Source: an uncultured Gilliamella sp.
GTDB taxonomy: Bacteria > Pseudomonadota > Gammaproteobacteria > Enterobacterales > Orbaceae
DNA length: 59,850 nucleotides
Assembly (NCBI GenBank): GCA_946480175.1
Contig: CAMLIK010000006.1
Coordinates: 1-59,850, forward strand
Direction: 5' to 3'
Shown here: positions 1-59,850 of the stretch, in pieces
Numbering within the stretch: position 1 is the stretch's first letter
Layout: each line of letters starts with the position of its first letter
Notes under the pieces: generated by a model
What the model saw: the letters and a program-made list of their open reading frames with translations, nothing else
Told to the model about the DNA's origin: nothing
The model's database searches: none
Made by a program: the position numbers and the translations under genes

Positions 1-8
1 AAACAATA

Positions 9-1235
9 ATGATTCAATCTTATCTTACAAAAACAACTTTCAATCAATTTCCCCTTCATCCATTAGTCATCAAAGCGCTGGAGAAAAAAGGTTTCGTTTA
101 CTGTACCCCAATTCAAGAGCAAACATTGCCATTAACAACCAAAGGAATTGACATTGCAGGACAAGGACAAACCGGTACGGGCAAAACGATTGCGTTTTTG
201 GCATCAACATTTAATCATTTATTGAATAATGATCCACTACCCGATCATAAATCTAATCAACCAAGAGCAATCATTATTGCACCAACACGTGAGTTGGTTG
301 TACAAATATATAATGATGCTAAACCGCTTTCAGAAGAAACAGGTATTAAATTAGGATTGGCTTATGGTGGAGATGGTTATGATAAGCAATTAAAAATGCT
401 TTCGGCTGGGGTTGATATGTTGATTGCAACGACAGGAAGATTAATTGATTATGCTAAACAAGATTATATCAATTTAAGTGCAATCCAAGTTGCAGTTTTA
501 GATGAAGCTGATCGTATGTTTGATTTAGGCTTCATTCGTGATATTCGATGGATATTTAGGCATATGACTACACCACAAAATCGTCTCACAATGTTATTTT
601 CTGCAACGTTAACCCATAATGTGCGTGAACTTGCCTTTGAATACATGAATGAACCACAATATGTTGAAGTCGAGCCCGAACAAAAAATTGGTCATAGAAT
701 AAAAGAAGAGTTATTTTTCCCATCAAATGAAGATAAACTAGCTTTATTACAAACGCTTATTGAAGAAGAATGGCCTGACCGTAGCATTGTATTTGCTAAT
801 ACTAAAATAGCCTGCGAAAAAATTTGGCGTCATTTAGTGGCTGATGGCCATCGAGTAGGATTACTCACTGGTAATATCGCACAAAAAAAACGTCTATCCA
901 TTCTTGATAAATTTACTCAAGGCGATCTAGATATATTAGTAGCAACAGACGTAGCCGCCCGTGGCTTACATATTCCTAATGTTACCCATGTTTTTAACTA
1001 CGATCTCCCTGATGATTGTGATGATTATAGGCATAGAATTGGCCGTACAGGACGAGCGGGTGCCGAAGGCTACTCAATTTCACTAGCTTGTGAACGTTAT
1101 TCGCAAAACTTACCTGCTATTGAAAAAGCTATTGATCACGCTATTCCAGTTAGCCAATATGATCCTAAGGCCTTATTAAGTGATTTGCCAACACCTAGAC
1201 CAATTAAAAAACCAATGCGTAGAAAACCATCATAA
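9..1235 (+). CDS. rhlB: ATP-dependent RNA helicase RhlB
   Basis: DEAD-box RNA helicase. In E. coli, RhlB works with RNase E and PNPase in the RNA degradosome to unwind structured mRNA in the cytoplasm. All family motifs are visible in order: a Q motif with CTPIQ near residue 33, Walker A GQTGTGKT near 53, PTREL near 92, DEAD near 166, SAT near 200 and HRIGRTGR near 346. It aligns with E. coli RhlB almost throughout. The C-terminal tail after residue 390 is short and basic (KKPMRRKPS), so the 408-aa protein is slightly shorter than the 421-aa E. coli one. The ATG lies 8 bases from the window edge, so the ribosome binding site is not visible. A terminator hairpin follows at once, so it is probably the last gene of its transcript. 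Confidence 0.96.
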
Positions 1236-1274
1236 AAGGATTTTTGTGGTTAATCCCTGAATAAAAATCAATAT

Positions 1275-1315
1275 AATACCATCATTAAAAACCAAATTTA
1301 ATGATGGTATTTTTC
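1275..1315. terminator. Rho-independent terminator between rhlB and sxy
   Basis: A perfect 15-bp inverted repeat (arms 1275-1289 and 1297-1311, 7-nt loop) is followed by a T-rich stretch on the plus strand and flanked by A/T runs on both sides. It sits between two convergent genes, so it probably stops transcription from both. Confidence 0.8.
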
Positions 1316-1333
1316 TTATTACAAATTAATTTA

Positions 1334-1951
1334 TTAACTCAAATCTTGCTTTTTGCTCAAGAAATCCTGATAAGCTAATTCAATTTTTTCTTTCGATTCA
1401 GAGGATAGTGTTCCAACATGTCGACCATGTAATGCACCATATAAACTAAATAGAATATTAATCGATAATTTTGGATTTTTACTTTTTATTCGATAAAAAG
1501 TTTCCAAATATCCAACTTTTTTAAAAATTTCTACATTGGTAATATCAGAGCTTACCATTAGTTTTTCCAAAGAAACTGACATGTTGGGTAACGATTTTAA
1601 GCGACTTTGGCATTTAACCAATTTTTCGTCTAGATCTTGTTTGGCATGTTCAATGACCATTTTCACTATAGTATGCAATTTTTGTCGATCTTGGCGTAAT
1701 GTATCATCTACTTTGTAGTAATCAAGCAGTTTATGTGATCCATCAAACACCAAATCTAGCGGTTGCATACCAAGTTCAACAAACATTGAGCGATACTTAT
1801 CGTGGGCTCTCAAATAAACATCATTTTGGTCTAACCAAGCAAACATAATTGATTCACTATTAAGACTAAATCCTCCAAAAAATGACCTTAAAGAAACGTC
1901 TTCAACGCAAGAAAACTCCTGTTTAATATTTACTGCTGTAGTTTTTAGCAT
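1334..1951 (-). CDS. sxy: Competence regulator Sxy/TfoX
   Basis: Sxy (TfoX) family protein. Known members act with CRP at CRP-S promoters to turn on DNA-uptake genes in Haemophilus, Vibrio and E. coli. The 205-aa protein (E. coli Sxy about 209) has the TfoX N-terminal domain (SLRSFFGGFSL near residue 21, YLRAH near 47) and the C-terminal helical domain with the family signature LPNMS near residue 121 and GALHGRHV near 178. The ATG is preceded by AAGGGA. It converges on rhlB, with the terminator between them. No sxy-type mRNA leader structure or CRP-S box was recognised upstream. Presence of sxy suggests a competence regulon elsewhere in the genome; no uptake genes are in this window. Confidence 0.9.
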   Translation of the reverse strand: MLKTTAVNIKQEFSCVEDVSLRSFFGGFSLNSESIMFAWLDQNDVYLRAHDKYRSMFVELGMQPLDLVFDGSHKLLDYYKVDDTLRQDRQKLHTIVKMVIEHAKQDLDEKLVKCQSRLKSLPNMSVSLEKLMVSSDITNVEIFKKVGYLETFYRIKSKNPKLSINILFSLYGALHGRHVGTLSSESKEKIELAYQDFLSKKQDLS

Positions 1952-2186
1952 ATAAAATTCCCTTTTTCACTTACATTTATGAATAACTCTAATTAGTGAG
2001 TTTATGCTAAACTATATTAATTCTATTCATATTCAAACAACTATTTACGATTAATTAATAAATATGAGATCTGTCTTCCATAAATGAATATTTGTTTGAT
2101 TTGTACTTGATTAATTATATTTTTTTTGCTCTAAAAAAATCTAAGACTTTTTCAGTAGTTAAATATATATCAAATCTTAATATTTC

Positions 2187-2214
2187 TTAAAAAAAGAAAA
2201 AACGCTTTGGCGTT
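2187..2214 (-). terminator. Minus-strand terminator-like hairpin with long U tract
   Basis: Read on the minus strand, a 5-bp stem AACGC/GCGTT with loop CAAA (2201-2214) runs into a 13-nt tract of T interrupted by one C (2187-2200). The stem is short but the U tract is strong. No annotated minus-strand gene ends just upstream. The nearest is glnB, whose stop is at 2921, so a terminated transcript would run antisense through the small secreted gene. Confidence 0.45.
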
Positions 2215-2241
2215 GTTATTCTGTTGTAATAATTATACAAT
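2213..2241 (+). promoter_or_regulatory. Candidate promoter of the small secreted protein gene
   Basis: TTGTTA (2213-2218) and TACAAT (2236-2241) are separated by 17 bp, a good match to a sigma-70 promoter. The predicted transcript would start about 40 nt before the ATG at 2290. Confidence 0.35.
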
Positions 2242-2289
2242 CACAGCTAATTCATTAAATGGTATCTATTATTGTCAATTTTAATCAAC

Positions 2290-3265
<976 letters not shown>

Positions 3266-3282
3266 TTACCCTTAATTCGAGA

Positions 3283-4884
3283 TTACCAATTTTTAAATCC
3301 AAAAGCAGAAGTAATTGGATAACGCCTGCCTTTACCAAAATTACGAGTAGTGATTTTCGGTCCCACTGCTGATTGCCGTCTTTTATATTCGTTGATATCA
3401 ACTAATTTAATCACTCGCCTTACAGTTGCTTCATCATAACCTTGCGTAATCAGTTGTTCAACGGAAAAATCTTGTTCAACATAGCTTTTTAATATTCCAT
3501 CTAAAATATCATAAGGAGGCAAACTGTCTTCATCTTTTTGATCCGGAGCTAGCTCTGCTGAAGGAGGACGAGTAATAACGCGTTCAGGAATAACATACGA
3601 TCGGCTATTTCGATATTTAGCTAATTCAAATACCATGGTTTTAGGTACATCTTTAAGCACATCAAATCCCCCAGCCATATCACCATACAGTGTAGCATAA
3701 CCAACCGACATTTCGCTTTTATTACCTGTCGTTAATACTAACCTTCGACGTTTATTTGATAATGCCATTAAAATGACACCACGACAACGTGCTTGTAGAT
3801 TCTCTTCTGTAGTATCTTTCTGAGTCCCCATAAACATAGGTGTTAAAGAAGACATAAATGCATCAAACATCGATTCAATTGAAATAATATCAAATTCAAT
3901 TCCTAATATTTCCGCCTCTTCTTTTGCATCAGCGATACTAATATCAGCAGTATAACGAAATGGCATCATAACCGCCTGTACTTTATCTTTACCCAACGCA
4001 TCAACGGCAATTGCCAATGTTAAAGCAGAATCAATACCACCTGATAGCCCCAATACAGCTCCTTGGAAACCATTTTTGGTAATGTAATCGTGAGTTGCAA
4101 GGACTAACGCATCATAAACATCAGCCAATGGTTCAGTTTTTGAAAGAGGGACAGTTTTACGAATATTACCCGTTTGAAAAACAGAAATTTGTTCTTTAAA
4201 AGAACTTAATTGATGAACGATATCACCCTTTTCGTTACAGACAAACGAGCTTCCATCAAAAACAAGCTCATCTTGACCACCAATTTGATTGACATAAACA
4301 ATTGGTAATCCGGTTCTTAGCGCATGTTGTTTAATGAGTTCTTGGCGATACTGCTGTTTTTCATAAGTATAAGGCGAAGCATTAATTGAAATAACTAAAT
4401 CCACACAATTCTCACCAATTCGATCAATAGGTTCACATTGCCAAAGATCTTCACAGATTAATAAACCAACTTTTTTGTTTTTAAAATCAACAACGCAAGT
4501 TTGCTCACCAGCAGTAAAATAACGTTTTTCATCAAATACATCATAATTAGGTAATTGCTGTTTGTGATAACACGCTAATTGCTGCCCTTCAAAAAACAAT
4601 GATAACGCATTATAAACTACCCCATCTTGCCAATGGGGATGTCCAACAATTACTCCACATTGTTTACTAGATTGCTTAATAGCCAATAATGCTTGTTGGC
4701 AACGGTTTTTAAAATCGTTACGATAAATTAAATCTTCTGGGGGATAACCGCAAATTGCAAGTTCAGAGAAAATAATAAGATCATGAGATGAATAGTGTTG
4801 CATCAGTTCAATGATTTGCTGAGTATTACCTTCTATATCACCTACTCGCCAATTTTTTTGTGCTAATACTAAAGATAAGGACAT
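3283..4884 (-). CDS. nadE: Glutamine-dependent NAD+ synthetase
   Basis: Makes NAD+ from nicotinate adenine dinucleotide, ATP and glutamine. The N-terminal half (about 1-245) is a nitrilase-type glutaminase with the Glu-Lys-Cys triad visible as SELAICGYPPEDL near residue 42, a Lys in CYHKQQLPNYD near 110, and LICEDLW near 147. The C-terminal half is the ATP pyrophosphatase synthetase, with the P-loop LSGGIDSALT near residue 284 and TTGNKSEMSVGYATLYGD near 390. At 533 aa this is the two-domain form, not the 275-aa ammonia-dependent enzyme of E. coli. It is the first gene of an apparent nadE-glnB operon. It is divergent from aroB, sharing about 120 bp of upstream DNA. Confidence 0.95.
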   Translation of the reverse strand: MSLSLVLAQKNWRVGDIEGNTQQIIELMQHYSSHDLIIFSELAICGYPPEDLIYRNDFKNRCQQALLAIKQSSKQCGVIVGHPHWQDGVVYNALSLFFEGQQLACYHKQQLPNYDVFDEKRYFTAGEQTCVVDFKNKKVGLLICEDLWQCEPIDRIGENCVDLVISINASPYTYEKQQYRQELIKQHALRTGLPIVYVNQIGGQDELVFDGSSFVCNEKGDIVHQLSSFKEQISVFQTGNIRKTVPLSKTEPLADVYDALVLATHDYITKNGFQGAVLGLSGGIDSALTLAIAVDALGKDKVQAVMMPFRYTADISIADAKEEAEILGIEFDIISIESMFDAFMSSLTPMFMGTQKDTTEENLQARCRGVILMALSNKRRRLVLTTGNKSEMSVGYATLYGDMAGGFDVLKDVPKTMVFELAKYRNSRSYVIPERVITRPPSAELAPDQKDEDSLPPYDILDGILKSYVEQDFSVEQLITQGYDEATVRRVIKLVDINEYKRRQSAVGPKITTRNFGKGRRYPITSAFGFKNW

Positions 4885-5003
4885 ATAAATTCAACATCAC
4901 AGATAAAAATTGGCAGTAAGTTTAAATGATTCTAAGTTGCGCTGCCACTTTTTTATCGTTAACATGCAATATTAAATTGGCATATACTTGTTTGGAAATA
5001 ATT

Positions 5004-6083
5004 ATGCAAAAGATCCTCAATGTAGCTTTAGACAATCGCAGTTATCCCATTACAATTGGTGAGAACTTACTTAGTCAATTTGAACATTTTAAACTGCATA
5101 ATGGTCAAAAAGTACTTATTGCCACAAATGACACCATTGCTCCAATTTATTTACAGCATCTAATTGATATGCTTGAAGCTAATGGCGCCAAAACAGATTT
5201 TGTTATAGTCCCTGATGGTGAAAAATACAAAACCATGGAAACATGGAATCAAATTTTAACCGCTTTACTTGCTAACAATCATACTCGAAGTAGTATACTT
5301 ATTGCCCTCGGTGGAGGGGTTATTGGTGATGTAGCCGGATTTGCGGCTTCTGCATATCAACGTGGAATTAAATTTATACAGGTTCCAACAACTCTATTAT
5401 CTCAAGTCGATTCTTCGGTTGGCGGTAAAACTGCTATTAATCATCCTCTAGGTAAAAATATGATTGGTGCATTTTATCAGCCTCAATCAGTCGTAATTGA
5501 TATTAATTGTTTAAAAACCTTACCACAAAGAGAGCTTTCTGCTGGCTTAGCTGAAGTAATTAAATATGGCATCATAATGGATAATGCATTTTTTAGTTGG
5601 TTAGAAACACATATTGATGATTTACTTAGTTTAAATGTAGATGCGTTAAGTTATTGTATTTATCGTTGCTGTGAATTAAAGGCTCAAGTGGTTGCCGCCG
5701 ATGAAACCGAACAAGATATGCGCGCTATTTTAAATCTTGGTCATACCTATGGGCATGCCATTGAAGCCGAGCTCGGCTATGGCAATTGGTTACATGGCGA
5801 AGCAGTTAGTGTTGGTATGTTAATGGCGTCACAAACAGCCAAATTGCTAGGCCTGTTGGCAGATAAAGATATTGAAAGAATAAAAAATTTATTAATTAAA
5901 GCTAAACTGCCAGTTAAAAGACCAGAACAGATGGCAATCGAATCTTATATTCCCCATATGTTACGAGATAAAAAAGTTATTTCTGGTAAGCTTCGGTTAG
6001 TAATTCCAACTAAAATTGGTCAGGTTGAAGTAATGGATGGAATAGAGAAAAGTGTGGTACTTGAGTCAATAAACAACTCATAA
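5004..6083 (+). CDS. aroB: 3-dehydroquinate synthase
   Basis: Second step of the shikimate pathway: converts DAHP to 3-dehydroquinate using NAD+ and a divalent metal. The 359-aa protein aligns with E. coli AroB along its whole length. Visible are [19 protein letters not shown] near 98, [19 protein letters not shown] near 122, and the metal ligands in the Glu of LAEVIKYG and in [10 protein letters not shown] and [10 protein letters not shown] place the start at ATG 5004, which has GGAA 7 nt upstream and matches the E. coli N-terminus. An in-frame ATG at 4926 would add 26 unrelated residues. aroF, which supplies its substrate, is 7 kb away in the same window. Confidence 0.95.
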
Positions 6084-6126
6084 AATTTATTTAACTATGT
6101 TAAATGATATTGTATATATAAATAAA

Positions 6127-6152
6127 GGAGCACTAACAGTGTGCTCCCTTTA
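6127..6152. terminator. Hairpin between aroB and the MFS transporter
   Basis: A 7-bp GC-containing stem (GGAGCAC 6127-6133, GTGCTCC 6141-6147) has a 7-nt loop. On the minus strand the stem is followed by TTTATTTA, a fair U tract; on the plus strand by CTTTA. It lies between convergent genes and probably serves as a weak terminator for both. Confidence 0.5.
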
Positions 6153-6160
6153 CCAATATA

Positions 6161-6191
6161 ATAGACAATAAACTCAAGTATTATTGTCTAT
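6161..6191. repeat. Inverted repeat at the 3' end of the MFS gene
   Basis: Arms ATAGACAATA (6161-6170) and TATTGTCTAT (6182-6191) are perfect 10-bp complements with an 11-bp spacer. The right arm overlaps the stop codon of the transporter gene at 6181. This could be a 3'-end stabilising hairpin placed before the hairpin at 6127. There is no U run directly after it. Confidence 0.5.
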
Positions 6192-7398
6192 TCTTTAGTG
6201 ATTTATAGATTATATTTAATATTAAACCAACGAATGCCACTGAAATAGCGATATAAAACGCATAGGTATAACTTCCACCATTATTTGCCAAAATATCAGC
6301 GGTTACTTTGGGGGCAAAAAAGGCTGCTGAAGAATAGCCTATAAAAATGACACCATAGTTTACGCCTTGATTAACTGGACCATAATTTTCCATTACCATT
6401 GGCGGGAAAACGCCCATCACACCACCAAAACATAAACCTAACGCTATAATTCCTATTGCAAAACCTATTTGCGATGGTATATATAAAAACGATATAAAAG
6501 CAAAGATAATTACCAAAAAAATGATATTCAATGTTTTATTTCGTCCTAGTTTATCTGACACCGTCCCCCAAACTACACGCCCTGCACAATTACTTAGTGA
6601 ATATAAACTAACATAAAATGAGGCCACAACAGCTGTTAATCCAAACATTTGTTGCCCTATGCCAGAAGCATTTGATGCAATCATTAAACCTGAAAAAGCC
6701 CCTGTACCAAGCATAAAAAATATTAAGTAAAAATATGGAGTTTGTAACATTTCCAGCCAATTTTTATTAATAACAGATCCACCTTGTTGAGTATTAGTAG
6801 GAATCCAACCTTCTGGTTTATAATTAACCGGAGCAACTTTAATAAATAAACTCGCTACAATAACCACTACAAGATAAGAACATCCAAGTACTTGAAAAGC
6901 ATGCAGAACACCATAATTTTCTATTAGAAAATGGCCAATCGGTGCAGCAACAATTGATGCACCTCCCATACCTGCTGTAATAATTCCGGATGCAAGACCT
7001 TTTTTATCCGGGAAAAACCTTATTGTATTACTCAAACAACCAGAATAGGCCAATCCTTGGCCAAAACCGCTTAATAATCCATAAGTTACATACAACATAA
7101 TTGGACTGGTAACAAAACCTGTTAGAAAAAAACCAAGACCAAACAACAATCCGCCGATAACACTAGACCATTTTGCTAATCCTTTATCGGTCAAAAAGCC
7201 ACCTAATATCATAGGAATCGGACCAACTGCTGCATTAATTGAAAATGCAATCATGACATCGGCTTTACTCCAGTTTTTTGCAAGACTTAATGGCTCAGCA
7301 AACACACTAAAAGCATAAATTGCCCCAGTACAGAGTAAAATCGAAGTTGAAGCAATCAGCACTACCCATCGATTTATAGTATTACTTGTTTTCTCCAT
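6181..7398 (-). CDS. MFS transporter, oxalate/formate antiporter (OFA) family
   Basis: Twelve-helix inner-membrane carrier of the major facilitator superfamily. The N-terminus ([18 protein letters not shown]) and the motif [16 protein letters not shown] near residue 58 are typical of the oxalate:formate antiporter family, which moves small carboxylates. A second half starts near residue 215, with [18 protein letters not shown] matching the cytoplasmic loop motif. Length 405 aa is normal. Its ATG lies inside the end of the upstream flavoprotein gene (17-bp overlap), so the two are translationally coupled. By context it probably imports the unsaturated acid reduced by that enzyme, or exchanges it for the reduced product. 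The exact substrate cannot be read from sequence. Confidence 0.88.
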
Positions 7399-9838
7399 GA
7401 TTTATATCCTTCCTTAGATTTATGTCGTGTGAAGCTGTTTTTCCTGCAATTCGACCAAATGTAAAAATATCAGTTAGAGAGTTACCGCCCAAACGATTAC
7501 CAGCATGGATACCTCCTGCCACTTCACCTGCAGCATATAGACCTGAAATTTTATGTCCCTTACTATCTAATACATGAGTTTGTATATCAATTCTTAAACC
7601 ACCCATTGTATGATGCACTGCCGGTTTTCTTGGCGTTGCATAGAATGGCGGAATTTCAACTTTTAGATCAAACACATCTTTACCAAATTCAGGATCGTGT
7701 CCAGCATCAACATAAGCATTATAATCAGCAATAGTTTGTTTAAAGATTGTCGGATCCATTGCTAGTTTTTCAGCTAACTCTTCTAAGGTATTAGCACAAA
7801 ATAGCGTTCCGGCAGCAATTTGCTTATTAATTTTTTCTTGCGAAGTGTTGTAAGCCGTTTTTTTAATTTGCTCATCAGCAATTAAATAAAATAACCCACC
7901 ATTATCAATAGCAGCCTGAGTAAGCTTATCGCGACTACCATATTCATTCACAAATCGCTTACCTTGTTTGTTTACCATAATGAAATTTTGCGGGGGTACT
8001 TGTAATCCACTGAATAATGCACCTGTATCAGGATCGGAAACCGGCATCATTTGAGAAAATCCCATACCAACCAAATCAGCGCCAACACTTTGCCCTAAAA
8101 TAATACCATCGCCTGTAATAGCTGGTGAGTTAGAGGTTTTAATATCATCGTCAATCTCTGTCCAATAAGTATTATACTCTTTTAACATTTTAGTATTAGC
8201 ACCAAAACCGCCTGATGCCAGGATGACTGCATTAGCTTTAACAGTAATTTTTTTACCATTTAAACCAGTACCAATAACTCCAGATACATGTCCATCCTCG
8301 ACTATCAACTCTTTAACCGCCGTATCAGTAATGATAATACCACCATGATCTTCAACATATTTCTGCAAAGCAGAAACATATGCATAGCCTTCACTTTTTA
8401 ACGGTTTATGACCTCTACGCCATAAAGCACCAACTGGCATTGTCACGTCATGTTTGTCAAACTCAACACCAACATCTTCAAGCCACTTGACCGATTCTAA
8501 CGCCTCATCGGTTAAAATCTTAACCAAATCATATTGACCATAAATAATATTACCTAATTGGTCTGTACGTTTACCACCAAGATAAGTTTGGATACGATGT
8601 AATAATGCTGAATCGAACAAATATCCTGTTTTACCCGTATTTTCAGCTAAATAGTTGGTAATTTGTTGTTTTAACTCTTTAAAATCATCAAGATATTCAC
8701 TATCAATCGTTGACTCATCAATAGCTGAAATTTCCTGTAGAGTATGGCTTTCACCCGCAATAGCATCAAAGGTATTTTGCCATTGCGGATTTGCTGCATT
8801 CATTGGGCCGCCAGTCCGTACAGTATTACCACCAACTGCAGGAAATTTTTCAACAACAATTACCTTTTTACCTTCCTGCAAAATGCTTGCAGCAGCAGAT
8901 AATCCAGCCCCACCAGCACCAACAACAACTACATCAGTAGTAAATTGTGCGTCAGAAGTATCGACAGCACTCGGTGCCTTCGGTCTTTTACGTAATACAT
9001 CAGGATTAGCGCCTGCCATTTTTATTGCTTTAGCAACCCCGTCGATGACACCATTACTCGTTACCGAAGCACCTGATAAAATATCAACATTAAGCGTCTG
9101 ACCTTCAAGAATTTGTGAAGGAATACGCTTAAATACTACATCAGCAATTCCCTCTGATTCACCTTCAGTATCAATATCAATTGATTCAATACGATCAGTT
9201 GATAATGTAACAGCCATCGGTAAATCGCCATTATGCCCAGGAGCAGTTACATTATAGGTACCTGGTTCATAGGTGATTTCTTCCGGTACATTAAGTAAAT
9301 TAGCAATTTGGGTAAAACGCAAAAATCGTAAAAAGCAACTTTCTAGAAAATCAATAGTACGTTCTGATTTAATATTTCCCTTTTCATCAAACGCGTGATG
9401 AGCACGGCCAAGCAAAAATTCATATCCTGGCATAACGGTTGCATTAACACCAGGAGCATCAAGAATTTGGCGTAAATGTAATTGAGCGCGAGAAGAGCCT
9501 TGTACATCATAAGATGCACCTACAATCATCACCGGTTTACCATCAAAAGGATGTAAATTAAATGAGAGCCACTCAAGAATGCTTTTCAAAGCTGAAGGAA
9601 TAGAATGATTATGTTCTGGTGTTGCAATAATAACACCATCAGCCTCAATAATTTTATTATTAAAATACTGAATAATATCACAATTAGACTTATCATCTGA
9701 CTCATTAAACATAGGGACATCGGTCAATTCTAATATTTCAATTTCCGCTTTATGCATAAAATGTTTTTGCATAAATTGAAGTAGCAGTCTGTTATAAGAT
9801 TCTTGAGCATTAGTTCCAACAATTCCAATTAATTTCAT
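7382..9838 (-). CDS. Three-domain flavoprotein 2-enoate reductase, large subunit (CrdB/urocanate-reductase-like)
   Basis: Soluble flavoprotein of 818 aa with three fused domains. Residues 1-185 form an NAD(P)H-dependent FMN reductase ([34 protein letters not shown]). Residues about 195-275 form an FMN_bind domain with the flavinylation motif [10 protein letters not shown]; the acceptor position is Ser258. Residues about 300-810 form an FAD_binding_2 domain like fumarate and urocanate reductases, with [11 protein letters not shown] near 306, [12 protein letters not shown] (the proton-donor Arg region), HHTMGG and [11 protein letters not shown]. The HPT segment that binds the fumarate carboxylate in Shewanella fumarate reductase reads MPV here, so fumarate is an unlikely substrate. 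There is no signal peptide and no heme motif (CXXCH), so NAD(P)H is the likely electron source. I chose ATG 9838, which forms an ATGA overlap with the preceding gene; an upstream ATG at 9871 adds 11 unlikely residues. The exact 2-enoate is not known. Confidence 0.85.
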
Positions 9839-10461
9839 GATAATGCTCCTTCTTCTGATGCCTCTTTCCAACTGAATTTTTTATTTTGCTCGGTATTAAA
9901 TTTCCCTGTTGCAAGTAGTTGATTAGTTAAATTTACAAATAATAAAAATTCATCAAAACACTCTTCCAATTCTTTCACTTTATCTAAATAAACAAGATTA
10001 CCTTTTTCATCAAAAGCTTGCAGTGATTGACCCAATAAAAATTCAGAACTAGGCATAATACGAGCTTTCAATTCGGGAGCATCTAGGATTTGCCTTAAAT
10101 GAGCTTGGGCTCTTGAAGAACCTAACATACCATGCGATGCACCAACAATCATGACACATTTATTAATCAGTGGTCTGGTAGTATAAGACAACCATTCAAT
10201 AGCGCTTTTCAATGCGGCTGTTATTGAATGATCATATTCTGGAGTCGCGATAATAATTCCATCAGCTGATTCAATTTTATCTGATAACATTTTTACCGCT
10301 AAAGGAGGGGTTTTATCCTTCGGTTCATTAAATGCTGGTAACGATTTTATTTCACAAACTTCAATTTCGGCTTTATCTGAAAAATGCTCTCTCATATAAT
10401 GAAGTAATTTTCTATTAGTAGAACTATCTGAATTAGTTCCAACTATACCAACGAATTTCAC
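9835..10461 (-). CDS. NAD(P)H-dependent FMN reductase family protein, probable small subunit of the flavoprotein reductase (CrdA-like)
   Basis: Flavodoxin-fold FMN reductase of 208 aa. It is clearly homologous to the first 185 residues of the downstream flavoprotein: both have KxxGIVGTN at the start, IIATPE..HSI..ALKS near 75, [15 protein letters not shown] near 117, and AFDEKGN near 152. A tandem duplication is the simplest explanation. The start is GTG at 10461 with GAGG 8 nt upstream. Its stop overlaps the next start as ATGA, which suggests a 1:1 complex. In the NADH:cinnamate reductase CrdAB described from Vibrio, a small subunit of this type pairs with a three-domain large subunit. It might also be a free flavin or quinone reductase. 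Confidence 0.8.
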
Positions 10462-10705
10462 TTTATAACCTCACTTAGTACCTTGCGGTACAATTAAATC
10501 AATATCAAAATTTTAGTAATACAAATCCTTTAGTCGATAACACAAAGTGATAGATTGAGTTTTTGTTATATTAGGCCTATTGACTATTGTGTAAATCATT
10601 ATGTAAGCTAGTGTAGAACAGAAAAAAAGGTTTGTGAAATAGCTGATTAATTATGGGGTTATAAGTAATTTATTATAATGAGGTTTAATAAAAGAATTTA
10701 AACAA
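10462..10705. promoter_or_regulatory. Divergent control region of the reductase operon and its LysR gene
   Basis: 244 bp shared by divergent promoters. It contains a long interrupted inverted repeat at 10537-10569, a hairpin GTACC-loop-GGTAC at 10478-10491 just before the small-subunit ribosome binding site, and the palindrome TAGGCCTA at 10572-10579. In LysR systems the regulator normally binds such a shared region. No confident -35/-10 pair was assigned for either direction. Confidence 0.5.
10537..10569. promoter_or_regulatory. Candidate LysR operator: interrupted inverted repeat
   Basis: Arms ATAACACAAA (10537-10546) and TTTTTGTTAT (10560-10569) are complementary at 9 of 10 positions with a 13-bp spacer. 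The arm centres are 23 bp apart, about two helical turns. This fits a dimer-of-dimers site but not the classic single T-N11-A box. It is placed 76 bp upstream of the reductase small-subunit start. Confidence 0.4.
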
Positions 10706-11629
10706 ATGGCTAAAATTAATTCGCTCAGTATGTTGCAATACATTGATGTTTTACTCAAGCACGGCAATTACACCAAAGCTGCGCAGAATTTGTATATTTC
10801 TCAATCATATCTAACCCAAACAATAAAAAAAATTGAAAATGAACTGGGTATTGAGATTATTAATCGGCAAAGTACACCCTTACAACTAACTGAAGCTGGT
10901 AAGATTTATTATCAGTATTTAACATCATTAGTTAACGAACAAGAACAATTTAAAAGAAAAATCAAAAAATATACTGATACTGATTATAACGTCATTCAAA
11001 TTGGTGTATTACCTAGTTTAGGGACTTATCTACTGCCGCTATTTTTACCTAAATTTATAAATAAACATCCTGATATTAAAATAGAATTACATGAATATAT
11101 TCCTAAAAACAGTGAAGAAAAAACAGAGAATCAAATGCTTGATTTTTTTATAGGGCAAAATCCAGAAACAATATCCCAAAATTTAATTTGTCATAAATGT
11201 GGTAAGCATCGTTATTATGCATTGATACCTGAAACGTCAAAATTATACCGAAAAAAAGTTAATTCTAATGAATATAATCATAAATTCATGAAATCATTAT
11301 TACAAGAAAAGCTGATTTTGACTGCACATGGTTCAGCAATTCGTCAACAAGTTGATTATCTTATTCAAAAATACAAAATTCAACCCAATATTATTCTTGA
11401 AAGTAGTAACATTTTTACGCTTGTTGAATTAGCTAAAAAAGGACTAGGAATTACTTTTATTCCGGAAAGCGTTTGTATCAATGAAAAACCAAATGATTTA
11501 GCATATAATTTAATACCACTGCCTTTGGATCTCATTTCGTTGAGTTATTTTATTGCCTACTCTACTCATAAAATGCTAAGCAGTGTAGAAAAAGAGCTCA
11601 TTAACCTATTCATCTCTTCTATGCCATAA
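10706..11629 (+). CDS. LysR-family transcriptional regulator
   Basis: DNA-binding regulator of 307 aa. The N-terminal winged helix-turn-helix spans about residues 5-65 (YTKAAQNLYISQSYLTQTIK, LTEAGKIYYQYL). A periplasmic-binding-protein-like effector domain follows from about 90, beginning NVIQIGVLPSLGTYLLP. It is divergent from the FMN-reductase/flavoprotein/MFS operon and convergent with apbE, so it sits in the middle of the cassette it probably controls. The effector may be the organic acid substrate. By the usual behaviour of the family it may also repress its own gene. The product is AT-rich in codon use like its neighbours, giving no sign of recent transfer. Confidence 0.9.
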   Translation: MAKINSLSMLQYIDVLLKHGNYTKAAQNLYISQSYLTQTIKKIENELGIEIINRQSTPLQLTEAGKIYYQYLTSLVNEQEQFKRKIKKYTDTDYNVIQIGVLPSLGTYLLPLFLPKFINKHPDIKIELHEYIPKNSEEKTENQMLDFFIGQNPETISQNLICHKCGKHRYYALIPETSKLYRKKVNSNEYNHKFMKSLLQEKLILTAHGSAIRQQVDYLIQKYKIQPNIILESSNIFTLVELAKKGLGITFIPESVCINEKPNDLAYNLIPLPLDLISLSYFIAYSTHKMLSSVEKELINLFISSMP

Positions 11630-11675
11630 ATTATCTGGTTAATGACTAATCTTGATTAACAAAATCAGTTGTAGA

Positions 11676-12596
11676 CTAAGTCAATAACCCATTTGAACAA
11701 GCAAATTCTTTATTGGTGGTAATAACCATGCCTTCTATATTTGCTAATTGATTAATTTTTTTAATAGCATTCACAGGACTATAGCCATAGAGTTGTGTTG
11801 TCAAAATTTCGCCATCTATTGAATGAGTAGATACAATGGTTATGCTTTCGATTTCAGTTTCTACAGGATAACCCGTTTGACTATTAAAAATATGATGATA
11901 AGTTTTTCCATTATAATTAAATGTTCTTTCATAAAGACCAGATGTGACTGCTGATTGATTTTTAATCTTTAATACCTTAATTACATTACCACGAATTCGA
12001 AACGGGTTTTGAATACCTACTTGCCAAAATCCATCATCATGAAAAGGACACTCACCATAAGTTAATACATTACCCCCTAAATCAATAAATGCAGATTTTG
12101 CATTTTGTTTTTTAAAAATTTGCATTATTTTATCGGCAAAATATCCTTTAGCTAAAGCACCAAGATCAATGGCCATTCCTTTATATTTTAAAAATACCGA
12201 CTTATTCACCTCATCCAAAACAATATCATTAGGATCGATGAGAGTTAAAAGTTGCTTAATTTCTGAATCAGGTGGGTATCTAGCGTCATGAAATCCGACT
12301 CGCCATGCTTGGATAAGCGGACCAATTGCAATATTTAAAAAACTATTATTAATTAGACTTTGAGCCTTACCTATTTTAATCAAGGTAAAAAGATCTGATT
12401 TTACCGTAACAGGCTTAATACCGGCATTAAGATTGATTTGCATTAAATCTGAATTGCCACAATTTGCACTAAAACGACGCTCATAATCTATCAACTTTTT
12501 TTCAGCGATATCTAATAGATCTTTAGCATAATCATGTTCGACCCAAATTTGAATTATGGTTCCCATTAAATTGAGCAAACGCTTATCATTTTTCAT
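11676..12596 (-). CDS. apbE: ApbE-type FAD:protein FMN transferase, cytoplasmic form
   Basis: Flavin transferase that moves FMN from FAD onto a Ser/Thr of target flavoproteins, using Mg2+. The 306-aa protein shows the ApbE landmarks: MGTIIQI near 10, AIGPLIQAWRVG near 92, IDLGALAKGYFAD near 144, AFIDLGGNV near 169, TSGLYERTF near 217, HHIFNSQTGYPV near 231, and a metal-ligand Asp in SIDGEILTTQL. There is no signal peptide or lipobox, unlike the periplasmic lipoprotein ApbE that serves Nqr and Rnf, so it should act on cytoplasmic proteins. The 818-aa flavoprotein 2 kb away carries the acceptor motif, which makes it the obvious client. It faces the LysR gene tail to tail and is divergent from aroF. 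Confidence 0.9.
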   Translation of the reverse strand: MKNDKRLLNLMGTIIQIWVEHDYAKDLLDIAEKKLIDYERRFSANCGNSDLMQINLNAGIKPVTVKSDLFTLIKIGKAQSLINNSFLNIAIGPLIQAWRVGFHDARYPPDSEIKQLLTLIDPNDIVLDEVNKSVFLKYKGMAIDLGALAKGYFADKIMQIFKKQNAKSAFIDLGGNVLTYGECPFHDDGFWQVGIQNPFRIRGNVIKVLKIKNQSAVTSGLYERTFNYNGKTYHHIFNSQTGYPVETEIESITIVSTHSIDGEILTTQLYGYSPVNAIKKINQLANIEGMVITTNKEFACSNGLLT

Positions 12597-12698
12597 GCTG
12601 ATTAGTTCCTGATATTAAAAATTATGCTGGTCACAACTACCCAATCTTAACCCAGTTATAACAAAAAAAAAATCAACTATCAAATCAATCATATAAAA

Positions 12699-12716
12699 CG
12701 TAAATATATTTTTACA
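12699..12716 (+). promoter_or_regulatory. TyrR box 1 upstream of aroF
   Basis: CGTAAA-N6-TTTACA matches the TyrR consensus TGTAAA-N6-TTTACA in 11 of 12 specified bases. It lies 64 bp, about six helical turns, upstream of a second box, an arrangement that suits TyrR hexamer bridging. Confidence 0.6.
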
Positions 12717-12762
12717 AAATCAAATTAATTAAGTGAAACACCGAAAATATAGTTTACCTTAA

Positions 12763-12780
12763 TGTAATTTTGTGTTTACA
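12763..12780 (+). promoter_or_regulatory. TyrR box 2 overlapping the aroF promoter
   Basis: TGTAAT-N6-TTTACA matches the TyrR consensus in 11 of 12 specified bases. Its right half TTTACA (12775-12780) can serve as a -35 element, with an AT-rich -10 (TTTATT, 12798-12803) 17 bp downstream. Binding would therefore block the promoter, as TyrR does at E. coli aroF. Confidence 0.65.
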
Positions 12781-12848
12781 TATAACGTGTTTATGTATTT
12801 ATTCTTTTACATATAAAAAATATGAATGATTTTAACAAGGAAAATAAA

Positions 12849-13919
12849 ATGTTAAAAGACACACTAAATAATGTTCGAATAAGAGATGAGCACATGTTAG
12901 TTACACCGGAAGAAATTAAAAATCTTTATCCATTATCATTTGAATTAGAAAACCAAATTGCCTCTTCCAGACAAACCATTGTTGATATTCTAGAACGTCG
13001 TGATCATCGTTTACTGATTGTTTGCGGACCTTGTTCTATTCATGATACTAAAGCAGCGATTGAATATGCGCACAAACTAAAAAAACTATCTGATGAAGTA
13101 AAAGATAACTTATTTATTGTAATGCGTGTCTATTTTGAAAAACCGAGAACTACGGTTGGTTGGAAAGGTATGATCAATGACCCACATATGGACAGCTCGT
13201 TTGATATTGAACATGGTCTGAAAAAAGCTCGTAAATTACTTCTTGATATCACTAAGATCGGATTACCCATTGCGACCGAAGCATTAGACCCAAATACACC
13301 TCAATACCTTGGTGATTTAATCAGCTGGTCGGCTATTGGAGCCAGAACCACTGAATCACAAACCCACCGGGAAATGGCGTCGGGGTTATCAATGCCTGTT
13401 GGCTTTAAAAATGGTACAGATGGCAGTTTGGATGTGGCGATTAATGCCATGAAATCAGCTTCTATGGCTCATCGATTTGTGGGTATTAATCAGCAAGGGC
13501 AAGTTACCGTATTACAAACCTTAGGCAACCCGCACGGTCACGTAATCCTAAGAGGTGGAAAAGCACCTAATTTTGATGCTGAAAATGTTGCATTATGCGA
13601 ACTGCAAATGAATAAGGCAAAATTAGTACCTAACCTAATGATAGATTGTAGTCATGCCAATTCAAACAAAGATTATCGTAATCAACCAATTGTTGCTGAC
13701 TCAATTATTGAGCAAATTAAGCAAGGCAATAATTCAATCATCGGTGTCATGATAGAAAGTAATTTATCTGAAGGCAATCAACCCTCCGAACAACCAAAAG
13801 AAAATTTCAAATATGGGGTATCAGTTACTGACGCTTGCATTAACTTTGAAACAACTGAGCAATTATTGCGAAGAATGAATAATGATTTAGCACAGCCGTT
13901 ACAGAGTAGGAAAAAGTAA
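12849..13919 (+). CDS. aroF: DAHP synthase, tyrosine-sensitive type
   Basis: First enzyme of aromatic amino acid synthesis: joins phosphoenolpyruvate and erythrose 4-phosphate to DAHP. Among the three E. coli isozymes it is closest to AroF: LNNVRI..E at the start (AroF has LNNVHI), SFDIEHGL, GLPIATEALDP, HREMASGLSMPVGFKNGTDG and the ending SVTDACI. Asn8, tied to tyrosine feedback in AroF, is kept. I chose ATG 12849, preceded by AAGGA at 8 nt; it gives 356 aa, the E. coli length. An in-frame ATG at 12822 adds nine residues and lacks a ribosome binding site. Two TyrR-box matches lie upstream. Unlike in E. coli, tyrA does not follow; a terminator does. Confidence 0.94.
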   Translation: MLKDTLNNVRIRDEHMLVTPEEIKNLYPLSFELENQIASSRQTIVDILERRDHRLLIVCGPCSIHDTKAAIEYAHKLKKLSDEVKDNLFIVMRVYFEKPRTTVGWKGMINDPHMDSSFDIEHGLKKARKLLLDITKIGLPIATEALDPNTPQYLGDLISWSAIGARTTESQTHREMASGLSMPVGFKNGTDGSLDVAINAMKSASMAHRFVGINQQGQVTVLQTLGNPHGHVILRGGKAPNFDAENVALCELQMNKAKLVPNLMIDCSHANSNKDYRNQPIVADSIIEQIKQGNNSIIGVMIESNLSEGNQPSEQPKENFKYGVSVTDACINFETTEQLLRRMNNDLAQPLQSRKK

Positions 13920-13948
13920 ACGGTTAAAGCTGAAATTATGTTTATAAA

Positions 13949-13975
13949 TCGCCGACAATAGTCGGCGACTTTTTT
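13949..13975 (+). terminator. Terminator of aroF
   Basis: Stem CGCCGAC (13950-13956) and GTCGGCG (13961-13967) with loop AATA, extendable by a few pairs, followed by a six-T run at 13970-13975. It sits between the convergent aroF and purL stops. Confidence 0.85.
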
Positions 13976-13976
13976 A

Positions 13977-16900
13977 CTAACCAAGTTGCTTACGAGCATT
14001 GCGGAAAATACGCATCCACGGACTATCTTCACCCCAGTTATCAGGATGCCACGAATTAGTTATTGTTCTAAATACTCGCTCTGGGTGCGGCATCATAATC
14101 GTTGCTCGACCATCACTTGAGGTTACTGCGGTAATCCCATTTGGTGAACCATTTGGATTTGCCGGGTACTGCTCTGTCACTTTACCAAAATGGTCAATAT
14201 ATCGAACTGCAACCAAGCCAGAAGCTTCTAAACGAGTCAAATGATCTAAATCGCGGGTTTCGGCTTGACCTTCACCATGTGAAACCGCAATCGGCATATG
14301 CGAACCAGCCATATCGGTAAATAGTAATGACGGACTAGATTGAATTTGAACTAAACTAAAACGCGCCTCAAAACGTTCCGATACGTTGCGTACAAAACGC
14401 GGCCATAATTCTGCCCCTGGTATCAGATCTTTTAGATTCGACATCATCTGGCAACCATTACAGACCCCTAATGACAAAGTATCATTACGATGGAAAAACT
14501 GTTCAAACTCATGGCGAACTTGTTCATTAAATAAAATAGACTTAGCCCAACCTTCGCCTGCCCCTAATACATCACCATATGAAAAACCACCACAAGCAAC
14601 TAACGTATTAAATTGATCCAAAGTCACTTGACCTGATAATAAATCAGTCATATGGACATCAATTGACTCAAAACCCGCTCGAGCAAATGCTGCTGCCATT
14701 TCAACATGTGAATTGACACCTTGTTCACGTAACACTGCAACTTTAGGCTTCACCCCTTTGACTATGTAAGGTGCAGCAATATCTTGCGCAATATCAAAAG
14801 TAAGATGAACATTCAGACCTGGATCTTCATCATTTTGCTTAGCTTGGTGTTCTTGATCAGCACATTGCGGGTTATCACGTAAGCGTTGCATCTGCCAAGT
14901 GGTTTCTGCCCACCATGTTCTTAATGTCAATCGCGATTCGCTATACACCACGGCACTATTATTACGAATAATAAATTGCTGTCCTGTTTTAGCTGTTCCT
15001 AATCTATGAATCACCTGAGATAACCCAAACTGCTTAAAGCATGTCATGACTTTTTCTAAATCACTATTACGAATTTGAATAACCGCACCGAGTTCTTCAT
15101 TAAACAGTGAGGCAATCACATCGCTACCAAGTGAATTAATATCAACATCTATACCACAATGTCCTGCAAATGCCATTTCTGCTAAGGTTACCAATAAACC
15201 ACCATCAGAACGGTCGTGGTAAGCAAGTAAGGTATTTTGCGCAACTAAACTTTGGATGGCCTGATAAAAAGCGGCTAATTCTTTAGCATCATAAACATCA
15301 GCTGTTCTTTGTCCTAGATGACGATAAACTTGTGCTAATGCTGTTGCCCCTAATGCTTGATGACCTTTAGATAAATCAATAAATAGTAATAGATTATCCT
15401 CATCTGTACAAAGTTGGGGGGTAACTGTTTTACGCACATCTTCAACTCGAGCAAATGCGGAAATCACCAATGATAACGGTGAAGTTACCGTTTTTTGCTC
15501 ACCATCTTGTTGCCATGTTGTTTTCATTGACATGGAGTCTTTACCAACCGGAATGGCTAATCCTAAAGCTGGACATAACTCTTCACCAATGGCTTTAACG
15601 GCTTGATAAAGACCAGCATCTTCACCAGGATGACCAGCGGCAGCCATCCAGTTAGCTGAAAGCTTAATACGTTTAATGTCACCAATATTTGTCGCAGCAA
15701 TATTGGTAATTGCTTCACCAACCGCTAATCTAGCTGATGCTGCAAAATTAAGCAGGGCAACAGGAGCTCGTTCCCCCATTGACATGGCCTCACCGTAATA
15801 ACTGTCTAAACTTGCTGTTGTCACCGCGCAATCGGCAACCGGCACTTGCCAAGGTCCAATCATCTGATCACGAGCCACCATACCTGTTACCGAACGGTCA
15901 CCAATGGTAATTAAGAAAGTTTTTTCCGCCACAACTGGCAAATGTAGTACCCGTTTTACAGCATCATATAAATTGATATCCGCTGTTGAAAAATGATCCC
16001 CTTGTGCTTGGCTAGATTTGACGTCTCGTAACATTTTAGGGGTTTTGCCCAATAACACATCTAACGGTAAATCTATCGGATTATTGTTGAAATGTTCATC
16101 ATGTAACACTACCGCTTTATTAATTGTAGCTTCACCAATTACTGCATAAGGTGTACGTTCACGCTTACAAAGTTCATCAAACAATTCTAAGCTTTCTGGG
16201 TGAATAGCCAGTACATAGCGCTCTTGTGATTCATTACACCAAATTTCTAACGGTGACATTCCGGGTTCATCACTTAGTATTTTGCGCAATTCAAATTGAC
16301 CACCACAGCCACCATCACTAACCAGCTCGGGCATAGCATTAGACAAACCACCTGCGCCCACATCATGGATAAATAAGATTGGGTTTTTATCACCAAGTTG
16401 CCAACAACGATCGATTACTTCTTGACAACGACGTTCCATTTCCGGGTTATCACGTTGAACTGAAGCAAAATCAAGATCCGCATCCGACTGTCCGGATGTC
16501 ATTGAGGATGCCGCGCCACCACCTAAACCGATATTCATAGCTGGCCCACCCAAAACAACTAGTTTAGAACCGATCGGAAATCCACCTTTTTGAATGTGTT
16601 CTCGACGAATATTTCCCATACCACCGGCTAACATAATCGGTTTATGATAGCCTCTGACTTCTTCACCATTAAAGCTATTAACTTTCTCTTCATAAGTACG
16701 GAAGTAGCCTAATAATGCTGGGCGACCAAATTCATTGTTAAAAGCCGCGCCACCTAAAGGTCCATCCATCATAATATCGAAGGCGCTAACAATTCGATCG
16801 GGTTTACCAAAATCTTGTTCCCAAGGTTGCTCAAAATTAGCAATACGCAGATTCGAAACCGAAAAACCTACTAATCCTGCTTTGGGTTTGGCACCTTTTC

Positions 16901-17879
16901 CGGTCGCTCCCTCATCACGAATTTCACCACCACTACCAGTTGCCGCACCCGGCCAAGGAGATATTGCTGTTGGATGATTATGCGTTTCAACCTTCATTAA
17001 AATATCAGCATATTCCTGATGATAATTGTAAGTTCGATTCTCATAATCAGCAAAAAATCGCCCAACTTTAGATCCATCCATTACCGCGGCATTATCTTTA
17101 TAAGCGGATGACACATAATCTGGCGTATGTTCAAAAGTATTTTTGATCATTTTAAATAATGATTTTGGCTGTTTAACACCATCAATAATCCAATCAGCAT
17201 TAAATATTTTATGACGACAGTGTTCAGAGTTTGCTTGACTAAACATATAAAGTTCAATATCGGTTGGGTTACGGTTCAATTTTTGAAAACTCTCAACCAA
17301 ATAGTCAATTTCATCCGATGCTAAAGCTAAACCTAATTTGATGTTAGCTTCTTGTAAAGCTTGGCGACCTTGACCTAATAAATCAATTGTGCTTACTGGT
17401 TTAGGTTGTTCAGTCTTAAATAATTGCTGAACCTGTTCAAAGCTACTTAACACCATTTCCATCATTCGATCATGAATTAATGCAAAGAAGCTATTTTGTT
17501 GTATGGCTGTTAAAGGTGAACTAACTTGCACATAATAAGCAATACCACGCTCTATTCGACGAATTTGTGATAGTCCACAATTATGTGCAATATCAGTGGC
17601 TTTTGATGACCATGGTGAAATAGTGCCTTCACGAGGGGTAACTAAAAAGAGTATTTTACTCGCTGAATTTTCTACCTCTATCTGCGAACTTTTAGGGCCA
17701 TATTGCAATAGCTTGTCCAAAGTTAATTGTTGTTCACAAGTCAATTCATTGGTTAAATCAATAAAATGAACGAATTGTGCTTCAATATTGGTAACTGGGA
17801 TAGATTGTTCACGACATGAGGATAAGATTTTATTAATACGAAATGTAGATAGAGCAGAAGAACCAGCTAAAATTTTCAT
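13977..17879 (-). CDS. purL: Phosphoribosylformylglycinamidine synthase
   Basis: Fourth step of purine synthesis: converts FGAR, glutamine and ATP to FGAM. This is the large single-chain form of 1300 aa (E. coli 1295). Order: N-terminal linker domain beginning [17 protein letters not shown], the synthetase halves with [17 protein letters not shown] near 295 and GVGGGA-like nucleotide loops, and a C-terminal class I glutaminase with the nucleophile in [10 protein letters not shown] near residue 1140 and the His-Glu pair in [10 protein letters not shown] near 1265. I chose ATG 17879, where similarity to E. coli begins; an in-frame ATG at 18023 would add 48 hydrophobic, unrelated residues. No PUR-box match was recognised upstream. 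Confidence 0.96.
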
Positions 17880-18216
17880 GCTAAGTACTCTTTTTAAGCC
17901 AAAATAGGAAAAAAATAGAGCAACATTATAAAAGAAAGTCATTAAAGAGGCTATCTTAAAAATTATCAAATCATTCAATAAAAAAAGTTGAGGAACGGGG
18001 TTTTTGGACACTAAATTCCGCAATTATACTGTAATTTAGCGCTTTGATTACTATTTAAAAAAACGAATTTGTGATGGGAACATCTTGTCAAATTCAAAAA
18101 AATAATTGACTTATCGAATAAATATTGCTTTACTGCAACTTAAAAAATAAATATATGTACATATTTTAGAAAATATAAAAGCAATAAGTATTTTTTAGAA
18201 GTATAAGGAAAGTAGA
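17880..18216. other. Intergenic region between purL and the DUF2339 gene
   Basis: 337 bp between divergent genes, AT-rich. On the minus strand a perfect TATAAT at 18023-18028 is the likely purL -10, although no good -35 is spaced from it. It would leave a leader of about 135-140 nt before the purL ATG. I see no PurR operator, riboswitch-like fold or small gene. The ribosome binding site AAGGAA for the next gene is at 18205-18210. Confidence 0.45.
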
Positions 18217-21200
18217 GTGGAATTCTTTTTTTATTTCCTCATTATCGTTCTGTTTATTGCAGTATTTGCTAATTTTGCTAATTTGAAGCAACAAATAACG
18301 GCCTTACAGAGCCAATTAACAGAATTGCAACAACAGCTCTTATCCTTTACACAGCAGCTTTATCAATCTGATAAAACGCATGTAGAGAAAAAAAACGATA
18401 CGACCCAAGAAGAATCCGTACTCAATACCCCTTCTATCCCTCAAAATGAAACTAATTTTATTGAGATTGAGCAAGAAATGGTTCAATCAACAGTTAACAT
18501 GCATTCTGATGAAATAGAAGAAAATAGTTCAGAATCAGTAACGGCAGAATTAGAGATAATACAACCGTTAAAACCATCCCATCAACAAGAAACATTTTCA
18601 AACTTGGCACTTAATGAGCAAAATGAACCCGTTTTACCTGATACTACTGGGCAATCTGATTTTGAATCGATAGTTGAAAGCCCATTAAGTGTTGAACATG
18701 ATGAAGCAAAAGTCGAAACCCTAACAATTATTGAGCAAGCATTCTCAGCACAAAACACCGAACCGGATAACCAACCTGAGATTAAACAAGCTTCATCCGA
18801 CCCGTTTGAATCATACCATAAATATACTCGTAGCAATGAAACTAATATCGGTTACAGTTTGTTTAATTGGTTAATTAAAGTCAATATTATCACTAAAATT
18901 GCTATCATAATTCTATTTTTGGGGCTGACTTATCTATTTAAATACGGGATTGAACATCAACGCCATTATCTTTCACCTGAAGTTAGAATTTTAAGTGCAC
19001 TTATATTAGGAATTAGTTTACTAGCTATTGGTTGGAAATTACGCCTCAAACGTCAAATTTATGCCCTTATATTACAAGGTGGTGCAATAGCAATTTTATA
19101 TCTGACCATTTTTGCTGCCTTCAAGTTATATGAGTTAATCCCAGCATTAATCACCTTTGCTATTTTAGTTGTGATATGTTCTTCCAGTATTTTATTTTCT
19201 ATTTTGCAAAGAGCCATAAGTTTGGCAATCATTGCCTGCGTTGGTGGCTATGTAACACCAATTTTACTATCCGATGGTTCTGGTAATCATGTTGCGTTAT
19301 TTAGTTATTATTTAATGATTTCAACCGCAATCTTGATAATCAGTATCACACAATCTTGGCGAATTCTTAATCTAATAGGATTTACTTTTACTTTTGTTGT
19401 ATCGCTAGTTTGGGGAATACAGAGTTTTACGCCAGAATTTTATAAAGAATGTCAAATCTTTATACTTGGTAATTTAGTAATTTACGGTGTATTAGCGGTA
19501 TTGTTATCAATCCGAAGTATCCATAATAAAGAGAAATACCAGAATATTATTGATTTGTTATTACTGTTTGGCGCCCCTTTATGCGGATTTGGATTGCAAT
19601 ATGCTATTACCCAGCAATGGGAATTTGGTCCAGCATTTTCATCACTAGGCTTTGGATTATTCTATCTTGGTGGTGCCTTTATTATTTTCCATTTGTGGAA
19701 ATCATTAGCGAAAACACTATCGTTATATTGGCTTGCTATTGGTGTTTCATTTATCACATTATCTATTCCGCTTGCACTTAGTGCCAATTGGACTGCTACA
19801 TTGTGGATGTTTGAAGGAACCGCTATTACATGGATTATGCTCTCTCAAAAATACTACCGTACAGCGCTATCAGGCACCTTAATCATGTCATTAGGCATTA
19901 TATCTGCGGCAATATCGTTAGAAAACAATCAACTAACGCCTACACTTTACACTTCGCTTTTAGGAATTAGTAGCATTATTTTATTAGTTAATGCTTGTTT
20001 ATGGCACCAATATGGACAAAAAACCGAAGTAACAAAATTAATCAAATCTTTTTGCTTATCTATAGCTGTCGTTGTTTGGATATTGTGGATTTTATTAAGC
20101 ATCCCGCTATTTTTACAGCAAATTATTTTACAAATACCATTAATTTTATTATGTTTTACTGTTTCCTTTTGGTTATGGTATTTCATTGGTAAAAAGATTA
20201 ATTGGAATATCATCTGTCATGGAATGGTATTACTTTGGGCGGTACTGGCAATAAGTTTGTTAAAAAGCCATGCAGTTTCCTATTACTATTTTTCTAGCTA
20301 TTGGCCTTGCAATCTAGCTTGGATCGCAGCCTTCATAAGTGGTTATATCTATCTATATAAAATCCATGATAGTAAAATAAATAGTAATACCAGTATAAAT
20401 AACAAATTAATTTTATTACATATTAGTCTATTTTGGCTGTTACTGATCTGGTTAGCTAGAGAAATATTCCATGTATTTGATATCTTATCATGGGGATATG
20501 AGGTAATAAAATGGAGTTTATTGGCAACTATTGCAAGCGGTATCACTTTACTATTGTATATTCTTATTAAGCGCCGATATATTACTTCATTATCATTGAT
20601 AAAAAGTTATTGGTCTATAGGTTTGCTCCCACTTATTAGTTATATGGCATTTTATTTAATTGTAGGACTTGGTATGAGTGGACAAATTATCTATTGGCCT
20701 TATATACCAATTGTTAATCCACTTGAAGAAAGTGCTATTTTTAGCTTAATCATGCTTTGCGTTTGGTTAAAATTAACGATAAATTATTTGCAAATTGAAA
20801 ATAAGACAACTAATTTTGCTAACTTTAAAGTACCACTCCCTAATTTGATTTTAATCCTACTAGTGGTATTAACATTCCTTTGGGCTAACAGTATTGTTCT
20901 ACGTTGCTTGAGTCAAACCTTTGATATTACTTGGAGTACATTTACTTTATGGCACAACAATATTGTACAAATGACCGCTTCACTTCTTTGGATGTTAAGC
21001 GCGGTGATTTTAATTGCTATTGGACATCGTTATTCACTTCGAAAAATATGGTTTTGTGGTCAATTAATTCAACTCATTGTTATTATTAAGTTGATATTTG
21101 TTGATATCAGAGAAATTGACGGTTTACTACGAGCATTTGCATTTATTGGCGTAGCATTATTGATGTTACTAATCGGTTATTTAGCACCTTTACCACCGAA

Positions 21201-21234
21201 ACAAAATAACGAAAGCGTAGTAGAAAATGAATAA
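18217..21234 (+). CDS. DUF2339 multi-spanning inner-membrane protein
   Basis: Large membrane protein of 1005 aa of the DUF2339 family; function unknown. It begins with one membrane helix (residues 2-20), then a Gln-rich coiled coil (LKQQITALQSQLTELQQQL, about 24-50). A long acidic disordered linker rich in Glu and Ser runs to about 205, followed by some 20 or more hydrophobic helices to residue 990. The start is GTG at 18217 with AAGGAA 6 nt upstream. It is followed after 132 bp by a DUF3999 gene. These two families are commonly adjacent in proteobacteria, which suggests they form one envelope complex. No catalytic motif is visible. Confidence 0.88.
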   Translation: MEFFFYFLIIVLFIAVFANFANLKQQITALQSQLTELQQQLLSFTQQLYQSDKTHVEKKNDTTQEESVLNTPSIPQNETNFIEIEQEMVQSTVNMHSDEIEENSSESVTAELEIIQPLKPSHQQETFSNLALNEQNEPVLPDTTGQSDFESIVESPLSVEHDEAKVETLTIIEQAFSAQNTEPDNQPEIKQASSDPFESYHKYTRSNETNIGYSLFNWLIKVNIITKIAIIILFLGLTYLFKYGIEHQRHYLSPEVRILSALILGISLLAIGWKLRLKRQIYALILQGGAIAILYLTIFAAFKLYELIPALITFAILVVICSSSILFSILQRAISLAIIACVGGYVTPILLSDGSGNHVALFSYYLMISTAILIISITQSWRILNLIGFTFTFVVSLVWGIQSFTPEFYKECQIFILGNLVIYGVLAVLLSIRSIHNKEKYQNIIDLLLLFGAPLCGFGLQYAITQQWEFGPAFSSLGFGLFYLGGAFIIFHLWKSLAKTLSLYWLAIGVSFITLSIPLALSANWTATLWMFEGTAITWIMLSQKYYRTALSGTLIMSLGIISAAISLENNQLTPTLYTSLLGISSIILLVNACLWHQYGQKTEVTKLIKSFCLSIAVVVWILWILLSIPLFLQQIILQIPLILLCFTVSFWLWYFIGKKINWNIICHGMVLLWAVLAISLLKSHAVSYYYFSSYWPCNLAWIAAFISGYIYLYKIHDSKINSNTSINNKLILLHISLFWLLLIWLAREIFHVFDILSWGYEVIKWSLLATIASGITLLLYILIKRRYITSLSLIKSYWSIGLLPLISYMAFYLIVGLGMSGQIIYWPYIPIVNPLEESAIFSLIMLCVWLKLTINYLQIENKTTNFANFKVPLPNLILILLVVLTFLWANSIVLRCLSQTFDITWSTFTLWHNNIVQMTASLLWMLSAVILIAIGHRYSLRKIWFCGQLIQLIVIIKLIFVDIREIDGLLRAFAFIGVALLMLLIGYLAPLPPKQNNESVVENE

Positions 21235-21366
21235 AAATGAATATTAAAAATACAATTTAATTTATAAGCGAATATCTCGCAAATTCAGGAAGATAAAAAT
21301 TAAATTACTCTCAATTAAAATAAATATAACTTCCTGAATATTATTTAAACTAATGGATAGAAAGTT

Positions 21367-22779
21367 ATGAAAAAAATCTTATTAAGCTCGCTTTTGCTAA
21401 TAAGTGGATTGAGTCACGCTGCTGATAAAACTAATCAATATGCTTATGGTGCTATGATTAAGCTTAGCGACAGCGAGAGTATGTATAATCGAATAGACCT
21501 GACTAGTGATATATATACTCAATCATTATCAAGCACGTTAGATGATGTTCGAGTTTTCAATCAAAAAGGCCAACCTGTCCCTTTTGCATTAGTTAACGTT
21601 TATCAACAAAATGATGAAAACCAGACTTTTCCAGTCACTGTTTATACGTTAGATAATAATCAACAAACCGATAAAAATAATCATGAAGAATTAGATGAGG
21701 AAGAGCAAAAAAATCAATCTCCAGTTGGGATGTACAATATCAATATTAATAATAAGAATGTACAAATTAATCTTGATAACACCAATAAACCAGATGGGTA
21801 TCATGCAACCTATTTGTTACAAATTCCTAGTGTGATTAAATTAGAACAACCATTTAGTCGTTTATCTATCGATTTCGATAAAATGCAGAATTGGCAGGCA
21901 ACCGCAAAACTCCTATATAGTAACAATTTGAAAACATGGCAAACTGCGATAGATGATGTTCCGATAATGTCTTTAACAGATAATAACAATAATCAGTCAT
22001 TAAACGTTAATACGATTGATTTACCGTCGGGTATGAATTTCAAATCTACCTACTGGATTTTACAATTAAATTCAGATAAGCAATTAGTACCTAGTATTAA
22101 AACCGTTAAATTCACATCGATAAAATCAGCACCATTAAGGTCCCTTTTTCCAATCGATTTAAATTTAATTTCAGCTGATGAGCAAGAAGCTATTTATCAA
22201 TTACCTACATCACTACCGATTAAAGAACTTACTATTCAGCTACAAAATAAGCGTACTGTTTTACCGGCAAGTGTTTTTTATAAAACCAGTGATAACGATA
22301 AAACATGGCATAAACTTGATGATTATATTTTTCGTAGTATAAATGATACTAATCAAAGTCAAACAATTAGTATTAACAATTCGACTTTAAATATTAAACA
22401 GTTAAAAATTGAAGCAATTAATGCCTCTTTAGATAAGGCACCCTATGTTACCGCTTATTTATACAAGATGAGTATTATCTTTAATAGCGCTAATAATGGA
22501 CCTTTTATTCTTGCCTGGGGTTCAGCAAAGGCTAAACCTGCCTCATTAAGTGAAAAAGCGCTACTATCGGACACAACCTCTGCACAAGATGTGCCTGAAG
22601 CTCATTTAGGTGATAAAGTTAAATTAGGCAACAAAGAAGTATTATCGCAAACCGATGATGATTTGAGCAAATCATCCTCTTTATCTAAATGGCTAATTTG
22701 GGGCGTTTTAATAGCTGGCGCACTATTTTTAATGCTGTTAGCCTTGAAATTACTAAAAGAGGTTAAAAAAGCCGAATAA
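21367..22779 (+). CDS. DUF3999 secreted, membrane-anchored protein
   Basis: 470-aa protein of the DUF3999 family, function unknown. It has a Sec signal peptide (MKKILLSSLLLISGLSHA, cleavage near residue 18), a large periplasmic part of beta-rich polar sequence, and a single C-terminal membrane helix (about 442-462, WLIWGVLIAGALFLMLLAL) ending in a basic tail. It would therefore face the periplasm while anchored to the inner membrane, next to its DUF2339 partner. An acidic low-complexity insert (EELDEEEQKN) lies near residue 117. The start ATG follows a weak ribosome binding site (GAAAG). A terminator follows the stop, closing the two-gene operon. Confidence 0.85.
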   Translation: MKKILLSSLLLISGLSHAADKTNQYAYGAMIKLSDSESMYNRIDLTSDIYTQSLSSTLDDVRVFNQKGQPVPFALVNVYQQNDENQTFPVTVYTLDNNQQTDKNNHEELDEEEQKNQSPVGMYNININNKNVQINLDNTNKPDGYHATYLLQIPSVIKLEQPFSRLSIDFDKMQNWQATAKLLYSNNLKTWQTAIDDVPIMSLTDNNNNQSLNVNTIDLPSGMNFKSTYWILQLNSDKQLVPSIKTVKFTSIKSAPLRSLFPIDLNLISADEQEAIYQLPTSLPIKELTIQLQNKRTVLPASVFYKTSDNDKTWHKLDDYIFRSINDTNQSQTISINNSTLNIKQLKIEAINASLDKAPYVTAYLYKMSIIFNSANNGPFILAWGSAKAKPASLSEKALLSDTTSAQDVPEAHLGDKVKLGNKEVLSQTDDDLSKSSSLSKWLIWGVLIAGALFLMLLALKLLKEVKKAE

Positions 22780-22800
22780 TGCAATTATAGAGATGAAAAT

Positions 22801-22829
22801 AAAAACGCCAATTGAAATTGGCGTTTTTA
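22801..22829. terminator. Bidirectional terminator between the DUF3999 gene and glnS
   Basis: Arms AAAAACGCCAATT (22801-22813) and AATTGGCGTTTTT (22816-22828) are perfectly complementary. They give an ACGCCAA stem with A and T runs on both sides, so it can work in both directions between convergent genes. Confidence 0.88.
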
Positions 22830-22835
22830 TTATAA

Positions 22836-24506
22836 TTATGCTTCGTTCCAGCTATCTCTTAAACCCACCGTTCGATTAAAGACTAAAGTATCTTCAGTCG
22901 CATATTTACTATCTAGGCAGAAATAGCCTTCACGTTCAAATTGATAGGCCTGTTCGGCTTTAGCTTTTTGCAAACTTGGCTCAACAAATCCTTGCTTAAT
23001 AATTAAAGAGTTTGGATTAATGGTTGATAAAAAGTCTTCAGCGCTACCAGGATTTGGAGTATTAAATAAACGATCATAAAGACGAATTTCGGCTGGTTTG
23101 GCAAATTTAGCTGACACCCAATGAATAACACCTTTTACTTTACGTCCATCTTCTGGATTTTTATTTAAGGTAGCTGGATCGTAGCTACAATAAATAGTTT
23201 GGATATGGCCTTGCGCATCTTTTTCAACGCGAACAGCGCGTATCACATAAGCATTACGCAGACGTACTTCTTTACCTAATACTAGACGTTTATAATTTTT
23301 ATTAGCCTCTTCTCTAAAATCAGCACGATCGATATAAATTTCGCGAGTAAACATAACTTCTCGATGACCAAGCTCTGGTCGATTAGGATGATTTGGCATG
23401 CTTAATACTTCATCGATTGTTGTCGAAAAGTTTTCAATAATCACTTTAACCGGATCAATTACCGCCATCGCTCGCGGCGCATTTTCATTGAGATCTTCAC
23501 GAATACAAAATTCAAGCGTACTCATTTCAACGGTATTTTCTTGTTTAGTTACCCCGATTCGACGGCAAAATTCACGGATTGAAGATGGAGTATAGCCACG
23601 ACGACGCAAACCAGAAACAGTTGGCATACGTGGATCATTCCAACCATCAACAATTTGTTCAGTAACTAATTGGGTTAATTTTCGTTTAGAAGTAATCGCA
23701 TATTCAAGATTTAATCTTGAAAACTCATACTGATGAGGTCTGGCTTCAATAGTAATATTATCTAAAACCCAGTCATATAAACGACGGTTATCTTGGAACT
23801 CAAGCGTACAAAGTGAATGAGTAATATTTTCTATAGCATCAGATATACAATGAGTAAAATCGTACATTGGGTAGATACACCATTTATTACCAGTTTGGTG
23901 ATGCTCAGCAAATTTAATACGGTATAAAACTGGATCGCGCATAACAATAAAAGGCGAAGCCATATCAATTTTTGCTCGTAAACAAGCTTTACCTTCAGCA
24001 AATTTACCCTCTTTCATTTGGATAAATAATGCTAGATTTTCTTCAATACTTCGATCGCGATAAGGGCTATTTTTACCTGCTTGTGTTAAAGTGCCACGAT
24101 ACTCACGAATTTCATCAGCAGACAGTTCATCGACATAAGCGAGACCTTTATTGATAAGCTCTAATGCATATTCATATAAACGTTCAAAATAGTCAGATGA
24201 ATAGCAAATCTCACCATCCCATTCAAACCCTAACCATCGAACATCTTCTTTAATTGATTCAACATATTCAATATCTTCTTTAGCTGGATTGGTATCATCA
24301 AAACGTAAATTACATTTACCATGGTAATCTTGGGCAATACCGAAGTTTAAACAGATAGATTTTGCATGGCCAATATGTAAATAGCCATTAGGTTCAGGCG
24401 GAAAACGGGTATGCGTTGTTTTATATTTTCCAGCCGCAAGATCTGCATCAATAATTTGACGAATAAAGTTAGTTGGACGAGTTTCGTTCGGTAAATCACC
24501 GCTCAT
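22836..24506 (-). CDS. glnS: Glutaminyl-tRNA synthetase
   Basis: Charges tRNA-Gln. Class I synthetase of 556 aa (E. coli 554) that aligns throughout. The HIGH motif is in [15 protein letters not shown] near residue 41. The KMSKS-type loop appears as TSKRKL near residue 272. The N-terminal catalytic domain is followed by the beta-barrel anticodon-binding domains ([14 protein letters not shown] near 390). The ATG at 24506 has AGG 7 nt upstream. It stands alone, with a 198-bp gap to the rstB-like gene and no clear terminator in that gap. Confidence 0.97.
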
Positions 24507-24704
24507 AAAAAACCTCTGATTATATATTTATTTACTCATGACCAATTTAGAAATGAGATTTATCATTTTGACCGACGAATATAGCAAATTTTTTGTTTTT
24601 TCGAAACTTTAAAACAAGAGATTTAAATGTTCTTAAAAAATTTTTGTGCTCAAATGGATAACACTCCTCAATAATTTTAACAGATTATTTAATTTTAACT
24701 TAAA

Positions 24705-26048
24705 CTATTCATCACCTGATTTTATCGAAACCACAAATCGTGCACCTCCTAGTGGACTAGTAACAACAAAGGCTTTTCCGTCATGAAATTCTGCCATTAA
24801 TTTTACATAAGCTAACCCTAATCCATACCCACCTGTTGATCGGGTACGGCTGGTATCAAGACGAGCAAATGGCATAAAGATTTTTTCACGCGCATCAAAA
24901 GGAATCCCTGCGCCATCATCATCAATTTCCAAAATAACACGATTATCTTGTTTAGTGATATTTAATACCGCTTTATGCGCTGCATATTTAAAGGCATTGA
25001 GTAGCAGATTTTTGACAATAGTTTCGGCTAAATTAGTATCAATTCTAGCGTTAGCATCTTGGCTGTGGCAAACGAGCTCAAAACCTTTAGGTTTAAATAG
25101 TGCTAATGACTGACAAACTTTTTCACCCCACTGTTTTAATGAAACTGTAGTGAGATTTAATTCAATATTGCTTTGCTGCATCTTGAAATAACTTAAACTT
25201 GCGTTAATCAGGGTTTCAAGTTCATCTATATCATCATTCATTCCTTTTTGTAACGCGATTCTTTCATCTTCGTTAGTAGATTCTTCAAGCATACTTAATT
25301 CAAATCGCATTCGTGCAAGAGGAGTGCGTAGTTCATGCGCCATTGCATGCGAAATCGTTTGGTTAGTGCTGACCAGATGCTCTATATGAGTCCCCATATT
25401 ATTTAAAACGTTGGCTAATGGTTTGAATAGCCAACCTTTCACATTTTCGGTACGTGCTTTTAAATTGCCCTGTCCTAGTTGTTCGGCAGTTTGACGTATA
25501 TTAACTAGATCTTTCCATACGGCGCTGAACGCAAAATAGATTAAAATAAAAAAGATTATGGCACTAAATAATGCCCAAATAATAAGAAAGACACTTAACG
25601 ACATAGTATTTGATTCTAATATATCTCGCATTAAAATCGGACCTAATTGCAATAAATGCCCGTCATTGAGATCGATATATACCACTTCGTCATCACCATC
25701 ATAAGCAAAATCAAGCTGTTCTAACTCTTTTTTTACCGAGTGAGATAATGCTGTATTTACAGATAAAACTTTTATGGGATAGCCGAAATAAGGTTGTAAC
25801 TCATCAACGACTGTTTGCAGTGGTCGCTGTTTATTCTCATCAATGTGTTTACGAATTAAGTTAACTGTTCCTCGCTGTGACTCACGAAAAACGATATGAT
25901 CATCAGGCATATCAGTTAATGACGAAGGTAATGAATCAAATACTAATAATGCACCATAGGCAATAATACATTGTAATGAAAGTAAAACGACCAGATAAAA
26001 GACGATGCGGCGATTGAAAAATAGCGGTTTAGCTAATAATCGTTTCAA
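24705..26048 (-). CDS. rstB: Sensor histidine kinase, RstB-like
   Basis: Membrane histidine kinase of 447 aa (E. coli RstB 433). It has a first helix near residues 15-37, a periplasmic sensor region of about 110 residues, a second helix near 149-172, and a HAMP linker. The dimerisation domain carries the phospho-acceptor His in SHAMAHELRTPLARMRFEL near residue 245. The ATPase domain shows NLLLNAFKYA, DDDGAGIP and GYGLGLAYVK. The start is a TTG overlapping the stop of the regulator gene (TTGA), with AAGGGGA about 8 nt upstream, so translation is coupled. The stimulus cannot be deduced. Assignment to the RstB branch rests on the partner regulator and overall pattern. Confidence 0.8.
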   Translation of the reverse strand: MKRLLAKPLFFNRRIVFYLVVLLSLQCIIAYGALLVFDSLPSSLTDMPDDHIVFRESQRGTVNLIRKHIDENKQRPLQTVVDELQPYFGYPIKVLSVNTALSHSVKKELEQLDFAYDGDDEVVYIDLNDGHLLQLGPILMRDILESNTMSLSVFLIIWALFSAIIFFILIYFAFSAVWKDLVNIRQTAEQLGQGNLKARTENVKGWLFKPLANVLNNMGTHIEHLVSTNQTISHAMAHELRTPLARMRFELSMLEESTNEDERIALQKGMNDDIDELETLINASLSYFKMQQSNIELNLTTVSLKQWGEKVCQSLALFKPKGFELVCHSQDANARIDTNLAETIVKNLLLNAFKYAAHKAVLNITKQDNRVILEIDDDGAGIPFDAREKIFMPFARLDTSRTRSTGGYGLGLAYVKLMAEFHDGKAFVVTSPLGGARFVVSIKSGDE

Positions 26049-26773
26049 TGGTTTTCCCCTTCACGCATAAATAAATACCCCTTTCCTCGAACCGTTTTAA
26101 TTCGTGAGGAGTTATCAGGATCATCAAGTAGCTTGCGCCGTAATCGAGAAATTCGAGCATCAATTGAACGATCACTACCGTCAAAATCAATACCTCTTAC
26201 TTGGGAAAATATATCATCTCGAGATAGAATCTTACCGGCGTTATTAGCCAATAACCAAAGTAAGTCAAATTCGGCAGTCGTTAAATCAATTTCTTGTCCG
26301 TCTAATAGCACTTTGCGATTTTCACCATCTATCACTAAATTGTCAAAAGCTAGTGTATTATTGTTAAATAAGGCTATTTGCTCTTTAAAACCTTCTTTAT
26401 CATTTTCGATCTGTTTGCGTCGTAGCAATGCTCGAATCCGAGCTAGTAATAATCGAGGCTCAACGGGCTTGGCTAAATAATCATCCGCACCCAACTCTAA
26501 CCCGACAATTTCATCAATATTGTCTTCGCTAGCGGTCATAATAAGAATATAGTTAGTAAACCACGAGCGTATATCTCGACAGATGTCAAAACCTGATTTT
26601 TCAGGGAGCATTACATCTAAAATAACTAAATCAGGATTGATTTGTTGTATCTTCTCTTCTGCACCTTCACCACTATTATGCCAATCAACCATATATCCTT
26701 GACGGACTAGGTAGACTTGTATTAAATTGGCTAATCTTTCATCATCTTCGATAATTAATATACGTTCACTCAT
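26045..26773 (-). CDS. rstA: OmpR-family response regulator, RstA-like
   Basis: Response regulator of 242 aa. The receiver domain (1-120) has Asp10/Asp11, the phospho-acceptor Asp53 in LVILDVMLP, and the Lys of DYLAKPVEP. The C-terminal winged-helix DNA-binding domain (about 140-240) has LTTAEFDLLWLLANNAG, GIDFDGSDRSIDARISRLRR and KTVRGKGYLF. The sequence around GLDRSVD/GSDRSID is like E. coli RstA. It is divergent from the HAD-phosphatase operon, with 118 bp shared between them. That gap holds a partial match to the RstA recognition sequence, so it may control both itself and the neighbouring operon. Confidence 0.82.
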   Translation of the reverse strand: MSERILIIEDDERLANLIQVYLVRQGYMVDWHNSGEGAEEKIQQINPDLVILDVMLPEKSGFDICRDIRSWFTNYILIMTASEDNIDEIVGLELGADDYLAKPVEPRLLLARIRALLRRKQIENDKEGFKEQIALFNNNTLAFDNLVIDGENRKVLLDGQEIDLTTAEFDLLWLLANNAGKILSRDDIFSQVRGIDFDGSDRSIDARISRLRRKLLDDPDNSSRIKTVRGKGYLFMREGENH

Positions 26774-26837
26774 TTCGGATTCTCTTTACCGTAACGTCGA
26801 CTTTCGAGATGCTTCATTATACAAGCAAATTAAACAC

Positions 26838-26851
26838 CGTTACAAAATATA
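26838..26851 (-). promoter_or_regulatory. Possible RstA box in the rstA/HAD-operon divergent region
   Basis: On the minus strand TATATTTTGTAACG matches 9 of the 12 specified bases of the E. coli RstA box TACATNTNGTTACA. The spacing suits either direction. The match is imperfect and the region is AT-rich, so chance is not excluded. Confidence 0.3.
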
Positions 26852-26891
26852 TACAAAGAGCCAACAAAGCTAATCATCACTCTGTGAGAAA

Positions 26892-27662
26892 ATGGGCGAC
26901 AATATCTATAACCAAGCAGTTTTTACTTTGAATATGAATAATTTTTCATCAATTACTAATCATCTTTTTCAGCCAGCTTATACTCATCATCATAAACCTA
27001 TTATTTTGTGTGATTTTGATGGCACCATTAGTATTAAAGATGTAACTGATACTTTACTAAGCCAGTTTGGCCGAGATGGATGTGATGAACTTGAAGAATT
27101 ATGGGTCAGTGGTAAAATTGGTTCTCAAGAGTGTATGAGCAAACAGATCGCCTTAATGGATGCGAGTTTAGAAGAACTTAATTCTGCACTGGCAAAAATT
27201 GAAATTGACTCTAATTTCAAAGCATTCATTGATTACACCGAAGAAAATCATATTCCCGTTCATGTAGTTAGTGATGGTTTAGATTATGCTATCCAATTTG
27301 TTTTAAAGCGTCATGGCATTGAGCATCTACCGATTTATGCTAATAAGTTATTGCATGATAATCATCGAAGTTGGCGTCTTGAGTTTCCTTATGCTAATAA
27401 AGATTGTATTAAACAAAGTGGTAATTGCAAATGCAATCATGTAAAACAACAGCAACATTTTCCTCAAATACTGTATGTTGGTGATGGGACTTCCGATTTT
27501 TGTGTATCTCATCATGTCGATCTGGTTTTTGCTAAAGACAAACTAGTCAATTATTGTGAGAAAAACCATATTAAACACACGGCTATTGCTAGCTTTGCGG
27601 ATGTTACCAAGGCGTTAAAACAAACAGAACAATCACTAATTCCAGTCATGATGGTAAAATAA
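26892..27662 (+). CDS. HAD-IB phosphatase, MtnX/PHOSPHO1-like
   Basis: Haloacid-dehalogenase-type phosphatase of 256 aa. Motif I CDFDGTISIKDVTDTLL lies near residue 36, with the nucleophile and acid/base Asp pair. Motif II VVSDGLDYAI is near 127 and motif III/IV LYVGDGTSDFCVSHH near 196, ending with DLVFAKDKLV. This pattern is that of the MtnX (methionine salvage phosphatase)/PHOSPHO1/SerB group. No other methionine salvage gene is nearby, so a role in salvage is not supported. It is the first of four same-strand genes with gaps of 10 bp or less (HAD, hydrolase, two transporters). ATG 26892 is used; ATG 26934 is an alternative that removes 14 poorly conserved residues. Confidence 0.82.
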   Translation: MGDNIYNQAVFTLNMNNFSSITNHLFQPAYTHHHKPIILCDFDGTISIKDVTDTLLSQFGRDGCDELEELWVSGKIGSQECMSKQIALMDASLEELNSALAKIEIDSNFKAFIDYTEENHIPVHVVSDGLDYAIQFVLKRHGIEHLPIYANKLLHDNHRSWRLEFPYANKDCIKQSGNCKCNHVKQQQHFPQILYVGDGTSDFCVSHHVDLVFAKDKLVNYCEKNHIKHTAIASFADVTKALKQTEQSLIPVMMVK

Positions 27663-27672
27663 AGGAAGAATA

Positions 27673-28506
27673 ATGAGTACAATTGAAGATTTATCTTATT
27701 TTTTACCAGGTAATAAAAATGGGGTATTGTTAATTCATGGTTTAACCGGCACTCCAAATGAAATGCGAATTTTGGCCAATGGTTTACATAAAGCAGAATT
27801 TACAGTTTATGCAATACAGTTAGCCGGCCACTGTGGTACTGAAGCTGATCTGTGTAAAACAACTTGGCAAGATTGGTATAAAAGCGTGCAAGATGGTGCT
27901 GATTATTTAGCCAAACAGGTAGATAATCTTTTTGTTGCAGGTTTATCAATGGGTGCCCTTCTAGCGTTGAAACTAGCTGCCGATCGCCCCAATCAAATTA
28001 AAGGCGTCGGTGTTTTAGCACCTACTTTTTATTATGATGGTTGGAGTATGCCTTTTTGGGCTAAAAAATTCTTCTTTTTATTGGTCTATTTTAAGAAATT
28101 AGGTATTTTTCAAAAAGTCTCTTTTATTGAAAAACCACCTTATGGCCTTAAAGATGAACGAATTCGAGCAGTAGTATCTGAAAGTATGTTAAGTGGTGAC
28201 GCCGCATCGGCGGGGCTTGCTGGAAATCCATTTCCTGCATTAGCAGAAATGCAATTATTAGCAAAACATGTTCGTCAAGAATTACCTAAAGTGACCTCAC
28301 CTTGTTTGATTATGCATTCAGGCAATGATGATATTGCCAATATTGAAACTAATGCAAAATTAGTAGAAAAATTGGTCTCTGGTCCTAAACAATTAATTGT
28401 ATTAAATGATAGTTATCATTTAATTACTATTGATAGCCAACGCCGAGAGGTGATTAAAGAGTGCGCTTCATTTTTTAATAATCTGGCAGAAGGAATTCAA
28501 GCATAA
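27673..28506 (+). CDS. Alpha/beta-hydrolase, carboxylesterase (Est30) type
   Basis: Soluble serine hydrolase of 277 aa. Seen are the oxyanion region LLIHGLTGTPNEM near 20, the nucleophile elbow AGLSMGALLAL near 97, the acid residue in MHSGNDDIAN near 219, and the His in DSYHLITID near 249. This resembles the short-chain carboxylesterase/monoacylglycerol lipase family. AGGAAG lies 7 nt before the ATG. Its stop overlaps the next start (TAATG), and it lies 10 bp after the HAD gene, so the operon is tight. The natural ester is unknown. In this setting it might cleave an acyl or thioester intermediate of the same pathway. Confidence 0.82.
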   Translation: MSTIEDLSYFLPGNKNGVLLIHGLTGTPNEMRILANGLHKAEFTVYAIQLAGHCGTEADLCKTTWQDWYKSVQDGADYLAKQVDNLFVAGLSMGALLALKLAADRPNQIKGVGVLAPTFYYDGWSMPFWAKKFFFLLVYFKKLGIFQKVSFIEKPPYGLKDERIRAVVSESMLSGDAASAGLAGNPFPALAEMQLLAKHVRQELPKVTSPCLIMHSGNDDIANIETNAKLVEKLVSGPKQLIVLNDSYHLITIDSQRREVIKECASFFNNLAEGIQA

Positions 28507-28862
28507 TGTCATCCTTAGTTATTTTTCTTTGGATTAGTAATATCTGTTTTGATACCTTAGGACAAGTTGCTTTTAAATATGCTGCAACATCACCTACCAA
28601 CAGAGATGGATGGTACTACTGGTTAGATCTTGCCAAAAATCATTGGATTTGGATAGGAATATCATCATACGTTGCCGAATTTTTACTATGGTTAGCTTTT
28701 TTGACTTTAGTTCCGCTCTCCCAAGGTGTATTACTCGCCTCATTTAATATAATTACGATTATGTTAGTAGGCCGAGTTCTATTTAGAGAATTACTTACAC
28801 TTTATCGTATTATCGGCATGTTATTAATTACTGCTGGTGTAATCTTTGTGGGGCTATCTTAA
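28506..28862 (+). CDS. Four-helix SMR/EamA-type transporter, subunit 1
   Basis: 118-aa integral membrane protein with four hydrophobic helices (about 3-22, 47-66, 72-91, 96-116), the size and topology of small multidrug resistance or ArnE/ArnF half-transporters. Helix 1 carries DTLGQVAFKYA, comparable to the N-terminal helix of EamA-like proteins. It overlaps the esterase stop by one base and is followed by a second, related gene after 1 bp. Two unequal genes in tandem suggest an obligate heterodimer, as in ArnEF or EbrAB. The cargo is unknown. Confidence 0.8.
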   Translation: MSSLVIFLWISNICFDTLGQVAFKYAATSPTNRDGWYYWLDLAKNHWIWIGISSYVAEFLLWLAFLTLVPLSQGVLLASFNIITIMLVGRVLFRELLTLYRIIGMLLITAGVIFVGLS

Positions 28863-28863
28863 T

Positions 28864-29262
28864 ATGGCTAGATTCTATCTAATTGGTTTTACAGTATTAT
28901 TAATGTTTGATACCGTTGCACAATGCAGTTTCAAATTAGCCGCTGAACATGCCCAACCTCTGGCAATGAGTATTGAATGGTTAGTCAGGGTATTTTCCGG
29001 CCATTGGATATATGTATCAATTGCAGGCTACATTTTAACCTTCTTTACTTGGATGACTTTATTAAAAAAAGCACCAGTAGGCCCGGCTTTCGCAGCTTCG
29101 CATTTAGAGGTTGTGACGGTAATGATTGTTTCTATTTGGCTATTTCATGAGCCTATCACATTATTTAAGTTAATTGGTACAATATTGATTGTTTCTGGGA
29201 TTTTGTTTTTGGCACTGGCGGAAAGTAAACTAGCAAAAAAAGCGAATAATCACAGTGATTAA
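28864..29262 (+). CDS. Four-helix SMR/EamA-type transporter, subunit 2
   Basis: 132-aa membrane protein with four helices, related to the preceding gene: DTVAQCSFKLAA matches DTLGQVAFKYAA in helix 1, and PVGPAFAASHLEVVTV parallels PLSQGVLLASFNIIT in helix 3. I use the ATG at 28864, one base after the previous stop; the alternative TTG at 28846 lies inside the previous gene. The C-terminus ends in a Lys-rich tail (KLAKKANNHSD) not seen in subunit 1. It is the last gene of the plus-strand operon; a terminator hairpin overlaps the end of the convergent operon. Confidence 0.8.
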   Translation: MARFYLIGFTVLLMFDTVAQCSFKLAAEHAQPLAMSIEWLVRVFSGHWIYVSIAGYILTFFTWMTLLKKAPVGPAFAASHLEVVTVMIVSIWLFHEPITLFKLIGTILIVSGILFLALAESKLAKKANNHSD

Positions 29263-29286
29263 TAACTTCAAACCGTGAGTTTAAAG

Positions 29287-29325
29287 GCCTAGATAATTCA
29301 ATCCGTTAAAGAATACTAGGCTTTT
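29287..29325. terminator. Hairpin between the convergent SMR and arginase-fold operons
   Basis: GCCTAG (29287-29292) pairs with CTAGGC (29316-29321), extended by an inner ATTC/GAAT pairing, and is followed by four T on the plus strand. On the minus strand it is followed by CTTTAA. The right arm contains the stop codon of the arginase-fold gene. Confidence 0.6.
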
Positions 29326-30188
29326 AACGCCTTTAATAAAGTTAAATTGAGTTGATGCTGTTCTTGTTGCCAATCATTTAACTTTTCTAACGATATTTCT
29401 GGTTGTTTATCAAGTGAACTTAGTAAGCGCTTAAACCAACTTTTTGGTTGCCATATTGATAACTCACCAGTGATATCACTGCCTATAATTCGCGACTTAA
29501 CTGAAGAAATAGTATCTAATAGATGGTACGTCTGTAGCTTGCCTTGGTCCCAGTTGGTATGAATAACCTCTTCACTTAACGCATCTTTATCTATCGATAA
29601 ATATATCGGTTTAGCATTGCGGTATTGTTCAGATAGAAATTGAGTAATAAGATCATCAGGCGAATCAAAATAACGAAAGGCATGGCTTAAACCAATTTTC
29701 TTAGTCCACGAAACATTGACATCCAAGCTCCAATAGGTCAGTTTTTTATGAAAAAGTGGTGACCATCTATTTTCCCAAAAATGCCATAAGCCAATATCAT
29801 GCGAGGTAATGCCTAACACATGGACATGGCTAACAAAAGGTAAACTAGCCACATAACTAACCCACGATCCACAGTGAACACCAAATAGATAACGCATATT
29901 GTCCGGGTGGTTATCAAAAATAACCACTTCAATTGGATTATCTGCACTATAGTGCTTTGCTAGTTGTTCAATCAATAATAACGAAATATGATGGTAATCA
30001 CCACTGCCCATTAACACTGTACCATAATGTTCAGGTAACGATTGTTGCAATACCTTTTTAAATTTCTGGAATTTTTTTTCACTACAGCCAAAGCGAATGA
30101 CATCTTGCCACTGAGTGAAGTCAAACGTTCTGGCATCGGTAATTTCACCAACGCTTTGATCAAAATTAAGGATAACTGGCGATGTCAT
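29316..30188 (-). CDS. Arginase/deacetylase-fold (ureohydrolase superfamily) protein
   Basis: 290-aa protein with the metal-binding pattern of the arginase superfamily. LMGSGDYHH near residue 59 stands for GGDH, VIFDNHPDN near 89 for DxHxD, and YLSIDKDALSE near 197 for SxDxDxxDP. GSDITGE near 237 resembles the final Glu motif. All metal-ligand positions appear kept, so it is probably an active hydrolase (amidino, ureido or amide). The usual arginase substrate loops are not evident. It overlaps the upstream GNAT gene by ATGA. With the aminotransferase gene it forms a minus-strand operon. The substrate cannot be named. Confidence 0.75.
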   Translation of the reverse strand: MTSPVILNFDQSVGEITDARTFDFTQWQDVIRFGCSEKKFQKFKKVLQQSLPEHYGTVLMGSGDYHHISLLLIEQLAKHYSADNPIEVVIFDNHPDNMRYLFGVHCGSWVSYVASLPFVSHVHVLGITSHDIGLWHFWENRWSPLFHKKLTYWSLDVNVSWTKKIGLSHAFRYFDSPDDLITQFLSEQYRNAKPIYLSIDKDALSEEVIHTNWDQGKLQTYHLLDTISSVKSRIIGSDITGELSIWQPKSWFKRLLSSLDKQPEISLEKLNDWQQEQHQLNLTLLKALKA

Positions 30189-31234
30189 GCTACTTTCTCC
30201 TTATCTGTTTCAAAATGGCCAATTAATTTCCGTAAAATCGCTCTTAATAAAGGATTCCGAATATAGACTAAGTGTTTAGTTAACGTAAAATTAGCCCCCA
30301 GTGAAGCCTTAACTTCTGGATCTGTCCAGCCGGCTACATAACTACTCAGATTTTGTTGCAACGCATATTCAAGATTAACAAACCAACTAACAAAATAGAG
30401 GTTTAATTCTCTTGCTTGTGGATAAACCATACCAATATATTTATCGATTAGAACGTTATTTTCCACAAAACAGATGTTATAACCAATTAATAGTCCATCA
30501 TAATGATAAGTGAAAATACGTCCATTTGCTGCTTTGCTTTGTAATAATTCGGCAAAAAATGGTTTGGTTAATAGATCAAAATGTACTTCACTCTGTTCAT
30601 ATACATTGAGATAAAGCTGATAATATGAATCAAGATTGGCGTCATCAAAAAAACAATCATCACCTGTTTGCAAGATGTTAATCACCAATTTTTCACGAGA
30701 CTTTAGTTTTCTTCTTAAATTCTTACGACGACTATATGACAATTTTGCCAAAAAATCATTTATCGTCTCAAAATCAATGGGAACCCAAGCTAAAGCTTGC
30801 CCTTCAACTTCAATAAAACCACGCTCTTTTAAGCAATTAATAATCTCCTTTGAATATTGATTATCCTGCTTGCTAAGTAAAGGTGAGTCAGATGGTAAAT
30901 CTTTAACAATGACAAAAGGATATTTTTTAGTATAGGCTTTTTTAACATTATCCGCTAATTGATGAGCATCGACTTTATTCGTCAATAGACTATATTCTGA
31001 AACTGTTGTTCCCACAAAACATGTTTTTGGTTGTAACCAATGTCGCCATTTTTTATAAAAAGGCAATTTATGAACTTTACGTTTAAAATCATCATCAGCT
31101 GTTGTGAGCAAATCAAACTTAGCAGAAAAAGCAGGTATACCATCTTCACTCACCCAGCTAGTAAACTCTTGTGGAGGGTGAGAAATGAAATTATTTATTA
31201 GTTCATTAGGTTCTAGTTGATTGATATATTGCAT
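30185..31234 (-). CDS. GNAT/FemX-like acyltransferase
   Basis: 349-aa soluble protein of the acyl-CoA N-acyltransferase fold, like those annotated as peptidoglycan biosynthesis/BioF2-like acetyltransferases. The GNAT core is in the second half: SYSRRKNLRRKLKSRE near residue 166, GRIFTYHYDGLLIGYNICFV near 240, DKYIGMVYPQARELNLYF near 265 and VAGWTDPEVKASLGA near 302. The first 130 residues are less conserved. It transfers an acyl or aminoacyl group to an amine in known relatives. Its stop overlaps the arginase-fold start (ATGA), and a hairpin lies between it and the aminotransferase gene 74 bp upstream. Confidence 0.75.
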   Translation of the reverse strand: MQYINQLEPNELINNFISHPPQEFTSWVSEDGIPAFSAKFDLLTTADDDFKRKVHKLPFYKKWRHWLQPKTCFVGTTVSEYSLLTNKVDAHQLADNVKKAYTKKYPFVIVKDLPSDSPLLSKQDNQYSKEIINCLKERGFIEVEGQALAWVPIDFETINDFLAKLSYSRRKNLRRKLKSREKLVINILQTGDDCFFDDANLDSYYQLYLNVYEQSEVHFDLLTKPFFAELLQSKAANGRIFTYHYDGLLIGYNICFVENNVLIDKYIGMVYPQARELNLYFVSWFVNLEYALQQNLSSYVAGWTDPEVKASLGANFTLTKHLVYIRNPLLRAILRKLIGHFETDKEKVA

Positions 31235-31264
31235 AACTTTTTATAACTGATTAGGCATAACTCT

Positions 31265-31292
31265 AATCCCGCTAATTGATATTAACGGGATT
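31265..31292. repeat. Hairpin between the aminotransferase and GNAT genes
   Basis: AATCCCG (31265-31271) and CGGGATT (31286-31292) pair, extended inward with one mismatch around a TGAT loop. No U tract follows on the minus strand, so it is better read as an intra-operon processing or stability hairpin than as a terminator. Confidence 0.45.
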
Positions 31293-31307
31293 ATCTTGAT
31301 TTAAGGC

Positions 31308-32717
31308 TTAAAGTTCTTTTTTAGCTCGAGTGATTAATTGATCGAGTAATTCAATACCTTGGTCAATTTCTTGACGAGTAATATGTAATGATGGAGCAAA
31401 AGTGATAACATTTTTGTAATAACCGCCAATATCAAGCACCAAGCCCATTTTGTTACCTTTCCAGTCAAGATCACCTGACATACCAATATCAACCATTTTA
31501 TCAACTAACGCTTTGTTAGCTGTGAAACCGTCTTCGGTACAAATTTCAGCACGAAGTGCTAGGCCTAGACCATCAACTTCACCAATCTCTTTATGTTTCT
31601 TCTCAAGTGTTTTTAATCCTTCAAGGAAGTATGCACCACTATCCATTACCATTTTTTCGTAGTCGGTTTCTGAAGTCATTTTTAATACTTCCAAACCAAC
31701 CGCAGTACCTAAAGGATTTGACGCAAACGTTGAGTGAGTGGATCCAACTGGAAATACCTCTGGATTGATTAACTCTTCACGAGCCCATAAGCCACCTAAT
31801 GGGTTTAAACCATTAGTTAACGCTTTAGCAAATACCACCACATCAGGTTTAACATCAAAATGCTCAATTGACCATAACTTACCAGTACGATAAAAGCCCA
31901 TTTGGATTTCATCAACAACTAATAAAATACCGTATTGATCTAAAACTTTTTTCAGACCTTTAAAATAGTTACGAGGAGGAACAATATAACCTCCGGTTGC
32001 TTGTAGTGGTTCTGCATAAAATGCCGCATATTCAGCTTGACCTACTTTAGGATCCCAAACACCGTGATATTCAGTTTCAAATAAACGTGCAAACTCGGCA
32101 ACTAAGTGTTCGCCATACTCTTCAGCTGTCATTCCTTTAGGACGACGGAACGGATATGGGAATGGAACAAACATGGCACGATCACCAAAGTGGCCATAAC
32201 GGCGACGATAACGATAGCTTGAAGTAATTGAAGATGCACCCAAAGTTCGACCATGATAACCACCTTGGAAGGCGAACATTAGTGATTTACCTCCAGTAGC
32301 ATTACGAACTACTTTTAATGAGTCTTCAATACATTGTGAACCACCAACATTAAAATGAACTCGTCCTTGGTAACCAAATCGCTGTTCCATGCCTTGAGCA
32401 ATAGTTTTTGCTAATTCAATTTTAGTTGGATGTAAATACTGGCTAGCACATTGTGGTAAAGTATCGATTTGCTTTTTCAGTACATTATTTAAACGCTCAT
32501 TAGCATAACCAAAGTTACAAGCAGAATACCACATTTGTAAATCAAGGAAGGCTTTACCTTCTTTGTCATACATGTAACTACCTTCACAACCATCAAAAAT
32601 CTTCGGTGGTTCAACGTAATGCACGGTATCACCAAATGAGCAATATTTTGCTTCATCCGCTAATAAAGTTGCATCGTCAGGACGACTATTAATCATTTCT
32701 AAAGTTGGTTTACTCAT
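31308..32717 (-). CDS. Class III PLP-dependent aminotransferase
   Basis: 469-aa fold-type I aminotransferase of the ornithine/GABA/diaminobutyrate class. Seen are VGGSQCIEDSLKVVRNATG near 124, the aromatic stacking region FQGGYHGRTLGASSIT near 150, LLVVDEIQMGFYRTGKLW near 269 with the cofactor Asp, the Schiff-base Lys in FAKALTNGLNPLGG near 300, and THSTFASNPLG near 328. It would move an amino group between an amino acid donor and an aldehyde or keto acid. The ATG is preceded by GTGAG. It heads the minus-strand operon with GNAT and arginase-fold genes. No polyamine, ectoine or siderophore genes accompany it, so the substrate is open. Confidence 0.88.
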   Translation of the reverse strand: MSKPTLEMINSRPDDATLLADEAKYCSFGDTVHYVEPPKIFDGCEGSYMYDKEGKAFLDLQMWYSACNFGYANERLNNVLKKQIDTLPQCASQYLHPTKIELAKTIAQGMEQRFGYQGRVHFNVGGSQCIEDSLKVVRNATGGKSLMFAFQGGYHGRTLGASSITSSYRYRRRYGHFGDRAMFVPFPYPFRRPKGMTAEEYGEHLVAEFARLFETEYHGVWDPKVGQAEYAAFYAEPLQATGGYIVPPRNYFKGLKKVLDQYGILLVVDEIQMGFYRTGKLWSIEHFDVKPDVVVFAKALTNGLNPLGGLWAREELINPEVFPVGSTHSTFASNPLGTAVGLEVLKMTSETDYEKMVMDSGAYFLEGLKTLEKKHKEIGEVDGLGLALRAEICTEDGFTANKALVDKMVDIGMSGDLDWKGNKMGLVLDIGGYYKNVITFAPSLHITRQEIDQGIELLDQLITRAKKEL

Positions 32718-32887
32718 AATTTATCTCACTAATCCATATTCAAATATGACAAAATGTGGCATTATTATCAAAGAAAACGGATTGTAACAATGTACAATTA
32801 ATGTATAGATTTTGTGACGATAAACGCAGAATGACAGAATTACTACAATAATTGTCTTAAATAGTATCGCTATAAGTGAGTATCAAA

Positions 32888-33637
32888 ATGAAAAATTTAA
32901 GTTGCATAATTTCGGTCTTATCAATATTTTCTTTTGGATATACTCAAGTTGCATCGGCAGATCCAACATCATTAGGCATTGGTTTAGGTTGGTCTAATTC
33001 ACCATATAAAAGTTATAGTCCAAGTTACTATCCTGTTCCCCACATTGATTATGATAATGGTTCATTTTTCATTGATGACCTATCAGGTGGTATTTACGCT
33101 ATTAATGACGATAATCAAAATTTATCCTTTGGTGTTCGGTATCTTGCTAATGAATTTAAACCGCATAATTCAGATAATCATAAATTGAAACAACTTGATA
33201 GCCGCCATTCCACAGTACTAGCAGAAATTGATTATACTATCAATACTAATTGGGGGATTTTTGCAAGCAATATTGGCGCAGATATTCTCGATAATAGTAA
33301 CGGAATCTTAGTTAACGCCGACTATACGGTGCCTTATATTCAAGGTAAGTTAATTGTCGCACCTACTATTGGTATAAACTGGGCTAATAGTAAACATAAT
33401 GACTATTATTATGGTATTTCCCGTAAAGAATCCACACATTCAGGTTTACGCTATTTCAATGCAAATAGTTCTTTTACACCTTACTTTGAAATTGGTGCAC
33501 AATACTCTTTAACAGATAATATCGCTACTTTTGGTGGAGTTCATTTTGATAAACTAACTGGTGATGCAGCTGACAGCCCCATGGTTGATGATAGCACAAT
33601 ATCTTCAATATATATGGGCTTATCTTATAAATTTTAA
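32888..33637 (+). CDS. MipA/OmpV family outer-membrane protein
   Basis: 249-aa beta-barrel protein. It has a Sec signal peptide (MKNLSCIISVLSIF, cleavage after VASA near residue 25) and alternating hydrophobic strands, and ends with the outer-membrane signature YMGLSYKF with a terminal Phe. The IGLGWSNSPYKS start and the GGVHFDKLTGDAADSP-like segment follow MipA (MltA-interacting protein)/OmpV, which in E. coli ties murein hydrolases and synthases together. I use ATG 32888, which has AGTGAG upstream; a GTG at 32876 would add four residues. It stands alone on the plus strand. Confidence 0.8.
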   Translation: MKNLSCIISVLSIFSFGYTQVASADPTSLGIGLGWSNSPYKSYSPSYYPVPHIDYDNGSFFIDDLSGGIYAINDDNQNLSFGVRYLANEFKPHNSDNHKLKQLDSRHSTVLAEIDYTINTNWGIFASNIGADILDNSNGILVNADYTVPYIQGKLIVAPTIGINWANSKHNDYYYGISRKESTHSGLRYFNANSSFTPYFEIGAQYSLTDNIATFGGVHFDKLTGDAADSPMVDDSTISSIYMGLSYKF

Positions 33638-33711
33638 AACACTTATTAAATATCATTAACAAGACAATATGCTTTAATTTTCATCAAACTAATTTTTGGA
33701 AATATTACACT

Positions 33712-34620
33712 ATGCTTTGGTTCAAAAACGCAATTATTTATCAACTTAACAATGACAATTTACTTAATAAGCAAACTATTGAAAATGCACTAAAATCTAC
33801 TTCATTTTCTCCTTGTGGTAATTTAGATACCAGTAAAATGGGCTGGGTATCTCCTTATAATGATAATAATTTGGATGACTTTATTATTGATATGCAAGGA
33901 CATTTATTATTACGCATAAAAAAAGAAACTAAAATTTTACCTGCGCCTGTCATCAAACAAGCTCTAAATGAAAAAATCGACAAGCAAGAAAAAGCGTTAA
34001 GTCGTAAACTTAGTAAAAATGAAAAAGCAACATTAAAAGATGAAGTAATGATCGATTTAATGCCGAGAGCATTTAGCAAATATAACTATTATTGGTTGTG
34101 GATCGATACGCAAAACAAACGGATTATTATTGATTGCAGTAGTTTTAAACTTGCTGAAGATATTCTAGCTATTTTACGCAAAGAACTTGGTGCACTAGCA
34201 TTAACGCCACTATCTATAGAAAAACCACTTGAAAAGATTATGACAACTTGGGTTAAAGAAAAATTAAGTTTTCCTCCTTTTATATTAGGTGATGAAGCTG
34301 AATTAAAAGATCCGCTTGAAGGTAATGGAATTATTAGCTGCAAAAATCAAGATATCACAAGTGATGAAATGTTAGTTCATTTAGATTCTGGTAAATGGAT
34401 CAGCAAGCTTAAGATTGTTGATGAAAGAGGGATCAATTTTATTATTAATCCTGATTTAACATTGAAAAAAATTAAATTTGACTCGGTTATTTTGGATGAA
34501 AATGAAGATATTGGATCAGATGAATTTGATAAACGTCTAGAAGCCGATTTCTATATTATGGCAAACACATTATCAAACTCAATTAACGATTTGTATATTA
34601 CTATAAATAAAATTGTTTAA
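33712..34620 (+). CDS. rdgC: Recombination-associated protein RdgC
   Basis: RdgC is a ring-shaped dimeric DNA-binding protein that limits RecA access and supports growth of recombination mutants. The 302-aa product (E. coli 303) begins with MLWFKNAIIYQL and keeps GNLDTSKMGWVSP near residue 37, LPAPVIKQALNEKI near 77, LMPRAFSKYNYYWLWID near 114 and a late VHLDSGKWISKL near 222. Lys-rich stretches fit DNA binding. It is monocistronic in appearance, between mipA and ompA, and no terminator hairpin was recognised after it. Confidence 0.95.
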   Translation: MLWFKNAIIYQLNNDNLLNKQTIENALKSTSFSPCGNLDTSKMGWVSPYNDNNLDDFIIDMQGHLLLRIKKETKILPAPVIKQALNEKIDKQEKALSRKLSKNEKATLKDEVMIDLMPRAFSKYNYYWLWIDTQNKRIIIDCSSFKLAEDILAILRKELGALALTPLSIEKPLEKIMTTWVKEKLSFPPFILGDEAELKDPLEGNGIISCKNQDITSDEMLVHLDSGKWISKLKIVDERGINFIINPDLTLKKIKFDSVILDENEDIGSDEFDKRLEADFYIMANTLSNSINDLYITINKIV

Positions 34621-34667
34621 TTTTTTGACTAAATATTATCAATTGAGCTAGATCAGAATAATATTTG

Positions 34668-34676
34668 TGCTATAAT
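34668..34676 (+). promoter_or_regulatory. Extended -10 promoter of ompA
   Basis: TGCTATAAT is a perfect extended -10 (TGnTATAAT). The -35 region is weak. It gives an untranslated leader of about 115 nt before the ompA ATG, in keeping with the long stabilising leader of E. coli ompA. Confidence 0.55.
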
Positions 34677-34796
34677 TATACTAGATTATGTTTAACATAA
34701 TTGGCCATAAATATAAACACTGTAATTATAAAGAAAAGTTAAACAATAAAAGCAAATTAAACAACGTCTATTACAACAAATAAGTTGAGGCAAAAA

Positions 34797-35900
34797 ATGA
34801 AAAAAACAACTCTAGCTCTAGCAATTGCAGTTGCAACTTTAACCGCTACTGCTGCTAATGCTGCATATGAAGATAATACTTTTTATGTAGGTGCTAAATT
34901 AGGTTGGTCAGAACTTTATAGATTAGATGCAAGTAAAGTTCGTGTATATGATGATGTTGGTATTAAAACATCTAATCGCAGTAATGTCGCTGGTGGCGCT
35001 TTCTTAGGTTTCCAAGCAAACCCTTATTTAGCGTTTGAATTAGGTTATGACTGGTTAGGCTCAGCTAAATATAAAAGATCTTATAGTAATGCTGGCCATA
35101 GCTATAATGTAGGTAATAGCAAATTATCTGCTCAAGGTGTGTCTTTGACTGGTAAATTAAGCTATCCATTATCATTTATTTCTGACGATTTAGATATTTA
35201 TGGTCGTGCAGGTGGAATGGTAACTATTGCTAAATGGAAAAATGGTGGTTACATTAGAGCTAATGACAAACTTGATCATGGTACAAAAACTGATGTATCG
35301 CCAGTTTATGCTTTAGGTCTTGACTATCGTCTTAACGAAGATTTCTCTACTCGTTTAGAATATCAATATGTTCAACATATTCATACTAAAACTAACGCAT
35401 CTCCAGATGCAGGTACTGTAAGTTTAGGTATTACTTACCGTTTAGGTTCTCCATCTGTTGCCGCTCCAGTTGAAATCAAAACTGAAGTAAACCGTTATGT
35501 TTTAAATGAAGATGTATTATTTGCTTATGCAAAAGCTGATTTAAAAGCAGAAGGTCGTCAGGCGCTTGATAATTTACTAACAGCTCTTGTTAAAATTAAC
35601 CCAACTCAAAGTGCTATCGTAGTAATTGGTCATACTGACCGTATCGGTTCAGAGAGTTATAATCAAAAATTATCAGAACGTCGTGCACACACCGTATTGA
35701 ACTACTTGGTTCAAAAAGGTGTTCCAGCTGAAATCATCAGCTCACGTGGTATGGGTAAAGCACAACCAGTTACTGGCAATAAATGTAATGCACTTCGCGG
35801 CGCTGACTTAAAAGCATGTTTAGCACCAGATCGTCGTGTTGAAATTGAAGTTAAAGCACGTAACGTGCAAGAGGTCCAAGTAATTGATCAAACAAATTAG
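34797..35900 (+). CDS. ompA: Outer membrane protein A (OmpA)
   Basis: Major outer-membrane protein of 367 aa. It has a Sec signal peptide (MKKTTLALAIAVATLTATAA, cleavage after ANA near residue 22), then an eight-stranded barrel (FYVGAKLGWSELY at the start, VSLGITYRLG at the end near 220). The C-terminal OmpA-like domain anchors to peptidoglycan, with VVIGHTDRIGSESYNQKLSE near 281, SSRGMGKAQPV near 322 and DRRVEIEV near 347. Two Cys flank the KCNALRGADLKACLA segment as in E. coli. I chose ATG 34797 with GAGG 6 nt upstream; a TTG at 34785 lies before it. A strong terminator follows. Confidence 0.95.
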   Translation: MKKTTLALAIAVATLTATAANAAYEDNTFYVGAKLGWSELYRLDASKVRVYDDVGIKTSNRSNVAGGAFLGFQANPYLAFELGYDWLGSAKYKRSYSNAGHSYNVGNSKLSAQGVSLTGKLSYPLSFISDDLDIYGRAGGMVTIAKWKNGGYIRANDKLDHGTKTDVSPVYALGLDYRLNEDFSTRLEYQYVQHIHTKTNASPDAGTVSLGITYRLGSPSVAAPVEIKTEVNRYVLNEDVLFAYAKADLKAEGRQALDNLLTALVKINPTQSAIVVIGHTDRIGSESYNQKLSERRAHTVLNYLVQKGVPAEIISSRGMGKAQPVTGNKCNALRGADLKACLAPDRRVEIEVKARNVQEVQVIDQTN

Positions 35901-35923
35901 TTTTTGTTATTAATTACACCTTT

Positions 35924-35949
35924 AAACCCAGCTTCGGCTGGGTTTTTTT
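35924..35949 (+). terminator. Terminator of ompA
   Basis: AAACCCAGC (35924-35932), TTCG tetraloop, GCTGGGTTT (35937-35945), then a T run to 35949. A classic strong intrinsic terminator. Confidence 0.95.
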
Positions 35950-35985
35950 ATATGTTAATAATTAAATTATATTTCACTTAAACTC

Positions 35986-36014
35986 TACAAATTATCCACA
36001 AAAAATACTATAAT
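35986..36014 (+). promoter_or_regulatory. dnaA promoter with embedded DnaA box
   Basis: TATAAT at 36009-36014 is the likely -10; TACAAA at 35986-35991 is a weak -35 spaced by 17 bp. A perfect consensus DnaA box TTATCCACA lies between them at 35992-36000. DnaA binding there would block RNA polymerase, giving autoregulation of dnaA. Confidence 0.7.
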
Positions 36015-36054
36015 TATTTCAGTATTGTTAGTATCCCAAGTAAAAGGAGTAGCC

Positions 36055-37410
36055 GTGTCTACCTCGATTTGGCAAGATTGTCTTTCTCAATTACAAGAAT
36101 CGCTTCCTACAACAGAATTCAACCTTTGGATTCGACCGTTACAAGTAGAGATGGTTGAGAACAAACTCTATATTTATGCGCCAAACAGATTTGTATTAGA
36201 TTGGGTGAAAAATAAATATTTAACAACTATTTCTCAATTATTGAATAATTTGTTAGATAATGATTCATTAAAATTATCTTTGGAAGTCGGTTCAACTGTA
36301 TCTGTAGAGAAAAAATCCGAGGTCAACCAATCTAAATCTGATGTTATGCCTTCTTGGAAGACAACAAAAGAGAGTAATAACCACACTTATTATTCAGGTA
36401 TTAACCATAAATACACTTTCAATAGCTTTGTTGAAGGTAAATCTAATCAACTTGCTGTTGCAGCGGCTAAACAAGTAGCCGAAAATCCAGGTAAAGCATA
36501 TAATCCTCTTTTTTTATATGGCTCAACAGGTTTAGGTAAAACTCACTTATTACATGCAGTTGGCAATGAGATTATGGCGAGTAAAGCTAACGCCAAAGTT
36601 GTTTATATGCATTCAGAACGATTCGTTCAAGACATGGTAAAAGCGTTACAAAATAATGCTATTGAAGAGTTTAAAAATTATTATCGTTCTGTTGATGCTC
36701 TACTTATTGACGATATCCAATTTTTTGCAAATAAAGAGCGTTCCCAAGAAGAGTTCTTCCATACATTTAACTCATTATTAGAAGGTAATCAACAAATCAT
36801 CCTAACATCTGATCGTTATCCTAAAGAAATTGATGGCGTTGAAGATCGCTTAAAATCGAGATTTGGTTGGGGATTAACCATTGCTATTGAACCACCCGAA
36901 CTTGAGACTCGAGTTGCTATTTTGATGAAAAAAGCCGAAGAAAACAAAATTAAACTACCTGAAGAGGTCGCTTTTTTCATTGCTAAACGATTACGCTCAA
37001 ATGTGCGAGAATTAGAAGGAGCACTTAATCGGGTTATTGCCAATGCTAATTTTACAGGAAAATCTATCACTATTGATTTTGTCAAAGATGCTTTAAAAGA
37101 TTTACTTGCCTTACAAGAAAAATTGGTTACTATTGAAAATATTCAAAAAACGGTTGCTGAATATTATAAAATTAAAGTCTCTGACTTATTATCTAAACGT
37201 CGGTCTCGTTCTGTTGCAAGGCCAAGACAAGTAGCAATGGCATTGGCGAAAGAGCTCACCAATAAAAGCTTGCCGGAAATCGGTGATGGTTTTGGTGGAA
37301 GAGATCATACAACTGTATTACATGCATGCCGAAAAATCGCAGAACTAAAAGAAGAAAGCAATGATATTAAAGAGGATTATTCCAATTTAATTCGAACATT
37401 ATCAACTTAA
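36055..37410 (+). CDS. dnaA: Chromosomal replication initiator DnaA
   Basis: AAA+ protein that binds DnaA boxes and opens oriC. The 451-aa product (E. coli 467) has domain I ([22 protein letters not shown]), a short linker around 85-115, Walker [14 protein letters not shown] near 160, Walker [10 protein letters not shown] near 221, the sensor/arginine finger region [10 protein letters not shown] near 272, and domain IV with [17 protein letters not shown] near 420. I chose GTG 36055, preceded by AAGGAG at 5 nt and matching the E. coli start; an in-frame start at 36025 lacks this. It leads dnaA-dnaN-recF-gyrB, all on the plus strand with short gaps. Confidence 0.97.
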
Positions 37411-37424
37411 AAAGAATTAACACT

Positions 37425-38528
37425 ATGAAATTTATTATAGATCGTGAAAAACTTATCAAACCATTGCAACTTGTTAGTGCACCACTAGGTAGTCGCCCTA
37501 CCCTACCTATTTTAGGTAATTTATTATTGCAGGTGAGTGAAAACACACTATCAATGACAGGGACGGATTTGGAAATTGAAATGATCTCTCACATTCCTCT
37601 AACCGAACCTTGTGAAGCAGGTGCAACGACAGTGCCAGCTAGAAAGTTTCTTGATATCTGTCGAAATCTTCCTAATGATGCGCAAATATTGATAAGCATT
37701 GACGATAATCGATTGATTATTCAATCAGGTCGAAGTAAATTTTCTTTATCTACACTACCTGCGTCAGATTTCCCTAATTTAGAAAATTGGCAAAGTGATG
37801 TTGAACTTTTTATACCGCAAAAAACAATCAAACGACTTATTGATGCAGTGCAATTTTCAATGGCGAACCAAGATGTTAGATATTATTTAAATGGTATGCT
37901 ATTCGAAATTGAAGATGGATTATTAAAAACAGTTGCAACTGATGGACATCGCCTAGCCGTATGTGCTCAACCTGTTGGTCAAAATATATCAGAAACCTGT
38001 TCAGTAATTTTACCAAGGAAAGGCGTAATTGAGCTTGCAAAACTTGTTGGTGATAACGATGAGCTTGTTAATATGCAAATTGGTAACAATAACTTACGTG
38101 TAAGTCTTGGTGATTTTACCTTTACTTCAAAACTCATTGATGGAAAATTCCCAGATTATAAACGTGTAATGCCTCGTAACCCTGATAAACCACTTGAAGT
38201 ATCATGTGAAGAACTTAGAAATGCCTTATCGCGAGTTGCGATTCTTTCAAATGAAAAATTTCGCGGCATAAGATTATATGTACATAGTAATCAGATAAAA
38301 ATTACCGCAAACAATCCAGAACAAGAAGAAGCAGAAGAAGTGATTGATGTAAAATATCAATCTCAAGAACTTGAGATTGGTTTTAATGTAACTTATTTAT
38401 TGGATATACTAAACACACTAAAATGTGATAGCGTACAATTATTATTAACTGATGCCACTTCAAGTGTGCAAATTGAAGATATCAACAACCAATCTGCAAC
38501 TTATGTTGTTATGCCTATGCGCTTATAA
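37425..38528 (+). CDS. dnaN: DNA polymerase III beta sliding clamp
   Basis: Ring-shaped processivity clamp of the replicative polymerase. The 367-aa product (E. coli 366) shows the three repeated clamp folds, with LGSRPTLPILGNLLLQV near 22, ATDGHRLAVC near 173, DGKFPDYKRVMPRNPDK near 242, and the C-terminal peptide TYVVMPMRL that forms part of the partner-binding pocket. It lies 14 bp after dnaA and is probably co-transcribed. Confidence 0.97.
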   Translation: MKFIIDREKLIKPLQLVSAPLGSRPTLPILGNLLLQVSENTLSMTGTDLEIEMISHIPLTEPCEAGATTVPARKFLDICRNLPNDAQILISIDDNRLIIQSGRSKFSLSTLPASDFPNLENWQSDVELFIPQKTIKRLIDAVQFSMANQDVRYYLNGMLFEIEDGLLKTVATDGHRLAVCAQPVGQNISETCSVILPRKGVIELAKLVGDNDELVNMQIGNNNLRVSLGDFTFTSKLIDGKFPDYKRVMPRNPDKPLEVSCEELRNALSRVAILSNEKFRGIRLYVHSNQIKITANNPEQEEAEEVIDVKYQSQELEIGFNVTYLLDILNTLKCDSVQLLLTDATSSVQIEDINNQSATYVVMPMRL

Positions 38529-38548
38529 TTGACGATCATTTAAAACTT

Positions 38549-38562
38549 CCGGCTTCGGCCGG
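38549..38562 (+). repeat. Small hairpin between dnaN and recF
   Basis: CCGGC-TTCG-GCCGG forms a 5-bp GC stem with a stable UUCG-type loop, 14 nt before the recF start. There is no U tract. It might act as an attenuator or ribosome brake and help keep RecF low. Confidence 0.45.
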
Positions 38563-38575
38563 CAACTTTACCAGC

Positions 38576-39646
38576 ATGATACTTTCTCAAATCAAAATTC
38601 ATCACTTTCGAAACATTGCTTATGCTCAATTAACATTATCGAATCATTTCAATTATATAGTTGGTGATAATGGTAGTGGAAAAACCAGCCTGCTTGAAGC
38701 AATTTATATGCTTGGCCATGGTCGAGCCTTTAGGCATATTCAATCTAACCGAATAATACAACATGAAAAACCTGAATTAATATTATTTAGCCAAATTGAA
38801 TCTTCACAACAAACTAGAACTATAGGTTTATCAAAAACCCGTCATAACGATAATACGATAAAAATTGATGGAGATGAGGGATTTCGCTTAACTGATTTAG
38901 CAAAGTTATTACCAATTCAACTTATTACACCAGAAGGATTTGATTTACTTACTGGAGGGCCTAAATATCGCCGCTCTTTTATAGATTGGGGTTGTTTTCA
39001 TCACTATCCTGAATTTGTAGCACTTTGGAATAACTTAAAACGCCTTTTTAAACAGCGTAATGCCTTATTAAAACAGTCATCAAACTATAATCAATTATTA
39101 CCTTGGGATAAAGAACTTGCACCAATTGCAGAAAAAATAAGTCAGATTAGAGCTGACTATAGCCAAAATATATTTCCTCAAATTATAGAAACTTGTCATG
39201 ATTTTCTACCAGAATATCAACTTAACTGCCAATATTACCAAGGTTGGGAACATGGCATCAATTATTCAGATATATTATATAGACAATTTGAAAGAGATAA
39301 GTTTATTAGTTATACCTCACAAGGTCCACATAAGGCAGATTTAAAGTTACGAATAGATAATATTCCTGTCGAAGATTTATTATCTCGCGGACAATTAAAA
39401 TTACTCATGTGTGCATTACGTTTGTCACAAGGTGAATATTTTTCAGAAAAAACGGGGCAATCATGTATTTATTTAATTGATGACTTTGCTTCTGAGCTGG
39501 ACAAAAATAAACGTAACTTACTAGCAAAACGATTAAAATCTGCTCATTCTCAAGTTTTTATTACAGCGGTTAATCAAGAGCAAATAACCCACATGATCGA
39601 TGAAAATGATAAGATTTTTCACATAAATTCTGGTATAATCTCTTAA
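38576..39646 (+). CDS. recF: DNA replication and repair protein RecF
   Basis: SMC-like ATPase that helps load RecA at gaps in the RecFOR pathway. The 356-aa product (E. coli 357) has Walker A GDNGSGKTSLLEAIY near residue 30, the signature LSRGQLKLLMCALRLSQG near 265 and Walker B CIYLIDDFASELD near 297. The start ATG is that at which E. coli similarity begins. No clear Shine-Dalgarno is seen, and a GC hairpin lies just upstream. Confidence 0.96.
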   Translation: MILSQIKIHHFRNIAYAQLTLSNHFNYIVGDNGSGKTSLLEAIYMLGHGRAFRHIQSNRIIQHEKPELILFSQIESSQQTRTIGLSKTRHNDNTIKIDGDEGFRLTDLAKLLPIQLITPEGFDLLTGGPKYRRSFIDWGCFHHYPEFVALWNNLKRLFKQRNALLKQSSNYNQLLPWDKELAPIAEKISQIRADYSQNIFPQIIETCHDFLPEYQLNCQYYQGWEHGINYSDILYRQFERDKFISYTSQGPHKADLKLRIDNIPVEDLLSRGQLKLLMCALRLSQGEYFSEKTGQSCIYLIDDFASELDKNKRNLLAKRLKSAHSQVFITAVNQEQITHMIDENDKIFHINSGIIS

Positions 39647-39676
39647 ATATACAAAATGATATAAATAATCAAATAA

Positions 39677-42100
<2,424 letters not shown>

Positions 42101-42113
42101 TTGATTTTCTGAT

Positions 42114-42143
42114 AAAAAACCAGACATAATGTCTGGTTTTTTT
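42114..42143 (+). terminator. Terminator of gyrB
   Basis: ACCAGACA pairs with TGTCTGGT around a TAA loop (arms extend over 42114-42126 and 42130-42142), followed by a run of T. It closes the dnaA-dnaN-recF-gyrB cluster. Confidence 0.9.
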
Positions 42144-42194
42144 AACTATTTTATTAATAAATATTAAAGAGTTACTATATAATGATTTATTTAT

Positions 42195-42579
42195 TCACAT
42201 ACAAACAGGCCTATTAATTTTTAAATCTGAAACAGTTTTATTCTTCTGCCTAATCATATCGTTAGGACTTTGTGCAATATATACTTTTCCCCCCTGTAGC
42301 ATTAGCAATACAGTCTATTTTATGTTCGCCAGCAATATCTACGATATTTATTTTTAAACGAGTTTTTTTGCTGCAATATGATTAGCTAGAAGACAAATAA
42401 ATGCAGTAATGGTAATCACATAGAAAATAGAACTAAACACACAATCAATAGTTTGCATATTCTCAATCACAGCCACTTTGTCATTATGCTCAAGCACTTT
42501 TAAGTTTTTTATATCACTACTTCAAAAGAATATCGTTGTCAACTCCAAATATAATATGATTTCTATCATCTTTAGTCAC
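42195..42579 (-). pseudogene. Frameshifted gene for a small one-helix membrane protein
   Basis: The 575-bp gap after gyrB is not empty. On the minus strand, coding-like segments in different frames join into one protein of about 125 aa. First comes VTKDDRNHIIFGVDNDI from a GTG at 42579, then NLKVLEHNDKVAVIENMQ followed by a membrane helix (FSSIFYVITITAFICLLA). Next is INIVDIAGEHKIDCIANATG, and last KVYIAQSPNDMIRQKNK to the stop at 42195. Breaks fall near the A4 at 42523-42526 and at two homopolymers, T7 at 42363-42369 and C6 at 42289-42294. One-base changes at these runs restore a continuous frame. It could be a true decaying gene or a set of homopolymer sequencing errors. Family not recognised. 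The rest of the gap (42144-42194 and 42580-42675) shows nothing. Confidence 0.6.
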
Positions 42580-42675
42580 CTAAAGACTATTAAATTATAA
42601 TTATTGAATATATAAAATGCTGGATGAGACCATTTATAATCAATAAATCAAATAACTAACTTGTCAAATTAGGAC

Positions 42676-44583
42676 TCAAAAACCCTGTTCCTCAACTTCT
42701 TTTGGAATTTCTTTTAAAAATTCTGCATCGGTTAACACGCGCAGTGGTTGCATATCACTTTCGCCTTTTATAACCAAAGAAGGATCCGAACGTAAACATG
42801 CGCCACCATAATGGCCACCAACAGTAAAAGTACAAACTTGCAAATAACGATCATCAACTTTGGGTAAACACCACAGTTCTTGATAAATATTTTCTTGTTT
42901 TGCAAATCGACCAACCGTTTTGTCCAACACTTGTTCATGACTACCAACTAACTCAATATCACTACCTCGACGCCCGGCAATAGGCTTAATTGCATAACCT
43001 TTTTTGATTAAATTGTCATTGAGTTGAAATGTAGATTCCAGCAGATAACGATGGTTTGGAAATAAAGACCAAAGTACAGGTAAAATAGCTTTATTACTTG
43101 GAATTACCGTCCATAAGGGCTCAAAAACCGAAACTTCTGGGCGAAGTAATACATCAATTAATCTAACCGCATTTTCAGGATGCCATGTTCGAATCGGTAA
43201 TCCAGCGATTTGCGCCTCAGTTTCTTGGCGTAATTGTTCAAGTACAGTTTCCCATGCCCAGGTTTTCCAAACACAGGTAACTTGACGATCGTCATCATCA
43301 ACTAAACGCCCTCTTTTATCCCATCTAAGCCCTGTTAGCCCGCGTAAGATTTTGCTTTTAAATCCAGCTTGGGTTAGGGCCTTTTGCATAAATAATGCGT
43401 GATAATTTTCCTCACTGTCATTATCTTGCATAATGTGGACAAACGCTTTTGCGTCGCTATGCTTCCAACAGTTAGCCAATGCATTAAGCAATCCAGCACT
43501 CGGATTTACCCCAACATTTAACTCGGCTTGTATTGCCCAATTTTCCAAAATTTTGCCAGCTTCGGTATGACATGATGCCGAATCAGCATTATATTCATAA
43601 ACTTTGAAACCTCGTTCATCCATACAAAAGTCTAATCGACCAGTGATCATTTGATAACGACGTTGTTGCCAAGATAATCTAAGCCTCGGCCAAAGAATTT
43701 CAGGAATATTGAAATTACATAGCAAATTATCATCTTTTAACACTTTATCTGTCGCATGCAAATACATTAAATGGAGCTCGTTTGTGGCACGAATAAGTTC
43801 TTGTTCAGCACTTTCAGAAATAGTGAAATAGCGATACTGATCATCATGGCTAATGGCATGACCAGTTGCTGACACATAAGCACTTTCTAAAGGATCGTTT
43901 TCATCTAACCATTTACCATCAAATTGACCATAATTTTTAATATGTACACTATGGATATCAAGTAAGTGTTTATCAGCATTAGGTTGCGGTAAACTGTGAA
44001 GTGTATTGTCAGTTTGTATCATCCAACCTAAAATTTTAGTATCGTCAAAAGTATCGTGTAAATAATAACCATCATCAGATACTGTCATGTCTAACTCGCG
44101 AGTCCATTGTTGGCCAATAGGAAGTCGAGTATGGACAACATTTTGTTCGGCAATTCGAATTTTATTGTCAAAAACTTCGGTAATAATGGCAACATGGCCA
44201 GTTCTATCAAACATACCGCCATCATCCCATATCAACAATGCGCCTGCTTCTGGCATTTTTTTGCTACCGTTAGCAAAAGCTTGTAATGGTAAAATGGCTT
44301 CGTTGATGACCTGACGAAGAAATCTTAACGAAAAAATCTCATGTGCCATACCAACATCGGTAAACACAATCCCATAATTTAAAAATAGAAATCTTCTAGC
44401 AAATTCAACACATTGCCACTTATACCCCATATATTCATGACCAGAATAGCTACGAAATGAAGCATCATTAGGAAATTGTTGCGGATCTAATGTTTCATAG
44501 TCAGATGAATAAATTGCTACACCACCCGGTGCATAACCAAGTAATGTACCAAAAGGTTCTTTACTAGTAGATTGGGATAACAT
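42676..44583 (-). CDS. gss: Bifunctional glutathionylspermidine synthetase/amidase
   Basis: Joins glutathione to spermidine with ATP, and hydrolyses the conjugate again. The 635-aa product (E. coli Gss 619) aligns throughout. The N-terminal CHAP amidase has its Cys in YKWQCVEFARRFLF near residue 58, its His in TGHVAIIT near 130 and AEQNVVH near 145. The C-terminal ATP-grasp synthetase has MDERGFKVYEYNADSASCHT near 330, VWKTWAWE near 435, and KPIAGRRGSDIEL near 550. The C-terminal end differs from E. coli and is about 15 residues longer. It stands alone, upstream of the frameshifted gene on the same strand. In E. coli the conjugate accumulates under stress; thiol-redox protection is the likely role. 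Confidence 0.95.
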   Translation of the reverse strand: MLSQSTSKEPFGTLLGYAPGGVAIYSSDYETLDPQQFPNDASFRSYSGHEYMGYKWQCVEFARRFLFLNYGIVFTDVGMAHEIFSLRFLRQVINEAILPLQAFANGSKKMPEAGALLIWDDGGMFDRTGHVAIITEVFDNKIRIAEQNVVHTRLPIGQQWTRELDMTVSDDGYYLHDTFDDTKILGWMIQTDNTLHSLPQPNADKHLLDIHSVHIKNYGQFDGKWLDENDPLESAYVSATGHAISHDDQYRYFTISESAEQELIRATNELHLMYLHATDKVLKDDNLLCNFNIPEILWPRLRLSWQQRRYQMITGRLDFCMDERGFKVYEYNADSASCHTEAGKILENWAIQAELNVGVNPSAGLLNALANCWKHSDAKAFVHIMQDNDSEENYHALFMQKALTQAGFKSKILRGLTGLRWDKRGRLVDDDDRQVTCVWKTWAWETVLEQLRQETEAQIAGLPIRTWHPENAVRLIDVLLRPEVSVFEPLWTVIPSNKAILPVLWSLFPNHRYLLESTFQLNDNLIKKGYAIKPIAGRRGSDIELVGSHEQVLDKTVGRFAKQENIYQELWCLPKVDDRYLQVCTFTVGGHYGGACLRSDPSLVIKGESDMQPLRVLTDAEFLKEIPKEVEEQGF

Positions 44584-44771
44584 GTTTTTTTAGCCTTTTA
44601 TAATAATAGTAAGGTAGGTTTTACTAAGCTATGTTAGAATTTGTTTATCATAGATCAAATTATTAGCTTTAAAAAGTGATGTTTATTGTTTATGGCTTGA
44701 AGAATAATAAACTGACTATATATATTTGCTAACGTTAGTAGTTATATTGACAAAACGAGAAAAAGACTATT

Positions 44772-45038
44772 ATGCAACAAACAAAATTAAATGAATTATT
44801 AGATTTCCCTTGTTCTTTCACTTATAAAGTAATGGGTGAAGCAAAACCAGAACTAGTTGATAAAGTAGTATCTGTGATTCAACGTCATGCACCTGGGGAT
44901 TATACGCCGTCGATAAAACCAAGTAGTAAAGGTAATTATCATTCAGTATCCATTACAATTAATGCAACCCATATTGATCAGGTAGAAAATCTATACAAAG
45001 AATTAGGTGAAATCGATATCGTAAGAATGGTTTTATAA
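44772..45038 (+). CDS. ybeD: DUF493 family protein YbeD
   Basis: 88-aa cytoplasmic protein nearly identical in pattern to E. coli YbeD (87 aa): [18 protein letters not shown] at the start, [20 protein letters not shown] in the middle, and a conserved [15 protein letters not shown] followed by IDIVRMVL at the end. It has an ACT-like ferredoxin fold in the solved E. coli structure; its role is not established. In E. coli it sits between dacA and lipB, but here it stands alone before metY. Confidence 0.93.
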
Positions 45039-45072
45039 TCCTTTACTTTTCGATAAATTTTTGCACAAAATA

Positions 45073-45113
45073 AGAGCCTTATAGTAGAAAAATAATTGTA
45101 AATATGAGGCTCT
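45073..45113 (+). promoter_or_regulatory. Hairpin that could hide the metY ribosome binding site
   Basis: AGAGCCTTAT (45073-45082) pairs with ATGAGGCTCT (45104-45113) with one mismatch, across a 21-nt AT-rich loop. The GAGG ribosome binding site (45106-45109) lies in the right arm, 7 nt before the metY ATG. Folding would block ribosome access, so this is a candidate translational control element. No Met box (AGACGTCT) or SAM riboswitch fold was seen. Confidence 0.45.
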
Positions 45114-45116
45114 AAC

Positions 45117-46394
45117 ATGAAACCAGAAACGATCGCTTTGCACACAGGCTATACCCCTGAATCAACAACTCATGCCGTCGCCGTTCCGATCTATCAAACC
45201 ACATCTTATGCATTCGATGACACCCAGCATGGTGCCGATTTATTTGATTTAAAAGTTGCTGGAAACATCTATACACGTATAACCAATCCAACTAATGCCG
45301 TACTTGAAGCGCGTATTGCCGCACTAGAAGGTGGTATAGGAGCATTAGCGGTAGCTTCTGGAATGGCAGCAATTACTTATGCTATACAAGCCATTACATT
45401 TGCTGGTGAAAATATTGTATCGGTTTCCAAACTCTATGGTGGCACCTATAACTTATTGGCTCATACCTTGCCTAATTTCGGTATCACAACAAAATTTGCA
45501 CCACACAATGATTTAAATGCGATTGAAAAGCAAATTGATGACAAAACTAAAGCCATTTACTGTGAAAGTATCGGTAATCCAGCCGGCAATATTGTTGATT
45601 TAGCAGCACTGGCTGATATTGCCCATCGACATGGTATCCCTTTAATTGTTGATAATACCGTTGCTAGTCCTGCGCTTTGCCGACCATTTGAATTTGGTGC
45701 TGATATAGTGGTACATTCATTAACTAAATATATTGGTGGGCATGGTAATAGTTTAGGCGGAATGATTGTTGACTCAGGTAGATTTCCTTGGAAAGATCAT
45801 GCAGATAAGTATCCAATGCTCAATCAACCTGATCCTTCTTATCATGGTGTTTCATATACTCAAAGCTTTGGAGAGGCAGCCTATATTGCTCGTTGCCGAG
45901 TAATACCACTGCGTAACATGGGAGCAGCTTTATCACCATTTAATACCTTTTTATTATTACAAGGTCTTGAAACACTCTCTTTACGCATTGAGCGACACTG
46001 CCAAAATACCATTAAGGTCGCCAATTATTTGGTTACGCATCCTCAAGTTGAATGGGTCAATTATGCAGGGTTGGCTAATCATCCTGAACATCATTTAGCT
46101 GTAAAACAGATGGACAATGGTTTACCTGCTGGCATTTTGTCCTTTGGTATCAAAGGAGGTAAACAAGCTGGAGCTAAATTTATCGATGCCCTGAAATTGA
46201 TTATTCGTTTAGTTAATATTGGTGATACCCGCTCATTAGCTTGTCATCCGGCATCAACTACCCATCGACAACTTAATGATGAGGAATTGCAAAAGGCTGG
46301 AGTAAGTCAAGAAATGATACGCCTATCAATTGGCATTGAACATATTGATGATATTATTGCTGATTTAGAACAAGCACTTAAGTTAGCAAAATAA
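45117..46394 (+). CDS. metY: O-acetylhomoserine sulfhydrylase (aminocarboxypropyltransferase)
   Basis: PLP enzyme of the Cys/Met metabolism family that makes homocysteine from O-acetylhomoserine and sulfide. The 425-aa product is the length of MetY rather than the roughly 390 aa of MetB. Motifs: [10 protein letters not shown] near 25, [20 protein letters not shown] near 52, [10 protein letters not shown] near 80, [14 protein letters not shown] near 105, the Schiff-base Lys in [14 protein letters not shown] near 203, and [18 protein letters not shown] near 372. E. coli lacks this direct-sulfhydrylation enzyme. It is monocistronic between ybeD and a terminator. The possible hairpin over its ribosome binding site may set its expression. 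Confidence 0.92.
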
Positions 46395-46409
46395 TAGATT
46401 GAATAAGAT

Positions 46410-46440
46410 GAGGGATGAAAAGTCTATCATCCCTCTTAAT
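46410..46440. terminator. Terminator between metY and adk
   Basis: GAGGGATGA (46410-46418) pairs perfectly with TCATCCCTC (46427-46435) around an 8-nt loop. TTAAT follows on the plus strand and ATCTTATT on the minus strand. It serves convergent metY and adk, though the U tracts are weak. Confidence 0.7.
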
Positions 46441-46445
46441 AGCAA

Positions 46446-47129
<684 letters not shown>

Positions 47130-47381
47130 CTATTCTGGTAAATAATGAAATATCACTTTACTGCTGGAAATTAAGCCATCAGTGTGACAAATATAGTTAA
47201 TAGCGCCACAGCCTTTAACCATTTGCGCATTTTGTCGGCAAATTGGGCAAATATACTGTTCTTGATAATGCTGTTGGCAATGAGGACAATCATAATGTTG
47301 TGGCGAAACAATACTCATTCTATTATGACACTTAGGACAAATACCTTCTTGCCCACCATCTAGCATCTTTGTTTCTGTCAT
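47130..47381 (-). CDS. yfgJ: Zinc-ribbon protein YfgJ
   Basis: 83-aa small protein with three Cys-X2-Cys zinc-ribbon pairs (CPKCH near 15, CPHC near 32, CPICR near 45) and the C-terminal block VKGCGAINYICHTDGLISS, as in E. coli YfgJ. The N-terminus is about 12 residues longer than the E. coli protein. In E. coli it lies next to der, as here (3 bp after the der stop). Role unknown; the position suggests a link to ribosome or envelope assembly. Confidence 0.9.
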   Translation of the reverse strand: MTETKMLDGGQEGICPKCHNRMSIVSPQHYDCPHCQQHYQEQYICPICRQNAQMVKGCGAINYICHTDGLISSSKVIFHYLPE

Positions 47382-47384
47382 AAG

Positions 47385-48851
47385 TTATTTTCGACCTCGT
47401 ACATGTTTCATTAAACGGCGACGTTTACGTTGTTGCGAAGCAGTCAAACTATTTTTTCGACCTTCGAATGGATTAGCGCCTTCTTTGAATTGAATTCGTA
47501 TTGGCGACCCCATAATTTTTAATGAACGTCTAAAATAGTTCATTAAATAACGTTTGTAAGAATCTGGTAAATCTTCAACTTGATTACCATGAATAACCAC
47601 AATTGGCGGGTTATAACCTCCGGCATGAGCATATTTTAATTTAACACGACGTCCTCTGACCAATGGTGGTTGATGGTCATCTTGTGCCATTTGCATTATT
47701 TTAGTTAATAATGCGGTATTAACACGACGTGTAGCACAATCATATGCTTCTTGAATTGAATCAAATAGGTTACCTACGCCACTACCATGAAGCGCAGAGA
47801 TAAAGTGTAGACGAGCAAAATCGATAAAATCAAGCCGATCATCTAACGTGGTTTTCACTTGTTCTTTGATATCTTGTGATAATCCATCCCATTTATTAAC
47901 TGCGATAACCAGTGAGCGCCCACTATTAATGATAAAACCAAGTAAGGACAAATCTTGATCAGAAATACCTTCTCGGGCATCAATAACCAAAATTACAACG
48001 TTAGCATCTTCTATTGCTTGCAGCGTTTTAATAACCGAGAATTTCTCAACGGTTTCCGTTACCTTACCTCGTTTACGAACACCGGCAGTATCAATCATGA
48101 TATATTCACGATCATCACGTGTCATTGGTATATAAATACTGTCACGTGTTGTACCTGGCATGTCATAAACTACAACCCTTTCTTCACCTAGAATCCGATT
48201 AGTTAGTGTTGACTTACCAACATTTGGTCTACCAACAATGGCAACTTTGATTGGTTGATTGATGAGCGACTCGGCTTCATCCTCAATATCATCATAAGAT
48301 TCAGGAAGCTCTTCATATTGTTCATCATCTGATAAGGCTTCATTTTGGTCATTTACAAAATGAAAAATAGGATCGAGTACCGTTTCGATTAACACATTAA
48401 CCCCACGACCATGACTGGCGGCAATCGGATGTATGTCACCTAATCCTAAACTATAAAAATCAGAAATTGCGCTATCAGCGTCAATACCATCAATTTTGTT
48501 AGCAACTAAAAATGTTGCTTTTTCGCGACATCGAAGATGCTTAGCAATCGCATGATCAGCAGGCATGGTACCTGCTCTTGCATCAACTAAAAAAAGTACT
48601 ATATCTGCTTCTTCTATTGCTTGTAGGGATTGTTCAGCCATAAAGGTTTCAACCCCATCTTCAGTGTCATCAATACCTCCAGTATCAATGACAATATATT
48701 CATGTCCTTTGATTTCTGCTCGACCGTACTTACGGTCACGAGTTAATCCCGGAAAATCAGCTACTAAGGCGTCCCGACTTCGAGTTAATCGATTAAATAA
48801 AGTCGACTTTCCTACATTCGGACGACCAACTAGTGCGACAACAGGTACCAT
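47385..48851 (-). CDS. der: Ribosome assembly GTPase Der (EngA)
   Basis: Double-GTPase needed for 50S ribosome maturation. The 488-aa product (E. coli 490) has two G domains: [14 protein letters not shown] near residue 8 with DTGGI and NKID, and [14 protein letters not shown] near 210 with DTAGVR and NKWD. An acidic linker lies near 165-200, and the C-terminal KH-like domain ends in the basic tail [16 protein letters not shown]. It follows bamB with 18 bp between them. Confidence 0.97.
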
Positions 48852-48869
48852 ATTTATTCTCTAATTACC

Positions 48870-50042
48870 TTAATTTTTTGTGAATGCATAAATATCACCA
48901 TTTTTTGCTTGAACAATAATTTTATTGTCAACAACTAATGGTTTCGAAATCAATCCACTACTACTAACTTGTGTTTTAGCAACGACATTACCGTTATCTT
49001 TACTTAACCAATATAAATAACCTTCGAAGTCACCAACAACAATATAGTTTTCATATATAACAGGATCGGTTAATTGACGATGTAACAAATCAGCTTGAGT
49101 CCATAATACAGCGCCACCATTTTTGCTGACAGCTTGTACATTATCATCTTGATCTACCACAAATAATTGTTGCGTATCAACCGCAAAGCTATGAGTTGAT
49201 CCCATCTCTTTACGCCATACAATTTGACCATTACTTAAGTCAAGTGCGACAACATTACCATTATATCCAATTGCGTAAGCTAAGTTACCTTCTATAACAG
49301 GTGTTGAATCAACATCATTTAATTTTGCGATTTCAGTTGAACCGCTTGGTTGTGAAATCCTTTGTTGCCAAATCAACTGTCCATCATTTATGTAGTAAGC
49401 ATTTACATGACCAGTATCATCACCAAGTATAGCAGCACCATGTGCAATTGTTGGAGTTGAATTACCTCTTAATGAAAGAGGTGGAACTTCAAGCATGACA
49501 TCCCACACATCTTCACCGGTATTACGGTTCAAGGCTTGTAAATTACCACTAGCAGTATAAACAATGAGTTTATCTTCGGAAGAAACAGGGCGGGCAAGTA
49601 CTTCACCTTTAACTGGTTTTTCCCAAATAACACTACCGTCGTTACGATCTAAAGCATATACAACTGCACGTTCGCTACCAACATAAACATATTTATCATC
49701 AGCACTTACACCGCCAGAAAATAGCGCTGTTTTGCTACTAAATAATGTACTTTTTGATAAATTTTGGTCCCATATTGTATGACCATTAGATAAATCAATA
49801 GCTTTAACTTGCCCGCTTCGGCTAGCAACATAAATAGCATTATCATAATTAATAGGTCCTAATAATGAATAGATACGTGTATTACCTGATGTACTATTTC
49901 GCCATACTTCTTTTATTTGAAATTGGTTACTTACTGTCGGTGAAGGAGAAACTTGTACAATCTCTTCTTCACCACCAAACAATGAACATCCAGCAAGTGA
50001 AAAGATAAAAACACTAATAAAAAGATATTTTGATAACTTCAT
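48870..50042 (-). CDS. bamB: Outer membrane assembly lipoprotein BamB
   Basis: Lipoprotein of the BAM complex that folds outer-membrane barrels. The 390-aa product (E. coli 392) has a lipoprotein signal peptide with lipobox LAGC (Cys19), followed by an eight-bladed PQQ-type propeller; repeated Trp/Gly motifs such as DLSNGHTIWDQ, DRNDGSVIWE, LNRNTGEDVWD and DLSNGQIVWR mark the blades. Gene order with der, yfgM and hisS is as in E. coli. Confidence 0.95.
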   Translation of the reverse strand: MKLSKYLFISVFIFSLAGCSLFGGEEEIVQVSPSPTVSNQFQIKEVWRNSTSGNTRIYSLLGPINYDNAIYVASRSGQVKAIDLSNGHTIWDQNLSKSTLFSSKTALFSGGVSADDKYVYVGSERAVVYALDRNDGSVIWEKPVKGEVLARPVSSEDKLIVYTASGNLQALNRNTGEDVWDVMLEVPPLSLRGNSTPTIAHGAAILGDDTGHVNAYYINDGQLIWQQRISQPSGSTEIAKLNDVDSTPVIEGNLAYAIGYNGNVVALDLSNGQIVWRKEMGSTHSFAVDTQQLFVVDQDDNVQAVSKNGGAVLWTQADLLHRQLTDPVIYENYIVVGDFEGYLYWLSKDNGNVVAKTQVSSSGLISKPLVVDNKIIVQAKNGDIYAFTKN

Positions 50043-50068
50043 TGTACAAACCCTTATATCAGGATAAA

Positions 50069-50836
50069 TTAATTTTTATTTTGTTGTGCAGCATTTTTTC
50101 TAGCTTCGACTTCTTGCTTAGCTTCCTCTTTGGCTGCTTCAGCTTCTTGTTCAGCTTGTTGCTTATCTTTAAGATATTGAGCCTGATTTAACTTCATTTT
50201 GATGTTTTTACCTAACTGTTCAGTAGGTAATGAAGCTTTAACAACATTTTTATCTGATTCATCAACAGAATCAGGAACTAATGCAATATTATAAGCAGCG
50301 ACGGCTTCAGCATAATTATTCAGCTTCATATAGGCATCACCACGAATATCATTAACTACCGGCATCCAACTTTTTTCAGTAACTTTGTTTGATGTTACTA
50401 AAGCATCTTGATAACGTTCAAGTTGATATTGTATTTTTGCAATACGAATATAACTGATTGATTTAATAACTTCTGAATCGGTTTTACTTAATGTATCAGT
50501 GAGTAACTTTTCAGCTTTTGGATAATCTTTTAGTTCTTCAACATAAAATTTCGCCGCTTTTAAATTAGCAAAAACACTATAAATAGTATCATCACTTTCC
50601 GCGAAAGAGACTAATTCATTTACTGAATCTGGATTACTTTTGTCTAAATTAGCAATTAATTGTTCATATCGATCAGAAGATTCTATCGTTTTTGCTAATT
50701 TGTGAGATTGCCAATAACGCCAGCCATAAAAAGCCAGTAATCCAATTACAATAACTGCAACAATGATTTTCCACTTTTTAGCAAGAAATTCTTTTATCTC
50801 TGAAATTTGTTCTTCGCCAGATAATTGATGACTCAC
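50069..50836 (-). CDS. yfgM: Ancillary SecYEG/chaperone-network protein YfgM
   Basis: Inner-membrane protein with one N-terminal helix (about 23-41, IIVAVIVIGLLAFYGWRYW) and a periplasmic TPR-like domain. In E. coli, YfgM binds SecYEG with PpiD. The 255-aa product is longer than the E. coli protein (206 aa). The extra part is a C-terminal charged tail from about residue 226 rich in Gln, Glu, Ala and Lys, predicted coiled coil or disordered. It lies between hisS and bamB in the conserved order. Confidence 0.9.
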   Translation of the reverse strand: MSHQLSGEEQISEIKEFLAKKWKIIVAVIVIGLLAFYGWRYWQSHKLAKTIESSDRYEQLIANLDKSNPDSVNELVSFAESDDTIYSVFANLKAAKFYVEELKDYPKAEKLLTDTLSKTDSEVIKSISYIRIAKIQYQLERYQDALVTSNKVTEKSWMPVVNDIRGDAYMKLNNYAEAVAAYNIALVPDSVDESDKNVVKASLPTEQLGKNIKMKLNQAQYLKDKQQAEQEAEAAKEEAKQEVEARKNAAQQNKN

Positions 50837-50859
50837 GTTTTTCTCCTATTTTCCTTAAT

Positions 50860-52137
50860 TTACAATATTGCTAAACAAGTTTGAACAATCTCTTTTTGTG
50901 CAACTTCAACTTGTTCGCCTGTTTGTAAATTTTTAATCGTTACTGATTGATTGGCAATTTCATTTTCGCCAATAATTACAGCTATTTTAGCACCTAATTT
51001 GTCAGCTTTGGTAAATTGTTTCTTAAAATTGCTACTACCATAATTTGTAACAATTCGCTTATTAGGTAAACCATCACGTAATTTTTCCGCCATTTTTTGT
51101 GCGGCAGATGTTGTTTTATCATCACCGGAAGATATCATATAAATATCAATAGAACTATCGCGATTTAATGAAGGATTAACTGCTCGCACAAGCAAAACTA
51201 AACGCTCAACTCCCATGGCAAAACCAACTGCTGGAGTTGGTTGCCCGCCAAGCTGGCTAACAAGACCATCATAACGCCCACCACCACAAACAGTACCTTG
51301 AGCGCCTAAGCTAGTAGTAACCCATTCAAAAACAGTTCGATTATAATAATCCAAGCCTCGAACTAATCTTTGATTAATGTTATATTTTATCCCAGCATTA
51401 TCTAATAAATGACATAACCCATCAAAATGATTTTTAGATTCTTCATCTAAATAATCAAATAATTTTGGTGCTTGGTTAAGTAATTCTTGAACAACAGGAT
51501 TTTTCGAATCCAACACACGTAATGGATTAGAATACATTCTACGCAAACAGTCTTCATCTAATTTATCTTTATGTTGCTCCAAAAAGCTAACTAATGCGTT
51601 ACGGTAATTTGCTCTTGCTTCAACTGAACCAATAGAATTAAGTTCAAGTGTTGTATGTTCTTCAATACCAAGTGCTTTCCAAAAACGTGCAGTTAATAAG
51701 ATAAGCTCTGCATCAATATTAGGCCCTTCAAGGCCAAAGACTTCAACACCAAATTGATGAAATTGACGATAACGCCCTTTTTGTGGTTTTTCATAACGAA
51801 ATGCCGGTCCTAAATACCATAAACGTTGTTCTTGATTATAAAATAGACCATGTTCAATACCAGCACGAACACAACCTGCTGTAATTTCTGGGCGAAGAGT
51901 AATACTTTCATCATTACGGTCATTAAAAGTATACATCTCTTTTTCAACAATATCGGTAACTTCACCAACTGCACGTTTAAATAATGCGGTATCTTCAACA
52001 ATTGGTGTTCTAATTTCATTATAACCGTAACTATTTAGTACACTTTTGACAATTTTTTCAATTTGTTGCCATGTGGCACTATCACTTGGGAGTAAATCAT
52101 TCATTCCCCGTATTGATTGGATTTTTTTTTCTGTCAT
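50860..52137 (-). CDS. hisS: Histidyl-tRNA synthetase
   Basis: Class II synthetase of 425 aa (E. coli 424). Motif 1 is around [15 protein letters not shown] near residue 9, and motif 2 [19 protein letters not shown] near 113. The histidine A sequences [15 protein letters not shown] near 259 and [10 protein letters not shown] near 289 follow, with motif 3 [15 protein letters not shown] near 305. The C-terminal anticodon domain follows from about 330. It lies in the run ispG-hisS-yfgM-bamB-der on the minus strand. Confidence 0.97.
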
Positions 52138-52161
52138 TTTTTTATTCGCTATCTAATAAGA

Positions 52162-53271
52162 TTATAGTTCAGTCGTTGCAATTCTGTTTTTCAATATTAA
52201 GGCTTTAGCGCGTATTTTTGCTTCCAACTCATCTATCATTTGTTCATTATCAATACGACCTATGCGCACACCATCTTCATAAAAACCACTTTTATTATGC
52301 CCTCCTGCGACCCCCATGGTGGAAGCTAAGGCTTCACCGGGACCATTAACGACACAGCCAATAATTGAAACATCCATTGGTGTTATAATATCTTCAAGTC
52401 GCTGCTCTAGCGTGTTAACGGTATTAATCACATCAAATTCTTGCCTAGAACAAGTTGGGCAAGCAATAAAATTAATTCCTCTAGCTCGGATGCGTAATGA
52501 TTTCAAAATATCAAATCCAACTTTGACTTCTTCGGTTGGATCGGCTGCTAGTGAAACTCTTAATGTATCACCTATACCTTCAGATAATAATAAACCAAGC
52601 CCAATTGCTGATTTTACAGCACCACTTCGAACACCGCCAGCTTCAGTTATACCCAAATGTAAAGGCTGCTTAATTTGTTTTGCCAATAATCGATATGAAT
52701 CAACTGCAGTAAAAACATCTGACGCCTTAACACTTACTTTAAATTGGTCGAAATCAAGTCGGTCAAGAATATCCACATGGCGCATCGCAGACTCAATTAT
52801 CGCTTCTGGAGTTGGTTCGCCATACTTTTCTTGGATATCTTTTTCAAGCGAACCAGAGTTAACACCAATACGTATTGGAATATTCTTATCCTTAGCACAA
52901 TCAACAACCGAACGAATTCGCGATTCATTACCAATATTACCGGGGTTAATCCTTAGGCAATTAACGCCATATTCAGCAACTTTTAAAGCTATTCGATAAT
53001 CAAAATGAATATCGGCAATTAATGGTACTTTTACTTGCTGCCGTATGAATTTAAACGCTTCAGCAGCATCCATCGTTGGAATAGAAACTCGCACAATATC
53101 AACGCCAACGCGTTCAAGAGCCTGAATTTGAGCTACTGTTTTTTCCACATCGGTTGTACGAGTATTCGTCATTGATTGGACAGCAATCGGAGCACCACCA
53201 CCAATAGGTACATCACCCACATAAATTCGGGTAGATTCTCGCCTAATAATTGGTGATTCTTGATGACTCAT
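52162..53271 (-). CDS. ispG: 4-hydroxy-3-methylbut-2-enyl diphosphate synthase (flavodoxin)
   Basis: Penultimate step of the MEP isoprenoid pathway, a 4Fe-4S enzyme. The 369-aa product has [20 protein letters not shown] at its start, the TIM-barrel part, and the cluster ligands in [14 protein letters not shown] near 265 and [11 protein letters not shown] near 300. I chose ATG 53271, which has TTAGG about 9 nt upstream; an in-frame ATG at 53286 lacks a ribosome binding site and adds five residues. It is 71 bp or more downstream of the rodZ-like gene. Confidence 0.95.
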
Positions 53272-53357
53272 AAGATGCCTAATCATATTAAAAAATAACT
53301 AGGCCGCAATCTTAACAAGATTTGAGGCAAATGTCTGTATGTGAATTCGAAAATTTG

Positions 53358-53807
53358 CTAACTGTTAACGTGATCTGAAGGCCCTGGAGAAATATAATGA
53401 CTAACTTCAACATAATTATTTTTGGTTTGACCGGTAGCGTAATATAACCCAATACCTAATAAGCAAATTAATATGAATAAAACAATAAAGAAAATCTTTT
53501 TATTGTGATACTTTTTATTATCTATTGATTTAAGTTTAACGGATTGTTTTGTTAAATATTGTTTTGCTAATGCGTCAAGGTAGGGTTGATATTCTTCATT
53601 TGGTAAACCAACAATCTCTGCATAAGTTTGAATGTAACCTTTAACAAGAACAAAAGGGGCTTGAACTAACTGGTTATTTTCAATTTCTGAAATAATTTCC
53701 GTTTTTATATAAATTTTAGCAGCAATATCTTTCTGAGTTAAGCCCATATTAGCTCTTAAATCGGAAAGAATCTTACCCAACGAAATATTGTTTTCCATAA
53801 TTCCCAC
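53358..53807 (-). CDS. rodZ: Short RodZ-like cytoskeleton protein lacking the periplasmic domain
   Basis: 149-aa protein with an N-terminal HTH_25 domain (SLGKILSDLRANMGLTQKDI near 9, FVLVKGYIQTYAEIVGLP near 52), a basic linker and one membrane helix (about 104-125). Only about 24 residues lie beyond the helix. E. coli RodZ is 337 aa and has a periplasmic beta domain that this one lacks. Position next to ispG is that of rodZ. Known RodZ links MreB to the cell-wall elongation complex through the cytoplasmic part, which is kept. The start is GTG 53807; ATG 53798 is an alternative. No sequence resembling the missing domain was found downstream of the stop. Confidence 0.78.
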   Translation of the reverse strand: MGIMENNISLGKILSDLRANMGLTQKDIAAKIYIKTEIISEIENNQLVQAPFVLVKGYIQTYAEIVGLPNEEYQPYLDALAKQYLTKQSVKLKSIDNKKYHNKKIFFIVLFILICLLGIGLYYATGQTKNNYVEVSHYISPGPSDHVNS

Positions 53808-53854
53808 TTACTTTGCTCTCCGTAAACTTGTATAATTTTTACTTATTTTAGGAA

Positions 53855-54721
53855 TTAATCAATCCTTTTTGCATTAAACCACTGTTTTGGAGCTTCAATT
53901 TCACTTTGTGCAGCGACTAATTGTAACTCATATTCATTTTGTTTCAATGTTTCAAGCATTACCGCATAAACCGCAGAAGTAGTATGTTCTAACGCTTCAA
54001 CCATCGATTTACCAAGCATTATATTCGCTAAGAACAACCCACTAGTCATATCGCCAACACCTACAGGTTGTTTAACACCAAAATCAACTAAAGGACGATC
54101 TATGTGCCAAGCTTCATCTTGAGTCACAAGCAACATTTCAAAACGATCTTTTTGATAACCTGCACGACTCAAATGTTTAACTAAAATCGCTTTAGGCCCT
54201 TTTTGACAAATTGCACGGCATGCTAAAACGGCTTCATTAACATTACTTATGGCTTGTTTGCCATTAAGCTCCTCGAGTTCTAAAATATTAGGTGCCATGA
54301 TATCTGCAACAGGCAAAGCAGTGTTACATAAAAACTCTGATACGCCGGGAGCGACAAAGCAGCCTTTTTCAGGATGGCCCATTACCGGATCACAAAGATA
54401 AATTGCTTCTGGATTTTCAGCTTTTACTTTTTTCACAATTTCAATAATTGCATTACCTTGTTCTGCTGAGCCCATATAGCCACTTAATACGGCATTACAA
54501 CGTTGCAATTCGCCAATAGCATTAATCCCATCGGCAATATCGGTTAAATGAGATGCTGGCATTACCGTTCCAGTCCATTGATGATATTGAGTATGATTGG
54601 AAAATTGAACCGTATTTAACGGCCAAACATTCACCCCCAAACGGCGCATAGGGAATACTGCTGCACTATTCCCCGCATGACCGAAGACAACATGCGACTG
54701 AATCGATAATATATTTTTCAT
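53855..54721 (-). CDS. pdxY: Pyridoxal kinase PdxY
   Basis: Phosphorylates pyridoxal to PLP. The 288-aa product (E. coli 287) has [20 protein letters not shown] at the start, [12 protein letters not shown] near 35, [11 protein letters not shown] near 112 and the ribokinase-type catalytic motif [16 protein letters not shown] near 217. I chose ATG 54721, preceded by GGAG; a longer in-frame start at 54865 would run into tyrS and add 48 unrelated residues. It lies 4 bp after tyrS, as in the E. coli tyrS-pdxY pair. Confidence 0.94.
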
Positions 54722-54725
54722 GAAA

Positions 54726-55997
54726 TCATCTCCAAATAAGTAGGCAATAGTATTTTTTACCTCGACGCAATAAGGTATAACGATTAAAGAGTTTATCACC
54801 ATCTGAGAAACGATAATCCGTTGTTGCGTTACGTTGACCATTAACGGAAATAGCATTTGATTCAATCATGGTTCTTGCCTGACCTCTTGACGGTGCGAAC
54901 TCGGCATTAACAATTGCTTGTTGTAAATCGAGATCTTCTTCAACGGTTAAAGTTGGCATACCATCTTGAGCTAGTTGCTCTAAATCAGCCTCAGATAAAT
55001 CAGTTAATTTACCTGAAAATAAACTTTCAGTGATACGTTTAGCCGCGGTTAAACCTTCTTCACCATGAACTAGACGAGTAACTTGTTCGGCAAGAACATA
55101 TTGAGCTTTAGGTGCAACACCACTATTCTTATCTTCTTCTTCCAAAGCATCAATTTCTTCCAATGACATAAAAGTAAAGAATTTAAGGAAGCGATAAACA
55201 TCAGCATCAGCTGTATTAATCCAAAATTGGTAAAATTTATATGGACTGGTCTTTTTCGGATCTAACCATACCGCACCGCTTTCGGTTTTACCGAATTTGG
55301 TTCCATCCGATTTGGTAATTAAAGGTACAGTCAAACCATAAACTTGTTTCTGATGTAAACGACGAGTTAAATCGATACCAGCAGTAATATTACCCCACTG
55401 ATCAGAACCACCAATTTGTAATACAACATTATGTGCTTTATTAAGACTTGCAAAGTCATAAGACTGTAACAAACTATAAGAGAACTCAGTAAATGAAATA
55501 CCTGACTCATCGCGGTCAATACGTTGTTTAACCGATTCCTTGTTAATCATGGCATTAACAGAAAAATATTTACCAATATCACGTAAAAAAGATAAAACAT
55601 TCATGCCACCAAACCAATCATAGTTGTTGGCAACAATAGCGGCGTTATCACTACATGTAAAATCCAAGAACGGTGCAACTTGTTGCTTGATTTTCTCACT
55701 CCACTCTATCACGGTATCTTCCGTGTTAAGTTTACGCTCAACCGCTTTGAAACTTGGATCACCAATTAGTCCTGTTGCACCACCAACTAACGCAATTGGT
55801 TTATGACCAGCCAATTGAAAACGTTTTAAACAAAGTAATGGAACTAAATGACCAAGATGCAAACTGTCAGCTGTTGGATCAAAACCACAATATAGCGCAA
55901 TAGGATTTTGTTCAATTAATTCCATTAACGCTTTTTCATCAGTGAGCTGAGCAATCAGTCCACGCTCTTGTAGTTGTTTGATCACATTTTTTGTCAT
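54726..55997 (-). CDS. tyrS: Tyrosyl-tRNA synthetase
   Basis: Class I synthetase of 423 aa (E. coli 424). The HIGH motif is in [12 protein letters not shown] near residue 42, [15 protein letters not shown] near 195 forms the tyrosine pocket, and the KMSKS loop reads KFGKT near 237. A C-terminal S4 RNA-binding domain follows ([15 protein letters not shown] near 375). It is the first gene of the tyrS-pdxY pair. The 49-bp gap to putP holds no terminator. Confidence 0.97.
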
Positions 55998-56046
55998 GAT
56001 ATTTTACCTATTAAATTTGTTACATTTCTATTTTATTAAATTACAG

Positions 56047-57528
56047 TTAATTATTATGATATCTTTTGTACGCTTGTTCAAAATGCTCTTCGACTATTCC
56101 GTTTGGCTTTTTATCTAATAAACTAAAAATAACTATCGCTATTGATGCAAATAAAAAACCAGGAATTAGTGAATATAAATTAAACCAATTGAAATTAATC
56201 CAAAGTAAAACGGTAATGGCGCCAGTTATCATTCCAGCTAGTGCACCATTACGCGTCATTCGAACCCAAAAAACCGAAAATACAACAATAGGACCAAATG
56301 CCGCACCAAATCCAGCCCAAGCATGGCTAACCAAGTCAAGTACACTATTATTTGGATTGATAGCGAGTAATATAGCAACAATTGAAACTAATAATACCAT
56401 TACACGGCCAACCCAAACCAACTCTCGCTGCTTAGCCTTTGGTCGGATAAAAGCACGATAAAAATCTTCTGTTAATGCACTTGAACAAACCAATAACTGA
56501 CAACTTAAGGTACTCATTACTGCTGCCAAAATAGCGGCAAGCAATATACCAGCAATCCAAGGATTAAATAGTAATTTAGATAATTCAATAAAAATACGTT
56601 CATGTTTTCCATTATCAATTAAATAAGCTAAGTTAGGGTTATTGGCAAAAAAAGCAATACCAAAAAAACCAACAGTAATCGCGCCAGCTAAACATAAAAT
56701 CATCCATGTCATACTAATTCGACGAGCATTTTTCATTACTTCATGAGAATCAGCAGCCATAAATCTAGCTAAAATATGTGGTTGACCAAAATAACCAAGT
56801 CCCCAACCTAACAATGAAATAATGGCAATCAAATCCATATGAGCAAAGATATTAGTATAATCAGGATTTAATGATTGAATGTTAGCCATTGCATCAGTAA
56901 AACCACCGGCATTAATCATCACCATAATTGGCGTTAAGATTAGAGCAAACATCATTAAACTAGCTTGAATAGTATCGGTCCAGCTTACCGCTAAGAAACC
57001 ACCGATAAAAGTATAAGCAATTGTCGCTCCCGCACCAGCTAGCATTGCCCAGCCATAACTAAGGCCAAATGTGCTTTCAAATAATTTAGCGCCAGCAACT
57101 ACGCCTGAAGCACAATAAATTGTGAAAAAGATTAAAATTATCACCGCTGAAATAATTCGTAACAATGAACTATTATCATCAAATCGACGAGAAAAATAAT
57201 CAGGTAAAGTTAATGAATTATGATTTATTTCAGTAAAAACTCTTAGCCTACCGGCAATTAGTAGCCAATTTAAGTAAGCGCCAATTATTAAACCAATTGC
57301 AATCCAACTTTGTGAAATACCAAATAAAAAAACCGCTCCTGGTAATCCCATTAATAACCAGCCACTCATATCAGAAGCGCCAGCAGAAAGTGCTGTCACC
57401 ACACTACCGATACGCCGTCCACCTAATATGTAATCACCAAAATTACGGGTTGCACGAAATGCAAAGAAACCGATAGCAATCATTCCTAATATGTAAACAG
57501 CAAAGGTGACAATCATTGGTAATGACAT
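56047..57528 (-). CDS. putP: Sodium/proline symporter PutP
   Basis: Inner-membrane Na+/proline symporter (SSS family) of 493 aa (E. coli 502), with 13 helices. Kept are the sodium- and substrate-site segments SAGASDMSGWLLMGLPGAVF near 49, RIISAVIILIFFTIYCASG near 123, GWGLGYFGQPHILARFMAA near 245 and STLSCQLLVCSSALTEDFYR near 340. putA is not adjacent. Proline may serve as a nutrient or osmoprotectant. Regulation is not visible in the 271-bp upstream gap. Confidence 0.95.
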   Translation of the reverse strand: MSLPMIVTFAVYILGMIAIGFFAFRATRNFGDYILGGRRIGSVVTALSAGASDMSGWLLMGLPGAVFLFGISQSWIAIGLIIGAYLNWLLIAGRLRVFTEINHNSLTLPDYFSRRFDDNSSLLRIISAVIILIFFTIYCASGVVAGAKLFESTFGLSYGWAMLAGAGATIAYTFIGGFLAVSWTDTIQASLMMFALILTPIMVMINAGGFTDAMANIQSLNPDYTNIFAHMDLIAIISLLGWGLGYFGQPHILARFMAADSHEVMKNARRISMTWMILCLAGAITVGFFGIAFFANNPNLAYLIDNGKHERIFIELSKLLFNPWIAGILLAAILAAVMSTLSCQLLVCSSALTEDFYRAFIRPKAKQRELVWVGRVMVLLVSIVAILLAINPNNSVLDLVSHAWAGFGAAFGPIVVFSVFWVRMTRNGALAGMITGAITVLLWINFNWFNLYSLIPGFLFASIAIVIFSLLDKKPNGIVEEHFEQAYKRYHNN

Positions 57529-57799
57529 TTTAATAATAAACCTTGAATGATGAAATTAAAAAATAGTTGGCTAGCTTACCATAAAAAGCGAATGCTAAAA
57601 AGCAGACGATTTTTGCAGATCAATATAATATGCAAAAGAAAGAAAAATAATTCCAATCACCTAGTAAAAATATTTTATAATTTTTTAAATAGATAGATTT
57701 TCAATAGATTTACCCTATATAAAAACTAAAGATATCCTACGGTTAAATTATAAATAAAGTATATAATATTAACCAACCATTTTATGTTTATAATATATT
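57529..57799. other. Intergenic region between putP and nth
   Basis: 271 bp of AT-rich DNA between divergent genes. On the plus strand two TATAAT elements occur close to nth, at 57762-57767 and 57789-57794. On the minus strand the putP promoter could not be assigned. No RNA gene or small ORF was seen. Confidence 0.4.
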
Positions 57800-58438
57800 G
57801 TGAAACAATCAACTCGAATACAAATTTTAGAAAGACTAAAAGAGCATATTAAAGATCCGACAACAGAATTAGTATATCAAACTCCATTTGAGTTACTTAT
57901 AGCTGTTGTACTTTCAGCCCAAGCTACCGATATTAGTGTTAATAAAGCAACTAAACCGTTATTTGCGGTTGCAAACACTGCTGAACAAATTTTGGCGTTA
58001 GGCGTCAATAGATTAAAAGATTATATTCGAACCATCGGTTTATATAATAGTAAAGCTGAAAATATCATCAAAACTTGTCAGATTTTGGTTGATAAATACC
58101 AAGGTGAAGTGCCTGAAAATTTTGATTCATTAATAGCTCTTCCTGGCGTAGGTAGAAAAACAGCTAATGTTGTTTTAAATACCGCGTTTGGTTGGCCGAC
58201 TATTGCCGTCGATACACATATATTTAGGGTAAGTAACCGAACTGGCTTTGCTCCGGGTAAAACGGTTGAAGCTGTTGAAGAAAAATTACTTAAAGTAGTA
58301 CCAAAAGAGTACAAAATAAATTGTCATCATTGGTTAATATTACATGGTCGATATACCTGTATAGCTAGGAAGCCACGCTGCGGATCTTGCGTTATTGAAG
58401 ATTTGTGTGAATATAAAGAAAAAGTTTATCCAGAGTAA
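57800..58438 (+). CDS. nth: Endonuclease III
   Basis: DNA glycosylase/AP lyase for oxidised pyrimidines. The 212-aa product (E. coli 211) has the helix-hairpin-helix LPGVGRKTANVVLNTAFGWP near residue 113 with catalytic Lys (about 120), the catalytic Asp in AVDTHIFRVSNR near 137, and the 4Fe-4S ligands CIARKPRCGSCVIEDLC near 186. The start is GTG 57800, set by homology. It has no Shine-Dalgarno sequence, and a TATAAT lies only 5 bp before it, so a very short or absent leader is possible. It is followed by smrB after 7 bp. Confidence 0.95.
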   Translation: MKQSTRIQILERLKEHIKDPTTELVYQTPFELLIAVVLSAQATDISVNKATKPLFAVANTAEQILALGVNRLKDYIRTIGLYNSKAENIIKTCQILVDKYQGEVPENFDSLIALPGVGRKTANVVLNTAFGWPTIAVDTHIFRVSNRTGFAPGKTVEAVEEKLLKVVPKEYKINCHHWLILHGRYTCIARKPRCGSCVIEDLCEYKEKVYPE

Positions 58439-58445
58439 AAAATCA

Positions 58446-58991
58446 ATGCCAAATAAATTTAAATTAGAAGATGAAGATATCAACTTGTTTAAAAGTAGTA
58501 TTGGGAATGCCAAACAACTTAAACAAGATACCGTTATTCATAAACCAGTAAAACGATCCCAAAAGCTAATTGATAATCAAAAGCTTCAACATGAAAAAGT
58601 AAATAATGAATTTTACTTTTCTGATGATTACCAACCACTATTACAAGAAGATCCTATCCGTTATAGTCGTGAAAATTCAGATCCCAATGAATTAAAAAAA
58701 TTACGCCGTGGATTTTATACACCTGAATTCTTTTTAGACTTACATGGTTTAACTCAACAAGAAGCGAAAAAAGAAATCGCTGCTTTGATTGCTGCTTGTT
58801 TAAAAGAAAATGCCAACTGCGCGTGCATTATGTATGGACATGGTAAAAACATATTAAAAAAGCAAACACCAATGTGGCTAGCCCAACATCCACATGTAAT
58901 ATGCTTTCATCAAGCGCCTAAAGAGTTTGGTGGTACTGCAGCATTACTGGTTTTATTTGATATCGATAACCCATCAGTTAATCTAAGATAA
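58446..58991 (+). CDS. smrB: Collided-ribosome endonuclease SmrB
   Basis: Smr-domain nuclease that cleaves mRNA between collided ribosomes and feeds ribosome rescue. The 181-aa product (E. coli SmrB 183) keeps the N-terminal ribosome-binding segment, YFSDDYQPLLQE near 60, KKLRRGFYTPEFFLDLHGLT near 83 with the DLH catalytic motif, and IMYGHGKNILKKQTP near 130. I chose ATG 58446, where E. coli similarity begins; an in-frame start at 58395 would overlap nth. In E. coli smrB is not next to nth, so this operon pairing is specific to this lineage. Confidence 0.94.
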   Translation: MPNKFKLEDEDINLFKSSIGNAKQLKQDTVIHKPVKRSQKLIDNQKLQHEKVNNEFYFSDDYQPLLQEDPIRYSRENSDPNELKKLRRGFYTPEFFLDLHGLTQQEAKKEIAALIAACLKENANCACIMYGHGKNILKKQTPMWLAQHPHVICFHQAPKEFGGTAALLVLFDIDNPSVNLR

Positions 58992-59010
58992 TCTCTAAAA
59001 ATTAAGTAAT

Positions 59011-59104
59011 AAAAAAGCCAGCTTTGACTAAGCTGGCAAACATTGGAAGCAATGTGAGCAATGTCATACTTTTTCAGAAGTCTTTCGACACTCTAACAAA
59101 GTAC
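59011..59104 (-). ncRNA. ryhB: RyhB-type iron-starvation small RNA
   Basis: On the minus strand a Fur-box promoter is followed by about 94 nt ending in a Rho-independent terminator. The middle contains GACATTGCTCACATTGCTTC (minus strand, plus coordinates 59046-59065), identical to the conserved pairing core of E. coli RyhB. The terminator is GCCAGCTT-loop-AAGCTGGC (59017-59037) followed by six U, again like RyhB (GCCAGC...GCTGGC). A 5' stem (GTCGAAAGAC) precedes the core. Length is close to the 90 nt of E. coli RyhB. In known systems RyhB binds Hfq and blocks mRNAs of iron-using proteins such as SodB and succinate dehydrogenase when iron is scarce. None of those genes is in this window. Confidence 0.92.
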
Positions 59105-59106
59105 AA

Positions 59107-59139
59107 TTGAATGATAATCATTCTCATTCTTGAATGCAA
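59107..59139 (-). promoter_or_regulatory. ryhB promoter with Fur box
   Basis: Minus-strand -35 TTGCAT (59134-59139) and -10 TATCAT (59111-59116) are spaced by exactly 17 bp. The 13-bp core AATGATAATCATT (59110-59122) is identical to the centre of the Fur consensus and covers the -10 and spacer. Fe-Fur would thus block the promoter in iron-rich cells. Transcription should start near 59104. Confidence 0.88.
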
Positions 59140-59241
59140 GATATTTTTTGACTTTTTTCAAAAAAACGACAAAAGCTTGGCAATTTGAAAAGCACTATAA
59201 TATTAACTTATTGTTTTTATATAAACAATAGACAAGGAAGG

Positions 59242-59263
59242 AGCAGGATAATATCATCCTGCT
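59242..59263. terminator. Hairpin downstream of obgE
   Basis: AGCAGGAT (59242-59249) pairs with ATCCTGCT (59256-59263) around a 6-nt loop. On the minus strand it follows the obgE stop by about 50 nt but has only a C/T-rich tail. On the plus strand ATTTTG follows. It is probably the obgE terminator, but weak. Confidence 0.45.
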
Positions 59264-59314
59264 ATTTTGAAATATTTGGTATAAATGGAATATTAAAGCT
59301 AATTGACGATATTT

Positions 59315-59850
59315 CTATTTTTGATAGATAAATTCGACGCCTTCTTCATCACTTTCATCCCAATCATCAAAATCATCGTCATCCAAAGCATCATCCATCA
59401 CTTGTTGATGGTAATCATCCCACATAAATTCTACCTTTTCAGGAGAGGTATTGTCCTCTTCCGTCTCCCTAGGATGCGCATTGATATATTCCATCAAATC
59501 CCAGCATAGTGCTTTTACACCTTCATGATTTACCGCTGAGATAACATAATATTTATCATCCCAATTTAAAGCTTGCGCAATCTCGGCTGCTCGTTTTTCG
59601 CTTTCTTCACTGCCTAATACATCCATCTTATTAAACACTAACCAACGCGGTTTATTGGCTAACTTTCCACTATATTGATGTAATTCTTGGATAATAACTT
59701 TGGCGTTTTCAATCGGATCTGAACCGTCGATTGGTGCGATATCAATTAAATGCACTAGCACACGGCAGCGTTCAAGGTGTTTTAAAAAACGAATTCCAAG
59801 CCCTGCACCATCTGATGCGCCTTTTATCAACCCAGGAATATCGGCAACCA
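59315..59850 (-). CDS. obgE: GTPase ObgE/CgtA, 3' part (5' end outside the window)
   Basis: Ribosome-associated GTPase for 50S assembly and stress control. Only the C-terminal part of about 178 residues is present, running off the right edge. It includes the switch II region [18 protein letters not shown], the NKMD nucleotide motif and [11 protein letters not shown] (G5), followed by an acidic tail rich in Asp and Glu ([20 protein letters not shown]) typical of gammaproteobacterial Obg. The sequence stays open to base 59850, so the start at 59830 is only an internal Met. Confidence 0.95.

Follow-up and report, generated by a model that had tools for sequence, protein, structure and literature searches.

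Among the heterodimeric 2-enoate reductases, CrdAB is the NADH:cinnamate reductase of Vibrio ruber, and HcrAB is the type found in lactic acid bacteria. For the latter, it has been reported that HcrB homologues do not always track the phenotype and that cinnamate induces HcrB, yet is not its substrate in the assays described (PMC10295242). The same overall reaction can be reached by another route, a CoA route reported in Weissella cibaria without hcrAB (PMC13101492). Gilliamella is a genus known from bee guts, and those parts of a 95-genome survey of its energy metabolism that deal with electron outlets discuss only cytochrome bd and a soluble NADH-dependent fumarate reductase (PMC11325843). 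The window analyzed here, a stretch of 59,850 nucleotides from an uncultured Gilliamella sp., very probably carries between aroB and aroG a self-contained cassette for hydroxycinnamate reduction, of HcrAB/CrdAB type and derived from an Enterococcus-like donor of the Lactobacillales. The host genus agrees with the insect-gut setting proposed in an initial annotation of this DNA.

Gene Content and Organization of the Cassette

All five reading frames of the cassette are present at positions 6181-12596 (Table 1), side by side as first described, with Pfam scores far over the cut-offs: a large flavoprotein (FMN_red, 124 bits; FMN_bind, 47 bits; FAD_binding_2, 233 bits), its paired FMN_red subunit (125 bits), a divergent LysR regulator (HTH_1, 58 bits; LysR_substrate, 96 bits), a cytoplasmic-type ApbE (231 bits) that aligns to the solved FMN transferases 7esa and 4ifu, and an MFS carrier (MFS_1, 131 bits). 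Since further Gilliamella genomes and nine loci from outside the genus keep the five-gene order, this is no chance neighborhood. The separate FMN_red subunit is encoded directly upstream of the large subunit, as in HcrAB/CrdAB heterodimers, and its stop codon overlaps ATG 9838 of the large subunit (ATGA), which is probably the start used rather than the listed TTG at 9871; the carrier frame overlaps the large-subunit gene by 17 bases.

Table 1. Positions of the cassette genes, predicted sites and border genes in the window.
Feature	Position	Strand	Basis
MFS carrier, probable monocarboxylate (hydroxycinnamate/phenylpropionate) transporter, fifth cassette gene	6181..7398	-	Pfam MFS_1; NCBIfam NF049980
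Large subunit (HcrB/CrdB type)	7382..9838	-	Pfam FMN_red + FMN_bind + FAD_binding_2; identities; R636/H742/R782 kept
Predicted flavinylation motif DILSGAS, FMN acceptor Ser258	9065..9085	-	Motif in 68/69 family members
Substrate-site codon span M598, F609, S610, G611, Q613, P615, R636, H742, R782	7493..8047	-	Alignment with Fcc3 fumarate reductase and paralogues
Small subunit (HcrA/CrdA type), FMN_red	9835..10461	-	Pfam; identity to Lactiplantibacillus HcrA-type protein
Operator-like block between LysR and small-subunit genes	10632..10676	-	Consensus scoring against shuffles
Divergent LysR-type regulator, HcrR-like	10706..11629	+	Pfam HTH_1 + LysR_substrate
ApbE, FAD:protein FMN transferase	11676..12596	-	Pfam ApbE; aligned to solved FMN transferases
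aroB, left border gene of insertion site	4926..6083	+	aroB-aroG spacing in cassette-less genomes
DAHP synthase gene (presumed aroG), right border gene of insertion site	12822..13919	+	aroB-aroG spacing in cassette-less genomes

In the small subunit the FMN_red match begins at residue 1. In the 829-aa frame of the large protein it begins at residue 12, equivalent to residue 1 if translation starts at ATG 9838, and in ApbE the domain match begins at residue 11, so that the domains leave little room for a signal peptide in any of the three. No CXXCH haem motif occurs in the large protein, which together with its N-terminal FMN_red domain discards a haem-linked flavocytochrome c fumarate reductase. 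On both points the initial annotation, which had seen neither haem motif nor signal peptide and had called the ApbE cytoplasmic, agrees with these predictions. The flavinylation motif, defined as D-x-x-[ST]-G-A-[ST] (PMC12052999), appears in the large protein as DILSGAS (residues 252-258); all but one of the 69 family members have it. Both features expected of the HcrAB/CrdAB type, this motif in the FMN_bind domain and an ApbE in the same cell, are present, and flavinylation is predicted.

Active Site and Proposed Function

The equivalents of the Fcc3 residues R402, H504 and R544 (R636, H742 and R782) are invariant in 69/69 relatives of the large subunit. In Fcc3, fumarate's second carboxylate is bound by H365, E378 and R381, and in the window protein these positions are M598, G611 and P615; as judged from the alignment, the catalytic residues are retained and the second-carboxylate site is lost. 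Where F609 (69/69 relatives) and Q613 (68/69) stand, the compared OYE-type proteins of Vibrio and Gilliamella have L and I. Taken together, the architecture, the active-site columns and the family tree support an NAD(P)H-dependent heterodimeric 2-enoate reductase and not a haem-linked fumarate reductase.

We infer that the small subunit would pair with the N-terminal domain of the large subunit and that NADH would reduce the FMN bound by the FMN_red domains. From there electrons would reach a second FMN, which the neighboring ApbE would link covalently to Ser258 in the FMN_bind domain, and then FAD. With His742 and Arg782 holding an aryl monocarboxylic acid such as p-coumarate, caffeate or ferulate, the FAD hydride, with Arg636 as proton donor, would saturate its C=C bond. 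The MFS carrier would bring the acid in or take the phenylpropionate out, the LysR protein would respond to the acid by activating transcription of the operon from the block at 10632-10676, and the cassette would serve as a fermentative electron sink and a detoxification route. Substrate and ecology are offered here as proposals, as they were in the initial annotation. At m/z 165.055, an ion of hydroxyphenylpropionate is indistinguishable from that of its isomer phenyllactate. In pollen medium, G. apicola accumulates an ion annotated as hydroxyphenylpropionate (PMC5726620).

A 2-enoate reductase of the same build could instead act on another monocarboxylic acid (acrylate, urocanate, indole- or imidazole-acrylate, or a pollen-specific acid). 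Vibrio plasmid proteins that we take to be of the acrylate reductase kind are found, at 55-56% identity, among the relatives of the FMN_bind and FAD part, and the carrier is of a general monocarboxylate type; the large subunit, however, clusters with the Lactiplantibacillus HcrB type and shares F609 and Q613 with the Hcr/Crd group, against the L and I of the OYE-type Vibrio protein, which makes such a substrate improbable. The FMN_red domains also resemble chromate, azo and quinone reductases, and the pair might be an ApbE-loaded NAD(P)H:quinone or azo/flavin reductase devoted to detoxification and not to energy metabolism; this would reduce the FAD domain to a mere electron relay, which is unexpected given its invariant catalytic Arg and carboxylate-binding residues, and we consider it very unlikely. 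A soluble NADH:fumarate reductase of Klebsiella type, even less credible although the top solved-structure matches are flavocytochrome c fumarate reductases, is dismissed by the replaced second-carboxylate residues, while a separate OYE-type paralogue of the same genome (on C87), adjoining a DASS anion symporter and its own ApbE, keeps the H, E and R of that site.

Carrier and the Published oxlT

The carrier scores 421 bits, over the cut-off of 320, with the NCBIfam model of the L-lactate-type MFS carrier SfMCT (NF049980). The transporter named in the initial annotation is therefore present, but its family is that of lactate-type monocarboxylate carriers and does not make it specific for aromatic acids. 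The oxalate:formate antiporter OxlT was discarded, as the scores with TIGR04259 (162 bits, cut-off 335) and TIGR00890 (230 bits, cut-off 375) lie below the cut-offs. Apart from one 24% match in a single genome (G005), the carrier is the only match at E<=1e-8 across 35 Gilliamella genomes and is nearly the sole OxlT-like protein in the genus. It may explain the oxlT gene that the survey describes as occurring without oxalate metabolism in 32 of 95 genomes (PMC11325843). The carrier is decayed in two (G032 and G007) of the 13 cassette-bearing genomes and is thus dispensable. Among the points counted against the hydroxycinnamate reading were the lactate carrier as best family model, this decay and the patchiness of the cassette.

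A Putative Operator Conserved across Phyla

Between the small-subunit gene and that of the LysR protein, which is 50% identical to the LysR of a Lactiplantibacillus locus (L140), lies an operator-like block consisting of ATAATAAATTACTTAT, six bases and ATAATTAATCAGCTATTTCACAA. It agrees with the consensus at 32 of 37 positions, a score equaled by 0 of 200 shuffles, and its palindrome half alone at 13 of 14 (1/200 as good); no second copy was found in the same genome at up to 3 mismatches. The block scores 35-37 of 37 positions in the five-gene loci of Enterococcus and Companilactobacillus and 33/37 at L140. The control, 200 first-order Markov resamples per region, indicates that the block is no effect of composition, yet it has no value as independent discovery, because the consensus was derived from an alignment of mostly the very sequences scored.

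Among the 42 regions scored, which include duplicates and near-copies (e.g., L024/L147, L026/L143, L034/L113), the full block is absent in eight, namely L062, four clostridial and three gammaproteobacterial regions, where 2 to 150 of 200 shuffles were as good. The seven clostridial and gammaproteobacterial ones retain the palindrome (13-14 of 14; 0 or 1 of 200 shuffles), which scores 11/14 in L062 (19/200). Taken alone, the palindrome is weak in some lactobacilli (L041, 10/14, 111/200; L034/L113, 11/14, 71-72/200; L112, 11/14, 18/200). By sequence, a palindrome of LysR type is conserved across phyla and represents a putative operator.

Distribution and Descent

The cassette was found in 13 of 35 Gilliamella genomes, which excludes a recent acquisition by the strain of the window alone. 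Both flanks, aroB and the DAHP synthase gene that we take, from its sequence, to be aroG, were seen in 12 of the 13. In 20 of the 22 cassette-less genomes the two genes are 221-1387 bases apart, gaps (up to 1387 bases) that were searched for cassette remnants only; the site between them is a common insertion site. The distribution is patchy, its label changing 6 times in each of the three gene trees, so that the cassette is not essential to Gilliamella. No phenolic acid decarboxylase was found in the 35 genomes, some of them incomplete, a result counted in favor of the hydroxycinnamate reductase reading.

In the family tree of the large subunit, Gilliamella is nested in the Lactobacillales, within a 34-row group that also holds the Enterococcus types and the Lactiplantibacillus-type loci L140/L141 (SH-aLRT 90, below the starred level of 95). 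A single clade of Gilliamella with Vibrio, Aeromonas and Klebsiella is rejected by an AU test, made on a quick tree with groups chosen after the tree had been seen, and common descent with the gammaproteobacterial Crd-like loci is thereby discarded. Some Enterococcus-like bacterium of the Lactobacillales was apparently the donor of the Gilliamella cassette. The CrdAB type of Vibrio, named in the initial annotation, accordingly holds for the build, by architecture, active-site columns and tree, but not for the kinship, since tree and AU test place the cassette with Enterococcus and the Lactobacillales.

A class-wide search (369 genomes drawn evenly from the larger group, E<=1e-60) returned only the window's own genome; this sample is sparse and missed Vibrio, Aeromonas and Klebsiella relatives found otherwise. 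When plasmids were searched with the large subunit, no record covered 80% of the query, and OYE-type and short relatives came up. The small subunit as query brought up an element of Enterococcus faecium; its second protein, on account of its FMN_red and PAS_10 domains, was rejected as a truncated HcrB.

Possible Role in the Bee Gut

It is possible, and proposed here tentatively, that honey-bee Gilliamella obtained from an Enterococcus-like donor living in insect guts a complete and self-regulated electron sink for hydroxycinnamates, that this sink converts the p-coumaroyl and caffeoyl units freed from pollen phenolamides to hydroxyphenylpropionates, that Snodgrassella takes up these products, which build up in cultures of G. 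apicola, and that the 'oxalate:formate antiporter' of A. mellifera Gilliamella is the aryl-acid carrier of the cassette. If so, a dominant honey-bee gut symbiont would have a dietary electron acceptor unnamed in the 95-genome survey, pollen chemistry would be linked to redox balance and to cross-feeding with Snodgrassella, the idea of oxalate uptake for the oxlT gene would be replaced, and regulator, operator, enzyme, maturase and carrier would be a clean case of movement between phyla as one unit. As strains with and without the cassette exist, this is directly testable. The enzyme type is already known; as far as our literature search goes, it is new in Gilliamella, hydroxycinnamate reduction by this genus not being found at title and abstract level. 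A word search of the main text of the survey returned none of FMN, flavocytochrome, aromatic, ApbE, flavin and phenol (PMC11325843).

Comparison with Known Systems

The Klebsiella-type soluble NADH:fumarate reductase is also a soluble flavoprotein flavinylated by a cytoplasmic ApbE (PMC12052999; PMC11325843). The Gilliamella protein taken for this type has an OYE-type N-terminal domain and keeps the fumarate-specific residues, whereas the window protein has neither. The loci of Vibrio sp. HA2012, Aeromonas sp. RU39B and Klebsiella sp. BIGb0407, taken here as CrdAB-like and standing in for V. ruber, have a large subunit 67-68% identical to that of the window with LysR and ApbE alongside; they differ in the opposite orientation of ApbE, in that no such MFS carrier was matched in the stretch, and in their separate tree branch with Clostridia.

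The same five genes, in the same order and orientation, occur in Enterococcus termitis, Enterococcus sp. PF1-24, E. casseliflavus and Companilactobacillus hulinensis, all hosts belonging to the Bacillota. The window large subunit is 84% identical to its counterpart in E. termitis, a species from termites. To our knowledge, these cassettes have not been characterized. In six other Lactobacillales stretches, where the neighborhood was checked, neither aroB nor aroG was matched beside the cassette.

The Lactiplantibacillus locus L140, of HcrRABC type, likewise has a divergent LysR, and its large and small subunits are 69 and 67% identical to those of the window. Its genes encode LysR, A, B and C proteins of 315, 204, 812 (from an internal ATG) and 186 aa, the lengths printed for hcrRABC of L. 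plantarum (PMC11126511), a Gram-positive homofermenter unlike Gilliamella. Neither the ApbE nor the MFS carrier of the cassette found a match in the 11.5-12 kb stretches of L140 and L141, which have HcrC instead, a protein for which neither Pfam (E<=0.001) nor NCBIfam (E<=1e-10) gave a hit. With the HcrAB/CrdAB type the window shares the domains of the large subunit, the upstream FMN_red subunit, the flavinylation motif with an ApbE, the Arg/His/Arg residues and the placement in the tree, and, judged by sequence, HcrAB of lactic acid bacteria is the nearest characterized relative among the types compared.

Organization of the cassette

The cassette lies between aroB and aroG in the window, with an ATGA overlap joining the small- and large-subunit genes and a further overlap between the large-subunit gene and the carrier frame. 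Pfam scores lie far over the cut-off throughout: the large protein has FMN_red, FMN_bind and FAD_binding_2 domains, the small one FMN_red, the regulator HTH_1/LysR_substrate and the maturase ApbE. The large protein possesses a D-x-x-S-G-A-S flavinylation motif (residues 252-258) and lacks CXXCH. Scored against the SfMCT lactate-carrier model, the carrier reaches 421 bits, over the cut-off of 320; with both oxalate/formate models tested it stays below the cut-off. The window also contains dnaA and gyrB, which puts about 23 kb between the cassette and dnaA. The genome itself (G000) is that of a Gilliamella; its 173 contigs add up to 2.54 Mb at 86% completeness.

Positions of the cassette genes and related features (L numbers, stretches cut from other contigs, genomes or plasmids)
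Feature	Sequence	Positions	Strand	Remarks
aroB	window	4926-6083	+	left flank of cassette
MFS carrier gene	window	6181-7398	-	
Large flavoprotein gene	window	7382-9838	-	counted from ATG; mechanical ORF begins at TTG 9871
Small FMN reductase gene	window	9835-10461	-	GTG start
Operator-like block	window	10632-10676		between LysR and small-subunit genes
LysR regulator gene	window	10706-11629	+	divergent
ApbE gene	window	11676-12596	-	
DAHP synthase gene, named aroG here	window	12822-13919	+	right flank of cassette
dnaA and gyrB	window	36025-42100		
Second flavoprotein set of G000	L017 (contig C87)	1167-6464		OYE + FMN_bind + FAD_binding_2 protein, own ApbE, DASS anion symporter
Third paralogue	L016, L015	3407-7460, 5499-8534		Gilliamella G026, G016; 1003-1011 aa
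Decayed MFS carrier	L019, L142	8241-8919, 4553-4804		G032, G007; reductase frames remain open
Short plasmid relatives	L021, L023	4989-6860, 5013-6866		Aerococcus and Limosilactobacillus; FMN_bind + FAD_binding_2 only
Bacillota pair	L020	5020-7846		
LysR gene of Lactiplantibacillus	L140, L141	3035-3982, 2544-3491		two genomes; divergent, upstream of small subunit

Active site and paralogues

Alignment with the flavocytochrome c fumarate reductase Fcc3 equates R636, H742 and R782 of the window protein with R402, H504 and R544, and none of the 69 relatives deviates at these three positions. Fcc3 H365, E378 and R381, the residues for the second carboxylate, are replaced by M598, G611 and P615. F609 (69/69 relatives) and Q613 (68/69) distinguish the group from three OYE-type proteins of Vibrio and Gilliamella used for comparison. 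As far as the inferred pocket can be read from sequence, these residues would fit an aryl monocarboxylic acid as substrate. G000 has its own OYE-type paralogue of 922 aa on contig C87, in which the H, E and R corresponding to Fcc3 H365, E378 and R381 are kept; it is likely the fumarate reductase of this genome. A third Gilliamella paralogue resembles a Vibrio plasmid protein; its L016 copy shows OYE, FMN_bind and FAD_binding_2 (Pfam) and adjoins a 316-aa ApbE-like frame assigned by eye.

Distribution and descent

FMN_red domains were scanned against 84,980 species genomes, and the best 80 loci of 157 candidates passing were listed. Among the loci listed, the complete cassette with its order and orientation kept (ApbE, divergent LysR, small, large, MFS) occurs in Enterococcus termitis, Enterococcus sp. 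PF1-24, E. casseliflavus, Companilactobacillus hulinensis and two Gilliamella. Identity of the E. termitis proteins to those of the window is 84% (large), 74% (small), 62% (LysR), 59% (ApbE) and 74% (MFS). In an even draw of 395 Lactobacillales genomes, 57 match at E<=1e-200. Of these, 38 have a match that spans residue 1-2 to 719 or beyond (one of them contains five stops), and in 19 it begins only at about residue 165-191. Five of six further genomes picked from this draw also hold the complete cassette; in the sixth (G676) the large gene is split and MFS is absent from the stretch. Relatives in Vibrio sp. HA2012, Aeromonas sp. RU39B and Klebsiella sp. BIGb0407 are 67-68% identical, and their gene layout is unlike that of the window.

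The short plasmid relatives are 60-66% identical, and a LysR gene adjoins the Limosilactobacillus one. A different pair in Bacillota, often near ApbE, combines a small FMN_red protein with one of 393-472 aa and, by protein length alone, accounts for 52 of the 80 listed loci. The E. faecium member, the sole one domain-scanned, is FMN_red + PAS_10, and three C-terminal DAV[ST]SAS stretches in it are possibly multiple flavinylation sites.

In a quick-method tree built from 69 large subunits (SH-aLRT, support mark 95), the 13 Gilliamella rows form one group (100), nested with Enterococcus types in a 19-row group (93, under the mark), to which a 34-row group adds Lactiplantibacillus (90, also under it); in a reduced tree a 16-row set around Gilliamella reaches 95. 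The Vibrio, Aeromonas and Klebsiella rows cluster with Clostridia (100), and forcing them into one group with Gilliamella was rejected (51 rows, p 1.5e-42). When tree rows were made unique, the large subunits of G014 and G016 proved identical to those of Gilliamella wkB171 and wkB108. Both strains have manA, and the available portion of PMC5090037 names only Gris1-4 and Imp1-6 as bumble-bee strains with this gene; the presence of manA thus implies that wkB171 and wkB108 are honey-bee strains.

The cassette is present in 13 of 35 Gilliamella genomes, flanked by aroB and aroG in 12; in G016 the contig stops just past ApbE. In 20 of the 22 genomes without it (the scoring leaves out G010 and G017) the aroB-aroG gap measures 221-1387 bases, and no cassette remnants were found in these 20 gaps at E<=1e-3. 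Mapped on the aroB, aroG or gyrB tree, cassette presence requires six changes in every case, of which at least three are forced by well-supported branches. One gain, then several losses in Gilliamella is the simplest reading; exchange of the cassette across its flanks is a conceivable alternative. G015 is apparently a mixed assembly; aroB and gyrB each occur twice in it, the copies belonging to different lineages (L177 and the genome itself).

Operator-like block

LysR sites are typically a palindrome adjoining the divergent LysR gene. The LysR-to-small-subunit gap contains the block ATAACAAATTNNTTAT-N6-ATAATTAAATAAATATTTCACAA, kept at 30-37 of 37 positions in 34 of 42 gaps (near-copies included, the consensus being read from mostly the same sequences), and 0 of 200 shuffles were as good. 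Seven clostridial and gammaproteobacterial gaps keep the palindrome alone (13-14/14), and the L062 gap keeps neither well. A pattern search allowing up to 3 mismatches found no second copy of the block's main part in the own genome.

Carrier and physiology

For Gilliamella, PMC11325843 treats cytochrome bd and a fumarate reductase, soluble and NADH-dependent, as outlets for electrons. It also reports oxlT in 32 of 95 genomes; all 32 come from A. mellifera, and no oxalate metabolism accompanies the gene. In our 35 Gilliamella genomes, matches to the window carrier at E<=1e-8 are only the 13 cassette carriers' own (11 intact, 2 decayed) and one of 24% in G005; since cassette carriers are nearly the sole matches, the published oxlT is very probably the cassette MFS carrier.

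The 35 Gilliamella genomes yielded no phenolic acid decarboxylase. PMC5726620 describes how the bee gut community uses phenolamides and assigns this use to Firm-5, Firm-4 and Bifidobacterium. There, an ion annotated as hydroxyphenylpropionate goes up when G. apicola ESL0169 is cultured in pollen medium, and S. alvi uses this ion; Firm-4 and Firm-5 are named for such ions in mono-colonised bees, and the authors suggest flavonoids or aromatic amino acids for such ions in bees. The rise in ESL0169 cultures may be linked to the cassette, if this strain carries it. A simple link is weakened: in mono-colonised bees it is Firm-4 and Firm-5 that are named, other bacteria are credited with the use of phenolamides, and the ion has isomers.

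Comparison with HcrAB

The CrdAB reductase of Vibrio ruber is similar to HcrAB of Lactiplantibacillus; the initial annotation had likened the cassette to the Vibrio CrdAB type. A full-length relative is found in 14 of 21 Lactiplantibacillus genomes, and one such locus (L140) encodes LysR (315 aa), small (204), large (812, from an internal ATG) and a fourth protein of 186 aa, lengths equal to those printed for hcrR, hcrA, hcrB and hcrC of L. plantarum WCFS1 in the available text of PMC11126511. PMC10295242 describes hcrR as cotranscribed and downstream of hcrB, contrary to the layout in L140 and L141. Two published loose ends may be tied up by the cassette. It is an ordinary kind of enzyme in an unexpected place, and its horizontal history is unusually clear. 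Identity to its L140 counterpart is 69% for the large subunit, 67% for the small subunit and 50% for LysR.
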